From Polyangiaceae bacterium (GTDB taxonomy: Bacteria; Myxococcota_A; Polyangia; Polyangiales; Polyangiaceae): DNA of 64,000 nucleotides. Numbering within the stretch: position 1 is the first letter of the stretch; the number at the start of each line of letters is the position of its first letter. The notes under the pieces were generated by a model. It saw only the letters and a program-made list of their open reading frames with translations. It did no database searches and was not told where the DNA came from. The DNA is taken from contig WQZB01000002.1 of NCBI GenBank assembly GCA_009780955.1, positions 62,001 through 126,000 of the forward strand, in the 5' to 3' direction. This document shows positions 1 through 64,000 of the stretch, in pieces. A program made the translations under genes and the position numbers.

Positions 1-1700
1 ACGACGAGCTTGGGCGCTTCCTTGTCACGCGAACATGCACGTCGTGTCGCGGCCAAAGACTTCGGCCCGAAGCGCTTTCTATCAAGTTAGGGCCTTACAA
101 CATCGCCGAGCTCGGTGGGGTTGCTCTCGACAAGCTGCGGGGCATTCTTGCCGATGTCGGAAAGAACGATTCTGAGTCGCGAGCAACGTCGGCTTCGTCC
201 GCGCAGGTTGCGTTTTCGACACGCGAGCGAGCGGTTGCCGAACCGCTTCTTCGCGCCGTTACCGCACGCCTTGGTTTTTTGATCGACGTCGGTCTCGACT
301 ACCTTTCGCTCGACCGCAGCGCGCAGACGCTTTCGAGCGGCGAAGGCCAGCGCATTCGCCTTGCAACGCAAATCGGAGCCGCGCTCGTCGGCGTTCTTTA
401 CGTGCTCGACGAGCCAAGCATAGGCCTACACGCCCGCGACAACGCTCGCCTCATCGAGGCACAAGCGCGCCTTCGTGATCTCGGCAACACGGTCTTCGTG
501 GTCGAACACGATCGCGATGCCATCATGGCGGCCGACTACGTCGTTGACATGGGCCCTGGCGCTGGTGTGCACGGTGGCCAGGTCGTTGCGCAAGGCACGC
601 CGCGCGAGATCATGGAGAGCCCGGCATCGGTCACTGGACCTTGGCTTTCAGGCAAAAAAGAGCTCCCTTTCCCAAAAACGCGCAAAGCAAAAGGCGAGTC
701 GTTCGTGCGGATCGTTGGTGCACGCGCCCACAACCTGAAGGACGTCACAGCGTCGGTGCCAGGCGGCCTTTTCACCTGCTTCACCGGCGTGTCAGGCAGC
801 GGCAAATCGAGCCTCGTCGTTGACACGCTTTTGCCCGCGGCAAGGGCCAAGCTTTATTCGGCATCGGCGCCCATCGGCGAGTGCGATGCAGTGGAAGGTC
901 TCGAGTCGATCGACAAAGTGATTTCGATCGATCAGGCGCCGATCGGGCGTACACCCAGGTCGAACCCTGCAACCTACACGGGTGTGTTCGCTCTGCTACG
1001 CGAGCTGTACGCCGGGCTTCCCGAAGCACGCGCGCGTGGCTACAGGGTAGGGCGCTTTTCGTTCAACGTGAAAGGCGGCCGATGCGAGGCATGCCAGGGC
1101 GATGGTGTGCTTCGCGTCGAGATGCACTTTCTGCCGGATGTTTTCGTGACGTGCGACACTTGCGGCGGCACGCGGTACAACCGCGAAACCCTCGAGGTGA
1201 AGTATCGCGGCATGTCCATCGCGGATGCCCTGGAGGTGACCGTCGAGCAGGCACTCGAGCTGTTCGACATCATCCCAAGGGTGCGTGACAGACTCGATGC
1301 GCTTCGGCGTGTTGGCCTTGGGTACATCAAGCTTGGTCAGCCAGCGACAACGCTCTCGGGCGGTGAAGCACAGCGCGTGAAGCTTGCGCGCGAGCTCGCT
1401 CGAAAAGCCACGGGCCGCACACTTTACGTCCTCGACGAGCCAACCACGGGCCTGCATTTCACCGACGTCGAGATGCTTCTCGCAGCCATCTTCGAGCTGC
1501 GCGATCAAGGCAACACGATTGTGATCATCGAGCACAATCTCGATGTCGTTGCGTGCGCCGATTGGGTCATCGATTTAGGTCCTGAGGGAGGCGACAAGGG
1601 CGGCGAGATCGTCGCAGAGGGCACCCCCGAAGCCGTTGCCCAATGCGAGCGCTCGCACACGGGGCGCTACCTGCGAGCGGCGCTAAGGGCTCGCTCATGA
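1..1700 (+). CDS. uvrA: UvrA excinuclease ABC subunit A, C-terminal part (5' end outside window)
   Basis: Damage-recognition ATPase of nucleotide excision repair. The open frame runs in from the left edge (first full codon at base 3), so about 565 residues are visible. In order: the zinc-module end [14 protein letters not shown], the first ABC signature [15 protein letters not shown] with Walker [14 protein letters not shown], the second Walker [10 protein letters not shown], the second zinc module (CEACQGDG ... CDTCGG), and the second signature [16 protein letters not shown] with [10 protein letters not shown]. All of this is typical of complete, active UvrA. The stop codon overlaps the ATG of the next gene (ATGA), so uvrA heads an exporter operon. 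A separate four-ATPase UvrA lies at 23954-29332. Confidence 0.95.
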
Positions 1701-2710
1701 GCAGGAAAAAGAAGCTTATCGCGGTTGTCGTCTTGTTGGCGCTGGGGGTGGCCGCGGGGTGGTGGTTCAACGTGCCGGCCAAGTTGGGTTGGACGCGTCG
1801 CCACGAAAAGCATCTCACCTTGTACGGCAACGTCGACATCAGGCAGGTGCAACTTGGCTTCCGCGTGAGCGGGCGCATCGAGGCTTGTCTCGTGGATGAA
1901 GGCGACGAGGTGAAAGCGGGTCAGCTCATCTCGCGCCTCGACGCGAAACCTTACGAAGACCAGATGCGATCCGCCGTTGGGCAGGTTTCGGCCCAGAAAG
2001 CAACGCTCGACAAGTTGGTGGCTGGCCCGCGAAAAGCGGAAATCGATCAGGCTCGTGCAGCGCTCGCCGAGCGTGTTGCCGAAAGATCGAACGCGGAATT
2101 GACGTTTCATCGTAACGCCCAGTTGCAAGCGTCCGACTCGGTATCGCACGCTGCTTTGGATGACGCGCAAGCGTCGCATGATATGGCGGTGGCGCGGGTC
2201 AATTCGGCGCGCGAGGCGCTGCGCCTGCTCGAGCAAGGATCGCGAGCGGAAGACATCGCCGCTGCCCGCGCCACGCTGCAAACGGCGGAAGCGAATCTGT
2301 CGAGCACGCAAATCTCGGTTGCAGACACTCGGCTCGTCGCTCCAACCGACGGCGTGATTCTGTCGCGCGTGCGCGAGCCTGGTGCGATTGTGTCGCCGAA
2401 CGACATCGTGTTCGTGCTCTCCGTCAAACAGCCAATGTGGGTGCGCGCCTACGTTGCGGAGCCCAATCTCGGCAAGATCCACCCTGGAATGAGCGTGGAC
2501 GTCATCACCGATTCCGCTCCTGATCATCCCTACAAGGGCCAAATTGGCTTTGTCTCACCGGTCGCAGAATTTACGCCCAAATCGGTGGAAACCCCCGAGT
2601 TACGAACCGATCTGGTTTACCGCCTGCGGGTGGTGATCGAGAATGCAGATGACGGTTTGCGGCAGGGAATGCCGGTCACGGTCCGCATTCCCATGCCAAA
2701 TTCCGATTGA
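1697..2710 (+). CDS. ybhG: HlyD-family membrane fusion protein (YbhG type)
   Basis: Periplasmic adaptor of an ABC exporter, 337 residues from the ATG at 1697. That ATG overlaps the uvrA stop by 4 bp, which decides the start over a longer in-frame ATG inside uvrA. A single N-terminal membrane anchor (about residues 6-24) is followed by a lipoyl-like half ([19 protein letters not shown]), a long alpha-helical hairpin (about 85-210) and the second beta-barrel half ([20 protein letters not shown]). Gene order and size match E. coli ybhG ahead of ybhFSR. Substrate is not deducible. Confidence 0.9.
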
Positions 2711-2722
2711 AGGGGACAGAGC

Positions 2723-4459
2723 GTGATGGATACGTTCGTTCGCTTGACCGATATCGTGAAACGCTTCGGCCACGCCCCTGCGGCTCTTGATACGGTTTCC
2801 GGTTCCATTCGTGGCGGTCAGATTACAGGCCTTGTCGGGCCCGACGGCGCCGGCAAAACGACGTTGATCCGTCTGATGACCGGGTTGATGCTGCCGGACA
2901 GTGGCACGGTTCACGTGCTTGATTTGGATTCGCGCCAGAACCCTGCGGGCATTCAAGCCTCCATTGGCTATATGCCGCAGCGCTTTGGCCTTTACGAAGA
3001 TCTGTCGGTTCAGGAAAACTTAAATCTATATGCTGATTTGCGCGGCTTGCCAAAGGAGGATCGCCAGGCTGTTTTCCATGAGCTTTTGACATTCACGGAT
3101 CTGTCGCGGTTTGCCGGCCGACTGGCAGGCAAGTTGTCGGGTGGCATGAAGCAAAAGCTCGGGCTCGCCTGCGCGCTTCTACGTAAACCGCGCCTTCTGC
3201 TCCTCGACGAGCCAAGCGTGGGAGTGGACCCGATATCGCGCCGCGATCTCTGGAAGATGGTGGAAGATCTGGCAAAACAAGGTGTAAGCGTGGTGTGGTC
3301 AACGGCTTATCTCGATGAGGCAGAGGCCTGCGATTGTGTATTTTTGCTCAACCAGGGCAAGTTGCTTTTTACCGGTGCACCGGCCGATTTGACCGACCGA
3401 ATCAAAGGGCGAGTATTCAAGCTCTCCGGCGTTGAAGGTCGGCGCAGGCTCATTCTGGCCAAAGCACTCGATCGGCCGAACGTCATCGACGGCGTTCTGC
3501 AGGGCGAAGCCATCAGGTTGGTGATGCGTGCAGAGGAGGCAGATGGGGCGCCGCTGGAAGTAGCGAGCTTGGGCGGAAAAAACGCCAAGCTAATGATTAC
3601 GCCGCCTCGATTCGAAGATGCATTTGTCGATTTGTTAGGCGGCGGTCCGTCTGGGCACTCGAAGCTCGCAGAATCGACGAAAATGCGCAAAGCAGGCGAT
3701 GCTGGTGCGGTTATCGAGGCCAAGGATCTCACGAAACGGTTCGGTGATTTCACGGCCGCAAAGGACATTACTTTCTCGATTCCGCGCGGAGAGATATTCG
3801 GGCTATTGGGTCCCAATGGGGCTGGCAAGTCGACCACGTTCAAGATGCTGTGCGGGTTGCTCAAGCCAACCGGCGGCGCGGGGCGAGTCGCTGGGTTCGA
3901 TTTGCGACGAGACGTGGCCGAGGCGCGCAACCGACTCGGTTACATGGCGCAAAAGTTCTCCTTGTATGGCGACCTTAGCGTGAGCCAAAATTTGCAGTTT
4001 TTTGCCGGCGTATACGGGCTTCGCGGCGACTACCGGCGCGAACGCATCGCACTCGTAAGCGAGATCTTTAGTTTTGCGCCTTATCTCGAAATGTCGGCAA
4101 AGGATCTGCCACTCGGGCTGAAACAGAGACTCGCCCTTGCCTGCGCCGTGATGCACGAACCCGAGGCGCTGTTTCTGGATGAACCAACTTCCGGCGTCGA
4201 CCCCATCACGCGCCGTGAGTTCTGGTCGCACATCAACGGGCTCGTAGAAAAAGGCGTGACTGTGCTGGTGACTACGCATTTCATGGACGAAGCCGAATAT
4301 TGCGATCGCATCTCGCTCATCTATCGCGGCCAATCCATCGCTCTCGGATCTCCAGACGAACTCAAAGCCAGGGTGGCGAGCGTAGATAACTCCGACCCCA
4401 CCATGGAAGACGCGTTCATTGCGCTGATCAAGCAGCAAGATCAGGCGAGCTTGGCATGA
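2723..4459 (+). CDS. ybhF: ABC exporter ATPase with two nucleotide-binding domains (YbhF)
   Basis: 578-residue protein with two fused ABC ATPase domains that powers the two permeases downstream. Domain 1 has Walker A GPDGAGKTT, signature LSGGMKQKLGLA and Walker B LLLLDEPSVGVD. Domain 2 has Walker A GPNGAGKST, a divergent signature LPLGLKQRLALA and Walker B ALFLDEPTSGVD. The LPLG replacement is also seen in E. coli YbhF, which supports orthology. Starts at GTG 2723 or ATG 2726, after the purine-rich AAGGGGACAGAG. The stop overlaps the next start (ATGA). Confidence 0.93.
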   Translation: MMDTFVRLTDIVKRFGHAPAALDTVSGSIRGGQITGLVGPDGAGKTTLIRLMTGLMLPDSGTVHVLDLDSRQNPAGIQASIGYMPQRFGLYEDLSVQENLNLYADLRGLPKEDRQAVFHELLTFTDLSRFAGRLAGKLSGGMKQKLGLACALLRKPRLLLLDEPSVGVDPISRRDLWKMVEDLAKQGVSVVWSTAYLDEAEACDCVFLLNQGKLLFTGAPADLTDRIKGRVFKLSGVEGRRRLILAKALDRPNVIDGVLQGEAIRLVMRAEEADGAPLEVASLGGKNAKLMITPPRFEDAFVDLLGGGPSGHSKLAESTKMRKAGDAGAVIEAKDLTKRFGDFTAAKDITFSIPRGEIFGLLGPNGAGKSTTFKMLCGLLKPTGGAGRVAGFDLRRDVAEARNRLGYMAQKFSLYGDLSVSQNLQFFAGVYGLRGDYRRERIALVSEIFSFAPYLEMSAKDLPLGLKQRLALACAVMHEPEALFLDEPTSGVDPITRREFWSHINGLVEKGVTVLVTTHFMDEAEYCDRISLIYRGQSIALGSPDELKARVASVDNSDPTMEDAFIALIKQQDQASLA

Positions 4460-5598
4460 GAACGGAGACTGCCGACCAAGCTTCCGACCGCTGCCGCCGG
4501 CTTGCCACGCTCGTGCGCAAGGAGACATGGCAGATCCTTCGCGATCCGAGCAGCATCTTGATTGCTTTCGTTCTGCCGCTCATTTTGCTGTTCTTGTTTG
4601 GCTTTGCTGTGTCTCTCGACGCGAACAAAACGCGCGTGGGCCTCGTGGTCGAGTCAAAGACTCCAATGACCGAAGATCTGGCGGCAAGCTTTCGAGCTTC
4701 CCGCTACTTCTCCGTTGCCGACGCGTACGACCGGCGCAGTTTCGAGCAAGATCTGGTTTTGGGACGCATCCGCGGCATCATCGTGATCACACCCACGTTC
4801 GTTCGAGACTCCGTCGGTCGGTTTGGCCCGCAAATTCAGCTGATTGTCGACGGATCGGATCCGAACACGGCCAACTTTGTGCAGAATTACGTGCAAAGTA
4901 CAGTTTCTAATTGGGCCGCGCAACGATCGACGGAACTTGCCACACCAAGCCCTGCAATCCGCATCGAACCGCGTTTCTGGTTCAATCAGGAACTTACCAG
5001 CCGAGACTTTCTCGTCCCCGGCGCCATCGCGATTGTCATGACGCTGGTCGGCACGCTGCTGACTTCGCTAGTGATTGCCCGGGAATGGGAACGGGGAACC
5101 ATGGAGGCTGTCATGGCAACTCCGGTGACGGCCGCCGAACTGCTCGCCGGCAAGATTTTTCCCTACTTCGTGCTCGGCATGGCCTCGATGACTTTGTGCG
5201 TTCTGGTGGCCGTGCTCTTGTTCCGCGTGCCGTTTCGCGGTTCGATTTTTTCTCTTTACCTTCTGTCGGCCGCTTTCCTGATCCCCGCACTCGGCCAAGG
5301 ATTGTTGATTTCGGCGGCTACCAAGAATCAGTTTCTCGCCTCGCAACTCGCGCTCATCACAGGGTTTCTTCCTTCCTTCTTGCTATCCGGGTTCTTGTTT
5401 GAAATTCGGTCCATGCCGTTGCCGATTCAGTGGCTCACGACGATTCTGCCAGCGCGGCATCTGATCCCCAGCTTGCTTACCGTATTTCTCGCAGGCGACT
5501 TATGGCCAATGTTTTTGCGTTCGATCGCCTTCATGCTGACCGTTGGCGCGATTCTCTTTGCATTGGCTGCACGCAACGTTTCGAAGAGGATCGGCTGA
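4456..5598 (+). CDS. ybhS: ABC-2 type permease (YbhS)
   Basis: 380-residue membrane subunit of the exporter. The cytoplasmic N-terminus carries the family motif KETWQILRDPSSILIAF, then a first transmembrane helix (about residues 32-50), a large extracytoplasmic loop (about 55-180) and five more helices, including REWERGTMEAVMATPV before the third. Length and motifs match YbhS. Starts inside the stop of the ATPase gene (ATGA), and its TGA overlaps the ATG of the next gene by one base, so the subunits are probably made in step. Confidence 0.9.
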   Translation: MRTETADQASDRCRRLATLVRKETWQILRDPSSILIAFVLPLILLFLFGFAVSLDANKTRVGLVVESKTPMTEDLAASFRASRYFSVADAYDRRSFEQDLVLGRIRGIIVITPTFVRDSVGRFGPQIQLIVDGSDPNTANFVQNYVQSTVSNWAAQRSTELATPSPAIRIEPRFWFNQELTSRDFLVPGAIAIVMTLVGTLLTSLVIAREWERGTMEAVMATPVTAAELLAGKIFPYFVLGMASMTLCVLVAVLLFRVPFRGSIFSLYLLSAAFLIPALGQGLLISAATKNQFLASQLALITGFLPSFLLSGFLFEIRSMPLPIQWLTTILPARHLIPSLLTVFLAGDLWPMFLRSIAFMLTVGAILFALAARNVSKRIG

Positions 5599-6710
5599 TG
5601 TGGTGGACGCGGCTCAAAGCCCTTATCATCAAAGAGCTCTTGGCAATCTTGCGGGATCCCAAAGGGCGAATCATCTTGATCGTACCGCCGATTGCGCAGC
5701 TCGTTGTCTTTTCGTTCGCGGCGACATTGGAAGTGACAAATGTCGATGTCGCGATCCTCAATCGCGATTCGGGCCGGTGGGGCCAGGAACTCGTCTATCG
5801 CATCCATGCGCGGCCCACCTTCGGCCGTATTTTCATGGTCGACAGTCCGGATGCTCTCCGATCGGCCATTGACATGCAGCAGGTCGTCGCGGCCATTCAG
5901 ATCGGTCCAAGCTTCTCCCGCGACATCGAGGCGAGCGCCAGCGCGGATATCCAAATCATTTTCGATGGTCGCAAGTCGAATGCATCGCAAATCGTTGCCG
6001 GCTATCTCGCCCAAATCGTGGGCGAGTTGGCAGCAGAAACCCCTGCCGGCAAGCGCGCAGCTCCTGTGTCGGTTGGGGTAACCTTGCGCAATTGGTTCAA
6101 TCCGAATCTGAATTACAAATGGTTTATCGTGCCGAACCTCGTGGCTGCGATTGCTTTGCTGATCGGACTCATCGTCAGTGCCCTCTCCATCGCACGCGAA
6201 CGCGAACTCGGCACGTTCGATCAGTTGCTGGTGTCGCCGCTGAGGCCCCACGAGATTCTCGCTGGCAAGGTCATCGCGCCGATGATGATCGGCCTCGTTC
6301 ATATGACGATTTTCATCCTGGCCGCACGGCTCGTTTTCTCGGTGCCCTTGCGTGGATCGCTTCTGCTGCTTTACGGAAGTGGGCTCTTCTATCTTCTTTC
6401 CGTGATTGGCGTTGGCCTGCTCATCTCCGCCCTATCCACGACGCAGCAACAGGCGATCCTTGGAGCCTTCCTTTTCATGGTTCCGGCCATGCTGCTGTCC
6501 GGTTTTGCCACTCCGATCGAAAATATGCCTGATTGGCTTCAACCCCTGACTCGAGTCAATCCTTTGCGCTATTTCCTAGTTATCGTCATCGGTGTTTTCA
6601 TCAAAGCCATGCCTTGGCAGGAAATTGTATCCAACACCATCCCCTTGGCGCTCATCGCCATCACCACCATGGGGATGGCGTCGTGGTTATTTCGGCGCCG
6701 CTTGGAGTAG
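5598..6710 (+). CDS. ybhR: ABC-2 type permease (YbhR)
   Basis: 370-residue second permease, paralogue of the preceding gene. The ATG at 5598 shares one base with the preceding stop (TGATG) and gives the expected start MWWTRLKALIIKELLAILRD; a longer in-frame start lies inside ybhS and is unlikely. First helix about residues 24-42 (ending AATLEVTNV as in E. coli YbhR), extracytoplasmic loop to about 170, then five helices with RERELGTFDQLLVSPL before the third. Last gene of the coupled uvrA-ybhGFSR run; a palindrome cluster follows the stop directly. Confidence 0.9.
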   Translation: MWWTRLKALIIKELLAILRDPKGRIILIVPPIAQLVVFSFAATLEVTNVDVAILNRDSGRWGQELVYRIHARPTFGRIFMVDSPDALRSAIDMQQVVAAIQIGPSFSRDIEASASADIQIIFDGRKSNASQIVAGYLAQIVGELAAETPAGKRAAPVSVGVTLRNWFNPNLNYKWFIVPNLVAAIALLIGLIVSALSIARERELGTFDQLLVSPLRPHEILAGKVIAPMMIGLVHMTIFILAARLVFSVPLRGSLLLLYGSGLFYLLSVIGVGLLISALSTTQQQAILGAFLFMVPAMLLSGFATPIENMPDWLQPLTRVNPLRYFLVIVIGVFIKAMPWQEIVSNTIPLALIAITTMGMASWLFRRRLE

Positions 6711-6878
6711 GGGCACCCCTTGTGGTGCCCTTTTCATCGCGCGCCGCGAATAGGGCGGCCACAAGGGCCGCCCCTACGAATATGCGTTGTTGGGTGTAGG
6801 GGCGCGATTCATCGCGCCCTCGGGAATGGGTATGGATTCCAAAATACCGCGGTCGGGCAACATGAATGGCGGTCCTAC
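6708..6878. repeat. Cluster of four REP-like palindromes between convergent genes
   Basis: Four short imperfect palindromes stand in a row: about 6708-6734 (GGGGCACC...GGTGCCC), 6751-6777 (GGGCGGCC...GGCCGCCC), 6796-6823 (GTAGGGGCGCGATTC then ATCGCGCCC) and about 6854-6878 (ATGAATGGCGGTCCTAC). The last two plus spacer form a unit that recurs at 57280-57369. The cluster lies between ybhR and glgP, which converge, and might act as a bidirectional transcript end. The right-most copy supplies the glgP stop codon. Confidence 0.75.
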
Positions 6879-9478
6879 GGGGCTTTGTACGGACGTAGGT
6901 GTATCGTCACCGGCTCGGCCCCCCAGATTTCGCGTGCGTACTCGCGAATGGTCCGGTCGGACGAGAACATGCCCATGCGCGAGATGTTCTTCACGGCTTT
7001 CTGATGCCACACTTTCTTGTCGACGAAGACGTCGTCGACCTGCTTCTGGCAATCCACGTAGGCTGCGAAATCTTCGAGAATCATGTACGGATCGTGATTG
7101 AGCAGGCTCTCGGTCAGCGGGCGGAACAGGGCTGGGTCGTCGCCCGCAAAAAAGCCGCTCGCGACAAGGTCGATCACTTCCTTCAGTCGCGGATTTCTGT
7201 CGTAGACCGCGCGCGGGCTGTAACCGGTTCGCTGAAGATCGTGCACCTGCTCGGTGGTCAGGCCAAAGAGAAAGAAGTTTTCCGCACCGACCGCGTCGCG
7301 GATCTCCACGTTTGCGCCATCGAGCGTGCCAATCGTGAGCGCGCCGTTGATCGAAAACTTCATGTTGCCGGTACCCGAGGCCTCTTTGCCCGCGGTTGAG
7401 ATTTGCTCGGAGAGATCGGCCGCGGGAATGATGCGCTCGGCGAGCGATACGCGGTAGTTCGGCAAGAACGCGACGCGCAAGCGCCCTCCCAAGTCGACGT
7501 CGCCGTTGACGATATCGGCAATGGAGTTAATGAGCTTGATAATGAGTTTGGCAGCGCGGTAGCCAGGCGCTGCTTTCGCACCAAAGAGCACGGTGCGCGG
7601 CGCGGCGAGTGCGCTTGGATCGCGCTTGGCGTCGAGATAGAGCCGAATCAGGCGCAGCGCGTTGAGCAATTGCCGCTTGTATTCGTGCAGGCGCTTGATT
7701 TGGATATCGAACATGGAGTCTGGATCGAAACGATATCCCCACGCTTGCTCCGCATAAGCGGAAAAATCGGCCTTGTTCGCGCGCTTGACGGCGCCCACGC
7801 GCTCGACGAACGAGGCGTCGTTTGCGAGCGGGCCAAGCTTGTCGAGCTGGTCGAGATCGGTCACCCACGCAGGCCCAATGGCTTCGGTGATGAGCGCACT
7901 CAAACGGGGATTGATGTGCCAAAGCCAGCGCCGCGGCGTTACGCCATTCGTTTTGTTTGAAAACTTTGCCGGTGTCATTTCGGCAAAATCGCGCAGCACG
8001 TCGCGCTTGAGCAGATCGCTATGCAGCGCGGCAACGCCGTTGACTGCGTGCGAGCCAACGACCGCGAGATGCGCCATGGCGACCCTTTTTTCCGGGCCTT
8101 CCTCGATGATGGACATGCGCCGCACACGGGCGTCGTCGCCGGGGAACCGCGCCATGACCGAGCGGACGAGCCGCCGGTTGATTTCGTAGATGATTTGCAA
8201 GTGTCGCGGCAGAAGTCGCTCGAACATGGCAACGGGCCAGCGCTCGAGCGCTTCGGAAAGCAGCGTGTGGTTCGTGTAGCCGAGTGTGGCTACCACGATC
8301 TCCCATGCGCGATCCCACGGCACGCGGTGCTCATCGACGAGCACGCGCATGAGCTCTGCGACCGCAATGGCCGGATGCGTGTCGTTGAGCTGAATGGCAT
8401 TCTTCTTCGTGAAATGATCGAAGTTTTTGTGGGACCTTCGGTATCGGCGAACAATATCGGAAATGGCGCAAGCAACGAAAAAGTATTCTTGCTTGAGACG
8501 CAAATCGCGCCCTGCTTGGTTCTGATCGTTGGGATACAAAACCTTCGAGATCACTTCGCTTGAATTCTTGTCTTCAACAGCGTGGACATAATCGCCGTCG
8601 TTGAAGACTTTGAGGTCGAATTCGTGGCCGGCGCGAGCCTGCCAAAGGCGCAGCGTATTGACCGTGTCGTTGCGAAAACCCGCAATGGGGGTATCAAATG
8701 GAACGCCAAGCACGGTTTGGGTGTCGACCCAGCGCGCAATGAGTTCGCCATTTTGGTCGAGTGTATTCTCGACGCGCCCGCCGAAGTGGACACTAACTGC
8801 ATATTCCGGGCGCACGAACTCCCAAGGATTTCCGAAGCGCAGCCACTCGTCGGGCCTCTCGATTTGCCAACCGTTTTTGATTTCTTGTTCGAAAATGCCA
8901 AACTCGTAACGAATACCATAGCCGTAACCCGCGTAGCCTAGCGTTGCCATGGAATCGAGGAAGCATGCTGCCAGGCGACCGAGACCGCCGTTGCCGAGCC
9001 CGGGCTCGGGCTCGGCTTCGAGCACATCGGACAGCTCGAGCCCCGCTTTTGTTAGGAGTTCTTTGGCTCGATCGTACAAGTTTAGCGCCTGGAGGTTATT
9101 CGCGAGCGCGCGGCCGAGAAGGAATTCGGCCGATAGATAGTAGATATGCTTGGCATCGGCCGCGGAATACGCCTCTTGCGTTTGCGCCCATCGGTAGGTG
9201 AGCCGATCGCGCGCCGTGAGCGCGAGCCCGTAGAAGCGATCGAGATTCGTGGAGGTCGACCAGCTTTTGCCACGAGAGTATTGCAGATGATCGAGGAAGG
9301 CGCGGCGCAGCGTGGCGTCGTCCATTCCCGTGCGGTCGTCCTCGATGCGAATGCTGCGCGGAGAGCCGGCCGAGTCGGCTTGCGAGGCTTGCGAGGCTTG
9401 CGAGGCTTGCGAGGCTTGCGAGGCTTGCGAGGCTTGCGAGATAGGGGAGGAACTTGCGGACGTTGGGCTCGTCGTCAT
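6875..9478 (-). CDS. glgP: Glycogen/starch phosphorylase
   Basis: Pyridoxal-phosphate enzyme (GT35) releasing glucose-1-phosphate from glycogen or maltodextrin; 867 residues. Family blocks seen: HIYYLSAEFLLGRAL, EPGLGNGGLGRLAACFLDSMATL, QLNDTHPAIAVAELMRVL, FDIQIKRLHEYKRQLLNAL, and the cofactor site KEASGTGNMKFSINGALTIG with the Schiff-base lysine in GNMKF. AAGGG lies shortly upstream of the ATG. Oddities: the N-terminal tail (about residues 14-34) is six QAS triplets plus QAD encoded by a 9-bp tandem repeat, and the stop codon falls in a REP-like palindrome. Cytoplasmic, probably monocistronic. Confidence 0.95.
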   Translation of the reverse strand: MTTSPTSASSSPISQASQASQASQASQASQASQADSAGSPRSIRIEDDRTGMDDATLRRAFLDHLQYSRGKSWSTSTNLDRFYGLALTARDRLTYRWAQTQEAYSAADAKHIYYLSAEFLLGRALANNLQALNLYDRAKELLTKAGLELSDVLEAEPEPGLGNGGLGRLAACFLDSMATLGYAGYGYGIRYEFGIFEQEIKNGWQIERPDEWLRFGNPWEFVRPEYAVSVHFGGRVENTLDQNGELIARWVDTQTVLGVPFDTPIAGFRNDTVNTLRLWQARAGHEFDLKVFNDGDYVHAVEDKNSSEVISKVLYPNDQNQAGRDLRLKQEYFFVACAISDIVRRYRRSHKNFDHFTKKNAIQLNDTHPAIAVAELMRVLVDEHRVPWDRAWEIVVATLGYTNHTLLSEALERWPVAMFERLLPRHLQIIYEINRRLVRSVMARFPGDDARVRRMSIIEEGPEKRVAMAHLAVVGSHAVNGVAALHSDLLKRDVLRDFAEMTPAKFSNKTNGVTPRRWLWHINPRLSALITEAIGPAWVTDLDQLDKLGPLANDASFVERVGAVKRANKADFSAYAEQAWGYRFDPDSMFDIQIKRLHEYKRQLLNALRLIRLYLDAKRDPSALAAPRTVLFGAKAAPGYRAAKLIIKLINSIADIVNGDVDLGGRLRVAFLPNYRVSLAERIIPAADLSEQISTAGKEASGTGNMKFSINGALTIGTLDGANVEIRDAVGAENFFLFGLTTEQVHDLQRTGYSPRAVYDRNPRLKEVIDLVASGFFAGDDPALFRPLTESLLNHDPYMILEDFAAYVDCQKQVDDVFVDKKVWHQKAVKNISRMGMFSSDRTIREYAREIWGAEPVTIHLRPYKAP
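9377..9439 (-). repeat. Seven perfect copies of a 9-bp tandem repeat inside glgP
   Basis: The unit GGCTTGCGA (plus strand) is repeated seven times without a mismatch and encodes Gln-Ala-Ser triplets in the N-terminal tail of glycogen phosphorylase. Multiples of 9 bp keep the frame, so copy number can change by slippage without inactivating the enzyme. Confidence 0.9.
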
Positions 9479-9574
9479 GACACAACCCTTGTAGGATCGG
9501 GGGCTACGTTTTCAACACGAATCGACGAAATCGACGTATGTGGCACAACGACGTAGTACCTTTCACATTGATGG

Positions 9575-10495
9575 TCACGTTGATGCGAGTTCGAGGCACT
9601 CGACCAAGCGCGGCGCAATGCTTATGACATCTGCCCTGGGCAGTTGTGAGCTTGCTGGGTGCGAGTCGGTTCCTGTAATGGAAACGAACACGCCCGATGC
9701 AACAATCTTGTCAAGAGCATTGCCCGGCAGAACCAGGTGACTCGTGATTGCGTGCACGCACTTGGCTCCCGCATTGAGGTAGGCTGTGCCGGCTTGGATG
9801 AGTGACGAGCCCGTGCGGATCATATCGTCGTAAACCACGACCTCTTTGCCGTTCACATCGGCGTTCACACCCGTGACGACCAGGTTGCCGCTCGAGGGAT
9901 CGCGCTGCTTGTAAACGAACGCGGGCGTTGCGCCCATGTCGCGCGCCAGGCTCTGTACCCATTTTGCGCGGCCCGCGTCGCACGCGCCAAGCACGAAAGG
10001 CGTTTTCCCCATACGCTCGCGGATTTTCTTCGTGATGAGCGGCGCTCCATAGACGTGCCTGGTGAGCACGCGATCGCCAAAGTAAAACTCGATGCCGTCG
10101 GTGTGCAGATCGAAGAGGAACACGCGTGTGCCAGCCTCGGGCGCGGGAATCGAGCTGAGAAGCCGTGCGCGTGTTTTGGCGATGACGACCTCGCCGGCTC
10201 GCACGGCGCGCTCCATCGTAGAGTAGCCAAAATAGGGCATCACGATGGCCAGCGAGCGAGCGCCTGCGCGCGCGATGCCGCTCGCGAGGTCGAACACCTC
10301 GAGCCAGTCCATGTCGGTTGGCGTTCCTCCGAGCACGACGACGTCGCGTCCCCAAGGCTCGGATGTGATGCGCAGATAGCGCTCGCCGTCGGGAAAGAAC
10401 TTCCTTTCGATGCGGCCGGGCTCGAAGTTGCCGGCGGCGAGGAAGGATGGCTCGAGGTAATCGTACGACGGGATCGTAAAGAGCAGACGCGACAT
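9575..10495 (-). CDS. prs: Ribose-phosphate pyrophosphokinase (PRPP synthetase)
   Basis: Makes 5-phosphoribosyl-1-pyrophosphate from ribose-5-phosphate and ATP for nucleotide and His/Trp synthesis. 306 residues from ATG 10495 (MSRLLFTIPSYDYLEPS); an in-frame start 42 bp further upstream adds an unlikely tail. Family features: FPDGERYLRI, PYFGYSTMERAVRAGEVVIAK, FLFDLHTDGIEFYF, and the PRPP-binding loop VVYDDMIRTGSSL. The loop is canonical in outline but the protein is divergent (GYSTMER where most enzymes have GYARQDR), so it belongs to a side branch of the family. Oriented as glgP, 96 bp upstream of it. Confidence 0.85.
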   Translation of the reverse strand: MSRLLFTIPSYDYLEPSFLAAGNFEPGRIERKFFPDGERYLRITSEPWGRDVVVLGGTPTDMDWLEVFDLASGIARAGARSLAIVMPYFGYSTMERAVRAGEVVIAKTRARLLSSIPAPEAGTRVFLFDLHTDGIEFYFGDRVLTRHVYGAPLITKKIRERMGKTPFVLGACDAGRAKWVQSLARDMGATPAFVYKQRDPSSGNLVVTGVNADVNGKEVVVYDDMIRTGSSLIQAGTAYLNAGAKCVHAITSHLVLPGNALDKIVASGVFVSITGTDSHPASSQLPRADVISIAPRLVECLELAST

Positions 10496-10579
10496 GCTAC
10501 TTGCGTACCTATCACTTTCATGTGGTTCGCGCTGCAAGTCGGTTAGCGCGTCGGTGCTGGCCGGTGTACGCTAATTATC

Positions 10580-11101
10580 GTGGTTTCCGTTTCGCCGAAG
10601 ATTTCCTCGTTGGTGCTTGCAATAGGACTCGCGCTTGCCTCCTCTGGGTGCGCAAGACAGCCAACCATGCGTCTCAACCACGCTGAAATCAATGGCGTGC
10701 ACATTGCGCTGCCGCCAAGCGTTGGGGTTGTGATGACGCAGGTGATCGACGTTTACAATCCTAACCCATACGACGTCGCCATTCGCGCGATGCGCGGGCA
10801 GGTTACCATTGCCGACAAGTACACACTGCCGATCGACTTCCGTGCCCCAGGCGACGGCTTGTGGCTCGCTTCGGGCACCACGACGACGGTGCGCATTCCC
10901 GTCACCATCCCAATGCCTCTCGCGCTGGCAATTGGCCACGAAACAGTCACTTCGAATGTCGTGCCCTTTCGCGTGATCGGAAAAGCCGATGTAACTGCAA
11001 CGCGTACCTTCCAGCTCGAAAAAGACGACTACAGCGTCGATGCGCAAGGCACCTTCACAAGGCAGCAACTGCAGATCGCATTGGGCGGCGCCGTATTCTG
11101 A
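10580..11101 (+). CDS. LEA14-like (WHy/LEA_2 domain) lipoprotein
   Basis: 173-residue predicted lipoprotein. A GTG start gives a signal peptide with lipobox ASSGC (Cys at about residue 24). The rest is one beta-rich domain with the LEA_2 pattern: a hydrophobic strand, the conserved NPNPYDV (Asn-Pro-Asn-Pro), then a short beta segment with Gly-Thr/Thr runs. Such proteins are linked to desiccation or stress in plants and bacteria; a role here is inference. Divergent from prs, 84 bp away. Confidence 0.75.
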   Translation: MVSVSPKISSLVLAIGLALASSGCARQPTMRLNHAEINGVHIALPPSVGVVMTQVIDVYNPNPYDVAIRAMRGQVTIADKYTLPIDFRAPGDGLWLASGTTTTVRIPVTIPMPLALAIGHETVTSNVVPFRVIGKADVTATRTFQLEKDDYSVDAQGTFTRQQLQIALGGAVF

Positions 11102-11117
11102 AACGGTCTAACGCGTC

Positions 11118-11405
11118 TTACGCTGCGCTCTGCACATTCTCGCGCACTACGCTCGGATGACGCGCAGCAATGCGGAGCAACGCGAGCGCAGGACCCTCGG
11201 GCTGTTTACGATCGTGCTCCCAGCTGCGAAGCCTGTGTACGCTGATGCCGAGCGCTTCGGCAAACTGAGTCTGCGACAGCCCGATAAAGCGCCGCAGAGC
11301 GGTCACATCGCCAGGTTCGAGTTCGCCGCGGATAATGCGTTCGCGCTGGCTTCGTCGCATGGCTCGCGCGAAATCAGCTCGAGTTAGTTCGGAAATGGCT
11401 TTCAC
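11118..11405 (-). CDS. Helix-turn-helix antitoxin of a BrnT-type module
   Basis: 95-residue DNA-binding protein with an XRE-like helix-turn-helix: LRRFIGLSQTQFAEALGISVHRLRSWE, flanked by a charged N-terminal helix. Starts at GTG 11405, whose bases overlap the toxin stop (GTGA), the toxin being the upstream gene on this strand. The toxin-first order with an HTH partner is common in BrnT- and HigBA-like modules, where the second protein neutralises the toxin and represses the operon. Confidence 0.8.
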   Translation of the reverse strand: MKAISELTRADFARAMRRSQRERIIRGELEPGDVTALRRFIGLSQTQFAEALGISVHRLRSWEHDRKQPEGPALALLRIAARHPSVVRENVQSAA

Positions 11406-11692
11406 GCGTCCTTCTCCATGTGCTCGATGTAGAGCGCTCTCTCGGTTTTGCTTGCCCAGCGGGCACTGATAAGCCGTATCGTGTCCTCGTTTCTTTCCGT
11501 GTAGACGATCAATACGAGACCACGACGAATGGGGCCAATGGCGATGAACCGTTCCTCTGTGTCCAAATGCTCAGAATCGTAGATCTCAAAGAAGTCGACC
11601 TTGGAGGTAAAGAGCTCTTTGGCCTCGTTGAAGCTGACGCCGTGCTTCGCGACGTTATGACGCTCCTTTTTCGGATCCCATTCGAACCTCAC
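11402..11692 (-). CDS. brnT: BrnT-family ribonuclease toxin
   Basis: Small RelE-fold ribonuclease toxin, 96 residues if started at GTG 11692. Family hallmarks: FEWDPKKERHNVAKHGVSFNEAKELF at the N-terminus, then EERFIAIGPIRRGLVLIVYTER and ISAR(W). The open frame extends upstream to 11890, but that part looks non-coding and overlaps mdtC, so the GTG directly before the conserved block is chosen; no clear ribosome-binding site is seen. Overlaps the antitoxin by 4 bp and lies 61 bp after mdtC on the same strand. Confidence 0.85.
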   Translation of the reverse strand: MRFEWDPKKERHNVAKHGVSFNEAKELFTSKVDFFEIYDSEHLDTEERFIAIGPIRRGLVLIVYTERNEDTIRLISARWASKTERALYIEHMEKDA

Positions 11693-11753
11693 TGGAAGAA
11701 GTGTCGATCGCCGACTGGTGATGTCAACTGCCAAAAGGAGAGGGCGGCTGCGC

Positions 11754-14700
11754 CTATGCCTGTACGGGAGCGAGCTCGTCGGCCCTGCGCTTCCGCTTCG
11801 TGAAGCGGTCGAGCGCCAAGTAAATGACCGGAGTAGTGAACAGCGTGAGCGCTTGCGAGAACAGAAGCCCACCGATGATTGCGATGCCAAGCGGGCGCCG
11901 CAATTCAGAGCCGACTTCGGTGCTTATCGTGAGCGGCACTGCGCCGAAGAGCGCCGCGAGCGTCGTCATCATGATGGGCCGGAAACGCAGCAGCGCAGCT
12001 TTTGTAATCGCTTCTTCGGACGACAGACCTTCATCACGCTCGGCCTCGATCGCAAAGTCGATCATCATGATCGCGTTCTTTTTGACGATGCCGATGAGAA
12101 GGATGATCCCGATGAGGGCAATGATACTGAACTCCGTTTTCGTCACGAGCAGCGCGACGAGTGCACCAACGCCGGCTGACGGCAACGTCGACAAAATGGT
12201 GATCGGATGCACATAACTTTCGTAGAGCACACCGAGCACGATGTAGACCGTGATGAGTGCGGCGAGGATGAGCCACGGCTCGCTCTTGAGTGAGTCCGTG
12301 AATGCCTGCGCGGTTCCGGAGAACTCCGCACTCATGGATGCGGGCATGCCAATGTCGGCTTCGGCCCTGTGAATGGCCGTGATGGCATCGCTCAGAGATG
12401 AGCCTTGAGCGAGGTTGAACGAGATCGTGGTCGAGGGAAATTGCCCCTGATGGCTGATCGACAGCGCCGTGCTGTTCGTACGCGACTGGGTGATCGCACT
12501 CATGGGCACGGGACCGCCCGTTCCTGGTGCATACACGTCACTCACGGACTCGGGACGTGCCGCGAAGGCTGGCTTGGCCTCGAGCACGACACGGTATTGG
12601 TTCATCGTTGCGAACGTCGTGGCAATCTGCCGCTGACCGTATGCATCGTAGAGCGTATCGTCGATCTGCTGCATGCTGATGCCGAGGCGAGAGGCAGTCT
12701 CGCGGTCGACATCGAAACGGAATTCGAGCCCGGCGACTTGGAGATCGGTGTTGACGTCTTTGAGTTGGGGAAGCTTCCGCAGTCGATCGAGTACGCGCGG
12801 ACTCCACGTGCGAAGCTCGGCGAGGTCGGCGTCTTGGATCGTGTATTGGTACTGCGTGCGCGCAAGGCGACCGCCAACGCGCACGTCTTGTACGGCCTGC
12901 AGGTAGATGGTGATGCCTTCGAGTTTTGCAAGCTTCGGCCTTAGACGGTTGATGATGGTGTCGGCATTCGCGCGTTTGCCTGGTTTGAGTTCGATGGACA
13001 CGTTGCCCGTGTTGCCCGTGCCGCCTCCAGGACCGCCGCCCACGAATGCCACGACGTGGTTGATGTCCGGATCCGTCATCAAGACCTTGACGGCGGCCTC
13101 TTCGCGCTTTGCCATGGACGGGAAGGAGACGTCCTGGGGTGCTTCGGCGAAGCCCATGATCTGTCCGACGTCTTGCTGCGGGAAAAGCCCCTTCGGGATC
13201 TTTATGAAGAGTGCAACCGTTGTCGCAATGGTCGCGAACGTGAGGACGCCAACGAGCTTGTGGCGCCGAATGGCCCACGCGAGCGAACGCCCGTAGATGC
13301 GGACGAAGAAATCAAAGACGCGCTCGCTCGCCGTGTAGAGCCTGCCGTGCCCGCCCGTGTCGTGCTTCAGAAGTCGTGAACACATCATCGGCGTCAACGT
13401 GAGCGATACGACAGCCGACATGGAGATGGCGACGCTGAGCGTGACGGCGAACTCGCGAAAGAGCCGCCCAACGATGCCGCCCATGAGCAAAATGGGCAGA
13501 AAAACAGCAAGGAGCGAAACCGTGATCGACACGATGGTAAAGCCGATTTGCTTCGACCCCTCGAGCGCAGCTTGCAACGGTGGCTTGCCTAGTTCGATGT
13601 GGCGCGTGACGTTTTCCGTCACGACGATGGCGTCGTCGACAACGAAACCCGTCGCGATGGTGAGCGCCATCAACGAAAGGTTGTCGAGGCTATAGCCGAG
13701 CAAGTACATGATGCCGAACGTTCCCACGATGGAAAGCGGTACGGCGACGCTTGGAATGGCTGTTGCTCGCAGCGAACGCAAGAAGATGAAGACGACGAAA
13801 ATGACGAGCCCAAGGCTGATGAGAAGCGTGCGCTCGACGTCTCTGACCGACGCACGCACGCTCTGCGTTCGATCGATGGCCACTTCGAGCTTGATGGCGG
13901 GTGAGATGGAACTTGCGAGGTTCGGCAAAACGGCCTTGATGCGTTCGTTCGTCTTGACGATGTTCGCGCCTGGCTGGCGACGAACCACGAGAAGCACCGA
14001 GCGCACGCCGTTGGTCCAAGCGGCAAGGCGTTCGTTCTCGACCGAGTCATCGACGGTGGCGATATCGCGGACGCGCACGGCGTTCTCGTTTTGCCCGGCG
14101 ATGACGAGATTCCGATAAGCCGCCGCGCCGAAGAGTTGATCGTTGGCGCCAACGATGCGCGCCCGCACGTCGCCCGCGAGCACGCCCTTCGGCGAATCGA
14201 CGGTACTCGCCATGAGCCGCGCGCGCACGTCCTCCATCGTGAGGCCGATACCGGCCAATGCGACGGGATCGGCGCGTACGCGAACCGCCGGTTGCGTTGA
14301 GCCGCCGACGAACACTTGTCCCACACCCTCGATCTGCGAGATGCGTTGCGCGAGGATCGTCGTGGCCGCGTCGGCCACTTGGTCGATCGGGATCGTCTCG
14401 CTCGTGGCCGAGATGATGATGATCGGCGCGTCAGCCGGGTTGATTTTGCGGTACGACGGGAGCGTCGGCAGGTTCGGTGGCAGCTCGCCGCCCGCGGCGT
14501 TGATCGCTGCCTGAACGTCGCGCGCCGCGCTGTCGATATCGCGGTCGAGATCGAACTGGATGGTGATACTCGTCGATCCGAGCGCGCTCGACGACGTCAT
14601 TTCCGAGACACCCGCGATGCGTCCCAAGCGTCGCTCGAGCGGTGTGGCAACCGACGACGCCATGGTCTCGGGACTCGCGCCTGGTAATGCGCCGCTGACC

Positions 14701-14837
14701 AAGATGGTTGGAAAATCGACGCGGGGCAGTGGCGCGACGGGCAACAGATCGTACGCGAGAAAACCCGCGAGCAAGATCGCTGCCGAGAGCAGCGCGGTCG
14801 CGATGGGTCGGTGGACGAAGGGGGCCGAAACGTTCAT
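11754..14837 (-). CDS. mdtC: RND multidrug efflux permease (MdtC-like)
   Basis: Inner-membrane proton/drug antiporter of the AcrB superfamily, 1027 residues from ATG 14837, which overlaps the preceding gene's stop (ATGA). N-terminal helix SAPFVHRPIATALLSAAILL, porter domain, then the internal duplication with twelve helices in all. Hallmarks: TGFVVDDAIVVTENV (proton-relay aspartates on helix 4), the GIVKKNAIMMIDFA block of helix 10 and RFRPIMMTTLAALFGAVPL. Two different permeases in one operon recall E. coli MdtBC, which work as a B2C hetero-trimer. Fourth gene of the efflux operon. Confidence 0.93.
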   Translation of the reverse strand: MNVSAPFVHRPIATALLSAAILLAGFLAYDLLPVAPLPRVDFPTILVSGALPGASPETMASSVATPLERRLGRIAGVSEMTSSSALGSTSITIQFDLDRDIDSAARDVQAAINAAGGELPPNLPTLPSYRKINPADAPIIIISATSETIPIDQVADAATTILAQRISQIEGVGQVFVGGSTQPAVRVRADPVALAGIGLTMEDVRARLMASTVDSPKGVLAGDVRARIVGANDQLFGAAAYRNLVIAGQNENAVRVRDIATVDDSVENERLAAWTNGVRSVLLVVRRQPGANIVKTNERIKAVLPNLASSISPAIKLEVAIDRTQSVRASVRDVERTLLISLGLVIFVVFIFLRSLRATAIPSVAVPLSIVGTFGIMYLLGYSLDNLSLMALTIATGFVVDDAIVVTENVTRHIELGKPPLQAALEGSKQIGFTIVSITVSLLAVFLPILLMGGIVGRLFREFAVTLSVAISMSAVVSLTLTPMMCSRLLKHDTGGHGRLYTASERVFDFFVRIYGRSLAWAIRRHKLVGVLTFATIATTVALFIKIPKGLFPQQDVGQIMGFAEAPQDVSFPSMAKREEAAVKVLMTDPDINHVVAFVGGGPGGGTGNTGNVSIELKPGKRANADTIINRLRPKLAKLEGITIYLQAVQDVRVGGRLARTQYQYTIQDADLAELRTWSPRVLDRLRKLPQLKDVNTDLQVAGLEFRFDVDRETASRLGISMQQIDDTLYDAYGQRQIATTFATMNQYRVVLEAKPAFAARPESVSDVYAPGTGGPVPMSAITQSRTNSTALSISHQGQFPSTTISFNLAQGSSLSDAITAIHRAEADIGMPASMSAEFSGTAQAFTDSLKSEPWLILAALITVYIVLGVLYESYVHPITILSTLPSAGVGALVALLVTKTEFSIIALIGIILLIGIVKKNAIMMIDFAIEAERDEGLSSEEAITKAALLRFRPIMMTTLAALFGAVPLTISTEVGSELRRPLGIAIIGGLLFSQALTLFTTPVIYLALDRFTKRKRRADELAPVQA

Positions 14838-17800
14838 GAGAGCGCTTTGTCGCCTTCGGGGCGGATGCCTTGCTTGGTGCGCCAACGCGCGAGCCTGCGG
14901 CCTATTTTATCCATGGCGAGGTAGATCACGGGTGTCGTGTAGAGCGTCAACACCTGCGAGACGATGAGACCTCCGACGATGGTGATGCCGAGCGGCCGGC
15001 GTAGTTCGGCGCCCGTGCCCGTGCCAATCGCGAGCGGGACGCCACCGAGCAATGCGGCCATCGTGGTCATCATGATCGGGCGGAATCGGAGCAAGCACGC
15101 CTGATGGATGGCCTCGCGCGGCGGCATCCCATGCTCGCGCTCCGCCTCGAGCGCGAAGTCGATCATCATGATGGCGTTCTTTTTGACGATGCCGATGAGC
15201 AGCACGATTCCGATGAGCGCGATAATTGTAAAATGCAAGCGAGTCAGAATCAGCGCGAGCAGCGCGCCCACGCCTGCCGACGGCAGCGTGGAGAGAATGG
15301 TAATCGGGTGGATGGTGCTTTCGTAAAGGACCCCAAGGACGATGTAGACGGTGATGAGTGCGGCGAGCACGAGCGCCGGTTCGCTTGCGAGCGATTCGCT
15401 AAAAGCCTTTGCCGTGCCTTGAAATGCGCCGTGAACGCCGGGCGGAAGGTCCAGATTCGCCACGGCCTTTTCGATGGAAGTGACGGCGTCGCCGAGAGAT
15501 GCCTCGGGCGCCGTGTCGAACGAGATGGTGACGGAAGTAAACTGCCCTTGCCGATTGATGGAGAGCGGAGCGGTGCCCTGGTGAACGGTCACGAACGTCG
15601 TGAGCGGCACTTGCACTCCATTGGATGAGCGGACGAAAAGTTGCGCGAGCGCTTGCTCGTCCTTGCGCAGATCCGGGCGCATCTCGAGTACGACGCGATA
15701 GAGATTGAGCTGCGTGAAGATGGTCAGGATCTGCCGCTGGCCGAATGCGTTGTAGAGCACGTCGGCAATGGCTTGTGTGGACACGCCGAGACGCAAGGCC
15801 GTGTCGCGATCGATCTCGAGCTGCGTGCTCAAGCCGCGTGCGCCAAGATCGCTGGTGACCGAGCGGACTTCGGAGAGATGCGTGATGGTGTCGATGACAC
15901 GCGATGCGTGGGAGGCGAGCTCCACGGGGTCGGCATCTTCGACGGTGTACTGATAGGGCGTGCGGCTCGGGCGCGTATCGATCTGCAGATCCTGCACCGC
16001 CTGTATGAACGTGCTCACGCCGGCGAGTCCGGCAAGCTTCGGCTGCAGGCGCGCGATGATGTCGCTTGCGTCGGCTTTGCGGTCTTCGCGCGGCTTGAGC
16101 GTGATCGAAAGACGTCCCACGTTCGAGGTGGGGTTTGTCCCGTCCGAGCCGATGAAGGAGGCAACCGAGACAACGTCAGGATCTTTCAGGATGACGTCTG
16201 CGACCGAGGTTTGAAAATCCATCATGCGCGCGAACGAAGTGTCGGGCGGCGCTTCCGTGACAGCGATGAGCAATCCCGTGTCTTCGAGCGGGAAGAAGCC
16301 TTTGGGAATGAACCAAGCGAGCAGGCCCGTGAGAACGACGGTGAGGAGCGTGGCGATGAGTGTCGTGCGCGTGTGGTTGAGTACCCAACGAAGGCCGCGA
16401 TCGTAAAATTGGATCATGGCCTCGAAGCCGCGTTCCGAGAGTTGATAGAGCCGTCCACGCTCTTCGGGTTTTGGTTCGGGTCGCAAGAGGTGCCCGCACA
16501 TCATGGCCGTCAGCGTCAGAGACAGCACTGCGCTGACGACGATGGATGCGGCGAGCGTGACTGCGAACTCGCGGAACAGGCGTCCTATGAGCCCTGTCAT
16601 GAACAGAAGCGGGATCAAAACCGCGACGAGGGACACGGTGAGCGAAACGATCGTAAAACCGATTTGCTTCGCACCTTTGAGCGCGGCAACCATCGGCGTT
16701 TCGCCCTCCTCGATATAGCGGGCGATGTTTTCGATCATCACGATGGCGTCGTCGACGACGAATCCGGTCGCGATGGTCAGCGCCATGAGCGACAGATTGT
16801 TCAGGCTGTAGCCGACGAGGTACATGATGCCGAAGGTACCGACGAGCGACAGCGGCACGGCGATGCTCGGGATGATCGTCGCGCGAAGATTTCGCAAGAA
16901 GACGAACATCACGAGGACCACGAGGCCGATCGTGATGACGAGCGTGATTTCAACATCCTTGACCGAAGCGCGCACCGTCTCGGTGCGGTCGCCGAGAACG
17001 CGGATGTCGATGCCCTGTGGGACCAACACTTTGAGCTTTGGCAAAAGCGCTTTGACCTTGTCGGCAACCTGGATGACGTTCGCACCGGGTTGACGCTGCA
17101 CATTCAAAATGATGGCGCGCTGATCGTTTGCCCACGCCGCGAGCTCGGCGTTCTCGACACCATCGACCACTTGGGCAATGTCGCCGAGACGAACGGGGCC
17201 GCCGTTGGCGTACCCAACAATGATCGGTCGAAAGGCGTCGGCGTCGTGCGGGAGCTGATCGTTCGTTGCAAGTGTGTAGTCCTGGCGGGCTCCGTCGATG
17301 TTGCCCTTGGCTTGGTTGACGCTTGCGGCGACGAGCGTGGTGCGCACGTCGTCGAGCGACAACCCCGTGCCTGCTACCGCCAGCGGATCGACTTGCACGC
17401 GCACGGCGGGTTTTTGCGCTCCTCCAAGGGTCACGAGTCCGACGCCCGAGACCTGCGAGATCTTTTGCGCGAGCACGGAGTCAGCGACGTCGTTCACCTC
17501 CCATAGCGACAACGACTGCGACGAGATGCCAAGCGTGAGAATGGGTGCATCGGCGGGGTTGCTTTTGCTGTAGGTAGGCGGCGTGGGCAATGTGCGAGGC
17601 AAGAGCGTTGCCGCGGCGTTGATCGCGGCTTGCACGTCCTGCTGGGCGGCATCGATGCTGCGATCGAGGACGAAGACGAGGGTGATCTGCGAGTTGCCGA
17701 AGCTCGAGGTGCTCGTCATTTGCGCGAGCGACGGCATCTGCCCGAATTGACGCTCGAGCGGCGTTGTCACCGACTCCGCCATTGTCTGCGCGCTCGCGCC

Positions 17801-17956
17801 AGGCAGGAACGTGGAGACGACGATGGTAGGGTAGTCGACCTGTGGCAAGGCAGCGACCGGCAGCTCGCGGAACGCGATCACGCCCGAGAGAAACAGGCCG
17901 ATCATCAAGAGCGTCGTCGCGACCGGGCGACGGATGAACGGCTCGGAAATACTCAC
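14834..17956 (-). CDS. mdtB: RND multidrug efflux permease (MdtB-like)
   Basis: 1040-residue RND permease, paralogue of the downstream gene. GTG start overlapping the adaptor's stop. Sequence marks: SEPFIRRPVATTLLMIGLFL, GFVVDDAIVMIENIARY (helix 4 aspartates), GIVKKNAIMMIDFALEAER and RFRPIMMTTMAALLGGVPLA. Full length for the family (about 1040). Third gene of the tolC-mdtA-mdtB-mdtC operon; coupled by 4-bp overlaps on both sides, so B and C are presumably made in fixed ratio for a mixed trimer. A 621-codon open frame on the opposite strand is a shadow. Confidence 0.93.
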   Translation of the reverse strand: MSISEPFIRRPVATTLLMIGLFLSGVIAFRELPVAALPQVDYPTIVVSTFLPGASAQTMAESVTTPLERQFGQMPSLAQMTSTSSFGNSQITLVFVLDRSIDAAQQDVQAAINAAATLLPRTLPTPPTYSKSNPADAPILTLGISSQSLSLWEVNDVADSVLAQKISQVSGVGLVTLGGAQKPAVRVQVDPLAVAGTGLSLDDVRTTLVAASVNQAKGNIDGARQDYTLATNDQLPHDADAFRPIIVGYANGGPVRLGDIAQVVDGVENAELAAWANDQRAIILNVQRQPGANVIQVADKVKALLPKLKVLVPQGIDIRVLGDRTETVRASVKDVEITLVITIGLVVLVMFVFLRNLRATIIPSIAVPLSLVGTFGIMYLVGYSLNNLSLMALTIATGFVVDDAIVMIENIARYIEEGETPMVAALKGAKQIGFTIVSLTVSLVAVLIPLLFMTGLIGRLFREFAVTLAASIVVSAVLSLTLTAMMCGHLLRPEPKPEERGRLYQLSERGFEAMIQFYDRGLRWVLNHTRTTLIATLLTVVLTGLLAWFIPKGFFPLEDTGLLIAVTEAPPDTSFARMMDFQTSVADVILKDPDVVSVASFIGSDGTNPTSNVGRLSITLKPREDRKADASDIIARLQPKLAGLAGVSTFIQAVQDLQIDTRPSRTPYQYTVEDADPVELASHASRVIDTITHLSEVRSVTSDLGARGLSTQLEIDRDTALRLGVSTQAIADVLYNAFGQRQILTIFTQLNLYRVVLEMRPDLRKDEQALAQLFVRSSNGVQVPLTTFVTVHQGTAPLSINRQGQFTSVTISFDTAPEASLGDAVTSIEKAVANLDLPPGVHGAFQGTAKAFSESLASEPALVLAALITVYIVLGVLYESTIHPITILSTLPSAGVGALLALILTRLHFTIIALIGIVLLIGIVKKNAIMMIDFALEAEREHGMPPREAIHQACLLRFRPIMMTTMAALLGGVPLAIGTGTGAELRRPLGITIVGGLIVSQVLTLYTTPVIYLAMDKIGRRLARWRTKQGIRPEGDKALS

Positions 17957-19230
17957 GGCGTTGCCTTTGGTGCGGCTGGCGTGGCTGGCGTGGCTGGCGT
18001 GGCTGGCGTGGCCGCATGCGCCGAAACGCGGCTTCCGGGGCGAAGCTGATTCTGCCCATCGGTAACGACGATCTCACCCTCGTTGAGGCCCGAGCTGATG
18101 ACGGCAACATCGCCCTGGATCAACTCCAAAACGACGGGCTTGGGGGTCGCGACTTGATCGGCAGAAACGACGTACGCGAAGGTGCCGTTCGGCCCTCGCT
18201 GCACGGCCGAACCCGGAACGACGAGTGCACCCGTAACGGTTGCAACACGCACGCGTGCCTTCACAAACGCGTTCGGCCAGAGCGCGCGGTGTGGGTTGGG
18301 CATGACGGCCCTTAGGCGGATGGTCGCCGTTGCCGCATTGACCTGGTTGTCGACGACGAGGAGCTCCCCCTCACCGAGCTTCTGCACGCCGTCGCGGGCG
18401 TATGCCACCACCTCGGGCTTGCCTTTGGCGAGTGCCGCCTGCACGGCCGGCAAGTCGTCTTGCGGCAGGGTGAAGATCACGGTGATGGGATCGAGCTTCG
18501 TAACAATCACGATGCCCGTCGTATCCGCGGCATGGACGATGTTGCCTTGGTCGACGAGGCGTACGCCCGTGACACCGTCGACCGGAGAGCGGATGTGAGC
18601 GAAGTCGAGCTGCAATTTCGCGTTGTCGATCTGCGCGTGATCGCCGCGCGTGGTGCCCTCGAGTTGCCCCACCAGGGCGCGCTGATCGTCGAGTTGCTGC
18701 TGAGCAATGAGATTGCCTTTGCGAAGCGTCTCGTAGCGTTCGAGGTTGAGGCGCGCATCGGCAAGCTGCGCCTCGTCGCGTTGAAGGGCTGCTTCCGCGG
18801 TGCGCTGCTGAATGGCGAACGGGCGCGTGTCGACGACGGCGAGCAGATCGCCCTTTTTGACGTCTTGACCTTCCTTGTAGAGTACATCGGTGAGTGTGCC
18901 GTCCACGATCGTTCGCACGGTGATCGTGGCAAGCGAGGTGACGGTGCCGAGCCCTTCGTGGATGATGGGGACGTCGCGTTTGACGACCGTGGCAGTGGCA
19001 ACGGGCACGACGCGATCGGTGCCCGGGGCGCTGCCGGGAGCGGCGGGTGCGGCTCGCGCGGCGGCCGATCCGCTCGGCGCAGAGCCTGCTACTACGGCGC
19101 TGCCCACGGGCGGAGGATTCATGGGCTCGGCTCCGCGTGCACGACAGCTCGTGTTGAAGAGCAGCGCATAGGTGCCCGCGAGCACGAGTGAACCAACAAG
19201 CAGCATCACGATGCGAGTTTTCGCGATCAT
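17953..19230 (-). CDS. mdtA: RND efflux membrane fusion protein (MdtA-like)
   Basis: 425-residue periplasmic adaptor linking the RND pumps to the outer-membrane channel. N-terminal anchor (about residues 7-27), an Ala/Pro/Gly-rich linker to about residue 75, then lipoyl, hairpin and barrel domains: HEGLGTVTSLATITVR, DGTLTDVLYKEGQDVKKGDLLAVVD, LDFAHIRSPVDGVTGVRLVDQGN. The C-terminus is a low-complexity tail of Ala-Thr-Pro triplets from a 9-bp repeat. ATG overlaps the TolC-like gene's stop, and its own stop overlaps the mdtB start. Confidence 0.92.
   Translation of the reverse strand: MIAKTRIVMLLVGSLVLAGTYALLFNTSCRARGAEPMNPPPVGSAVVAGSAPSGSAAARAAPAAPGSAPGTDRVVPVATATVVKRDVPIIHEGLGTVTSLATITVRTIVDGTLTDVLYKEGQDVKKGDLLAVVDTRPFAIQQRTAEAALQRDEAQLADARLNLERYETLRKGNLIAQQQLDDQRALVGQLEGTTRGDHAQIDNAKLQLDFAHIRSPVDGVTGVRLVDQGNIVHAADTTGIVIVTKLDPITVIFTLPQDDLPAVQAALAKGKPEVVAYARDGVQKLGEGELLVVDNQVNAATATIRLRAVMPNPHRALWPNAFVKARVRVATVTGALVVPGSAVQRGPNGTFAYVVSADQVATPKPVVLELIQGDVAVISSGLNEGEIVVTDGQNQLRPGSRVSAHAATPATPATPATPAAPKATP
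17972..18007 (-). repeat. 9-bp tandem repeat (about 4 copies) at the 3' end of mdtA
   Basis: Unit GTGGCTGGC (plus strand), first copy with one mismatch, encoding Ala-Thr-Pro triplets in the disordered C-terminal tail of the adaptor. Same 9-bp period as in glgP, different sequence. Confidence 0.8.
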
Positions 19231-20648
19231 TGGCGCCCCATAGCAACGAGGAGATTAACGCGCGCGGAGGAGAGTTGAAACTTGGCTTGCACGACCTGCG
19301 CGCTGGCGTTGGTAAAAGTAATTTGAGCGTCGCCCAGCTCGATGACGGTTCCGACACCCGCGGTGTATCGACCCTCGGCAAGACGAAGCTGTGCGCGTGC
19401 GTTTTTGAGCGTTTCCTCCGCTGCGTCTTTCACGATCTTGGCGGCGCGCAGGGACAACTGCGCCTGCTCTACATCGAAGCGCACTTGGAGCTTCTCGGTG
19501 TCGATATTCGCTCTCGCCGCATCTTCGTTGGCTTCGGCCTCGCGCACCTGGCCCTTGGTGAGACCGCCCTGGAAGAAGGGCCAGGTGAGTGTGGCGCCGA
19601 CGCTCCACGCGGGGTTGAGACTGTCGAGCGAGGTGCCGGCGTACGCGCCGGATGCCGATGCCGCCAGCGATGGCCAGTAGTTGTCGCTCAAGGATTTGGT
19701 TGTAAGATGCAATGACTGGCGCTGTCGTTCGAGTGCAACGAGCTCCGGTCTGGCCTCGATCGCGCGCGCGACGAGCTTCTCGGTGGGCAGATCTTCACCG
19801 TCGACAGGCGGAATCTCGTCGCTCGCGACATCGAAATTCGTACTTGCCGTTCCTCTGCCGATCGCTTGGACGAGCTGCGCGCGCGCGACATCGTAGGCAT
19901 TTTGCGCGTTGATGAGCGTGACGCGCGCGTTCGCCACGTCGGTCAACGTTTGCGCGAGATCGATTTCCGTGCGCGTCCCCGCGACAACGAAGCCTTGGAT
20001 CTGAACGAGGTGGCGCTGCTGATTTTCGAGCGCGTCGCGTGCGACGTCTACGAGGTCTTTCTGCGCACGCGCAGAGAAATAAGCGCGTCGCACGTTCGCG
20101 ACGACGTTGTATTCAGCCGTCTTTTCGCTTGCTTCGTACGACGACTCGGCTTCGTTGGCGGCGCGGTAGCGATTGTATGTCTGACCGAAGTCCCAAATGA
20201 GCTGCGATGCGGTGCCGCCGACGCTGAAGTAGTCCATGGTGGACGATGTCCCCGTTGGGGTTGGGGTGAGCCCGCCGGTCCCCGTTGCCCCGCCGGCCCC
20301 GCCTCGCGCATACGTCGAGCTCGTATTGTAAAGATGCTGGTACGACGCGATCCCTGTAAGCTGGGGAAAGAAGGCCGATCGCACCTGTATCGTCCGACCA
20401 CCCGCCGCGACGGTTTGTGCACGTGCTTGACGCATCGAAGGCTGGTTCGCGAGTGCGAGAGTCTCCGCGTCGGCGAGATGAAGGACGTGGATGCCTGAGT
20501 CTCGTGAAGCTGACTCCAGCGGCCGCGTGACGGGCGGCAGTGTGGTTGGCACCGCGGTGGGGGTTGTTGGTGTTGCGGGGGGCGCGACAACTGGCGCCGC
20601 CTGCAACCACGTCGAAATGACGACGAGCGCAGCGAAGGGAAGATGCAT
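19227..20648 (-). CDS. TolC-family outer-membrane efflux channel
   Basis: 473-residue outer-membrane factor. Signal peptide (about residues 1-17), a Pro/Thr-rich linker, then two repeats of the long alpha-helical OEP fold: first half from DAETLALANQPSMRQARAQ with an Arg/Tyr-rich strand region (FFPQLTGIASYQHLY), second half from EKLVARAIEARPELVALERQ, with NYWPSLAASASGAYAG giving the second strand pair. First gene of the operon with mdtA, mdtB and mdtC, overlapping mdtA by 4 bp; forms the exit duct. A long Gly/Thr insertion around residues 115-140 is unusual. Confidence 0.9.
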   Translation of the reverse strand: MHLPFAALVVISTWLQAAPVVAPPATPTTPTAVPTTLPPVTRPLESASRDSGIHVLHLADAETLALANQPSMRQARAQTVAAGGRTIQVRSAFFPQLTGIASYQHLYNTSSTYARGGAGGATGTGGLTPTPTGTSSTMDYFSVGGTASQLIWDFGQTYNRYRAANEAESSYEASEKTAEYNVVANVRRAYFSARAQKDLVDVARDALENQQRHLVQIQGFVVAGTRTEIDLAQTLTDVANARVTLINAQNAYDVARAQLVQAIGRGTASTNFDVASDEIPPVDGEDLPTEKLVARAIEARPELVALERQRQSLHLTTKSLSDNYWPSLAASASGAYAGTSLDSLNPAWSVGATLTWPFFQGGLTKGQVREAEANEDAARANIDTEKLQVRFDVEQAQLSLRAAKIVKDAAEETLKNARAQLRLAEGRYTAGVGTVIELGDAQITFTNASAQVVQAKFQLSSARVNLLVAMGRQ

Positions 20649-20869
20649 GAGCGACTGTTGGCGAGGGCTTTAAATACAAAGCCTTGGGCGGGTTAGCAGG
20701 ATGAAACGTGCTACGCCGCTCTGTACTTCGCGTCAACGTCCGTGGTCATGCAGGGGCACCATGTCCTGCGTAAAAAATTGTAAGGAACGCCGAGCCGCTC
20801 GCGTGCATCCAAAAATCAATTTTACCCAATGTTTGTAAAATGCAATCAATGGGCGCCCCGCTGCGAAGA
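20649..20869. other. Intergenic region upstream of the RND efflux operon
   Basis: Locally AT-rich DNA between a lipoprotein gene and the start of the TolC-like gene, both read leftward. It must hold the efflux operon promoter if the operon starts here. The only structured element seen is the inverted repeat at 20819-20841; no clear sigma70 -35/-10 pair stands out. Confidence 0.5.
20819..20841. promoter_or_regulatory. Inverted repeat, possible operator for the efflux operon
   Basis: Perfect 7-bp arms ATTTTAC and GTAAAAT separated by 9 bp, framed by two direct copies of AATCAAT (about 20814 and 20844). It lies 170 bp upstream of the TolC-like start and just past the stop of the neighbouring lipoprotein gene. 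AT-rich and symmetric like a regulator site, but no regulator gene is adjacent. Confidence 0.35.
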
Positions 20870-21262
20870 CTACATTTCGGGGCTTGCATTCGGCGTGTCG
20901 GTGCTTGCGTCCAGCGTGATTTCGAAGCTTGTAGAACGCACGCTGGTGCCGCCCATTGTGCCTGGCGTTGCGCCTGATTCGCTCGCCGACGTCGTGCTGT
21001 GCTGAGCCGAACCCGCGGCGGCTGGAGATGCGCTTGGGTTCATGGTCGAACCGCTGTTGCCCGAGCCCAGCGTAGGTTGGGGCGAGCTTCCAGGCACGTA
21101 TGCACCCGGGTTGCGCGTGGTCCCGCCGTAAGGGTTGCCGGGAGCCGGAGAGTACACCGGATCGGTTGTGATGGGGAAGTCACCGCACGCGGCGGTGAGT
21201 GCAAGCGCGTTTGCGCCTGCGATTCCGACCACGCTCCAAAAAATGGTGATTTTGCGCAGCAC
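20870..21262 (-). CDS. Low-complexity lipoprotein of unknown function
   Basis: 130 residues from GTG 21262. This start is chosen because GGGAGGTG lies 5 bp upstream and because it gives a clean lipoprotein signal (LRKITIFWSV..., lipobox LTAAC). The longer open frame upstream has no such site. The mature part is rich in Ser, Gly, Pro and Thr with no recognised domain, and is likely disordered outside the membrane. Function unknown. Confidence 0.6.
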   Translation of the reverse strand: MLRKITIFWSVVGIAGANALALTAACGDFPITTDPVYSPAPGNPYGGTTRNPGAYVPGSSPQPTLGSGNSGSTMNPSASPAAAGSAQHSTTSASESGATPGTMGGTSVRSTSFEITLDASTDTPNASPEM

Positions 21263-21661
21263 GGTACACCTCCCAATGTGCACGGCTGCAGTAGCAGTAG
21301 CCATGCCTAAACTATTGTCAGCGTGCTTGCGAATGAGGGCAAGCCGCGCCCGCGGTGCCGCTTTCCGAAATGGGTCAGAAACGCCGTAGTGCGACGACAT
21401 GGATGACTTGACGCGCACTCGAGGCGGTACGAGATGCGTGTGCTTGTATAATGCATGCAAATGCCTGCGCCCTCCCTTGCCGCTCGTCGAAAAAGCCCAG
21501 GTAACGAATATGGAAAAAAACGGGCGAGAATGGCGCTGCTAGCTCACGGTTTTTTAATGATGACGCAGGATGACGATCGGATTTTCCGTGGGAGCGTCGA
21601 CCTGCTATAGCGTGCGACCTCTCGCCTTCGGGAGCAATTGTGTGATTACGGGAGTGCAAGA
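21263..21661. other. Intergenic region between divergent lipoprotein and gdhA genes
   Basis: About 400 bp without a credible gene. It must contain both divergent promoters. A weak gdhA candidate is TTTCCG, 17 bp, TATAGC (-10 near 21603); the AT-rich stretch around 21510-21560 includes a T6 run. No structured RNA is recognised. Confidence 0.4.
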
Positions 21662-23038
21662 ATGCGCCATTCAAATGACAGCCCAACCACGAAGTATGAA
21701 ACCCTTGATGGCTTCCTCTCGCACGTCGCCAGCAAGAATCCTAACCAGCCTCAATTCCTGCAAGCCGTTACCGAAGTGATGCAAAGCGTGTGGGGTTACA
21801 TCCAGAAGCACCCACGCTATGGCGAGCACAGTTTGCTCGACCGTTTGATCGAACCCGAGCGCGTGGTCATGTTCCGCGTAACTTGGGTCAACGATCATGG
21901 CAGCGTGATGGTCAATCGAGGCTTTCGCATACAGCACAGCATGGCCATTGGGCCTTACAAAGGTGGGCTGCGCTTCCACCCAACGGTGAACCTATCGGTT
22001 TTGAAATTTCTTGCTTTCGAGCAAACCTTAAAAAACGCATTGACCACGCTGCCCATGGGCGGCGCCAAAGGCGGGTCTGAATTCGACCCAAAGGGCAAAA
22101 GCCCAGGTGAAGTCATGCGCTTTTGCCAAGCTTTTGCGACCGAGCTTTTCCGTCATGTGGGTTCCGACACCGACGTGCCAGCGGGTGACATTGGCGTAGG
22201 CGGGCGTGAGGTGGGTTTCATCGCCGGCATGGTCAAGAAGCTCACCAACCGCGCTGATTGCGTGTTTACCGGCAAAGGCTTGTCGTATGGCGGCTCGCTC
22301 ATACGCCCCGAAGCAACAGGCTATGGCACCGTATATTTTGCCGAGGAAATGCTCAAGCGTAAGGGTCGCTCCTTCGATGGCCTGCGCGTGTCGGTTTCGG
22401 GTTCAGGCAACGTTGCGCAGTATGCCGTCGAAAAAGCCATGGCGCTCGGCGCCAAGGTTGTCACTGTATCCGATTCGAGCGGCACCATCGTAGACGAGGA
22501 AGGTTTCACGCCCGAGAAACTCGCGGTGTTGATGGACGTGAAAAACCACCACTACGGCCGCGTCAACGATTACGCCAAGCGCGCGGGTGCAGGCGTCAAG
22601 TTCGTCGAGGGCATGCGCCCGTGGAGCGTACCGGTCGACGTGGCGCTGCCATGTGCCACCGAAAACGAGATCGACGGCGACGACGCGAAAACGTTGATCA
22701 AAAATGGTGTCGTGTGTGTGGCCGAGGGAGCCAACATGCCGTCCACACTCGAAGCCCAAAAGGTTTTCGAAAGCGCCCATGTGCTCTACGCGCCGGGCAA
22801 AGCAAGCAACGCAGGTGGCGTCGCCACTTCAGGGCTTGAAATGAGCCAGAACGCGATGCGCATGTCGTGGCTGCGCGAAGAGGTCGATGGGCGACTTTTG
22901 CAGATTATGCGAAGCATTCACTCCACTTGCCTCGAACACGGTGTGCAGCCCGACGGCTCGATAAGCTATGTAGCCGGCGCCAACATTGCGGGTTTCGTCA
23001 AAGTGGCCGATGCCATGATGGAGCAGGGGTTGCTCTGA
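21662..23038 (+). CDS. gdhA: NADP-type glutamate dehydrogenase
   Basis: 458-residue hexameric GDH that aminates 2-oxoglutarate with ammonia. ATG 21662 is preceded by GGAG at 21650-21653; an in-frame ATG 24 bp earlier lacks a site. Family blocks: FRVTWVNDHGSVMVNRGFRIQHSMAIGPYKGGLRFHP, the catalytic PMGGAKGGSEFDPKGKS (Lys of GGAKGG), DVPAGDIGVGGREVGF and the Rossmann region VSVSGSGNVAQYAVEKA. The family I short form with the FRVTW start suggests the biosynthetic NADP enzyme. A palindrome follows 12 bp after the stop. Confidence 0.95.
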   Translation: MRHSNDSPTTKYETLDGFLSHVASKNPNQPQFLQAVTEVMQSVWGYIQKHPRYGEHSLLDRLIEPERVVMFRVTWVNDHGSVMVNRGFRIQHSMAIGPYKGGLRFHPTVNLSVLKFLAFEQTLKNALTTLPMGGAKGGSEFDPKGKSPGEVMRFCQAFATELFRHVGSDTDVPAGDIGVGGREVGFIAGMVKKLTNRADCVFTGKGLSYGGSLIRPEATGYGTVYFAEEMLKRKGRSFDGLRVSVSGSGNVAQYAVEKAMALGAKVVTVSDSSGTIVDEEGFTPEKLAVLMDVKNHHYGRVNDYAKRAGAGVKFVEGMRPWSVPVDVALPCATENEIDGDDAKTLIKNGVVCVAEGANMPSTLEAQKVFESAHVLYAPGKASNAGGVATSGLEMSQNAMRMSWLREEVDGRLLQIMRSIHSTCLEHGVQPDGSISYVAGANIAGFVKVADAMMEQGLL

Positions 23039-23050
23039 TTGTATGGTGCG

Positions 23051-23077
23051 GTAGGGCGCCATGAATGGCGCCCCTAC
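23051..23077. repeat. REP-like palindrome between gdhA and the carbonic anhydrase gene
   Basis: Near-perfect palindrome with arms (G)TAGGGCGCCAT and ATGGCGCCCCTAC. Same family as the copies at 57341-57369 and 62481-62508. Lies between two convergent genes and may help end both transcripts. Confidence 0.75.
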
Positions 23078-23086
23078 GCATATGCG

Positions 23087-23863
23087 TTACTGAATCTTTT
23101 TGATTGTGCGGTCGTTGAGCTCTTGAACCGGGCGATGGTTGTCGGGAAAGAGCTTGGCGAACGCGGCAATTTGGTTTTTCGACATTTCAATGGGGGATTC
23201 CATGACGACCCAATTGACCTGCTCGGAGCACGGCGGCGTCGTGAGCGAGCCCGAATAAGTAAGGGCCGTTTGGTTTTGTGGCAAGAGCCGCTGGATATCG
23301 ATATTCGTTGCCACGGCGGCGGCGCCCTCGGCAGGGAGCTTGCTGAACAGGCTGGCGAGAGCCGTGTTCTCGGCGCCTTCTTGGATGAATACGCCCACAA
23401 CGGTGATGTTGCCTGCTGCATTGGTATTCACGAGATGCAGTTCCATCGGGAAGCTTTGGCCGGTTACGGTGTGCTCGCTTGGGTGATGAAAATGAAACTG
23501 CGCGAGATTGAAGGCTTCACCCATGAATGAAACGGTTTGCCCCACGCCTGCCGGTGGCGTCGCCTGGACGGTATGGCCGTTGTTGATGACCGTCACATGA
23601 GTCGAGTGGTAGGAAACGGAAAAATCTTTCTTATCGAGAGGGGCCGCAGTTTGCGGCTTCAAGTCGATGGGGGATTGATGCCGGCCAGCTTGGCAAGCGG
23701 CATATTCTTTGGCGAGCTTTCCCCAGTGCTCCGGGCCGGTTGTGCCTCCGTAAGCCCAGCTCGAGGGCGTTTGCGAGCCTGGGCTTTCGGCGGGGGCAGC
23801 CGGAGCAGCAGATTGGCAAGCCGTGCCAAGAAGAGCGAGAAAAACAATGATTGTTGAACGCAT
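23087..23863 (-). CDS. cah: Alpha-class carbonic anhydrase, lipoprotein
   Basis: Zinc enzyme interconverting CO2 and bicarbonate, here exported: 258 residues from ATG 23863, with signal and lipobox LLGTAC. AAAGG sits 9 bp before this third of three clustered ATGs, which favours it. Alpha-class marks: WAYGGTTGPEHWGKL, QSPIDL, zinc ligands in FHFHHPSEH (first two) and ELHLVN (third), and the C-terminal SLTTPPCSEQVNWVV. Anchored in the cell envelope. Confidence 0.93.
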   Translation of the reverse strand: MRSTIIVFLALLGTACQSAAPAAPAESPGSQTPSSWAYGGTTGPEHWGKLAKEYAACQAGRHQSPIDLKPQTAAPLDKKDFSVSYHSTHVTVINNGHTVQATPPAGVGQTVSFMGEAFNLAQFHFHHPSEHTVTGQSFPMELHLVNTNAAGNITVVGVFIQEGAENTALASLFSKLPAEGAAAVATNIDIQRLLPQNQTALTYSGSLTTPPCSEQVNWVVMESPIEMSKNQIAAFAKLFPDNHRPVQELNDRTIKKIQ

Positions 23864-23918
23864 TGTCATCATCCTTTGTGAGGTTCGGTAAAGCGAATTG
23901 GCAGCCGCCATGTCAAGG

Positions 23919-23950
23919 TTAGCGCTACTGCCGGGAATTCCCCGGCAGTA
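23919..23950. repeat. Palindromic 23-bp dispersed repeat, copy 1
   Basis: Begins TTAGCGCTACTGCCGGGAAT at 23919. The inner part forms a hairpin with arms TACTGCCGGG and CCCGGCAGTA around AATTC. The first 23 bases occur again, exactly and in reverse orientation, at 50371-50393. This copy lies between the tandem uvrA stop and the carbonic anhydrase gene. Confidence 0.7.
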
Positions 23951-23953
23951 ATG

Positions 23954-26900
23954 TTAGATTCGCAAAGCGGCATTGTGAGCCATCACCTTGCCTGTGGCTG
24001 TTTTCCTTTTGGCAAGTTGGGACGGTTCGCCATTGAAAACAATGCGTCCGCCGTCGTCGCCGGCTTCTGGGCCAAGCTCTGTGACCCAGTCGGCATTGGC
24101 AATGACATCGGGATGATGCTCGACGATGACGAGGGTGTCGCCGCGTTCCACGAGTTTGTCGAGCACGCGGATAAGCCTGCCAACGTCGGACAAGTGCAAA
24201 CCGGTTGTCGGCTCATCGAGCACGTACACAGTGGGCTCGTGCGCGACGCCGGCGGTGAGCTCGCTTGCGAGCTTGAGGCGCTGCGCTTCCCCGCCGGAAA
24301 GCGTGTTCGAGCCTTGGCCGAGCGACACATAACCCACGCCAAGGTCGGCAAGCGTCGCGAGCGGACGGGCGATCTTTGGGTGCGCCGCGAACCGTTTCGC
24401 GGCTTGCTCGGCCGACAGCTGCAAAACATCGCCAATCGACAACCCCGCCCACTTGATGTCGAGCGTGGAAGGCTCGAATCGATGGCCCTCGCACGCTTCG
24501 CACGGCGTTACGACTTCTGGCAGAAAGCTCATTTCCGCCACAATGGAACCTTGACCATCGCACGCGGTGCATCGGCCGCCGGCGGCCGTGTTGAACGAGA
24601 ATCGCGCGGCTGTGTAGCCGCGCATTTTCGACTCGGGTAGCGACGCAAAGAGCCTTCGGATCTCGTCCCACACGCCGAGAAATGTGGCTGGTACAGAACG
24701 CGGCGTGCGCCCAATCGGCGATTGATCGACCGCGAGCGCGCGACGAATCATCTTCGGCACACGAAGGTTTTCGAACGCGCCAGGGGCTTGTGCTTGTAGC
24801 TTCAACTTTTCGCGGAGAGCCGGGAAAAAAACGCGTGAAACGAGTGTGCTTTTGCCCGAGCCACTCACGCCGCATACAACGCACATGCGCCCGACCGGCA
24901 CGCGGAAATCTACGCCTTTCAGGTTGTTCTCGCGTGCTCCGGAGAGCTCAATCCACACTTCGCTCATGGCGCGCTTGGGGCGAATGCGCCCTAGCGGTTC
25001 GCGCATCGCTTGTCCCGTGGGTGATGCTTCGGAGGCAAGAACGCTGTCGGCGCTGCCCTCGGCAACGACGTGACCGCCCGCACTTCCACCACCTGGTCCC
25101 AGATCGGTAAGGTGATCGGCCGCGCGTATCATCTCGGCGTCGTGTTCGACGACAAGCACCGTGGATCCCGTGTTCACGAGCGCGCGTAGGTTTGAAATGA
25201 GCCTTTTCGTGTCGCGGGGGTGTAACCCTATCGTTGGCTCGTCGAGCACGTAAAGCGCTCCGGTAAGGCCGCTTCCGAGTTGGGCCGACAGGCGTAGTCG
25301 CTGCATCTCGCCGCCCGACAGCGTGCTCGCCGCGCGTCCGAGCCCAAGGTAGCCGAGACCGACCTCGCGGGCGAACTCCAAGCGGCGCAAAAGCTCTGCG
25401 AGCGGCGCTTTCGCAATCTCGGCGCGGCTGCCTGTTATGCAAAGTGCACGCATTTTCGCGAGCGCCGACGCGATGGAGCGATCCATCATCCGCGGGTATG
25501 TTTCACCGCCAAGGCGAACGCTGCGCGCAACGGGTGCAAGCCTGTCGCCGTGGCACGCGCGGCAAGGCTCGTGCGGGTCATCGCTTTCAAGTGCCGATGG
25601 TCCGCCGTGAACGCCCGTACCTTCGCACGCTGTGCACTGACCTTGCTTGGTGTTGAACGAAAAATAACGCGGATCGAGCTCGGGAATGCCCACGCCGCAA
25701 CGGATGCATGCGCGCGCCGTGGAGTAGATTTCTTCGCCTTTGCCTGGATGCGCCGTTGGCGGCCCGTGCGCGATGCGCAGCGCGCCTTGCCCCCAGGCAA
25801 GCGCTCGATCGAACAGCTTGCGATCCAAATCGGAAAGCTTGCCGTAGTAAACGATGAAATCGACGCTGTGCTCTTTCGTTTTCGTCAGCTTGGGTGGCGG
25901 GTCGGTCGCCACGATCGCCCCGTCGACGCGCGCCGTTCGGATGTTCGCGCGCGAGGCCTGCGTGAACAAATCGAGGTAAGTCCCTTTGCGCGCACGCACC
26001 GCTGGCGCGTACACCGTGGCTCGTGCGCCTCGCATGGCTCGCGGCGCCTTGGGTGCTTTCCCGCTGCCAGTACGAATGCGCTCGTAAAGCTCGTCGGGCG
26101 AACTTGGAAGCACTGGCTCGTCGCACGAAGGGCAATGAAGATCGCCAACTTTCGCATAGAGCAGCCGCAAGTAGTGGGCGATTTCGGTGACCGTGGCGAC
26201 CGTAGAATTCGCGCCGGCGCGCGAGGTGCGTTGCTCGAGCGCGATGGAAGGAGGAACCCCGCTGACGAAGTCGACGTCGGGGCGCGGCAAGGTCGGCAAG
26301 AACTGGCGCGCGTAGGGCGTCAAGGTTTCCATGAAGCGGCGCTGGCCTTCGGCGAACACGACGTCGAACGCAAGCGAGCTCTTGCCAGAGCCCGAAGGTC
26401 CTGTAACGACGCACAACTGCCCGTGCGGAATCTTGCATGATACATCTTTTAGGTTGTGCTCGCGCGCGTGCTCCACGTCGATCTCGTTCGGCGCGTTCGC
26501 GGCGAGCGCGCGGCCGGCCGTTTCGGTCGGATTTGGTGTGTGAAGCAATCGCCCAGCCAATGCGGCATCCCGCGCTTGATGGCACAACGCAAGTCCAGTT
26601 TTCGAGTCGGTTTTTGCGATGCTTTCGGGTGTGCCTTCGCACACCACCTGCCCGCCGCTGGGGCCGCCGCCAGGACCGAGATCAATGACCCAGTCGGCTT
26701 TTTGCACCATCGACAAGTCGTGTTCCACCATGACAACGCTCGCGCCATGGTCCACGAGCGCAAAAAGGGCATCGAGCACGCGTTCGGCATCGCATGCGTG
26801 AAGGCCAGCGCTTGGCTCGTCCACCACGAACAACAGTTGGCCCTGTGCCTGTGATAGCGCGCGCGCAAGTTTGAGCCGCTGCGCTTCGCCACCCGACAGC

Positions 26901-29332
26901 GTCGACAGCGGCTGCCCGAGCGGCAAGTACCCGAGTCCCACGCGCACCAGCGGTTCGAGTGCGCGCTCGAGCACATGGTCGCGATCGGCCTTGGGAGAGA
27001 ACGTTGCAAACGCCTCTTCGACTGTCATGGCAAGAACGTCGGCGATTGTTTTACCCTCGTGGGTGATTTCGAGAACGTCCGCGTTGAATCGCTTGCCCTG
27101 GCAGACTGGGCAGAGAAGCATCACGTCCGCGAGAAACTGCATCTCCACGGTCTCGTAGCCTTCGCCTGCGCAGGTTTCGCAGCGGCCTTTGCCTGCCACG
27201 TTGAATGAAAAGTGGGCCGGGGACAGGTTGCGCCGGATTGCCTCGGGTTCCGCCGAAAACCGCGCGCGGAACCTGTCCCAGGCTTTCATGTAAGTTGCAG
27301 CATTCCCGCGTGCTGTGCGACCGAGCGGCGATTGATCGACGAGCACCGCACCCGCGAGACCCTCGTGCCCGACCATGCGTGCAAACACGCCTGGCTTCGG
27401 CGCACTCGCGCCGGCGTTTTGCGCAACGGCTCGGTAAAGAATATTTTCGGCAAGCGTGCTTTTGCCCGAGCCGCTCGGTCCGGTAATCGCGCAGAGCATG
27501 CCGAGTGGGATCGCCATGCGCTCGATCGCGAGATTGTTCTCCCTCGCGCCTTCGATGACAATGTGGCCTTTGGCTTCACGATGCGTTTGCCGTGCCGAGC
27601 CTCCCGTGCGCCATGCGCGGCCGGTGGCGGTGTCGCTCCTCGCGAGCTCGTGCGGGGTGCCGGAAAAAACGATGCGGCCACCGCCGGGACCTGCTGCTGG
27701 TCCCATTTCAACGGCGCGTGAACATCGCTCGATCACAGCGCGATCGTGCTCGATGACGAGCACGGTATTGCCCGCTTTGGCAAGGTTGCTCATCGCGCCT
27801 GTGAGGCGTGGAACATCGGAAGCATGCAAGCCCACCGTGGGCTCGTCGAGCACGAACAGCGTGCCGGTGAGCGAAGCGCCGAGCGCGGTGGTGAGACTTG
27901 CGCGTTGCGCTTCGCCACCTGAAAGCGTGCGAGCTTGACGATCGAGCGTGAGGTACGAGAGCCCGACGGCATCGAGGTAGGCGAGGCGAGTGGCGAGCTC
28001 ACCTTGCACGCGCTTGCCTTGTGGGCTCGTAGGTGCAATGGCGCCGAGGCGCGCACGTACTTGTTCCACGGTGAGCCGGTGCCAGTCGCCGAGGTCGAGC
28101 CCGCCGACGCGGTAAGTGCGTGCCACCCCGTTGAGGCGCGCGCCGCTGCATGTCGTGCAAGGGATGTAGTCGCGGTAACGCGAGAGAAAAACGCGCACGT
28201 GCATCTTGTACGTGCGGCCCTCGAGCCACTTGAACCACGCGGCAACGCCGGGGTACTTGCCGTCTTCCCAGGTGCCTTCGCCTTCGATGATGAGGCGGCG
28301 CGCTTGCACGTCGAGTTCGCCCCATGGAACGTTGACCGGGATTTTTCGCTTTTTCACGAAGCGAGCGAGAACCTCGCGCTCCCATTCGGCGGACTTCCCT
28401 GTCCACGGCTTGATGGCGCCTTGTGCAAGGGTCTTCGACTTGTCGGGGATGACTTTCTCCCAGTCGACGGCGATCACGCGTCCGAAGCCGCGGCAATCGG
28501 CACACGCGCCGAGCGGAGAATTGTACGAAAAGAGCCCGGCGCGCGGAGGGTCGAACATTTTCGCGCACGATGGGCAAGTGAGCCCTCGCGCAACGACCAT
28601 GCGTTTCGATTCGCCGTCGGTCCGTGTGATGAGTGCATGACCTGCACCGCGGTTCCACGCGACTTCGATGGCTTGCTGAAGTCGCCTTTGGTCTTGCTCA
28701 CGAACTTCGAGCCGATCGACGACGACCTCGACCCCGGCGTCGGGCCTGGCGGCTTCACTCGGGCGCACATCGTCGATCGCGCAGATCGCGCCACCCACGA
28801 CGAGGCGCCGGTAGCCCTCTTTCGCGAGCTCTTCGCGTAGCTCGAGATACGACTCGGCACTTGCGACGCGAACGGGGTAACTGACAACGGCGCGGCCGCC
28901 CGACAGATCGTGAAGAGTGCGGCTCGTGGCATCGCCGGCGCTCGTGGCAACCGCAGGCTCGTGGCAGTCGGGGCATGTGGGCACGGCCTCACTTGCGAAG
29001 AGCGCGGCAAGGTACGGTTCGAGATCTGTGAGGGTTGCAACGGTCGATCGGCTCGACTTGATCGGAGCCCGGCGGTCCACCGCAACGGCGGCTGCAATGG
29101 GATCGAGCGAGCGCACGGGCGGGCGCTCGAGCCGCTCGAGAAATTGGCGTGCGTAAGGGCTAAAGCTCTCGACGAAGCGGCGCTGCCCTTCTGCGTACAG
29201 CGTGTCGATCGCGAGGGAAGACTTGCCCGATCCGCTTGGCCCGGTGAGCGCAACGAGCTCGCCTGGTTCGAGGTCGAGATCCACATCGCGTAGGTTGTGC
29301 GTGAAGGCTCCGCAAAGGCGGATGGGAAGCAT
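23954..29332 (-). CDS. uvrA: Tandem-duplicated UvrA with four ABC ATPase domains
   Basis: 1792-residue protein made of two complete UvrA units in one chain. Unit 1 (about residues 1-900): Walker [10 protein letters not shown] near the N-terminus, [19 protein letters not shown], second Walker [10 protein letters not shown], zinc module CETCAGEG...[21 protein letters not shown]. Unit 2 (about 925-1792): [14 protein letters not shown]...[38 protein letters not shown]...[21 protein letters not shown]. All four ATPase sites look intact. Chlamydiae are known to have similar double UvrA. GGAG precedes the ATG. A conventional uvrA also exists at 1-1700, so this one may have a specialised role in repair. 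Confidence 0.93.
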
Positions 29333-29389
29333 TTCAGCTCCAGCGTGTGATATTCTGAGTCACCGCGTGAATAGCACGACGCTGTTTTC

Positions 29390-30643
29390 GTGAAAGGAAG
29401 TGTGGAGCGGAGGGGCTTGACGATGAAACCCGACAAAAGCGCGCGAAGCCGAGCGTCGACCCGAATCGCATCAGGGCTGGACCGCTTTCAAGTTGACGCG
29501 AGGTCGAGGCGGTCGGCGAGGACCGGACCGGAACAGCCTGCTTCGGCTTTGGTGCGTGTGCTAGTAGCACACGCACACGCCGTCGCACGGCTCCGTCAGA
29601 GGACCGCACCGCGGCCGCCAACGAAGAGATCGCGTCAAATCGAAAGCGGTCTCGCCGTGGTTGGCGCAGCGAGCGTAGCGGGCTGGATTCTGTTTGCGTG
29701 CGTTGGGCACGATGTGGCGGCTTTGGGCCTACCGGAAGAAGCCAGCGACAACGACGTGTCGTCCATGGCCGATGCGGGGGATGGATTGGACGCGGATGCT
29801 GATGCCGGCCGGCCGTGCACAACGGCGATGCCGTTTTTGAACGTTGTTGAAGTGGGCGGTGTCAACACGACGACGTACGAGGAGGCCATACCGAGGCTCA
29901 CGTCAGACGAGAAAACCATTGTTTTTACGAGGCTCAATGAGTTTGGTGACGATCATTGGCACCTGTACATCGCGACTCGCACCTCGGCCGATGCTGATTT
30001 CCAAACACCGCAACTCATCACCGAGCTCTCTGGAGCTTGGGAAGATTTCGATCCGTGGATTTCTGCGTCAGGCGACGAACTGCTATTTTCATCGGATCGA
30101 AATCGCAGCGACGGCGTGCATGTCATTTATCGTGCGCGCCGTGACAATGGCGTATTCGGGATTTCCGACCTGCTCCTTCCTAGCTGGTCGGCGAACGCGA
30201 AGAACAGCGAAGGTCCTTTTTTATCGAGCGACGGAAATGAGCTCTTGTTCTCGAGCATTGCCGCAAGCACGAACGGAGCGTACCAAATCTACCATTCGTG
30301 GAATTCGGCCGATGGCTTTCTCGAGCCGCCAGAACTTGTTTCTGGGATTGTTCCGTCCGACCCGAATGCGTACCACGACGACGCTCCTGTTCTCAGTCGA
30401 GATGGGCTCACCCTGTATTTTGGATCAGACCGTTCATCAGCAATGCGCATTTATTATACAGAGCGAGCGGAGCCCACAGCGTCGTTTAATAACATTCCCC
30501 AACCCGTTAATACGAACTTAGCAGCTGATAACGAGACGTGGGCATTGCCCGGCTGGCTTTCGGACGATGGTTGCAGGCTGTACTTCGAGAGCATTCGAAA
30601 CGGGACCAACGGGACCAGAGATCTCTTCGTCGCCACCAAGTAG
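29390..30643 (+). CDS. Secreted TolB/PD40-type beta-propeller protein
   Basis: Up to 417 residues; start uncertain (29390, or ATG 29423, or later). A hydrophobic segment LAVVGAASVAGWILFAC near residue 90 resembles a lipoprotein signal, so the first 80 residues, odd in composition, may not be translated. After an Asp/Ala-rich linker come PD40-like blades: PRLTSDEKTIVFTR, DPWISASGDELLFSSDR, GPFLSSDGNELLFSS, APVLSRDGLTLYFGSDR, PGWLSDDGCRLYFES. Likely cell-surface protein of unknown ligand. The last 19 bases of the gene are duplicated at 31344. Confidence 0.7.
   Translation: MKGSVERRGLTMKPDKSARSRASTRIASGLDRFQVDARSRRSARTGPEQPASALVRVLVAHAHAVARLRQRTAPRPPTKRSRQIESGLAVVGAASVAGWILFACVGHDVAALGLPEEASDNDVSSMADAGDGLDADADAGRPCTTAMPFLNVVEVGGVNTTTYEEAIPRLTSDEKTIVFTRLNEFGDDHWHLYIATRTSADADFQTPQLITELSGAWEDFDPWISASGDELLFSSDRNRSDGVHVIYRARRDNGVFGISDLLLPSWSANAKNSEGPFLSSDGNELLFSSIAASTNGAYQIYHSWNSADGFLEPPELVSGIVPSDPNAYHDDAPVLSRDGLTLYFGSDRSSAMRIYYTERAEPTASFNNIPQPVNTNLAADNETWALPGWLSDDGCRLYFESIRNGTNGTRDLFVATK
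30625..30643 (+). repeat. Direct repeat, left copy (3' end of the propeller gene)
   Basis: CTTCGTCGCCACCAAGTAG forms the last codons and stop of the propeller gene. Identical bases recur at 31344-31362, and similarity continues, with small gaps, for about 15 further bases (CTGCAGC shared). The two copies bracket the PIN/VapB module, 719 bp apart. Confidence 0.85.
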
Positions 30644-30670
30644 GCTCGCACTGCAGCCGGTGCTTGCGTA

Positions 30671-31045
30671 TCAAACAGCAAGCAGCCGCACACCAGGAAA
30701 GTGCTGTTGAAGTGCACCGAGATCGTCCATGTCACTCGTGTACACGACGTCACCTCGCAGAGCCGCCGAGGCCATCACGATCGCGTCTACGATGGTAGCG
30801 TGTGGCACGGTCGCAAGCGCATGTCCCGCGCTTTTCGCGAGTGCGATGGAAGGCACCCCGATGTCGACCGACCGCAGGATGGCATCACGTCTGTCCGTGC
30901 GCCCACGCCAGAACTCGGCCACGACGATCCAAGGAACGGTGGTTGGTATTCGCTCTTCCGCCAGCCACTCATGCACTGCCATAGCCCTCTGCTTCCGTCG
31001 CTCCAGAGCGATGAGCATTCCGGTGTCGTAGGTCGCCCCCATCAT
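30671..31045 (-). CDS. PIN-domain ribonuclease toxin (VapC-like)
   Basis: 124-residue PIN protein. The acidic active-site residues are in place: Asp in ATYDTGMLIAL, Glu in VVAEFWRG, Asp in TIVDAIVMASA and Asp in VVYTSDMDDL. Members cut tRNA or other RNA and are held in check by the partner made from the overlapping gene upstream (ATGA with 31042). Last gene of the module; its stop lies 27 bp from the left direct repeat. Confidence 0.88.
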   Translation of the reverse strand: MMGATYDTGMLIALERRKQRAMAVHEWLAEERIPTTVPWIVVAEFWRGRTDRRDAILRSVDIGVPSIALAKSAGHALATVPHATIVDAIVMASAALRGDVVYTSDMDDLGALQQHFPGVRLLAV

Positions 31046-31305
31046 GCTGCTGGCTTCTTCCGCTTCTTAGTCCCGTGAAATTCGGTGGACAACTCCTCTC
31101 GAAGTGCATCAGTCAAGGCGGATCCACCAGCGTCTTGGACGAGCCAATGAATGGCGTCACGCTTCTCGGCCTCACGGCCGAATGCAGAAATCATCGCGGA
31201 CATGTTTCCGTCGAAAAGCCGATCTGCATGTGCCTTGAGTACTTTTTTGGTTTTCGCGTCGACCGAGACAGAGAACGTTTCGACAGGTCCCTTCTTTCGC
31301 TTCAT
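31042..31305 (-). CDS. VapB-like antitoxin
   Basis: 87 residues from ATG 31305 (a TTG 18 bp upstream is the alternative). Lys-rich start, then ETFSVSVDAKTKKVLKAHADRLFDGNMSAMISAFGREAEKRDA, with the shape of a ribbon-helix-helix DNA-binding half (strand followed by two helices), and a charged C-terminal tail that would wrap the toxin. Identified mainly by its 4-bp overlap with the PIN toxin gene. Confidence 0.7.
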   Translation of the reverse strand: MKRKKGPVETFSVSVDAKTKKVLKAHADRLFDGNMSAMISAFGREAEKRDAIHWLVQDAGGSALTDALREELSTEFHGTKKRKKPAA

Positions 31306-31343
31306 TGCTGAAGCCGTTAACAATCGACTTTCACAGCGTCAAG

Positions 31344-31362
31344 CTTCGTCGCCACCAAGTAG
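31344..31362 (+). repeat. Direct repeat, right copy
   Basis: Second copy of CTTCGTCGCCACCAAGTAG, here non-coding, about 40 bp upstream of the VapB-like ATG. With the copy at 30625-30643 it frames the toxin-antitoxin module exactly. Confidence 0.85.
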
Positions 31363-31518
31363 ACTGCGCTGCAGCTGTGCAGTCACGCTGAAAGATTCTG
31401 CGTGAGCTGCAGCGGGCGTGCGGCAACGTAACCAAAGCAGGGTAGGCCGCGCAGAATGGGGGCAGTCGAGCAGGTGGCGCATTCGGCATCGAAGGCGTAT
31501 GAGTTGAGCGCGCATGAA

Positions 31519-31534
31519 GCGCTTAATTAAGCGC
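31519..31534. promoter_or_regulatory. 16-bp perfect palindrome GCGCTTAATTAAGCGC
   Basis: Perfect self-complementary sequence about 107 bp upstream of the kinase start. Symmetry and the AT-rich core suit a dimeric regulator site. No regulator is adjacent, so the role is open. Confidence 0.35.
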
Positions 31535-31640
31535 GGTGTGAGAGGGCTTTCCGTTCAGTGGACAAACAGCTAGGATTTCAGCCCATGCGCCTCTTGCTGA
31601 CCGAGCCGCTGTCAATCGTAGGTCAAGGTATGGACCACGG

Positions 31641-34337
31641 ATGGCTACCGAATCGATGATCCAGGTCGGGCAGACTCTGCTCGGAAAGTATCGCGTCGTT
31701 CGGGAGATCGGGCGCGGAGGCATGGCGGCCGTGTACGAGGCCGAACAGCTTTCGCTTGGCAAGAAGGTTGCCATGAAGATCCTCGCGTCGGAGATGAGTT
31801 CTTCGACGATCGTGATCGAGCGTTTCTTTCGCGAGGCGCGCGCCGCTGCAAGCGTCAAAAGTCCTTACATCGTTGACGTCTACGATTCTGGGCGGCTCGA
31901 CGATGGGCGCCCGTTCATCGCGATGGAGCTGCTCGAGGGCGAGTCGCTTTATGATCGCATGGCGCGCGTACGCGTGATCGATCTCGAGACCACCATGCGT
32001 GTCGTTGTGCACACGGCCAGGGGGCTTGTGAAGGCGCACGCGGCGGGCATTGTTCACCGCGATCTCAAGCCCGAAAACATCTTCCTCACCAAGGGCGAAG
32101 ACTCCCAAGCCATCTGCAAAATCCTCGATTTTGGGCTGGCGAAGTTCTACGCGCCAATGAACCCTGCGGAGAAGGCACAAAAGCGCCTGACGCGCGAGGG
32201 TGCTGTCTTTGGCACGCCCGCTTACATGTCGCCCGAGCAGGTCAAGGGCCATGGCAACGTCGATCATCGCGCCGATTTGTGGGCACTCGGCTGCATGGCG
32301 TACGAGTGCCTGATCGGTCGGCCCGTTTGGAATATGGATCAGGGCGTCGCCATGACATTTGCGGCAATTGCGACGGGGCCGATTCCTGTGCCCTCGCACG
32401 TGCGCCCAGATTTGCCGCGCTCGTTCGACTTGTGGTTCGGCAAATGCCTCGAGCGCGATCCCAACGCGCGTTTCCAGTCGGCGAGCGATCTTGCCGATGC
32501 GTTCATCGAGGCCTGGAATCAGGGCCGCAGGAGTTCAAGCCAAAGCTCTCCAAGCTTCATCACGGTAAACTCCTTGGGGCTCGGGTCGCCGAGCGCACCA
32601 AGCGTGCCAGCTCTGTTGGCGTCGCCGCCGCCGAGTGGGCGGCAGCAGCCATCGAATCATGCGGTTGACGCCACGCCGCGCACGGAAGCCGTTTCACGTG
32701 CCAGCGGTGCCAGCGGCGCTAGCGGCGCCAATGTCGGTGTCAGCGTCGAGGGTGACGGCCCAGTCTCGAACGGATCGCCACCCAGCGGCATGGTCACTTC
32801 CGACAAGGAAGCCACCGCTGTGCGTACCAAGGCATCGCCGTTGCGCGCCGCAGCCAGCACCGTGTTCTTTGCAGGTGCGCTTTCACTCGCAGGATTTGTC
32901 TGGACGCAATTCGTCAATCCGCAGGTCTTTACCCCTATCGTTGTTTCTTCGGCGAGCGCTCAACCAAGCGCAACGCCGTCCGGAATGCCAACGCTCGCAT
33001 CGAGCGCCGAAGAGCCGAAGTGGGTGCCCGCGATCGGCGAAGGCCAACAGCTTTTTACGCAAGGTCAATACGAAAAAGCCCAGGCAAAATTCCAAGACGC
33101 CATCGCGATTGGCGGAGCCGGCGCCACGGTGGGCAAAAGCTTCGTCGAGCAAACGAAATTCATCGAGAAGCTAAACGGAAACTGCAAGCCCGCGTTCTTC
33201 TCGCGGCCGCGCCTTGCAACCGACAAACGCGCCGAGCGCCCTGCGATCATCGCGACTCCGAAAGGAGCCCTGGTCACGTGGACCGATGACCACGAGCAGG
33301 ATAAGCGCGAACACGTCTACGGTGTGCTGCTCGATGGCAAAGGCCGCTCGATCGGTCCCATTCGCGATCTTACGCCCGAGGCAACCGAGGCCGAGCACCC
33401 GCAGCTCATCACGCAAAGTGCGGATCGATCCGTGCTCCTCTGGTGGGATGCAAAGGGTAGTGATGCCGGTGTTCGAGTGCGCTTCCTCGACGCCGATGGG
33501 CGCATCGACACGAGCAAAGGGCAAAGCGTTTTGGTCGGCGCGGCGCGACCCGGCACATACTGGCCTTCCATCGACAAAGGGCCTGACGGCAGCTTCTTCG
33601 TTGTGTGGCAAGACGATCGCGACAAAGACGACGACCTTTTCGTGCGTCGCCTCACGAGCGACTTGGACACAGCAAGCCAGGAAACGCGCCTGACCGATTA
33701 TGTGTCAGCGCCGAAGTCGAAGCAGCCTCCGCCCAGGGTGCGCGGCCCAAGCGTCGCCGTAGGTCCGAGCATGCTGCTCGTTGCCTACCGCCTCGACAAA
33801 GATCGCGACCGAAGCATCGTTCGAATGCGCGTGCCGCTCGCAGACATCGACAAAGGCGGGCTCGACGAAGCGGGCAAAGACAACAAGATCTCACGCGAGG
33901 TTGGTGACGTTGCCACCATCACGCCGCTCGATGACAATTCCCCGGTCGACGCGCCCGTGATCGCATGCGGCGCCGAGGGGTGCTTTCTTGCTTGGCATGT
34001 TGAAAACTCCGGCGCGTTCGCCGCCATGATCGACCCCAAAGAAGGCAAGGTGATCTGGCGCAAAAAGCTTGGCGACAAAAGCGGTCACCCGTCGCTTGGT
34101 GTCAACAGAGGTCAAGTTGCTGTTGCTTACTACGACGCGGGCAAAATCAAGTTGTCGGTGCTCTCGCGCGACGGCGTCACCGTGCCGAGCGTGCTTGTTC
34201 GCGTCTACGATCCATCGAGTCCGCGGCCGTCGCTCGCGGGTGTGCCTGACAAGAACGAGTGGTACCTCGCTTGGCAAGATCAAGAGAGCCGCAACGCGCC
34301 CTCGGAAATCTACGCCGCGCGCATCGTTTGCAGGTGA
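31641..34337 (+). CDS. Receptor-type Ser/Thr protein kinase with C-terminal propeller domain
   Basis: 898 residues. Hanks-type kinase at about 17-290: Gly-loop GRGGMAAVYEA (25-35), Lys46 in VAMKIL, catalytic Asp141 in HRDLKPEN, DFG at 163-165, SPEQVKG. A Ser/Pro/Gly linker with an SGA repeat follows, one membrane helix near 405-425 (TVFFAGALSLAGFVW), a short tetratricopeptide-like stretch, and from about 520 to the end repeated blades (ALVTWTDDHEQDK, SVLLWWDAKG, FFVVWQDDRDKDD, CFLAWHVENS, WYLAWQDQES) that should form an external beta-propeller sensor. All catalytic residues are present. Overlaps the protease gene that follows (GTGA). Confidence 0.92.
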   Translation: MATESMIQVGQTLLGKYRVVREIGRGGMAAVYEAEQLSLGKKVAMKILASEMSSSTIVIERFFREARAAASVKSPYIVDVYDSGRLDDGRPFIAMELLEGESLYDRMARVRVIDLETTMRVVVHTARGLVKAHAAGIVHRDLKPENIFLTKGEDSQAICKILDFGLAKFYAPMNPAEKAQKRLTREGAVFGTPAYMSPEQVKGHGNVDHRADLWALGCMAYECLIGRPVWNMDQGVAMTFAAIATGPIPVPSHVRPDLPRSFDLWFGKCLERDPNARFQSASDLADAFIEAWNQGRRSSSQSSPSFITVNSLGLGSPSAPSVPALLASPPPSGRQQPSNHAVDATPRTEAVSRASGASGASGANVGVSVEGDGPVSNGSPPSGMVTSDKEATAVRTKASPLRAAASTVFFAGALSLAGFVWTQFVNPQVFTPIVVSSASAQPSATPSGMPTLASSAEEPKWVPAIGEGQQLFTQGQYEKAQAKFQDAIAIGGAGATVGKSFVEQTKFIEKLNGNCKPAFFSRPRLATDKRAERPAIIATPKGALVTWTDDHEQDKREHVYGVLLDGKGRSIGPIRDLTPEATEAEHPQLITQSADRSVLLWWDAKGSDAGVRVRFLDADGRIDTSKGQSVLVGAARPGTYWPSIDKGPDGSFFVVWQDDRDKDDDLFVRRLTSDLDTASQETRLTDYVSAPKSKQPPPRVRGPSVAVGPSMLLVAYRLDKDRDRSIVRMRVPLADIDKGGLDEAGKDNKISREVGDVATITPLDDNSPVDAPVIACGAEGCFLAWHVENSGAFAAMIDPKEGKVIWRKKLGDKSGHPSLGVNRGQVAVAYYDAGKIKLSVLSRDGVTVPSVLVRVYDPSSPRPSLAGVPDKNEWYLAWQDQESRNAPSEIYAARIVCR

Positions 34338-35068
34338 ACGTGCACGAGCGCCCAAAGGAGCGTGAAGAGGACGTCTGGCGCGCGCTCGTCGAGCCCTTGG
34401 TTGTGTCGTCGATCGTGACAGGAGCCGTGACGGCAATCTCGGCGCTGTTGCCTAGTCGCACGATTGCGGCTTTGGTTGGCTTCGTTTTTCTTGGTGCAAC
34501 GTGGGCGCTCGTTTGGCGTTTGGACGACGCGCATGTCACGTCTTCTGGTCTTGCGCTTGGCGGGCTCGTGCTTCCCGGGCGCATCGACCGAGCGCATTTT
34601 TGGCAAAGCACGATACGTGCAATCTTCTGGGCATTGCTGCTTGCGGCGATTACCTTCGGACCGTTTTACTTCGGCTGGCGCATGTTCTGGAGACCGCGCG
34701 GGCCATTTTCGTTTTCAACGGCTTGGCGCGAGATCGCAAGTGAGGCCTTTGGGCAAGTGGTGCTCATCGCGCTTCCTGAAGAGGCCTTTTACCGAGGCTA
34801 TCTCCAGTCGCGCATCGAGCGCGCGTTGCCGTCTCGCGTGAAAATGTTCGGTGCAAGTGTGGGGCCGGCGCTTCTTGTGACGAGCGCCATCTTCGCGCTT
34901 GGCCACGTTGCGACCGTCCGAACGCCAGCGCGTCTGGCGGTGTTTTTTCCGTCCCTTGCGTTCGGGTGGCTTCGCAAGCGCACCGGTGGCATCGGTGCGA
35001 GCGTTCTTTTCCATGCAATGTGCAATATTTTTAGTGAAGGATTGGGCCGAGGTTACGGTTTCTATTAG
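34334..35068 (+). CDS. CPBP-family intramembrane protease (possible myxosortase type)
   Basis: 244 residues from GTG 34334, which overlaps the kinase stop by 4 bp. Multi-pass membrane protein with the CPBP/Abi motifs: EEAFYRGYLQSRIE (glutamates and Arg of motif 1), FALGHVATV (His, motif 2) and ASVLFHAMCNIF (His, motif 3). Ending in a region like EGLGRGYGFY, it recalls the myxobacterial glutamic proteases thought to process MYXO-CTERM proteins, but that subfamily call is from memory. Its coupling with the receptor kinase suggests a shared envelope function. Confidence 0.85.
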   Translation: MNVHERPKEREEDVWRALVEPLVVSSIVTGAVTAISALLPSRTIAALVGFVFLGATWALVWRLDDAHVTSSGLALGGLVLPGRIDRAHFWQSTIRAIFWALLLAAITFGPFYFGWRMFWRPRGPFSFSTAWREIASEAFGQVVLIALPEEAFYRGYLQSRIERALPSRVKMFGASVGPALLVTSAIFALGHVATVRTPARLAVFFPSLAFGWLRKRTGGIGASVLFHAMCNIFSEGLGRGYGFY

Positions 35069-35169
35069 ACCGCTTTCGATGGAAAAACGGTCTGGCTGGC
35101 TGCACCCTCTCGCTACGATTGCGGTATCCTTCCCGTTGTCGTAACCCGTTCTGGGCCGAGACTTCGCTC

Positions 35170-37065
35170 ATGCCGATCCTCAAGTGGTTTCTGCCGGAAG
35201 GCTCCCCCCGCATATTTGTACTTTACAAGCCCGTTTCAACGATCGGGCGCGCGCTCTGCAATGACGTTGCCATACCCACGCAGGGCATTTCCGAAACGCA
35301 TGCTCAGGTGCTCTTTGATGGCCGCGACTTCAACCTCGAGGAAGTCGACAGGGCAGGTGACATTCTCATCAACGGCAAAAAGAAACGCCGCGCGCGCCTG
35401 GTGCACGGCGACCGCATCACGCTCGGTGACGCGGAGCTGAGGTTCAGCATTTTCGACGAAGCCGCTCGTCACACGTTACAGGCCGATTCCGTCTCGGCGA
35501 AAGGGGGCAAAACGGATCTTGCGTGCGCGACCGAAGCTCCTTCCACGTTGCTGGCAGGCGTTCGCAAGCTCTACGAGTTTAGCGAGAAGCTGATGACGAC
35601 GAAGAAGCTCGACGAGCTGCTCGAGGCGATGCTCGACGCGGTCATCGAGATCACGGGCGCGGAAAAGGGCCTTGTTTTGCTCCTCGACAACGACGAAAGC
35701 GGCGCATTGAGCAAAGGCAAAAAGCCTGTCATCCGCGCATCGCGCCATATCACGCGCGAAGCCGTCAGCGACACGGCGGGCACAATCTCCGACAGCATCG
35801 TGCAGCGTGTACTCGAAAGCGGTCGGCCGCTCATCGTTTCCGACGCGCTGTCCGACGACGTGTTTCGCACGAGCGAAAGCGTTGTCGCGTTACGCCTCTC
35901 GAGCGTGATGTGTGCGCCGCTCGTTTCGCAAGGCGAAATCACAGGCGCCCTTTACGTGGGCAACGACCACGTCAAAGGTCTTTTCCAGAAGTCTCAGCTC
36001 GATCTGCTCAGCATTTTCGCTGGGCAAGCATCGCTCATTTTGCAAAACGCCGAGCTAATCAGCGCGCTCCGCGCCGACAAAGAAAAGCTCGCCGCCGAGC
36101 TTTCCGACAAGCGCTTCGGTGACATCATCGGCGTGTGCCCATCCATGCTCGAAGTTTTTCGCAAGCTTCAGAAGGTCGCAACCACCGACATTTCGGTTCT
36201 CATCACCGGCGAAACCGGCACAGGCAAGGAACTCATCGCGCGCGAAGTGCACCGCCGTTCAAACCGATCGAGCGGCCCGTTCATGGTCATAAACTGCGGC
36301 GCCATCCCCGAAAATCTGATTGAAAGCGAGCTTTTTGGTCATGTCAAAGGCGCGTTCACGGGCGCCATTGCGTCGCGCCCAGGCAAATTCCAAGCGGCCG
36401 ACAAAGGCACGCTGTTTCTCGACGAGATCGGTGAGCTGCCGCTGAACCTTCAGGTGAAGCTTCTGCGGGCGCTGCAAGAGCGTGTTGTTTTCCGCGTTGG
36501 CGACAGCAAACCCGAGAAGGTTGACATTCGCGTCGTTGCTTCGACGAACCGTGTGCTCGAAGACGAGATTGCGGCGGGTCGTTTTCGCGAAGATCTTTAC
36601 TACCGCCTCAACGTCGTCAACATTTTCTTGCCGCCACTGCGCGAGCGCGGTGACGATGTTCTCGTCATTGCAAAGGCGCTTCTTACGAAGTTTGCGAGTG
36701 AGCTCAATTCGCCGGTTCGTGGCTTTGCTTCGCAGGCCCTTGCGGCGGTCCGCAAGTATCCATGGCCGGGTAACATTCGGCAGCTCGAAAACCGCATCAA
36801 AAAGGCGCTCGTCCTTTGCGACAAAACGCTGCTCGGTGTGGACGATCTCGAGCTCAATCAAGATAGTCAAATGGCAATCGTTCCACTCGAGAAAGCCAAA
36901 GAAGAATTTCAGCGCAAGTACGTGCTCGAAGTGCTCGAGCGCAACAACGGCAATCGCACACAAACCGCACGCGATCTCGGCGTCGATCCGCGCACGATCT
37001 TCCGCTACCTTGAACGCGAGCAAAACCCAATGCCTTCAGGTGCTGGTGGGCAGGGCGCCGGCTAG
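35170..37065 (+). CDS. FHA-GAF sigma54-dependent transcriptional activator
   Basis: 631 residues from ATG 35170. N-terminal FHA domain (about 20-100: STIGRALCNDVAI, GISETHAQVLFDG), which binds phosphothreonine; GAF domain (about 130-300); AAA+ domain with Walker A GETGTGKE, the sigma54-contact loop GAFTGA, Walker B TLFLDEIGELP and sensor motif FREDLYYRLNVV; C-terminal Fis-type HTH NRTQTARDLGVDPRTIFRYLE. FHA in place of a receiver domain means input most likely comes from a Ser/Thr kinase; the receptor kinase two genes upstream is the obvious candidate, by inference. Confidence 0.93.
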   Translation: MPILKWFLPEGSPRIFVLYKPVSTIGRALCNDVAIPTQGISETHAQVLFDGRDFNLEEVDRAGDILINGKKKRRARLVHGDRITLGDAELRFSIFDEAARHTLQADSVSAKGGKTDLACATEAPSTLLAGVRKLYEFSEKLMTTKKLDELLEAMLDAVIEITGAEKGLVLLLDNDESGALSKGKKPVIRASRHITREAVSDTAGTISDSIVQRVLESGRPLIVSDALSDDVFRTSESVVALRLSSVMCAPLVSQGEITGALYVGNDHVKGLFQKSQLDLLSIFAGQASLILQNAELISALRADKEKLAAELSDKRFGDIIGVCPSMLEVFRKLQKVATTDISVLITGETGTGKELIAREVHRRSNRSSGPFMVINCGAIPENLIESELFGHVKGAFTGAIASRPGKFQAADKGTLFLDEIGELPLNLQVKLLRALQERVVFRVGDSKPEKVDIRVVASTNRVLEDEIAAGRFREDLYYRLNVVNIFLPPLRERGDDVLVIAKALLTKFASELNSPVRGFASQALAAVRKYPWPGNIRQLENRIKKALVLCDKTLLGVDDLELNQDSQMAIVPLEKAKEEFQRKYVLEVLERNNGNRTQTARDLGVDPRTIFRYLEREQNPMPSGAGGQGAG

Positions 37066-37075
37066 CCCGCTTTCG

Positions 37076-39238
37076 ATGACGCTCGCCGACCCATGCCCGC
37101 CCAAGACTCGGGCTGATCTCGAATGGGGCCGCCTTCTCGAAGCGCTCGGTGCGCGGTGCGCTTCGGCCATGGGCAGAGCGCTTGCGCGCGATTTGCCATT
37201 TGCGAAAATGCGTGACGAGGTGAAGCTTTGGCAGCGCGAAGCCATAGAAGCCACCGATCTTCTCTTGGCAGGGGAGCCGCTGCCCATCGCAGCGCTCGGC
37301 GACCTTACGGGCGCCCTCGAACGCGTTGCAGCCTCCGGCACCTTGGCCCCTCACGAGATCCGCGAAATGGCCAAAGCACTCGAAGCTGCGCGCACGCTAC
37401 GTCGCTTTCTCGGTGCACGGCGCTCGCGCGTCGAGACCTTGTTCGCGGCGTGCTCGACCGATCCCACGCTCGACGTCCTGGCTGACGAACTCCTGTCTGC
37501 GTTCGACGACGACGGCACCTTGTCCGATCGCGCGAGCAGTCGCCTTCGCGATCTGCGTAGCGAATACCAAATGGCGCGTGCACGCATGCTTTCGCGCCTC
37601 GACGATCTGATGAACAAGCACGAAGCCGTCTTGCAAGATCGCTTCGTCACCGAGCGCGAAGGCCGTTACGTCGTGCCCGTTCGCTCCGATGCGCACGAGC
37701 GATTTCCAGGTATTGTGCACGCAACGAGTGCAAGCGGCGCAACCCTCTTCGTGGAGCCGCGTGCGGTCGTCCCCATGGGCAACCGCTTGAAAGTGCTCGA
37801 AGCCGACGTGGAGCGCGAAGAGTTGGCAATCTACACGCGATTGTCGAGCCGCATCGGCGAGTCGCTTCCAAGCGTGATGGGCGCTGCCAATGCCCTTGCT
37901 CGTGTCGATGTGCGCGCGGCCACAGCCCGCCTTGCGCGCGATCTCAATCTCACGTTCCCGAAAATCACGAGCGATGCTTGTGTCAATCTCCGCGCGGCGC
38001 GCCACCCGCTCTTGCTTCTCGACGCCATGGGAGAGGGTGGCGAGGGTAATAGTGCTCTCCATCAGGTCATACCAAGCGATCTGTCGATTCACGCGCAGCG
38101 CGCATTGATCGTCAGTGGTCCCAACGCAGGCGGCAAGACCGTGGCTCTGAAAACCATTGGCCTTGCCGCGCTCATGGTTCGCGCGGGCTTGCCTGTCGCA
38201 TGTGCCGAGGGTAGCGAGGTCGGCATCTTCGAGGTGGTTTTGTCAGACGTTGGCGACGATCAGAGCCTCGCCAAGAGCCTGTCAACGTTCAGCGCACACG
38301 TGCAAAACCTCGCGCGCATTTTGAGCGACACGCGGCTAGGTGCCCTTGTGTTGCTCGACGAGCTTGCTGGCGGTACCGATCCGCGCGAAGGCGAGGCGCT
38401 TGCGGCCGGCATGCTCGACGCGCTGACGGCGCGCGGTGGGGCTGTGGTTGTGACAACGCACTACGAAGGTCTCAAGACTCTTGCGGTCGCAGACGACCGT
38501 TTCGAAAACGCAAGTATGGGTTTTGACCTGTCCAAGATGAGGCCAACGTTCCGGCTCGTGCAAGGCGTTCCCGGTTCTTCAAGTGCGCTTGCTGTCGCAA
38601 GGAGATTCGGCCTGCCGGAAGCGGTCATCGAGCGCGCCGAAAAGTTTCTGACCCGCCCCGACATCGAGTTCGAAGCGGTCGTGCAAAAGCTAAACGCCGA
38701 GCGCGCGGCTCTCGAGATCGCACGCGCCAATGCCACGCGCCGTGAGGAAGAAGCAAGCCAGAAGAAGAGCGAGTTCGAGACCGAGCTTTTGGCCCTGCGC
38801 GACCGCGAACATCAAAGGTTCTCGAAAGAGGCCGAATCGCTCGTTTTGTCGGTGCGCCGCGCGCGCGAGGAACTCCGAATCGTGCAAGCGCAGCTTCGAA
38901 GCAAGAGCCTTGGGATGGGCGAGGTGAAAGCTGCTGAAAGTGCGCTCGATCGCATCGCGGCGCGCGTCGCGATTGGCGGCGATCTCGAGCCAACTGCGCT
39001 CTCCACGTCGGCTTCGCACGAGGCCAATCAGGCAGGCGCACCCGACATTGCCTTGCTCAAAAAAGGCGTTCGCGTGTGGGTTCCGCGTTTGCGTGCAGAG
39101 GCCGAGGTGATTGATGTTCTGTCGGGTGGCGCGGTGCGTGTGCAGGCCGGCGCCATGAAGCTCGTTGTGCAGGCCACGGAGCTCAGGCAGCTGGCAGCGA
39201 ATCGCGGGGAAAGCAAATCGCGCCCAGGGCGTTGGTGA
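37076..39238 (+). CDS. mutS2: MutS2 ATPase lacking the Smr nuclease domain
   Basis: 720 residues from ATG 37076, 10 bp after the activator gene. MutS2 core: helical lever/clamp regions, MutS ATPase with Walker A SGPNAGGKTVALK, DVGDDQSLAKSLSTFSAHV, Walker B LVLLDELAGGTDPREG, then a coiled coil (about 540-640) and a KOW-like strand domain. MutS2 proteins usually run to about 780 residues with a C-terminal Smr nuclease domain. Here the chain stops after the KOW-like part, and the 160 bp before mazF leave no room for Smr. The last codons overlap an XRE gene remnant, so truncation by rearrangement is likely. Without Smr it could still act on stalled ribosomes or DNA junctions, but not cut. Confidence 0.9.
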   Translation: MTLADPCPPKTRADLEWGRLLEALGARCASAMGRALARDLPFAKMRDEVKLWQREAIEATDLLLAGEPLPIAALGDLTGALERVAASGTLAPHEIREMAKALEAARTLRRFLGARRSRVETLFAACSTDPTLDVLADELLSAFDDDGTLSDRASSRLRDLRSEYQMARARMLSRLDDLMNKHEAVLQDRFVTEREGRYVVPVRSDAHERFPGIVHATSASGATLFVEPRAVVPMGNRLKVLEADVEREELAIYTRLSSRIGESLPSVMGAANALARVDVRAATARLARDLNLTFPKITSDACVNLRAARHPLLLLDAMGEGGEGNSALHQVIPSDLSIHAQRALIVSGPNAGGKTVALKTIGLAALMVRAGLPVACAEGSEVGIFEVVLSDVGDDQSLAKSLSTFSAHVQNLARILSDTRLGALVLLDELAGGTDPREGEALAAGMLDALTARGGAVVVTTHYEGLKTLAVADDRFENASMGFDLSKMRPTFRLVQGVPGSSSALAVARRFGLPEAVIERAEKFLTRPDIEFEAVVQKLNAERAALEIARANATRREEEASQKKSEFETELLALRDREHQRFSKEAESLVLSVRRAREELRIVQAQLRSKSLGMGEVKAAESALDRIAARVAIGGDLEPTALSTSASHEANQAGAPDIALLKKGVRVWVPRLRAEAEVIDVLSGGAVRVQAGAMKLVVQATELRQLAANRGESKSRPGRW

Positions 39239-39300
39239 AGCGCGCAAGAGTGATGAGCGTGCGGCCAGGGGTTTGCTCGAGGATGTTTTCGCTGGGAGTC
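39229..39300 (-). pseudogene. Remnant of an XRE regulator gene over the 3' end of mutS2
   Basis: On the minus strand the bases read GRTLITLARFTNALG, close to NLTLTTLARFANALK in the intact XRE gene at 40089. At DNA level 36 bases (39229-39264) match 40174-40209 at 29 positions, including 12 in a row. No helix-turn-helix is left, and a stop codon lies just upstream. Confidence 0.45.
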
Positions 39301-39397
39301 GTGGTGGTTCAGATGACCATGACGGCTGAAGCTAACCTACGATCTTTCATGGCACGAACCAAGGAATGGCTTCTGCGCTGGTGTCGCAGATTCGGTT

Positions 39398-39760
39398 TCA
39401 CATCGAGACAATGGCTCCCCGGAGGCCCAGTGCCAGAGCGAGACCGCGATCGATCCGCGACCGTACACGCATGGATAGGCTGCCCACGCACTCGTCGAAG
39501 AAACTTACGTCAACGGTCATCACCTGGCAGACCAGCGCGACCGACGGGCGATTCAGCCCTGTTTCCGAGGGCTCGAGCAGAACGTTTCCAACTGCCTGCG
39601 CTCTTCTCAAGTTCGAGGTTAGCGGCACGACCATTGCGGTATGGAGAGCAGACGCATTCAACAGGTCGTCCTGAACGACGAGAACCAGTCGCCGCAGTGC
39701 AGGAGACGAACCTCGTGGGTCTCCGAGATCGGCCCACCAAATCTCGCCGCGTTTCACCAT
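39398..39760 (-). CDS. mazF: MazF/PemK-type mRNA interferase toxin
   Basis: 120-residue endoribonuclease. Family start VKRGEIWWADLGDPRGSSPALRRLVLVVQDDLLN, then MVVPLTSNLRRAQAVGNVLL, LNRPSVALVCQVMTVD and a C-terminal helix. The catalytic Arg in the first block (RGSSP) and the Thr/Ser of VPLTSNL are kept. ATG overlaps the antitoxin's stop by 7 bp. Confidence 0.92.
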   Translation of the reverse strand: MVKRGEIWWADLGDPRGSSPALRRLVLVVQDDLLNASALHTAMVVPLTSNLRRAQAVGNVLLEPSETGLNRPSVALVCQVMTVDVSFFDECVGSLSMRVRSRIDRGLALALGLRGAIVSM

Positions 39761-40002
39761 TCGATGTTCAGCAGTGCTTGGCGCGTTGCCGCACGCCGTA
39801 GTTCTTCGATGTCGTCTCCGCCGGCTTCGGGTCCAAAGGCTCGGTCGTAAGACTCTCGCACTTCGATTGCGAGCTCGTCATCGAGGAAGCGCTTCAGCGC
39901 TCGCGTTACGAGCTCGCTGCGGGAGATACGCAGCCGCTTGGCGCAGTGGTTCACGCTTTTGTAGACCTCGTCAGGCATCGAGATCGCTGTCTTTGTCGTC
40001 AT
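39754..40002 (-). CDS. mazE: MazE-like ribbon-helix-helix antitoxin
   Basis: 82 residues: N-terminal ribbon-helix-helix (TKTAISMPDEVYKSVNHCAKRLRISRSELVTRALKRFL), which binds DNA as a dimer, and a charged C-terminal tail that would cover the toxin. First gene of the module; a 7-bp inverted repeat overlapping a TATAAC box lies 11 bp upstream. Confidence 0.88.
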   Translation of the reverse strand: MTTKTAISMPDEVYKSVNHCAKRLRISRSELVTRALKRFLDDELAIEVRESYDRAFGPEAGGDDIEELRRAATRQALLNIEW

Positions 40003-40012
40003 CGAAGGGTGA

Positions 40013-40030
40013 GTATAACCTTTGTTATAC
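40013..40030 (-). promoter_or_regulatory. Operator/promoter of the mazEF module
   Basis: Inverted repeat GTATAAC-N4-GTTATAC directly upstream of mazE. On the gene's strand it contains TATAAC, a good -10 box, so a bound antitoxin dimer would block RNA polymerase, as is usual for ribbon-helix-helix modules. Confidence 0.65.
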
Positions 40031-40088
40031 CTCGGGCAATCTCATGATCGCAAAGCCGCGGGCGCGCCGCGCTCATTCGCGTAAGAGG

Positions 40089-40361
40089 TTAGCGCGTGGC
40101 GATGCGCGGTCGCCCTGGTCGAGGCTTTGCCTTCGCGGGCGGAGAGAAGAACTCCGTGATGGGCACCTTCAAGGCGTTAGCGAAGCGCGCAAGGGTAGTG
40201 AGTGTGAGGTTTTCGGTGCCAGCTTCGGCGCTCTGAATCCATCGCGTCGTGACGTCAAGCCTCTCGGCGAGCGCTTCTTGCGTGAGACCGCCATCGACGC
40301 GCAGTTCGGCGATACGCCGGCCGACGTTCGACAGAAGCTTGTCGGGTGCGAGGGGTCTCAC
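40089..40361 (-). CDS. XRE-family helix-turn-helix regulator
   Basis: 90 residues from a GTG start: VGRRIAELRVDGGLTQEALAERLDVTTRWIQSAEAGTENLTLTTLARFANALKV, a full HTH_3 domain, followed by a Pro/Lys/Arg-rich tail. No toxin partner overlaps it; it lies 59 bp beyond the mazEF operator and could be a solitary regulator or a leftover antitoxin. A TATAAC box is visible about 55 bp upstream. Confidence 0.8.
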   Translation of the reverse strand: MRPLAPDKLLSNVGRRIAELRVDGGLTQEALAERLDVTTRWIQSAEAGTENLTLTTLARFANALKVPITEFFSPPAKAKPRPGRPRIATR

Positions 40362-40566
40362 CCGTAGTGGCGTGCCTGCGAATGATCTTGGTAAACACGT
40401 TGCTAAAACTTCGTGTTATAGTTCAGATGAGAACGGAGTCAGCTACGCGCACTCGGTTAGACGACGCGTGGCTTGAGTGAAGGCACCAAAAAGTTTTTGG
40501 TTGCCGAACGAGAAAGTGGTCCAGACCTTTGTTGCGACTGATCTCGCGTAACCCAGGAGGGTTCCA

Positions 40567-41835
40567 ATGAGTCATCGTCAAAAACCATTGAACAAGCGAA
40601 TGCTGGTTGCATTCGTTGTAGCCTTTGGAATTTCAGCCTTTGCTTGCACACACGACGTGACGAGTTCGTCGTCAACGGGTTCGGAGTCTTCGGCTGTCAA
40701 AGCAGCGGCCGCAGATCCATCGACGCCGCCGGCGCCATCAGACATCACCTTCAATCTTGTTTATCCAACCGGGTACAACATTGGGCAAGTAGCCGTTGCC
40801 GCGAGCGGCAGCCTTTCGCTAGGCAGCAATGACGTCATTTGGGGAGCCGATGGAAACCCCGGTGCTGTCACAAGTACTGGCACTGGAGCAACGTCCCTCA
40901 GTCCAAGCGTGCAGGCTGGAGATGTGGTTAGCGTTCCGGATATTTCCATCAGTCCGAAGGGCACAGCCACATCTGCGCGGTCGGCTGGCAAAGTGTCGGT
41001 GGGATCGAACGCCAAGGTGGGTACCGTGCAAGAGCAGGCTGTACTCGCTCCGATGGTACAGCGCACGGTGACCGTGCATCCTCCGGCAGGGCCGTCGACC
41101 GACGTGGATGTCAGCAAAAAAGCGCCAGTGACCCTCGCTGCAGGTCGCTATGGAAACGTGACCGTTGGACCAGACGCAACGCTGAAGTTATCGGCTGGCA
41201 CGTATTTGCTCGATTCGTTCAGCGTTGGACCGAAGTCGGTCATTGACCTTGATACGACCGACGGCACGGTCAATGTGTACGTGAATCAGTCGGCCGATTG
41301 GAAAGGAGCTCTTACGGGAGATGCATCGCGGTTTGTATTTGGGTACCTCGGCAACGACACCGTTCACCTGACCGGAACGTTCCGAGGCACCGCGCTGGCC
41401 CCCAACGGAGGCCTGAAGATCGAGCTGGAAGGAGCTTCGAACGAAGGCACTTTCTATGGCAAAGACGTGACGGTCGGCCCCGGCATAACCATCAAAAAGC
41501 TGGGCACGCCGTTTCTGATTGGCGAGCTGAAGGTCTCCAACACGGATCTTTGCGTTGGAGAGCAGACGGAAGTTTCGCTCGCGACGACGGGCGCGCCCGG
41601 GACAACCGACGCGCATCATGGGGATGCCTGGCGACCATCAATTCGTGCAGTTTGCCAATGCGCCGGGCAATCGCCTGCTGTACGCAACGGTGGAAACCGC
41701 CGATGGGAATGTGGACTTCGTTCAGATCCCCGTCACGGTGCGCGCATGCCCGACGGAGCAACCCACGGTGGCCTTGCATTTCTGGGGCGACAGAGGAGTT
41801 CCGAACGGCGTGGAGTTCATGGTCCGCGGTTATGA
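40567..41835 (+). CDS. N-terminal part of a large surface lipoprotein (gene frameshifted near 41610)
   Basis: ATG 40567 follows an ideal site (CCAGGAGGG). Signal with lipobox ISAFAC, Ser/Ala-rich linker, then a beta-rich repeat region of about 300 residues (GRYGNVTVGPDATLKLSAGT, SVGPKSVIDLDTTDGTVNVY, GKDVTVGPGITIKKLGT) resembling surface polymer/beta-helix modules. True coding seems to stop at about 41610 (GAPGTTDA); the remaining codons to 41835 are out-of-frame. The natural continuation is the next entry in the +1 frame. Confidence 0.75.
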   Translation: MSHRQKPLNKRMLVAFVVAFGISAFACTHDVTSSSSTGSESSAVKAAAADPSTPPAPSDITFNLVYPTGYNIGQVAVAASGSLSLGSNDVIWGADGNPGAVTSTGTGATSLSPSVQAGDVVSVPDISISPKGTATSARSAGKVSVGSNAKVGTVQEQAVLAPMVQRTVTVHPPAGPSTDVDVSKKAPVTLAAGRYGNVTVGPDATLKLSAGTYLLDSFSVGPKSVIDLDTTDGTVNVYVNQSADWKGALTGDASRFVFGYLGNDTVHLTGTFRGTALAPNGGLKIELEGASNEGTFYGKDVTVGPGITIKKLGTPFLIGELKVSNTDLCVGEQTEVSLATTGAPGTTDAHHGDAWRPSIRAVCQCAGQSPAVRNGGNRRWECGLRSDPRHGARMPDGATHGGLAFLGRQRSSERRGVHGPRL

Positions 41836-44800
41836 CGACAAGGGACATGAAGTCAGCGTTGCCCAGCCGGCCAGTTTCACGTGGGACTTCGGTGACGGGA
41901 CGACGGCGGCGACGACCACGCCGTTGGTGACGCACGATTATTCGGCGGCCGTGGATCCATTGAAAGAGTACAACTACTTCAATGTGTTTGTGAGCGTGAC
42001 GAACTCCCAGGGAACCATGACCACGAAGAAAGTGGTCCCAGTGTGGAGTCTTTACGCAAAGAACCGATCGAAAGGGATCATTCAGCCGCCGAGCACGGTC
42101 AGCTTCTCGCTATCGAACTACGCGGTGCAGGTGAAGAACCACGAGCCCACGCCAATCTCCATCATCGCAGCGCGCACGGATTTTATCCCGTGCGATACGA
42201 ATCAAGATGTAAAGCAGCAGCCGGTGCAAGCGATGAATGTGGCGGTTCCCGCGTCAGCAACAGGTACCGTGAACGTTGCGCCGCCAGCGACAATCCCGGA
42301 CGATGTTTGCGGCTTGGGCATTCATCTCATGGGCAATGCACCTGCGGGCACGGTGTATTCGGACACGTATGCACGCGTGAAAGAGAATCCGCAGCTTTTG
42401 CAAGACGTGACAGATCCAGACACGATTGCTTTGCTGAACGAAGCTTCGGCGGTGACGCAAGATCCAAGTCAATTCGATGGGCAAGAGCTCCGAGCGCTGG
42501 CGGCAGCGGGCAAGCTGTCGGCGCTTCCACCGGCGATGCCTGCGCCGGCGTCCTGGAACGGCGCGACTGCTGCTGCGCCCGCGAAGGCTGCAGCGGCTAC
42601 CATTGCACCAGCAGCAGCAACCATAACGCCTCTAGCGGCAACGGCTGCAGACGTGGGGCCGAAGGCGGGCGACACTTGCACGCCCGGCGATGTGAACAGC
42701 CAGTCGGGACTCACGTGCCAGCCCCAGTCGGATTGGGTGATGGAGTTCGGGCAGTTTGTCAACGCCTCCAAGGGCTACATCGTGATGGACCACGGGTGCG
42801 GGAACATCGGCCAACTGCTTGGAGCGATCAACCAGCATTACTCGCATACGGTGATCATGGCGCAGAACCGGGTGGCCGTCCGGCACTCGACGGCTGCCGA
42901 AGGTCGCATGTCGAACAGCCTTGACGTTGCAAAACTGCGGCTTGACGCAGACGTGTTGAGATACGGATTCCCTGGCACGGCCGGGAAAGACACGTACACC
43001 GTAGATCAGATGGTCACCCAGTATTACGTGACAGATCCGGATGGAAAACAATGGCGAATGGGCAGCGAGATCACGCCCAATGTGGTGACGTGTTCGACGG
43101 AAATTCTGCCCGTTCCCACGCTGGTGGTGCGTCCGCCACCGGATGCGCCTGCGGATTTGCAGCAAGCAGTGGCGTCCATGGCCGATCCGGATACTGGAGC
43201 GCTCTTCAACACCACGGGGCATTATCGGTTTTTCATGTATTCGCGTGCAGACGAGGCGGCTTCGTATCCAGGGGATGGATGGGCCACGGGAACGCAAGCC
43301 ACGGTGTGCTCGCTGTTTGCGCTCGATGCAGCGAGCGGGACGACGCTCGCAGGCGGCCAGTCGTTGAGACTGCGGTCCTCATATAGAAGTCAGACAAACG
43401 ATATCCCCGACGGCATGCAGCCGTATACCGTTGACCAGCGCCTTGCAGCCGCCAAGGTGCTGTACGCAAACACGAGCAACAGCGCAGCGGATGCATGCGA
43501 GTCGGCAGGCAAAGAGGGTGGTGCGCTGTTCGGTGGGATCATTGGAGGGCTTTTTGGCGGTCCTGCAGGAGCGATGATTGGCATTGGCGTTGGCGTGGCC
43601 GGCGGAACCTTGGTGTGCGATCAGGTGGAATCCAACATTGCCAATCAACTGACCAACTGCTTTGCCTCCGACGCGTGCGCAGACACGAGCGACGCATGGA
43701 AGAATCCCGGTCCCGGCACTGGAATAGCAGTCAGTCCCGACAACATTCTGGATTGGGATGTTCCTTCGCCCCAGAAAGGGAACGATGGGACGTACAATGG
43801 GACGTATGGGTACAACGAGCCGCTCGCATACTTTCCAGCAATGTTCCGGCATAGGTATGCGTGGACGCAGAGCACAGGCACTGGCACGCTCAATGTCCGC
43901 GTGGAAAACGAAAACGGCGACGCCTTTCCTGGTGCCGATGTTTTTCTGGACATGGTGATGAAGGGAGACACGGATGCAAATGGCAATCTGAACTTCCCCG
44001 TGCTTGCCGCAGGCAAGTACATTGTGGAAGCGCAATACAATCCGTGCGCGCATGATGCGGCAGCGCCACCAGAGGACTCCACGCCGCCCAGCATTCCTCT
44101 TGCTAAACTTCCGGCTTGTCCTGATTCCGGGGACTTGCCTCAAGATGGGTGCTACGTGCAAAGGCCGCAAGTATGCCCTGGAGATTATAAGACGGGCGAC
44201 TGCAAGATTCAGCAGGGCAGTGACGGAGGGATTATTAACACATTATGTGGCTGCTATCCTCAGCCGACCTGCAATACCCTTATCCGAGGAAGTGTCCCCG
44301 CCGAGATCACGGCCAACAACACGACTTCGGTCACTATTCGGCTTTGTAGCAATGGAAATGGGGCGTGCCCTCAGCTTTGCAATACGGACGCCGATTGTGA
44401 CAGCAACCTTGTTTGCACGAACAGCATGTGTGTTCCGGTGCCTCAAGGGGTGAGGATCTCCGCGAACATCCAAGGGCTGGTGACAACCGGCACTGGCACT
44501 TGTATGGAACCCGCGCTGAACGTTTCTGGCTCTTTTGAAACGACATGCAATCCGCTGGCGCAACAAGATCTGCAAAACTGGCTTTGCGACGGCGGTCATC
44601 TGAACTTCTGCTCCAGCCCCATCACGGGAGGAACGGCGGAAGTAGCGGTGCCGCTAGCGTACAATTCCAGCCACTGCAACGAGTTGAGATTCCAATTTGT
44701 ATGCACCATGGATCCTAGCGGAGGGATCTTGATTGGGACCGACATGAGGTTGCTGGGCTGGTGCGGAGACAAGGCATCAGATAGAAAGAACGCGCGGCAG

Positions 44801-45037
44801 TGGCGAACGTTGGTGGGGCCGGCCACGAGGGACAATCCGAATCCGACTCCGTTGGCGTGCCACGGGGAGTATACGGAGGCGACGAATGGGACGTGTGATG
44901 CGTTTGATCCAAAGGCATGCTTTAAATCTAATGGGTGGGGTTGTGACAGTGCGTACGCCGTATGTAATTTCGACACGGCAACTTTCGACGAGGGAGGAAT
45001 CGTGTACGCGCCGTACCTGCTGAATCAAAATCCATAA
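41555..45037 (+). CDS. C-terminal part of the same surface lipoprotein: PKD and Cys-rich domains
   Basis: Sensible coding begins near 41612 (MGMPGDHQFVQFANAPG), in the frame one base on from the preceding entry; the first 20 codons of the open frame are out-of-frame reading. About 1140 residues: a PKD/Ig-like domain (SFTWDFGDGTTA...THDYS), a long unique region, a glycine-zipper segment (GGIIGGLFGGPAGAMIG) that could enter membranes, a carboxypeptidase-regulatory-like fold (GTLNVRVENENGDAFPGADVFLD), and a Cys-rich end with CNTDADCDSNLVCTNSMCVP. Joined product would be about 1490 residues, exported and large. Confidence 0.75.
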   Translation: MESRRKFRSRRRARPGQPTRIMGMPGDHQFVQFANAPGNRLLYATVETADGNVDFVQIPVTVRACPTEQPTVALHFWGDRGVPNGVEFMVRGYDDKGHEVSVAQPASFTWDFGDGTTAATTTPLVTHDYSAAVDPLKEYNYFNVFVSVTNSQGTMTTKKVVPVWSLYAKNRSKGIIQPPSTVSFSLSNYAVQVKNHEPTPISIIAARTDFIPCDTNQDVKQQPVQAMNVAVPASATGTVNVAPPATIPDDVCGLGIHLMGNAPAGTVYSDTYARVKENPQLLQDVTDPDTIALLNEASAVTQDPSQFDGQELRALAAAGKLSALPPAMPAPASWNGATAAAPAKAAAATIAPAAATITPLAATAADVGPKAGDTCTPGDVNSQSGLTCQPQSDWVMEFGQFVNASKGYIVMDHGCGNIGQLLGAINQHYSHTVIMAQNRVAVRHSTAAEGRMSNSLDVAKLRLDADVLRYGFPGTAGKDTYTVDQMVTQYYVTDPDGKQWRMGSEITPNVVTCSTEILPVPTLVVRPPPDAPADLQQAVASMADPDTGALFNTTGHYRFFMYSRADEAASYPGDGWATGTQATVCSLFALDAASGTTLAGGQSLRLRSSYRSQTNDIPDGMQPYTVDQRLAAAKVLYANTSNSAADACESAGKEGGALFGGIIGGLFGGPAGAMIGIGVGVAGGTLVCDQVESNIANQLTNCFASDACADTSDAWKNPGPGTGIAVSPDNILDWDVPSPQKGNDGTYNGTYGYNEPLAYFPAMFRHRYAWTQSTGTGTLNVRVENENGDAFPGADVFLDMVMKGDTDANGNLNFPVLAAGKYIVEAQYNPCAHDAAAPPEDSTPPSIPLAKLPACPDSGDLPQDGCYVQRPQVCPGDYKTGDCKIQQGSDGGIINTLCGCYPQPTCNTLIRGSVPAEITANNTTSVTIRLCSNGNGACPQLCNTDADCDSNLVCTNSMCVPVPQGVRISANIQGLVTTGTGTCMEPALNVSGSFETTCNPLAQQDLQNWLCDGGHLNFCSSPITGGTAEVAVPLAYNSSHCNELRFQFVCTMDPSGGILIGTDMRLLGWCGDKASDRKNARQWRTLVGPATRDNPNPTPLACHGEYTEATNGTCDAFDPKACFKSNGWGCDSAYAVCNFDTATFDEGGIVYAPYLLNQNP

Positions 45038-45122
45038 GAGGCGAAAGGTGGTGGGCGGAGCGGAAGTGCCCACCACCTCGAGCAATAAGGCAAGCCTTAA
45101 GTATCCGAAGAAGGAATCCGTC

Positions 45123-45686
45123 ATGAAAAAGAACCTGCAAGTTGCCATGCATCTGTTGCTTGCCACGGGCATGTGCGTAGCGGCTTGCGGGAATGGTGAT
45201 GCGCCGCGTGTCAATGGCACCTGGGCAATTGATTGCGTGGCGGTAGTGGGGGCGCCAGTCTCTGAGTTGACGCCCTTGTCCGCTGTGCCGTATTCGGGTG
45301 TGCCGCGCGATAAGCTTATCTCGGAGCTCACAGACGACGAGCTTCTTCGGCTTAGCGATTTCTTGCAGTGCATAACAGGTAACGGGTATCACTACGTGTG
45401 CGACCATGCGAAGAGTTCTGGTCGATTGGACTCAGTGATGCGTGTCGAGTCTCCAATGGTTCTTACGAACTACGTGACATCGTGTGCTCGGACGCCAGAT
45501 AATTATATGGGAGGAAACAACGCTCCAGAGGTGCGCGAAGAGATGCCTCGCTTTTATCGAACCTATTATGGTTCATGTTTGGTAGGTATCTACGAGGATT
45601 GCAACCGAGAGGTCGGGATCTTGTCGATTACGGGTAGCAATCACACCCCAAGCTGTGACGCATGGGAGCAGTCATGCATCTATTGA
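45123..45686 (+). CDS. Cys-containing lipoprotein of unknown function
   Basis: 187 residues from ATG 45123, preceded by AAGAAGGA. Lipobox VAAC after a Lys-Lys start. The mature part has eight further cysteines (for example DCVAVVG, FLQCITG, YVCDHAK, SCARTPD, DCNREVG, SCDAWEQSC) that probably pair as disulfides. 85 bp after the PKD protein gene and overlapping the next gene, so probably one envelope operon. No family recognised. Confidence 0.75.
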   Translation: MKKNLQVAMHLLLATGMCVAACGNGDAPRVNGTWAIDCVAVVGAPVSELTPLSAVPYSGVPRDKLISELTDDELLRLSDFLQCITGNGYHYVCDHAKSSGRLDSVMRVESPMVLTNYVTSCARTPDNYMGGNNAPEVREEMPRFYRTYYGSCLVGIYEDCNREVGILSITGSNHTPSCDAWEQSCIY

Positions 45687-46543
45687 AGTCTATGCGTCGT
45701 CGTGCCCTTCTGGTGGCTTTCTCCGCGGCGTTCCTTGCTGCGGGCATGCTTCGATGCAAATCAGACAAATCTGACGATTGGCTCCTTCAGTTTTGGGTAG
45801 CAGGGCCTGCACCTGCAGGGTTCGCCGATTGCATCAGCATCCTTCAGATCGCCCGCGAGCGTGGTCTCAACGTCTCCAACGTGCATCGCTTTGGTGTGGA
45901 TGAAAACCTTGTTGTCGATCCCTTCGTGCGCTACTCCGCGCGCATCAGTGACTTGCCGCCTGACACTCTCAAAGGCTTTTGCGACTGGGAAGCGTGTCTT
46001 CAAACGAATGGCTATGCCCACGCAAACTGGGTGGACGATGCAGGGATTGAGCGTTGGCGCGTGTGCGATATCGACGCGGGCGACACGTGCGATGGCTTCC
46101 CCATGGACCAAGCAGCATGCGTTGCGCAAGCAACGCTGCCTGGGCGCGCATCGTGCCATGTGGGGCTTCTGCAGGATTGCTTGATTCAACGTGCTATTCG
46201 CGGATTTCCGGACTCCCGTGTCACGGAGACCTGTCGTTTGAGTGCGCAAGCCTGCGCTGGGCAATTGCCCGGAGATCTGACCGAGCAAGCGCAAGCCGCA
46301 GCACATGAAACCGATCAAGTGACCATTGAGCGAGTCTTGTGCGATGTTGCAGCTGGGGCTGCTTTATATCCAGACACATCCGCGGAGTACAAGAGCGGTT
46401 GGCAACAAAGGATTCTCTCCGGATGGGACGGCGGATTACCCGCCGATGCCCTGGACTGCGCGAAGGAGATGCTGGATGCCGGCGTGGATGCGGATGATGC
46501 GAATGCGAGCGATGCTTCCACAGACGACGCAAGCGACGAGTGA
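45674..46543 (+). CDS. Cys-rich lipoprotein of unknown function
   Basis: 289 residues from ATG 45674; GGGAG lies 6 bp upstream, inside the end of the preceding gene (overlap 13 bp). Signal with lipobox AGMLRC. The mature part has many cysteines (DCISIL, FCDWEACLQ, VCDIDAGDTCDG, SCHVGLLQDC, TCRLSAQAC) and an acidic Asp/Ala tail. Pattern, though not sequence, resembles the preceding lipoprotein; possibly partners of the PKD protein. Confidence 0.75.
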   Translation: MHLLKSMRRRALLVAFSAAFLAAGMLRCKSDKSDDWLLQFWVAGPAPAGFADCISILQIARERGLNVSNVHRFGVDENLVVDPFVRYSARISDLPPDTLKGFCDWEACLQTNGYAHANWVDDAGIERWRVCDIDAGDTCDGFPMDQAACVAQATLPGRASCHVGLLQDCLIQRAIRGFPDSRVTETCRLSAQACAGQLPGDLTEQAQAAAHETDQVTIERVLCDVAAGAALYPDTSAEYKSGWQQRILSGWDGGLPADALDCAKEMLDAGVDADDANASDASTDDASDE

Positions 46544-46576
46544 AATCCTAATTGAAAGCGGTCCAATAAAAATACG

Positions 46577-48223
46577 TCAAACGCTTATGGCGCCTTTGCG
46601 GAAATCGCTTTTTCTTATTTTCACGTTGATGCAAGTGGGTTTTCCACACGAAAACGCCGCGTCGAGCGCTTGGCCGAGTTCTTCGATGCGTTCAACCCAA
46701 AATCCCACGCCACCGCACGCTTCAACGACCTTCTCGTAACGCGTAAAATCGAGCCCTGTCGCGACCGCGCGCGCCTCGCCATACATCTCCACTTGCCCGC
46801 GGCGGATTTGCGACCACGCCGCATCATTGCCAATGAGTGCGATGACAGGAATGTTCTGTCGTGCCATTGCCTCAAACTCCATGGCGTGCAAACCAAAGCT
46901 GCCATCCCCGTAAACAACGACAACGTTCGCGTTTGGGCGCGCGAGCTTGGCCGCCATAGCGTAACCCGGACCCACGCCAAGTGTGCCGAGCGGTCCAGGA
47001 TCCATCCACAATTGGGGCCACTCTATCGGTAATACGCTTGCGGCGGTTGCCACGAAGTCGCCTCCATCACCAATGACGATGTCATTAGGTTTGAGGCGCT
47101 TACCAAGCTCGGCGCAGACGCGCAGTGGGTTTGGCGGTGAGCCGTTGTCGCTGATTTCGGTTTGCATGTTACGAATATGCTTGTCTTCCTCGGCGCGCAT
47201 CGCGTGCATCCATTCGGGATGTGACAGCGGCGCACCAAGCTCGCGCGCAAGCGCTTCGAGCACGAGCCCCGAATCGCCTTGAATGGCAATGTCGATTTTG
47301 CGATTTCGACCGAGCTCGGCGCCGTCGAGATCGACTTGCACGACTTTGCCGTCAGGGTTCCATGTGCCGAGCCGACCGTAGTTGACGCGGAAGTCGAAAG
47401 GCGTGCCGAGCATGATCACGACATCGGCATGCGCGAGTGCGAACCGGCGCGAGCGGCTGAAGCGGAGCGGATGTGCAGCAGGCAGAGCGCCGCGAGCCAT
47501 ACCATTCAGGTAAACGGGAGCACCGAATGGCTCGAGACTCGCGCGAATTGCGTCGTGAAAAGCGCGCAAAGGAGACCAATGGATCTGCGAACCCACCAAA
47601 AAGCACGGGCGCTTTGCGTTGCGTAGCAGTTCGGCAGCTTTTGTAATCGCATGGGCGTCACCCGATGGACGCGGGGGATTATCCAAAGGTGCTGTACTTG
47701 GCAATTCGGTTTCGTCACCGACATTCATGAGCAGATCGAGCGGCATCTCGAGAAAAACGGGGCCCGGCACATTCGCTTGTGCGATGCGGAAGGCCGCGTC
47801 GATGTACTCACCAATGCGCTGTGTTTCGGGAACCTGCACACTCCACTTGGTAATCGGGCGCATGAGCGACACGTGGTCCATATCTTGAAGTGAACCCATG
47901 TCGCTAAGCTGCTTCGGCCCTGCGCCGCCAATGCAAAGAAGAGGGATCTGCGCGCGTTGCGCATTCGCCATCGCGGTGACCACGTCGGTCGTGCCAGGGC
48001 CGGCCGTGACTGCGCACACGCCGGGTTTGCCCGTGACGCGCGCCCAACCATCGGCCGCGTGCCCCGCAGTTTGCTCGTGACGAACATCGACGACGCGAAT
48101 CCCTTCGTCGGTGCAGCCGTCATAGATCGCCTGAATATGCCCTCCGCAAAGCGTGAAAAGATGCGTTGTGCCATGGCGCTTGAGCGCCTGAGCAACGAGA
48201 CGTCCGCCGTGGACTAAAACCAT
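46577..48223 (-). CDS. Thiamine-diphosphate enzyme of the acetolactate synthase-like family
   Basis: 548 residues from ATG 48223 (TTG 6 bp earlier is possible). Three-domain TPP enzyme: N-terminal catalytic Glu in VDVRHEQTAGHAADGWAR, TAGPGTTDVVTAMANA, central FAD/nucleotide-type domain, and C-terminal TPP/Mg site GDGSFGLHAMEFEAMARQNIPVIALIGND. The second Asn of the usual NN is replaced (IGND), as in ILVBL/2-hydroxyacyl-CoA lyase-like relatives, so a housekeeping acetolactate synthase is less likely. No small regulatory subunit gene is adjacent. Substrate open. Confidence 0.82.
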   Translation of the reverse strand: MVLVHGGRLVAQALKRHGTTHLFTLCGGHIQAIYDGCTDEGIRVVDVRHEQTAGHAADGWARVTGKPGVCAVTAGPGTTDVVTAMANAQRAQIPLLCIGGAGPKQLSDMGSLQDMDHVSLMRPITKWSVQVPETQRIGEYIDAAFRIAQANVPGPVFLEMPLDLLMNVGDETELPSTAPLDNPPRPSGDAHAITKAAELLRNAKRPCFLVGSQIHWSPLRAFHDAIRASLEPFGAPVYLNGMARGALPAAHPLRFSRSRRFALAHADVVIMLGTPFDFRVNYGRLGTWNPDGKVVQVDLDGAELGRNRKIDIAIQGDSGLVLEALARELGAPLSHPEWMHAMRAEEDKHIRNMQTEISDNGSPPNPLRVCAELGKRLKPNDIVIGDGGDFVATAASVLPIEWPQLWMDPGPLGTLGVGPGYAMAAKLARPNANVVVVYGDGSFGLHAMEFEAMARQNIPVIALIGNDAAWSQIRRGQVEMYGEARAVATGLDFTRYEKVVEACGGVGFWVERIEELGQALDAAFSCGKPTCINVKIRKSDFRKGAISV

Positions 48224-48388
48224 GCACAATCTCTAGACCGCTAGCGTGCGCCACGGAAGAGTGCGTGAAGGGCTCGCTCCAGTCCATGCTCACTGCAATC
48301 TTATGGCGTTGCTGAATTGATAACGAGCGCCTGACGATTTTTGGTTCATCGACGCAACTCGCGTCGAAAGCGGCCGACTTAAGCCGTC

Positions 48389-49645
48389 ATGACCAGCTGG
48401 TTCAACTCCGTTTCATCACGTGCTCGCGAAACCTTTAACCAAGCTGAAGAAGGAGCCCACAACGCCATTTCAAAAGTCAAAGAAGAAGCCAGTGCCGTTG
48501 CTTCAAAGGCAAAAGAAGCAGCCGCCAAGATGGATCGGTGGATCGAGACGTCCGAGCCATCGAAGGCGGCGGACGATTACACAGCTGCCAACGTCGTCGC
48601 CGCCGTCCAAGCGCAGGCGTCGACGCCTCCATCTCACCATCCAGCTATCATGCCTTTCCCGCTCCCTGTGCGTAAGCCAGGAGACTTACTCCACGAGCCG
48701 AAAGAATTACTCAACAAGTCGGGAGAATTACTCCGAAAAATTCCGGAAGCCATTCCAGGAGTCAAAGAATTTGACAGCTTGGCCCAAGACCATCACGCGC
48801 AAGTCATGGGAGAGATCGGGCTGGTCACGAGTGTTGTGAGCGGGGCGCTTGGCCCACCAGGCGCGGTGGCACAACTCGGAATCGACTTCGTCGTTGATAG
48901 CGTGGGAACGAAGGAGGACAAGTACGCATACGGTGCCGGCCAAATGGTTGGAGCCGTGGTTACCGGCGCGGCGGGCCTTGTAGGGGTCGGTGCTGGCATT
49001 GCCGTCGAAGGCGGAAGCGGCGGCGCAGCATCGGAAGTGGCAGTGCCCCTTGCGGCGGCAGGTGCGCAAACGGTGGTCACTGCGGGCTCGCTCGCCGTTG
49101 GCGCGCACATTCTCATGTCGAGAGGAGCTGCGCCTGTTGCCAAGCCGGCTTCACCGGACACGCCCGCCACAGAACCAGAAAAACCCGTTGCCACCGAACC
49201 AAGCAAGTCGCCGGAACCAGAGGCGCCTGTCAAGACGGCGCAGGAAGGCAAGCCAGGTGAGGCGAAGGTCGAGTTCAACAGAAAGGAGAATCGATTCAAA
49301 GGAAGTGATGGTAGTGTCATTAGTCGAGAAAAGGCGGCTAAAACTGCGCCTATCAGCTCACAAAAACAGGCCGGCCATGTTTCAGGTACTCCGCAATACA
49401 AGAATCGCATCAAACAAGGAGATGCCACTTCGGTATGGAAACCCGATGTAGATCATGAAGCATTGACGAGAGAGGCGTTGGCAAAAGGTAAGCCTGTTAC
49501 GACGGACAAAGGCAAGGTCGTGTCGGGCAAGTTTGAGTATGATTTTGGAAGGCCTGTGGGAACAAGTCCAAAGGGCGCAAATCAAACCAAGGTTCGTGTT
49601 CATGTTGATGACAATGGAGCCATCCATGGACATCCAGCTGGATGA
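48389..49645 (+). CDS. Polymorphic toxin with probable BECR-fold RNase C-terminal domain
   Basis: 418 residues without a signal peptide. Residues 1-60 are an amphipathic Ala/Lys/Glu-rich helix; 140-260 a Gly/Ala/Val-rich hydrophobic block that may insert in or cross membranes; 265-310 a Pro/Glu linker; about 326-418 a compact C-terminal domain: KQAGHVSGTPQYKNR, GKFEYDFGRPVGTSPKG, RVHVDDNGAIHGHPAG. These His, Asp-Phe-Gly and IHG positions resemble bacterial toxin domains of the barnase-EndoU-colicin-RelE group (Ntox50/Ntox24-like, family number uncertain). The adjacent, compositionally different small gene 11 bp downstream supports toxin-immunity. Export route unknown. Confidence 0.72.
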   Translation: MTSWFNSVSSRARETFNQAEEGAHNAISKVKEEASAVASKAKEAAAKMDRWIETSEPSKAADDYTAANVVAAVQAQASTPPSHHPAIMPFPLPVRKPGDLLHEPKELLNKSGELLRKIPEAIPGVKEFDSLAQDHHAQVMGEIGLVTSVVSGALGPPGAVAQLGIDFVVDSVGTKEDKYAYGAGQMVGAVVTGAAGLVGVGAGIAVEGGSGGAASEVAVPLAAAGAQTVVTAGSLAVGAHILMSRGAAPVAKPASPDTPATEPEKPVATEPSKSPEPEAPVKTAQEGKPGEAKVEFNRKENRFKGSDGSVISREKAAKTAPISSQKQAGHVSGTPQYKNRIKQGDATSVWKPDVDHEALTREALAKGKPVTTDKGKVVSGKFEYDFGRPVGTSPKGANQTKVRVHVDDNGAIHGHPAG

Positions 49646-49656
49646 GGAGGACGAGA

Positions 49657-50157
49657 ATGGACACTTCGTTAATTGAGGAAATATGCTCTGCCGTGATGGA
49701 TGCCTACAAAAGCATAGAATCACCAAATTTTGGCTTTGTTCTGAAGCGCGATGCGCTCGAGCCTTATTCCAAAATTATAGAGTCAATTAAAAAAAGGTAT
49801 ATTGTCACTGACTTTACGGAATTCAACTTCGACAGCGGTTACTCTTGGTCTATAAAGGATGCTTCTGGAGAAATTATGGGTCTTTCCATTTCACTCGTTG
49901 GGAAGTACGCTTATCTGTTGGGGGTAGGCAAGGATATAAGATTTGTGCTCAATGCCGGTGACTGCGTTAGCGAGAGTGAATCTTTCGTCTTGAGCACCCT
50001 CCAAGCCGAAGGCATAAAGATGTTGTCTTTGTCCGATCTGGAGCAGAGATTGCCGATTCGGCTTCGTGACGAGTTGGATCTTGATTTTTGTGGTGGAGAA
50101 AGCGATTTGGTTTTTCATTGGCTGTTCTCGAGAAGCAGGATAAGCGACCATATTTGA
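49657..50157 (+). CDS. Probable immunity protein for the preceding toxin
   Basis: 166 residues from ATG 49657 with GAGGAGG 6 bp upstream, 11 bp after the toxin stop. Soluble, acidic, without known motifs (SIESPNFGFVLKRDALEPYSKIIESIKKRY). The gene is visibly richer in A and T than its neighbours, as is common for immunity genes acquired with toxin tips. Role inferred from position only. Confidence 0.65.
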   Translation: MDTSLIEEICSAVMDAYKSIESPNFGFVLKRDALEPYSKIIESIKKRYIVTDFTEFNFDSGYSWSIKDASGEIMGLSISLVGKYAYLLGVGKDIRFVLNAGDCVSESESFVLSTLQAEGIKMLSLSDLEQRLPIRLRDELDLDFCGGESDLVFHWLFSRSRISDHI

Positions 50158-50535
50158 ATTGAGGCTAGGGAATGCCTCCTTCTTCCCCGACACGCGTTCG
50201 TTCGTGACGCCCCAATCCGATGCGTTCAAATTTAGTCTTGCCCACGCGAAAAAAAACATTGACGGCGGCGTAGAAGCGCATCAGATAATCTCTGTCTACA
50301 AAAAAGTGGGCCCGCGGCGGTGGAACGCCCGGACCCATGGCCAACCCCACACACATGAGGTCACTGTCGCGGAATTCCCGGCAGTAGCGCTAAGAAGCCT
50401 AGACAAAATGGCGCGCTGTCGCCGTTGCTCATTGGAAGCGGCGTCACATGCATGGGGCCGATCGGTCGTAGGTCGCGCGTTTTTGCTTGCACCTACCTCA
50501 CATGTTCAGGCACGAACAAAAGCGCGGAGGCGGTC
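50158..50535. other. Intergenic region after the toxin-immunity pair
   Basis: 378 bp with no credible gene on either strand. Holds the second copy of the 23-bp dispersed repeat (50371-50393) and a GC-rich inverted segment near 50310-50345. The base composition returns from AT-rich to GC-rich here. Confidence 0.5.
50371..50393 (-). repeat. 23-bp dispersed repeat, copy 2
   Basis: Exact reverse-complement match of 23919-23941 (here GGAATTCCCGGCAGTAGCGC and three more bases). Only half of the palindrome of copy 1 is retained. Confidence 0.7.
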
Positions 50536-51390
50536 ATGAGCAAAGCGAAGACGGAGTCGTGGGCAGGCAAGGGTGCAAGCAAAGTCAAAAAGAAGAATGC
50601 CAAAGAAGGCACCAGGCATACGCAAAAGGACAAAGTCGCCAATGCCTTTTTGCTCGCCGAACGCCTCCTAACCATCGACGCTGCCACCGTTGCTCTGGCA
50701 CCCAACAAGCCCGTCAAAGTGGCTTTGCTGGAAGGCGAACGCTTGCGCGCAGGAACAGCACCGCATCGCAAAACTCTCTTGGCGTTGCCTGGTTTCCGCG
50801 AGGCAGATCTCATCCTTCTCCCGCTCCTTCTCGAGACGCTGGAAGGAGCGGAGAGGCGCTGGTCTCGTCTGCGGTTCAAAGGCGGCGGCAATACGCTAAG
50901 TACCGCACGTAAGAACGCCGAGAAGTGGCGTCGTGATGCGATGGCCGCAGCGCGTTACCTCGCAAGACACAACGTCAAAGATCTCACCGAACTCGATCGC
51001 ATCGCAGCAGGGGAAGGCTTGGCCGATCTCGTGCAAGACTTGGATGATTTGGTGAATTTCGTGCAGGCACGGGCCGATAAATTCGGACAACTCCCAATTC
51101 GTATCGATGTTCGCGAGGCGCAGAAGCTTGCTGCTGTACTACGCGAAGGTCGCGACGCAATCCCAGGGGCCGATGCGCTGGCGGAGCGCAATCGAGCGTT
51201 TTGGGCGCTAGAGAACGTGACAAATGAAATCCGAGCTGCGCTGCGGTTCGTGCTTCGCGATGAGCCAAAGAAGTTGATGCCGCTGCTCTCGCGGTATGAA
51301 GCCGACCGGCAAGCGAAACATCGGCGAGCGACGAAGACGGCGACGAAGGGCTCCGACAACGGGGCCGCGGCGCCAGAAATCGTCGCTTGA
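50536..51390 (+). CDS. Helical protein of unknown function
   Basis: 284 residues from ATG 50536, with GGAGGCGG upstream; an in-frame ATG 111 bp earlier is less likely. Lys-rich N-terminus (SKAKTESWAGKGASKVKKKNAKEG), a Leu/Ala/Glu-rich helical body and a Lys/Arg C-terminal tail. No signal peptide and no family recognised. The basic ends suggest contact with nucleic acid, which is only a guess. Confidence 0.65.
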   Translation: MSKAKTESWAGKGASKVKKKNAKEGTRHTQKDKVANAFLLAERLLTIDAATVALAPNKPVKVALLEGERLRAGTAPHRKTLLALPGFREADLILLPLLLETLEGAERRWSRLRFKGGGNTLSTARKNAEKWRRDAMAAARYLARHNVKDLTELDRIAAGEGLADLVQDLDDLVNFVQARADKFGQLPIRIDVREAQKLAAVLREGRDAIPGADALAERNRAFWALENVTNEIRAALRFVLRDEPKKLMPLLSRYEADRQAKHRRATKTATKGSDNGAAAPEIVA

Positions 51391-51420
51391 ATCGCGTCTG
51401 TTGGCGGGAAACAACCACCC

Positions 51421-51575
51421 GTGACGCCGAAACACGCAAATCGTAACGCTGAAACTGTTCTCGTGACGCAAAACCGCGCAAATCGTGATGCCGAACAGGC
51501 GCTCGTGACACGGAAACAGCGACCCGTGACGACAAAACAGGCGTCCGTGACAGAAAAACGACCTTCCGTGACGGC
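51421..51575. repeat. Degenerate tandem array with 21-bp period (about 7.5 units)
   Basis: Each unit begins with GTGAC (variants GTAAC, GTGAT) and continues like GCCGAAACACGC. Unit starts keep a strict 21-bp spacing while the sequence drifts between units. Translated on the plus strand it gives heptads starting Val-Thr, but no start site or gene context supports translation. Confidence 0.75.
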
Positions 51576-51594
51576 GCCTAGAGATGTGAGCTTA

Positions 51595-51771
51595 GAGCGT
51601 GTTCGACAGGAAAAATCGGACAAAGCGTGCGATCCATCCCGAATCTTCAGGCGTGTCCTCAACGAAAAAACCTCAACGTACAAGAGTACGCCTCGGCTTT
51701 TTCGTTTGCGGGCCACCCAAATCTTCGGGCGGCTCACCCACTTTTCCTCGATCTTCCTGTCGAACACGCTC
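51595..51771. mobile_element. 177-bp MITE-like element with terminal inverted repeats
   Basis: Ends are inverted copies of GAGCGTGTTCGACAGGAA (18 bp exact; AGAGCG... at 19 bp). The 3-bp TTA stands on both sides (51592-51594 and 51772-51774), as a target duplication would. The interior is also partly self-complementary and encodes nothing. TNA-type duplications are typical of some IS5-family elements, so a relative of that family may have moved it; no transposase gene is in the window. Confidence 0.6.
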
Positions 51772-51828
51772 TTAGACAGGTTGATACACGTACTTGATTC
51801 CATTTTAAAGCGAGTTTAAAGCGAGACT

Positions 51829-52683
51829 ATGCTCAACAAGCTCGCCGTTCTCGCTGCGTTGTGCGGAGTCTTGGTCCCCTCTGGTGCATGCACGCCTTCG
51901 GCGGTTCCGGTTGTCCCGTCAAGCTCGGCTCCCACAGAGATCCAGACACTCTCGGCGGGAACCACCGTCTCTGCCACGACGGCGGACCAGGGGGATGTCG
52001 CGCGGTTGAAGGAGAATATGAAGCAATGGTTCGCTGTGAAGCCCGGACCACAGATGTTGCTATTTGCGCGAACCGTGCCCGGGTTCGAGCACACGGGCGA
52101 CGACGGAGATCCGAAGATCGGGAGCATCGTTCGAGTCGCTAACCCTGATGCTTGGCCCGACGACACGAGTGAGAGCTACGTCGTGATCCTCGACGAGAAG
52201 AAGCGCGTTCGGTTCGTGGAGATCTCTCCGACTAGCCTATCGGGAGACTGGAATGTGTCGTGGACGACCGTCTTCGACGAGCAAGGACGCACCGTTGCGT
52301 ATGCGGATCACTACGGCGGCTTCAACGCCATGTGCGAGGGGATGCAGGACCCTCCTGGCTTGGTGCTTGCAAACTCGATGGATTTCTTCGACGCGAAGGG
52401 GCGGAGATTGGCCCGGGAGTACCGCCTCGAAGACAAGGACGGAAAGAGATTGAAGTTGGATGGTTGTGGATTCGCAAGCCCGGGGTCAGGCTCGCCCAAG
52501 TACATCATCCTCGACGTGGGCACTCTCCTGAGAGACAACCGCCTTCTCGATGCAGTTACCGCCGCGGGCGGGGTGGTGGCGACAGTGCCGTCAGCTCCCT
52601 CGAAGACCCAGCAGGTTTTCGATTGGCACCTGCTTCCCGGGCACGACTTAATGCTGCGCACGAGGGACGCCTCGATGGAGTAG
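51829..52683 (+). CDS. Lipoprotein of unknown function
   Basis: 284 residues. Signal MLNKLAVLAALCGVLVPSGAC with lipobox SGAC, a Ser/Thr/Pro linker, then a soluble domain with no family recognised: FDEQGRTVAYADHYGGFNAMCEG and FFDAKGRRLAREYRLEDKDGKRLKLDGC look like repeated strands as in RHS/YD-like or MORN-like sheets. Two cysteines may pair. AAAGCGAG before the ATG is a weak ribosome site. Confidence 0.65.
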   Translation: MLNKLAVLAALCGVLVPSGACTPSAVPVVPSSSAPTEIQTLSAGTTVSATTADQGDVARLKENMKQWFAVKPGPQMLLFARTVPGFEHTGDDGDPKIGSIVRVANPDAWPDDTSESYVVILDEKKRVRFVEISPTSLSGDWNVSWTTVFDEQGRTVAYADHYGGFNAMCEGMQDPPGLVLANSMDFFDAKGRRLAREYRLEDKDGKRLKLDGCGFASPGSGSPKYIILDVGTLLRDNRLLDAVTAAGGVVATVPSAPSKTQQVFDWHLLPGHDLMLRTRDASME

Positions 52684-52719
52684 TTCGTCTGCTTTTCACC
52701 GAATTGGTGGACACCAAAT

Positions 52720-52747
52720 GTAGGGGCGCGATTCATCGCGCCCTCGG
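52720..52747. repeat. REP-like palindrome between convergent genes
   Basis: GTAGGGGCGCGATTC followed by ATCGCGCCCTCGG, identical to the copies at 6796-6823 and 57280-57307. Lies between the lipoprotein gene and tyrA. Confidence 0.8.
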
Positions 52748-52763
52748 TCCTTTTTGCACCATG

Positions 52764-53930
52764 CTAAACATTAGGCAGCACGCGACCGATGCCTTGTTCC
52801 CCAATTCTTTCGATGGCGGTGCGCACCTTTTCAGGGCTTGTGGCCGGATCGATGCCAATACGAAAATGCAATTCGCCATTTTGTGTGCGCGACGAATGAA
52901 TCGAATCGAGGTTGATTCCGAGCGTTTCGAATACCGACAAAAGCGCGCGTAGCGATCCGGGTTCGTCGAGCGGCAAAAACACGCTAATGTGGGCTGCCAC
53001 AGCAAGATCGCCGAGCAAATAGCGCAAGCGGTCGAATTCGTAACTGCCTTTTTGCAAAGAATCTGCATCGTAAAAGGCACGCGCCGCATCGAGCAGGCGT
53101 GCCCGCATGGCGTCACGCGCAGATTCGTTGTTGGCGCGCACGCAATCCCGCAAAAAATCGATATGTGCGGCCAGTCGCTCGAGCACGTCGCCAATGTACG
53201 GATTTTCGAATTGGATATCTTGATAGATGGCCGGGTTCCCTTCCAACATGCGGCGCGTCACGATGCCATCGAGTTCGTAGCCCACGGTACGAAACGGATG
53301 GATCGCGTCGATGCCGCCGAGCCCAGGTGAGCATTCACGGAGCACTGCGGCTTGCGCCATGTGTGCGGCGTGCACCATGCCCTGCACGAGCGCCATGATG
53401 CGGTCGTGCTTCTCGGGGTCGGCGCGCACGCAGTTGGCTTGACTTGCGGTAAGAAATCGTTCGAGCCAGCCGCGCCAGCGCGAAAGGCGCGCCTCGCAAA
53501 CCACCATCACGCAGCCTTTGAGTGTGGACACTTTTGGCGGCGCTGTCATCGGGTGCAAACCCGTAACCTCCGCATGCGAGCGGAGCAGTGCGGCGACTGG
53601 CGCAGTTTTCGTTGAAGTTATATCGAGCCAGAGTTTGCCTTGCTCGCGGCCGGCAGCGAGCGTGGTGTATTCGTCGATGACAGCGGGTGTGAGGCGGATC
53701 GGACAAGTGAAGATCAAGACGTCAGACAGCGCGACAAGCTCGCTCGGCGTGAGCGATGTGTCGCCTACCGGAGGATCGCGACCGACTACGCGGAGCTTCA
53801 TTTGCTCTTCGAAAAAACGCCGCAGCCAGCGCCCGAAGGCCCCCTGACTGCCAACGAGGCCAATGGTGGGGGAGATCATGTTCACGGTGGCACCGGCTGC
53901 AGAATGAAGCGATGGGCAATCGTTCGTCAT
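52764..53930 (-). CDS. tyrA: Prephenate dehydrogenase with ACT domain
   Basis: Tyrosine pathway enzyme, NAD(P)-dependent oxidation of prephenate to 4-hydroxyphenylpyruvate. 388 residues from ATG 53930, which overlaps the preceding stop (ATGA); ATG 53879 (MISPTIGLVGSQG) is the alternative. Rossmann start IGLVGSQGAFGRWLRRFF, then ITSTKTAPVAALL and GLHPMTAPP (conserved His), the helical C-domain, and a C-terminal ACT domain (VFLPLDEPGSLRALLSVFETLGINLDSIHS), probably for tyrosine feedback. Third gene of an operon with the E1 subunits of a 2-oxo-acid dehydrogenase, an uncommon arrangement. Confidence 0.88.
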   Translation of the reverse strand: MTNDCPSLHSAAGATVNMISPTIGLVGSQGAFGRWLRRFFEEQMKLRVVGRDPPVGDTSLTPSELVALSDVLIFTCPIRLTPAVIDEYTTLAAGREQGKLWLDITSTKTAPVAALLRSHAEVTGLHPMTAPPKVSTLKGCVMVVCEARLSRWRGWLERFLTASQANCVRADPEKHDRIMALVQGMVHAAHMAQAAVLRECSPGLGGIDAIHPFRTVGYELDGIVTRRMLEGNPAIYQDIQFENPYIGDVLERLAAHIDFLRDCVRANNESARDAMRARLLDAARAFYDADSLQKGSYEFDRLRYLLGDLAVAAHISVFLPLDEPGSLRALLSVFETLGINLDSIHSSRTQNGELHFRIGIDPATSPEKVRTAIERIGEQGIGRVLPNV

Positions 53931-54988
53931 GGTTCGTGGCGGGCGAGCATGGCAATGGCCGCCTTGATGCTACTCACTTGTGGGACCGTTGCGCGCTCGA
54001 GGGCGTCGGCAAGACCGACGCCCGGAACGTGAGCACCGGCAAGCAATTTTGGCGGCGCATGGAGCTCATAGAACAGTTCTTCGGTGATGCGCCGAATCAG
54101 ATGCTCACCGAAATTCGTAATCTCGGTGTCTTCGTTCACGCAGAGCACTCGGTGGGTTTTCTGCACGCTCTGTTTGATTTCTGCCCAATCGTAAGGGTGT
54201 AGCGATCGAAGGTCGACGACTTCGGCGCCAATGCCTTCTTTGGCGAGTTCGTTGGCAGCAAGCGTGCACATGGGAACATTGCGTCCGTAGGTAAGCACCG
54301 TGACGTCGTTGCCCGAGCACGCAATGCGCGCTTTCCCAATCGGCACGTAGAACTCGCCCAACTTCGGCCACTCGGGTTTCCACGCCGATCTGTCGCCGAG
54401 CGGCGCATCGATCATCTTTGACAGGGCCTTGTCGTCGCTTGGCTCGCCAGGGATCTGCTCGCCAGGCTGGCCTTTCACGCGAAGAAGCGCTTTGGGTTCG
54501 AGGAACATCACGGGGTTCGGATCGGCAATCGCGCTGAGCATGAGGCCGTAGGCATCGCGCGGGTTGGATGGCATCACGACTTTCCACCCTGGGATCCGCG
54601 TGGCTTGTGCATCGAAGGAGTGAGAATGGTAGATGCTTCCGCGAATGCCAGCGCCCACGGGCGTCATCATGACGAGCGAAACGTTCCAGTCGCCCGCGCT
54701 CGCCCAATGTATGTTGCCTGCGATTTTCAACAGATCGATCACGTTGAACGCGTAGTCGCAGAACTGGATCTCGGCGACGGGCTTTTGACCCGCGAGCGCG
54801 AGACCAATGGCCATGCCGACGATTCCGCGCTCGTCGAGTGGAGAATTCCACGCTGTTTTGAGTCCCTGCGTGCCGGTGAAGATTCCGCCAAGCGGCGGGC
54901 CCACGTCTTGGCCGAAGATGTCTGTCACGCCGAGGCGTTCTTCCCCAACATGAAGCGCCATGCGAATGGCCTGAATCATGGTTGCCAT
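53927..54988 (-). CDS. 2-oxo-acid dehydrogenase E1 component, beta subunit
   Basis: 353 residues (or 350 from ATG 54979, whose ATGA overlaps the alpha stop). Transketolase-like beta fold: DVGPPLGGIFTGTQGL, SPLDERGIVGMAIGLALAGQKPVAEIQFCDYAFN, PVGAGIRGSIYHSHSFDAQATRIPGWKVVMPS, and the C-domain DLRSLHPYDWAEI. Closest in style to branched-chain 2-oxo-acid dehydrogenase E1 beta, the complex that makes starters of branched fatty acids, but pyruvate is not excluded. No E2/E3 genes are in the window. Confidence 0.9.
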   Translation of the reverse strand: MATMIQAIRMALHVGEERLGVTDIFGQDVGPPLGGIFTGTQGLKTAWNSPLDERGIVGMAIGLALAGQKPVAEIQFCDYAFNVIDLLKIAGNIHWASAGDWNVSLVMMTPVGAGIRGSIYHSHSFDAQATRIPGWKVVMPSNPRDAYGLMLSAIADPNPVMFLEPKALLRVKGQPGEQIPGEPSDDKALSKMIDAPLGDRSAWKPEWPKLGEFYVPIGKARIACSGNDVTVLTYGRNVPMCTLAANELAKEGIGAEVVDLRSLHPYDWAEIKQSVQKTHRVLCVNEDTEITNFGEHLIRRITEELFYELHAPPKLLAGAHVPGVGLADALERATVPQVSSIKAAIAMLARHEP

Positions 54989-56052
54989 GGGTCGCCTTTT
55001 CCGTTGCCGACGTTGTTCTTGTCGGCGAGCACGTAATCCCAGATTGTATGAGGCAAGGGCGGAGGCTCTTCGCGAACACGCAAGCTTGCCTCGAGCAGCT
55101 CCGCTGTGAAGCGCGCGCGCATTTCATTCATTTGCGCACGCGTCAAGATCTTGCGCTCTTCAAGCTTTTGCTCGAAGTGATCCATGCAGTCGACCTCGCT
55201 CCTCACCAACTTTGCGCCCGTGGCCGACGAGTGGCCGTACAGCCGCGACACCGTGGCCTCGAGCAAGCATGGCTTTCGCTGCGTTCGGACGTAGTGAAAG
55301 GCTTCTGTGAGTGCTGCCGTGCACATTTCGGGATCGTTGCCGTCAACGAGGGCAGTTTGTATCCCGAAGGCTTTTGCTCGGTCCGCGATGTGCGCCTCGC
55401 CGTGCTGCCCTTCGAACGGCGTCGAGATCCCGTACTGATTGTTCGCGACAACGATGAGCAAAGGAAGCTCAGAGCCTTTGCGCGAGCTCCACACGAGACA
55501 CGTCGCAAAGTCGCCCTCGGCCGTGCCAGCGTCGCCACCTTGCACGATGGTGATGCCTTTCGACTTCGCCTTACGCTGCGCTTCGGCGGTGCCAATGGCG
55601 ACTGAGAATTGGACCTCGATGGGCGAATTGATGGGCACGACGTTCCACTTGCGAATCGTCGTGTGACCCGCAAAATTTCGCCCGCGCGAGTAAGGATCGG
55701 TTGCCGTGCTCTTCATCTGCCGCAGCCAATCGACCGGATCGGCGCCCATGGCGAGCACGGTGGCATTCGAGCGGTAGTGAAGATGCAAGTAGTCGTGGTC
55801 AAGTCCTTGGCCTTTGTTGACCAAGAGACCCAAAGGCACGTTGAGGGCCTCTTCTCCGGGTCCCCCAATCCAGAAGTAGCCGTCGCCTTGCTTGTACATT
55901 GCAATGAGACGCTCTTCGAGCACGCGGGCCTTGAGCATAAGCTCGTGAACCTTTCGTGCGAGGTCTGGGACAAGCTCGTTACGCTCGCTCGATTTCAATT
56001 CGGCCGCCGTGCTCGGCACGCCGATGCCCCCGGAGGCAAGAGAGGAAATCAT
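54976..56052 (-). CDS. 2-oxo-acid dehydrogenase E1 component, alpha subunit
   Basis: 358 residues from ATG 56052; the open frame extends further upstream but overlaps the neighbour and looks non-coding. Thiamine-diphosphate site GGDAGTAEGDFATCLVW...VVANNQYGIST, RSNATVLAMG, GRNFAGHTTIRKW and the phosphorylation-loop region RLYGHSSATGA. Overlaps the beta subunit gene by 13 bp, as partner subunits often do. Confidence 0.9.
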   Translation of the reverse strand: MISSLASGGIGVPSTAAELKSSERNELVPDLARKVHELMLKARVLEERLIAMYKQGDGYFWIGGPGEEALNVPLGLLVNKGQGLDHDYLHLHYRSNATVLAMGADPVDWLRQMKSTATDPYSRGRNFAGHTTIRKWNVVPINSPIEVQFSVAIGTAEAQRKAKSKGITIVQGGDAGTAEGDFATCLVWSSRKGSELPLLIVVANNQYGISTPFEGQHGEAHIADRAKAFGIQTALVDGNDPEMCTAALTEAFHYVRTQRKPCLLEATVSRLYGHSSATGAKLVRSEVDCMDHFEQKLEERKILTRAQMNEMRARFTAELLEASLRVREEPPPLPHTIWDYVLADKNNVGNGKGDPWQP

Positions 56053-56114
56053 GGCTCGCGCGTTGTACCGCGAACCTTGCGACCACGGGAAGTCTCCCTG
56101 GACGCCGCAGCGCG

Positions 56115-57236
56115 CTAGACGAGCCGCGTAAAAAACCAGGCTGCGCCAACCACTGCCACGACGACAGACAAGAGGCGCATGCCCCGCTCTCCAAACCACG
56201 GGCGTTTTTTCGTGACGAAGACGAGCGCTGTTAGCGCCGCAATGACGACGACTTGCCCTGTCTCGACGCCGAGATTGAATGCCACGAGCGGCAGCAGGAC
56301 AGAATTGCGATCGAGCCCAATCGACCGAAGTGCGCTTGCAAACCCGAAACCATGCAGAAGACCGAACGGCAACGCAATTCGCCAGCGCTTCGCGGCATTC
56401 GGCGCGAACAGGTTCTCGACCCCTACGTACGCGATCGACAGGGCAATCATTGGTTCGACGAATCGTGCGCTTGGCACGAGGGCGCCCGTAGCCGCGAGAG
56501 CGAGTGTCAAACTATGGCCGATCGTGAACGCTGTCACGACAGAGAGCAGATCGCGTACGCGCGTTGATGCGAGTACGAGACCAAAGAGAAAGAGCAGGTG
56601 ATCGTAGCCTGTCAGGATATGGTCAACGCCCATCCAGAAGAACGCCGTGGCTCGCGCTGCGGGTATGGGTGCTCGTGCCGGTGTCGATGCAGAGCGCGAT
56701 GATGATGCGTCGTCGGCAACTGCGCTTGGTGCATCCACCGTGAACGTGGTCTGCCCCTTGACGACCACGGCATCATGGGTGGTCTTTCCGATCGCGCGCA
56801 CCACATGCCTGTGGCCGGCCGGCCAATCGTTCATGAACGATACATCGACCGTGAACGTCCGGACACGCTTGGGGCAGTCGTAGCGTCCACGAACAGAGAA
56901 TCCATCGGTGTCGACGAGCGCCGCATCGGTCAGCACGCCAGGGCACACGGCTCCGTCGCCGGTAACGATCACGCGTTCCACGATCTGGCGCCTTAGTCCT
57001 TGAGGGCCGCCCTCGGCCAATTGGACCTCCATCGCCGTGATGTGCCCGTCATGATTCGCGTCCAGCGCGGGCAAGAGCGATGCGATCTCGCTGCGTGCAA
57101 ACGTTGCCTTCATGACGAGCGAGCTCTGGTGAGCGGTGTACTCCGCGCTCGACAGACCGATCGCATGCGCAAGGGCCCGGGCCGAAAAAGCGATCACGAA
57201 AGCGAGCGTTGCAAGCGGGTAGGGGCGTATGGCCAT
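56115..57236 (-). CDS. HupE/UreJ-type membrane protein whose start codon lies in a palindrome
   Basis: 373 residues. Signal peptide MAIRPYPLATLAFVIAFSAR..ALAHA; the first six residues and the ATG are provided by the REP-like palindrome 57219-57246, which also gives AGGGG just upstream. The periplasmic part (25-190) contains an EF-hand-like loop DANHDGHITAME (59-70). C-terminal six-helix HupE/UreJ_2 domain: GVDHILTGYDHLLFLFGLVL, TIGHSLTLALAATG, VEPMIALSIAYVGVENL, LLHGFGFA. The family is associated with metal (nickel) transfer, but many members, including long ones like this, have unknown roles. Confidence 0.82.
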   Translation of the reverse strand: MAIRPYPLATLAFVIAFSARALAHAIGLSSAEYTAHQSSLVMKATFARSEIASLLPALDANHDGHITAMEVQLAEGGPQGLRRQIVERVIVTGDGAVCPGVLTDAALVDTDGFSVRGRYDCPKRVRTFTVDVSFMNDWPAGHRHVVRAIGKTTHDAVVVKGQTTFTVDAPSAVADDASSSRSASTPARAPIPAARATAFFWMGVDHILTGYDHLLFLFGLVLASTRVRDLLSVVTAFTIGHSLTLALAATGALVPSARFVEPMIALSIAYVGVENLFAPNAAKRWRIALPFGLLHGFGFASALRSIGLDRNSVLLPLVAFNLGVETGQVVVIAALTALVFVTKKRPWFGERGMRLLSVVVAVVGAAWFFTRLV

Positions 57237-57246
57237 ACGCCCCTAC
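57219..57246. repeat. REP-like perfect palindrome supplying the HupE-like start codon
   Basis: 28-bp perfect palindrome, half GTAGGGGCGTATGG. Same sequence at 62443-62470 and 63378-63405. On the minus strand its centre gives ATG GCC ATA CGC CCC TAC, the first six codons of the HupE-like gene. Confidence 0.9.
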
Positions 57247-57279
57247 GCACAATATACGTTTTGCTGCGTTTTTTCGATT

Positions 57280-57369
57280 GTAGGGGCGCGATTCATCGCG
57301 CCCTCGGATCGACCAATGGCATGGATTCGAGAATGCCGCGGTTGGGCGCCATGAATGGCGCCCAACTAC
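57280..57369. repeat. Composite of two REP-like palindromes
   Basis: First palindrome 57280-57307 (GTAGGGGCGCGATTC...), a spacer containing ATGGATTCGAGAATGCCGCGGT, and the second palindrome 57341-57369 (GGGCGCCATGAATGGCGCCC). The same order with a similar spacer occurs at 6796-6878. Lies between the divergent HupE-like and pseudokinase genes, so it is part of their promoter region. Confidence 0.8.
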
Positions 57370-57403
57370 AATGGAATCGCATCAACGTGAAAGTGGTTTA
57401 GGT

Positions 57404-58792
57404 ATGCGTGTTGCTCGCGCGAAAGCCATGTCCTGGTCGATGCGAGGCTTTCGCGATGTGAGCGATGCGAGCGATGTGACGCCTCCGGAACTCGGCGAAG
57501 TGTTGTCACGACGCTACGAGCTTGAACACGCGCTCATGCGGACAGCCGTCTCCGTCGTGTTCGAAGCCAAGGATCGGTCGAACGGCAATTGTGTCGCGAT
57601 CGAAGTCGGGACCGCACGCGATCTCGAAGGCCGCGCGCGCTTCCATCATGACGCGGCCGTAGCCCGTCGCCTTGAAGGCGCACATGTGCTGCACATGCTC
57701 GACGTTGGCACGTTGCCCGATGGAAGCCCGTTTGTGGTGCGTGAGTTTGCGCTGACAACGCTCGCAGACGAAGTGCACCGCCGGTCGGCGATTCCGATCG
57801 AACAAGCCGTTGCTTGGACACTCGAAGTTTGCGAAGCGGTCGCCGAAGCCCATTCTCTTGGCATTGTCCACGGCACCATCGATCCGTATCATGTGTATGT
57901 TGCACATTACAAGCAAGGGCAAGAGGCTACGAGCATCAAGCTCGCATGGCCGGGCAGGTCGGTCATGGAAGGCGGCCACGAGCAAGCCTTTGCACCGGGT
58001 GCAGTGCTTACGCCCGCCCACGCGGAAATCGACATTGCGGGCGTCGGATCGCTACTTGATGCACTCATTACAGGCCACATTGACGTGGGCGACACCGAGA
58101 TCACCCCTGTGGTCCTGCCAAAGGCAGGCAGGCCTGTGCTGAAGGCACCGTCGAAGGGGGTGCCGCCCGATGTAGCGCGCGTGATCGCCCGGGCCGTTTG
58201 CCCGGACGATGGCGAAGCATTCAAGAACATCGCCGACCTCGCCGACGCGCTCGTTCCATTCGGGCCGCTCGGACATCCGTCGGCTCGAAACTCCGCGTTC
58301 CTTTTGGCGCGCGGAGGGCTATTGCCCCAATCCAAGCCTCTTGTCACGCCGTCGCCTGAGCGCCAAGCGCCGGGCAATCATGCGAACGCCGCACCAGAGC
58401 CATCACCAGCAGCAGCGCCGCGGCGCGCGTCGCGTCCTTGGTGGCGTCCTTTATTTCAGCACAAATTTCGTGGATCTGGCGTTGCGCTCGTGGTGGCAGC
58501 GGCGCTCGGAGCCGCGATTGGTGCTGCGCTATTGCTTGCGGGAACGAGCGAGCATACGCACGACGCAAAATCAAAGGACGAACCGAAGTCCGGCGCGGCG
58601 ACCATCACCAGTGGTGTCGTGACGTCACCGCCGCCCGAACCCGTGCACGAACCCGTGACGGACGCACCTTTCGATGCACCACCCCACTCCGAAAAGGCAG
58701 TGCCGGCTGCGCGCGAAGCAAGAATTGGTCGATTCGAGATCACGGTTCCAGCGAGTCCAGAATCGCCGCCGGATACCGATCCCGATCCGTGA
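57404..58792 (+). CDS. Membrane-anchored pseudokinase
   Basis: 462 residues from ATG 57404 (ATG 57371, beside the palindrome, or 57428 are alternatives). Protein-kinase fold from about 30 to 285, but each catalytic motif is lost: no Gly-loop (ALMRTAVSVVFEA), the ATP lysine is Glu (VAIEVG, residue 67), HRDxxxxN reads HGTIDPYHVYV, and DFG reads KLAWPG. Then a Pro-rich linker, one membrane helix (GVALVVAAALGAAIGAALLLAG) and a Pro/Glu external tail. Probably a binding or scaffold protein rather than an enzyme. Confidence 0.8.
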   Translation: MRVARAKAMSWSMRGFRDVSDASDVTPPELGEVLSRRYELEHALMRTAVSVVFEAKDRSNGNCVAIEVGTARDLEGRARFHHDAAVARRLEGAHVLHMLDVGTLPDGSPFVVREFALTTLADEVHRRSAIPIEQAVAWTLEVCEAVAEAHSLGIVHGTIDPYHVYVAHYKQGQEATSIKLAWPGRSVMEGGHEQAFAPGAVLTPAHAEIDIAGVGSLLDALITGHIDVGDTEITPVVLPKAGRPVLKAPSKGVPPDVARVIARAVCPDDGEAFKNIADLADALVPFGPLGHPSARNSAFLLARGGLLPQSKPLVTPSPERQAPGNHANAAPEPSPAAAPRRASRPWWRPLFQHKFRGSGVALVVAAALGAAIGAALLLAGTSEHTHDAKSKDEPKSGAATITSGVVTSPPPEPVHEPVTDAPFDAPPHSEKAVPAAREARIGRFEITVPASPESPPDTDPDP

Positions 58793-58796
58793 GCCG

Positions 58797-59906
58797 TCAA
58801 TCTCGCGCTGCGAGCGATTCGTCGACGATAGGGACGAGCGTTTCGAGTTTTTGCGCGAGATCTTCGCGTGTTTTTGCGCGCACCGTGACGTGACCGATCT
58901 TGCGCCCTCGGGCAGCTTCCTTGCCATACACGTGCAGGTGCGCGCCGTCGACGGCGAGCACGTCTGCGTGCAAAGGCATGCGGCCGATCACGTTGAGCAT
59001 GCCAACGTGGTCGATCATGCGTGTCGAGCCGAGCGGCAAACCGAGAAGGGCGCGCACGTGGTTTTCGAATTGGCTCGTTTCGGAGCCTTCGATGGTCCAG
59101 TGCCCAGAGTTGTGCACGCGCGGCGCCATTTCGTTGACGAGGATCTCGCCATTTTTCACGAACAGTTCGATGGCGAGCACACCCACGTAGTCGAGTTCTT
59201 CGAGTACGCGCGCTGCGTGAGCCTCGGCAAGCGCTTGGAGCTTTGGTGTCCACGCGTTGCTTTGGGGAAGCGAGCGGCGAAGAATGCCGCCACGGTGTTC
59301 GTTTTCGACGAGCGGCCAGAAGCGCGTTTCACCCGTTGTGCCGCGTACACTCAAGATCGACATCTCGCGCTCGAACGGCGAAAATGCCTCGAGAATGAGC
59401 GCCACAGAGCCGATTGCATCCCACGCGTGCGAAGCATCGTCATTCGTGTGTAAAACACATTGACCTTTGCCGTCGTAACCGAACCGGCGTGTTTTGAGTA
59501 CAGCGGGCAGACCAAGGCGTGCGACTGCCGCTTCGAGCTCGGCGCGTGTCGATACAGCAGCAAATGCAGGTGTTGGAATGCCGAGTCGCGCGAAGAATTC
59601 TTTCTCGACAACGCGGTCTTGGCTTACTTCGAGCGCGCGCGGTGGCGGGTAAACGTGCACAAGCTCGTTCAGAAAGCGCGCCGATGTGACTGGAACGTTC
59701 TCGAACTCGTAGGTAACAACATCGCTTTTGCGTGCGAGCTCCGACAGGTGCTCCTCGTCGTCGTAAGCGCCGACACTCAGGTTGCCGACATGGCGTGCGG
59801 TGGCATCGGGGCTCGGATCGAGGAACACAAAGCGCTGGTCGAGCGTCTGACCCGCCATGGCGAGCATGCGCCCGAGCTGCCCGCCGCCAAGAACTCCAAT
59901 CGTCAC
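58797..59906 (-). CDS. purK: N5-carboxyaminoimidazole ribonucleotide synthase
   Basis: ATP-grasp enzyme that carboxylates AIR with bicarbonate in purine synthesis; 369 residues, GTG start one base after the purE stop. N-terminal IGVLGGGQLGRMLAMAG, YEFENVPV, TRRFGYDGKGQ (ATP-grasp loop), EAFSPFEREMSILSVRG, LFVKNGEILVNEMAPRVHNSGHWTIEGSETSQFENH. Full length. Forms the operon purE-purK. Confidence 0.96.
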   Translation of the reverse strand: MTIGVLGGGQLGRMLAMAGQTLDQRFVFLDPSPDATARHVGNLSVGAYDDEEHLSELARKSDVVTYEFENVPVTSARFLNELVHVYPPPRALEVSQDRVVEKEFFARLGIPTPAFAAVSTRAELEAAVARLGLPAVLKTRRFGYDGKGQCVLHTNDDASHAWDAIGSVALILEAFSPFEREMSILSVRGTTGETRFWPLVENEHRGGILRRSLPQSNAWTPKLQALAEAHAARVLEELDYVGVLAIELFVKNGEILVNEMAPRVHNSGHWTIEGSETSQFENHVRALLGLPLGSTRMIDHVGMLNVIGRMPLHADVLAVDGAHLHVYGKEAARGRKIGHVTVRAKTREDLAQKLETLVPIVDESLAARD

Positions 59907-59907
59907 G

Positions 59908-60438
59908 TCACGCTCCTTCCGGCGCTGCTGCTGCTACACGCGGATCTGGCTGCTTCAAAACCCCGGCCGTCTGGTCTTCGCGGTAACGGGCGAGCGCTGC
60001 ACGCACATTCGGGTCGTGCTGCGCGAGGATCTCGGCCGCAAAGAGGGCCGCGTTGATTGCGCCCGCCTTGCCGATGGCAAAGGTTGCTACAGGAACACCT
60101 GCCGGCATTTGCACAATCGACAAAAGAGAATCGACGCCGTGGAGCGCCTTGGATTCGACCGGAACGCCAAGAACCGGCACGAGCGTTTTTGATGCCGTCA
60201 TGCCAGGCAGGTGCGCCGCGCCTCCTGCGCCAGCGATGATGCATGCAAGGCCGCGCGACTCGGCCGCTCCAGCGTAGTCGAAAAGCAGATCCGGCGTGCG
60301 ATGCGCCGAAACGACGCGCACCTCAAAGGCAATACCGAGCGATTCAAGGGTCGACGCAGCATTCGACATGGTGTCCCAATCCGACACCGAGCCCATGATG
60401 ATGCCAACCTTCGGCGTGGGGGAAGCAAGCCCTGACAT
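59908..60438 (-). CDS. purE: N5-carboxyaminoimidazole ribonucleotide mutase
   Basis: Moves the carboxylate of N5-CAIR to give CAIR, the step after PurK. 176 residues from ATG 60438 (a TTG 12 bp upstream is possible). Motifs: [34 protein letters not shown] (catalytic His), [54 protein letters not shown]. Lies directly after the 6S RNA gene and its terminator on the same strand. Confidence 0.96.
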
Positions 60439-60477
60439 AGGACCGTTCAAGATACGAAACTACGTGCTTTGCAAGAC

Positions 60478-60518
60478 AAAAAAGTCGCGGGCCCATCGCT
60501 TACAGCGAGAGCCCGCGA
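60478..60518 (-). terminator. Rho-independent terminator of the 6S RNA gene
   Basis: On the minus strand a GC-rich hairpin (stem TCGCGGGC...GCCCGCGA, the loop side also pairing CATCGCT with AGCGAGA) is followed at once by six T (plus-strand A run 60478-60483). It ends transcription from the right, shortly before purE. Confidence 0.85.
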
Positions 60519-60730
60519 GACGTTCCGTACCACCAAACCGTGTGCGGGTGTCATGAACCCCTAGCCCAAAGGGACTAGGTGGTGGGCGCTGATCGCGCTT
60601 TAGGCTTCCGAGTGATCCGGAGCTCCGAAGAGACGGCCCGGCGTGCACACTGAGCGACCGTTTGCCCTCCTGGTTCATTACATAAGGGGATCATGAAAGC
60701 CGCGAAGTCACGAGCCCAGTAGAAGGAACA
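60519..60730 (-). ncRNA. ssrS: 6S RNA
   Basis: About 210-nt non-coding RNA between its own promoter and a strong terminator; ends approximate. 3' of the centre the minus strand reads CTCGGAAGCCTAAAGCGCGA, matching the CCGAGAAGCCTTAAAACTGCGA part of E. coli 6S RNA. Next comes CCACCTAGTCCC, a loop, GGGCTAGGGGTTCATGACAC, matching E. coli CACCTTGAACC...GGGTTCAAGGGTT. The 5' side has ATCCCC and a long interrupted stem, as the 6S open-promoter mimic requires. 6S genes next to purine genes are known (purK in cyanobacteria). It would bind sigma70 RNA polymerase in stationary phase. Confidence 0.85.
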
Positions 60731-60736
60731 CCCCTT

Positions 60737-60765
60737 AGCGTACGAGTGCTCCTTGGCTTGGTCAA
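60737..60765 (-). promoter_or_regulatory. Sigma70-type promoter of the 6S RNA gene
   Basis: TTGACC (60765-60760), 17-bp spacer, TACGCT (60742-60737) on the minus strand. Transcription should start near 60730. One of the clearest housekeeping promoters in the window. Confidence 0.7.
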
Positions 60766-60836
60766 CGTAAAGTGAACGCTCCTTTTTTGCGTGCTTGCGT
60801 GCCATAAATTGGGCCAATTTCGCCCATCTTTGGCAC

Positions 60837-62405
60837 ATGGAAGCCATGCAAGTGCTCGGCGTCGACAAGCCCGACCTCACTTCCGACATCTCCGCAATCT
60901 CCGAAGAAGCCGCAATGGATGATGATGGCTTCGCCGACGCGCACCATGACCATGGTGCGCTCGAATTGCCCAGGTTCGAACTGCCTGGGCTACAATTGCC
61001 TGGGGAGGTGGCGTTTGCAAGTCGCGAAGCCCGTGCGCAAAGGACTGCAGATCTGCTTGACTCTGGCGCGGTTGTTGTGAATGTCCCGCCGCTGCCGAGA
61101 GCGGCGCGCGGACAACTTGCCGAGTACATTGGCGAAAGGATCGAGCGCGAGCTCGCAGCCCGCGGTGCGCCCTCGCCGTATCTTGCCGCGTGGTCGTCGA
61201 TGCCTGATGAAGGAGAGGCGCTGCTTGCTGATCAAGTCGCGCGTGCTCGCGCAGTCGGTGCGACTGGGATTGCGATTTTGCTCGGGTCTCTCGCGGACGC
61301 AGCGAAGCCCACGCTTAGCCCAGAAGACAGCGCGACGCTCCGTCTTTTCGCGCGCACGGCTGCCTGCGCGCCGCTCGTGTTGCTCGTTGACGATGGCGAT
61401 CTCGGAGCCTACGGCTACGCTAAACCTGTGAGACTCGATGTGCTCCTCGCTCAATCCGTCGTTGCCGAGACTGCCGAGGCGCATCTCGAGTCTGACAAGC
61501 CCAACGAGTCTGCGCCCGACGGGTCTGCGCATGTTGAGCCTGCGCCCAACGAGCCTGCTGCGTCCGGTCCCTCGAACTTCTGGCGCGCTTGGACTTTGGC
61601 ATTAGGCGCGGCGCAGGGTCCCCAGCCGCTCGCGGCGCTCGAGCGCCTTTTTGCCGACAGCTATGTCCCGCTCGCGAACGCCATCGCCGCTGGCCTCGAC
61701 GATCCGCGTGCGCTTCGTGCCCACGACGAGTTTCGCCATGGCTTCGAGCGCACGTACAGCGATGCCTTTGCAACGTTCGCAGTGACCGGCCGCCGCCCGC
61801 GCCTCGTGATGGATGCCTACGAGATTGCGGCAAAGCAGGCACGGCTGCACAACGCGCGCGCCGCGCACGTGGCTATCGTCGACTCGATGCGCTTTGACCT
61901 TGGCGGCATGGTGCGCGATGCGCTTGCTCGACGCGCCGCGGAAACGAGTGCGCTCCTCGCGTCTGAGATGCTTCTTTGGAGTGCGCTGCCGACAACGACG
62001 TTCCGCCAGCTCGAAACCCTTGCGCGCGGAATGGAGGCTTTGCGTCTGCCCTCGGTTGACGACGGCTCGGAAGTTCGTGTTCGCGTGACTCCGGCGGTGC
62101 GCCGTTTGCGTGTTGGATCGCGTGAGCTACACAGGCTTAGTGTGATTCCTGCCATGCTCGCAAACCTGACCAACGTGGCGCGCAGCACTCCCGCCCAGGT
62201 GACCATGGCCTTTGACGACATCGCCGAAACGGTGACCGGCGCGCTCGTTCGCCACATTCAAAGTTTTGCTCCGAGGACGCTCTTGCTCATCATGGGCGAT
62301 CATGGATTTTCCATCGACCGCCGCGGACGCATCACCGACGGCGGTGCCTCGCCCGAGGAAGTCCTCGTTCCGGCGTACACATATTTAGTCGGCAATCTGC
62401 AATGA
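60837..62405 (+). CDS. PglZ-like protein, alkaline phosphatase superfamily
   Basis: 522 residues from ATG 60837 (ATG 60846 possible; no clear ribosome site, and an in-frame start 42 bp earlier is less likely). N-terminal acidic tail with LPRFELPGLQLPG repeats, a helical middle, a Glu/Pro/Ala repeat linker, and a C-terminal phosphatase-superfamily region: HVAIVDSMRFDLGGMVRDAL (metal-binding Asp) and LLLIMGDHGFSIDRRG (Asp-His metal pair). This layout is like the PglZ domain of phage-defence and two-component proteins, but no other BREX gene is near, so defence is not implied. Divergent from the 6S RNA gene. Confidence 0.65.
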   Translation: MEAMQVLGVDKPDLTSDISAISEEAAMDDDGFADAHHDHGALELPRFELPGLQLPGEVAFASREARAQRTADLLDSGAVVVNVPPLPRAARGQLAEYIGERIERELAARGAPSPYLAAWSSMPDEGEALLADQVARARAVGATGIAILLGSLADAAKPTLSPEDSATLRLFARTAACAPLVLLVDDGDLGAYGYAKPVRLDVLLAQSVVAETAEAHLESDKPNESAPDGSAHVEPAPNEPAASGPSNFWRAWTLALGAAQGPQPLAALERLFADSYVPLANAIAAGLDDPRALRAHDEFRHGFERTYSDAFATFAVTGRRPRLVMDAYEIAAKQARLHNARAAHVAIVDSMRFDLGGMVRDALARRAAETSALLASEMLLWSALPTTTFRQLETLARGMEALRLPSVDDGSEVRVRVTPAVRRLRVGSRELHRLSVIPAMLANLTNVARSTPAQVTMAFDDIAETVTGALVRHIQSFAPRTLLLIMGDHGFSIDRRGRITDGGASPEEVLVPAYTYLVGNLQ

Positions 62406-62442
62406 CCAACCCGCCGTACGGGCGTTTGACCAACATTGGCGC

Positions 62443-62508
62443 GTAGGGGCGTATGGCCATACGCCCCTACAACGCATTCCGTAGGGGCGCCATTCATGGC
62501 GCCCGACC
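62443..62508. repeat. Pair of REP-like palindromes between convergent genes
   Basis: 62443-62470 is the 28-bp perfect palindrome (half GTAGGGGCGTATGG); 62481-62508 is the GGGCGCCATTCATGGCGCCC type in the opposite orientation to 57341. Lies after the PglZ-like stop and before the end of the gene at 62519. Confidence 0.85.
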
Positions 62509-62518
62509 GTGGCATTTC

Positions 62519-62884
62519 TTAATGAGATAACGCCGAGCCGAACCCTTTGAGCATTTCGCCGACCGCGCCAACACCCACGCCGCCAATCACGCAGCCCGTG
62601 GCGGCCCCGCACGTTTTCGATTCTTCCATGCACGAGCGCGTTCGCGCGAAAGCCTGTTCTCCCGACATTTTGCGCGCCTGCTTCATGTCGTCGACGCACT
62701 CGTCAAACTTGGCGCCGGCTTTTGACATGTCGGGCGTGTCGCGCCCGTCGCAAAGCTCGCCGAGGCGCATGCATACTTTGCCCTCTTCCGACATCACGAG
62801 CGACAAACTAGGCGCGCTTTTCGCCACCACGATTGCGCCGAGAACGAGCGCACCAACCAAGGCAACACCGGCAATTTTTTTCAT
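62519..62884 (-). CDS. Small exported Cys-containing protein of unknown function
   Basis: 121 residues. MKK start with one hydrophobic helix (IAGVALVGALVLGAIVVA), a signal or anchor, then a helical domain with six cysteines (KVCMRLGELCDG, DECVDD, RSCMEESKTCGAATGCVIG) and a Gly-zipper-like end GGVGVGAVGEMLKGFG. No family recognised. Confidence 0.7.
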   Translation of the reverse strand: MKKIAGVALVGALVLGAIVVAKSAPSLSLVMSEEGKVCMRLGELCDGRDTPDMSKAGAKFDECVDDMKQARKMSGEQAFARTRSCMEESKTCGAATGCVIGGVGVGAVGEMLKGFGSALSH

Positions 62885-62963
62885 ACTCCGTTTAGCGTAG
62901 CCTCAAATGCTCTTGTGTAAAGGCGTCCTCGATTGCGCGATTGGACGACGGGAGTACCTTGCA

Positions 62964-64000
62964 ATGAGCTCTAGTGCTTTACTTGCGCGTTTCGTTCAGC
63001 ACAAAAACAACGAAAAACCGGCGATTGTCGATGGTGTTGGCGCACACGCCTACTCCAAGGTTGTCCTCGATGCAGGCCGGGTTGCGCTCGCACTGCTCGA
63101 AGGCCACGAACGCACAGGCTCGCTCCAAGGCGAGCGCGTCGCGATTCTCGTTTCGCCAGGGGCGGCGTTCGTAGCAGCATTCTTCGGCGTGCTGCTCGCG
63201 GGCGGGTGCGTGGTGGTTCTCTCTCCGCTGCACCCAGCGCCGGAAACGCGCTACTTCTGCGATGATGCTGGGGTAAAAACCGTTCTTGTTTCGGGCGATC
63301 TATCGGCTTTTGCCACGCCGCTCGCGAGCGCATTTCGCGTGCGCGACGTGGCATCAATTCTTGCGCAAATACAAGGAGTAGGGGCGTATGGCCATACGCC
63401 CCTACCTGATTTCGTGACAACGCAGGCCCGGGCCATCTCCGAAGACAAGCCCGCTCTGCAGCTTTACACGAGCGGCACGACGGGCAAGCCCAAAGGCGCC
63501 GTGATCACCCATGCCAATCTTGCCGTGCAGCAAAAGCTCGTTGGCAGCGCATGGGGGTTTTCCGCACAAGACACATTGCTTCATGTTCTGCCGCTTCACC
63601 ACATGCACGGGCTGTGCATCGCGCTGCTCACCGCGCTTGGCAGCGGAGCGACCGTTCGCATGATGCCGTTCGACGCCGCCCGTGTGTGGGAGGCGATGGA
63701 TCACGCCACGGTTTTCATGGCCGTCCCTGCGATGTACCACCGACTGTTTCTCGCCTTCGACGCAGCGGACGAGCATGCACGCAGCCACTTTGCCCAGTCG
63801 GCCTCGCGGCTGCGGCTTGCCACCAGTGGCAGCGCTGCGCTGCCCGTCACGCTCGCCGAGCGTTGGCGCGCGCTCACGAACGTGATCCCGCTCGAGCGCT
63901 TCGGCATGACCGAGATTGGCGTTGGCCTATCCAACCGTCTTTTGGGCGATCGTTATCCTGGCAGCGTTGGCTTCCCCCTGCCCACCGTTGAAACGCGAAT
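62964..64000 (+). CDS. matB: Malonyl-CoA synthetase-like acyl-CoA ligase (3' end outside window)
   Basis: Open from ATG 62964 (GGGAG 8-12 bp upstream) to the right edge, 345 codons, no stop. AMP-forming ligase: P-loop LYTSGTTGKPKGAVITH, LPLHHMHGLCIALLTAL, FMAVPAMYHRLF, ATSGSAALP, ERFGMTEIGVGLSN and PGSVGFPLP, the pattern of MatB/ACSF3 enzymes that activate malonate to malonyl-CoA. A REP-like palindrome at 63378-63405 is read through in frame as GVGAYGHTPL, in the variable stretch before the P-loop. Confidence 0.88.
   Translation, partial: MSSSALLARFVQHKNNEKPAIVDGVGAHAYSKVVLDAGRVALALLEGHERTGSLQGERVAILVSPGAAFVAAFFGVLLAGGCVVVLSPLHPAPETRYFCDDAGVKTVLVSGDLSAFATPLASAFRVRDVASILAQIQGVGAYGHTPLPDFVTTQARAISEDKPALQLYTSGTTGKPKGAVITHANLAVQQKLVGSAWGFSAQDTLLHVLPLHHMHGLCIALLTALGSGATVRMMPFDAARVWEAMDHATVFMAVPAMYHRLFLAFDAADEHARSHFAQSASRLRLATSGSAALPVTLAERWRALTNVIPLERFGMTEIGVGLSNRLLGDRYPGSVGFPLPTVETR
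63378..63405. repeat. REP-like perfect palindrome in frame inside a coding sequence
   Basis: Third copy of the 28-bp palindrome (half GTAGGGGCGTATGG), identical to 57219-57246 and 62443-62470. It lies about 415 bp into the acyl-CoA ligase gene. Phase is such that the TAG inside the repeat is split between codons and the reading stays open. Confidence 0.92.

Follow-up and report, generated by a model that had tools for sequence, protein, structure and literature searches.

The locus described here raises the question of how a short repeated palindrome can come to lie in frame within a malonyl-CoA synthetase-like gene and be retained there. The palindrome, GTAGGGGCGTATGGCCATACGCCCCTAC, is 28 bp long, perfect, and carries GTAG at both ends; it occupies positions 63378..63405 (strand undesignated) of the window, the 64,000-nucleotide stretch of DNA that was analyzed. 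The surrounding gene runs on the plus strand from 62964 to the window end at 64000 and extends past it. When the contig was read beyond the window, the ORF, which starts at 62964 (or 62907), was found to encode 530 residues from the 62964 start with no internal stop. The product matched the AMP-binding family PF00501, and its nearest models and structures in domain and profile searches were malonyl-CoA synthases. The malonyl-CoA synthase model NF005702 gave 188 bits against a curated cut-off of 558 with the part of the protein that lies in the window, which is not full length. Read in triplets from its first base (GTA first, CTA ninth, then a single C), the palindrome encodes VGAYGHTPL(P), about 20 residues upstream of the P-loop YTSGTTGKPKG. 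This agrees with the sequence-only reading, which had placed the copy inside an ORF and just before the ATP-binding loop.

Comparison with homologues bore out the claim that this is an in-frame insertion of 9 to 10 residues relative to MatB-type proteins. The MatB-like protein is 64-70% identical to those of its congeners across nearly the whole length, and its loop between ETRYF and YTSG has 74 residues, whereas each of the four closest congeners has exactly 65. The loop, which precedes the ATP-binding motif, is thus longer by a net 9 residues (27 nt); across the homologues measured, its length varies from 55 to 79 residues. Since only 27 nt were gained, one base of the 28-bp insertion is unaccounted for. 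The variable length of the loop would be compatible with native residues that resemble the repeat by chance or convergence, but the 28 nt are identical to many copies in the genome, with none expected in the window by chance, and pairwise alignments showed the peptide VGAYGHTPL to be absent from all aligned MatB-like homologues, those of the same genus included. Distant homologues with the same residues and no palindrome were looked for as a counterexample, and none was present among those aligned. A native origin is thus virtually excluded. A mis-joining of reads at the repeat is scarcely more credible: the assembly is a draft of 112 contigs and the sequence is repeated, but the repeat is only 28 bp long and, in the genes compared, a single homologue matches both flanks, in the correct order and reading frame.

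The exact 28-mer occurs at three sites in the window (57219, 62443, and 63378), with 0 expected from 100 shuffles. As the earlier reading had stated, two identical copies lie between genes: those at 57219..57246 and 62443..62470, neither given a strand, are exact matches outside long ORFs, the latter between two convergent ORFs. The copy at 62443 forms a dimer with a partner REP unit, GTAGGGGCGCCATTCATGGCGCCC, which follows it after 10 bp (62481..62504, plus strand), and near the 57219 copy the string GTAGGGGCG (57280..57288, plus strand) may be the start of another partner unit. This string has 12 sites in the 64-kb window compared with 0.22 expected; among the matches listed for the bare string in the literature, the titles looked unrelated.

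At the level of the genome, the 28-mer belongs to a GTAG-type REP family. The palindrome pattern has 80 copies in this genome and was found in none of the 11 same-genus or 24 same-family genomes searched. In a whole-genome pattern search, the wider unit GTAGGGGCG-N10-CGCCC gave 261 and 264 matches on the two strands of this genome, 12 and 12 in the congener G010, whose genome is similarly small, and no match in the five remaining congeners searched. The string GTAGGGGC occurred 523 times in 2.05 Mb compared with 77-112 for comparable 8-mers, an excess that is inflated to an unknown degree by the partial selection of these stretches around known copies (72 distinct copies lie inside them); most of its occurrences belong to a small number of hairpin cores. 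With a joining distance of 70 bp, 193 REP clusters were counted, dimers with different cores among them; the selection of the stretches also means that these counts are not those of a random sample, and only the 56 clusters of at least three units are certain groups, because symmetric palindromes count as two units. The 28-mer fits the definition of a GTAG REP, a palindrome of 20-40 bp tagged at one end with GTAG, and the high copy number, the variants of the hairpin core, and the arrangement in dimers or groups are likewise those of GTAG REPs. The flanks of 56 copies, viewed by eye, had no evident target-site duplication, a trait of the MITEs of DDE transposons. The description of the element as REP-like is therefore upheld by the GTAG tag, the clusters, and the RAYT-like genes of this genome discussed below.

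The MatB-like gene is one of several in-frame hosts. Of the 193 clusters, 13 are in frame within an ORF that shows coding signal to either side of the cluster. Coding was called here with a simple model of codon log-likelihoods, trained on this genome, rather than with a gene caller. The same model gives a coding share of about 81% for the sampled DNA, and so low a number of in-frame clusters is what would be expected if most genic insertions were purged. Domain searches assigned the hosts, besides the MatB-like protein, to riboflavin synthase, OpcA-like, GltD-like, and LuxE-like proteins, PP2C, polysaccharide deacetylase, TruB, IGPS/TrpC, TamB, a metallophosphatase, an M1 peptidase, and an ORF with MqnA-like and MqnC-like domains. 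Congener comparisons cover five of the 13, and alignments of the riboflavin synthase, LuxE-like, OpcA-like, and GltD-like proteins, as of the MatB-like one, showed congeners without the insert; the homologues for three proteins were retrieved with a single concatenated query. The MatB-like gene is longer by a net 27 nt, the riboflavin synthase gene by about 24, and the LuxE-like gene by 15. A pure 28-bp insertion would give none of these values, which points to the loss or alteration of some bases at the target.

It might be argued from the position of the insertion near a catalytic motif that the MatB-like gene is a decaying pseudogene, which stayed in frame by luck. Against this stand its full-length, stop-free frame, the congener identity over nearly its whole length, and the 12 other in-frame clusters, one of them in a riboflavin synthase that is the single match in this genome, and we consider such decay very improbable.

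Three ORFs with unusual REP arrangements are worth mentioning. In L166 (4653-7013), the MqnA-like and MqnC-like domains form one ORF with a REP dimer at their junction, which may reflect the fusion of two genes through REP insertion. In L162 (6939-7877), the N-terminal segment of indole-3-glycerol-phosphate synthase is separated from the remaining domain by a REP cluster that spans about 48 residues. A PD-(D/E)XK nuclease ORF of 1125 codons (L158, 2593-5967) contains two in-frame copies of the 28-mer.

We then consider what could have mobilized the element. A search with PF01797 indicated no RAYT in this genome, a result that proved to be a false negative because NF047646 found three RAYT-like loci, on C60, C12, and C56, the last of which is split between frames. 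The C60 gene (L323, 1135-1695) and the C12 gene (L325, 1420-2259, minus strand) contain in-frame REPs, with different cores in the two genes, in the loop that links the HUH motif to the Tyr motif; both proteins keep these motifs and have REP-encoded residues between them. The 28-mer lies upstream of the C60 gene, ending 22 nt before its start codon. The RAYT-like protein of G010 (L346, C44) also has a REP-encoded stretch in the HUH-Tyr loop, which is absent from the G002 homologue L331. RAYT-like genes bordered by these REPs and with both motifs are present, but their scores of 58.5 and 49.5 bits fall short of the curated NF047646 cut-off of 80. Matches to the RAYT family were also found in relatives without the 28-mer REP, so the presence of a RAYT alone does not explain the expansion. 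TnpAREP enzymes are known to bind and cleave GTAG REPs (PMC8266576). Given this published cleavage and the REP-bordered genes with HUH and Tyr motifs, RAYT-mediated spread is the best inference rather than a demonstration, and we regard the RAYT as the likely mobilizing enzyme.

Spread by gene conversion, template switching, hairpin repair, or another transposase, with the RAYT-like genes incidental, would accord with the scores under the curated cut-off and with the apparent loss of target bases at insertion points. PF01797 results for 20 other genomes carrying the 28-mer were mixed, and the four with no match over the cut-off might also be taken in its favor, though this model missed genes here as well. 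Such a route is nevertheless unlikely, because the GTAG tag, the hairpin, the clustered units, and the RAYT-like genes bordered by REPs are all as expected of the known REP/RAYT system (PMC3733652, PMC8266576). No RAYT gene flanked by the 28-mer REP was present among the loci inspected with PF01797 in the other carrier genomes.

We suggest that the 28-mer is a small palindromic element, non-autonomous and probably dependent for its copying on the RAYT-like genes (HUH, REP-associated tyrosine transposase) of this genome. It would have landed repeatedly, with intergenic copies kept freely. A copy in a gene would have been kept only if it altered the length by a net number of bases divisible by three, was read in a phase free of TAG, and fell in a protein loop able to take additional residues. 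For the MatB-like gene, the outcome would be the 9 extra residues before the P-loop, which are presumably translated and neutral. Taken as a whole, the account of a mobile GTAG REP retained in frame in genes is very probably correct, the RAYT step by itself being somewhat less secure.

The sequence-only reading had cited the elements of Rickettsia as the known precedent for such repeats, and they are not the only one. Di Nocera et al. (2013) reported REPs, including GTAG REPs, inside ORFs of several non-rickettsial species (such as Opitutus terrae, Thauera, and Thioalkalivibrio); the host genes included TruB, DNA polymerase I, and uvrA, and encoded inserts of 20-30 amino acids were common for intragenic GTAG REPs (PMC3733652). 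The family described here resembles those GTAG REPs in its tagged palindrome, high copy number, clusters, mostly intergenic location with some copies in frame in conserved genes, probable association with RAYT genes, and target types (TruB and DNA polymerase I). It differs in that the 28-mer has GTAG at both ends and is found identical across several phyla. Its GGGCG-N10-CGCCC hairpin set was unmatched to the numbered GTAG families, as these are given in the text of PMC3733652 without its figures. With the Rickettsia palindromic elements (RPEs), it shares the insertion of palindromes in frame into ORFs of unrelated proteins (Ogata et al., as cited in PMC3733652 and PMC10969869). It is unlike them in sequence class and host: RPE-4 and RPE-6 are CGTC tagged, RPE-1 is long, and the first-described RPEs are about 150 bp, whereas the element here is 28 bp and GTAG tagged. 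As in REPtrons, an HUH/Tyr transposase-like gene appears to be bordered by cognate REPs, but the RAYT-like genes here also hold in-frame REPs in the HUH-Tyr loop (PMC2817692, PMC8266576); a literature search that was not thorough found no description of in-frame REPs inside RAYT genes. What is new is this REP family, its host, and its identity across phyla, intragenic GTAG REPs being already known. The findings add a further lineage to those with in-frame REP insertion, and the evidence is unusually direct: congeneric homologues are free of the insert, the genome itself has RAYT-like genes, and the hosts include conserved biosynthetic genes. The insertions also provide a natural experiment on the kinds of protein loop that can accept new peptides, and the sharing of a single short, unchanged palindrome by distant phyla calls for an explanation.

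The exact 28-mer is present in records assigned to many phyla, mostly MAGs. Some of these copies lie inside long ORFs with Pfam matches to NuoL-like and GalT-like proteins, DNA polymerase I (PolA), and carbamoyl-phosphate synthase (CarB), a finding that concerns presence within the ORF. The symmetry of the palindrome had been said to give the same peptide from both strands, and the riboflavin synthase copy, on the minus strand of its contig, again encodes VGAYGHTPL. It had also been held that the phase in use avoids the internal TAG, which is true of VGAYGHTPL but not of this phase alone: two of the three are open (VGAYGHTPL and xRGVWPYAPT), and the third meets TAG. Among copies of the 28-mer or near-28-mers judged to lie in real genes, in this genome and other phyla, the VGAYGHTPL phase was used in the MatB-like, riboflavin synthase, LuxE-like, PP2C, deacetylase, OpcA-like, and TruB genes and in L046, L062, L083, and L084, and the other open phase in three (GltD-like, L051, and L067), a bias that is only suggestive because the genes were picked by inspection. 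That this palindrome, letter-identical across phyla, is shaped to give one mild peptide from either strand and hence acts as a mobile element insertable into proteins, with VGAYGHTPL favored over the other open phase as the better-tolerated peptide, seems to us rather doubtful.

Two further arrangements were seen in other genomes. In a Falkowbacteria MAG (L046, 3-1853), phosphoribosyltransferase, NUDIX, and nucleoside phosphorylase domains occur in one ORF, with the 28-mer between the last two. Y1_Tnp matches were found in long ORFs of 637-1256 codons (L306, L318, L320, and L321) from genomes labeled Anaerolineae, Thermoflexus, or Chloroflexi.
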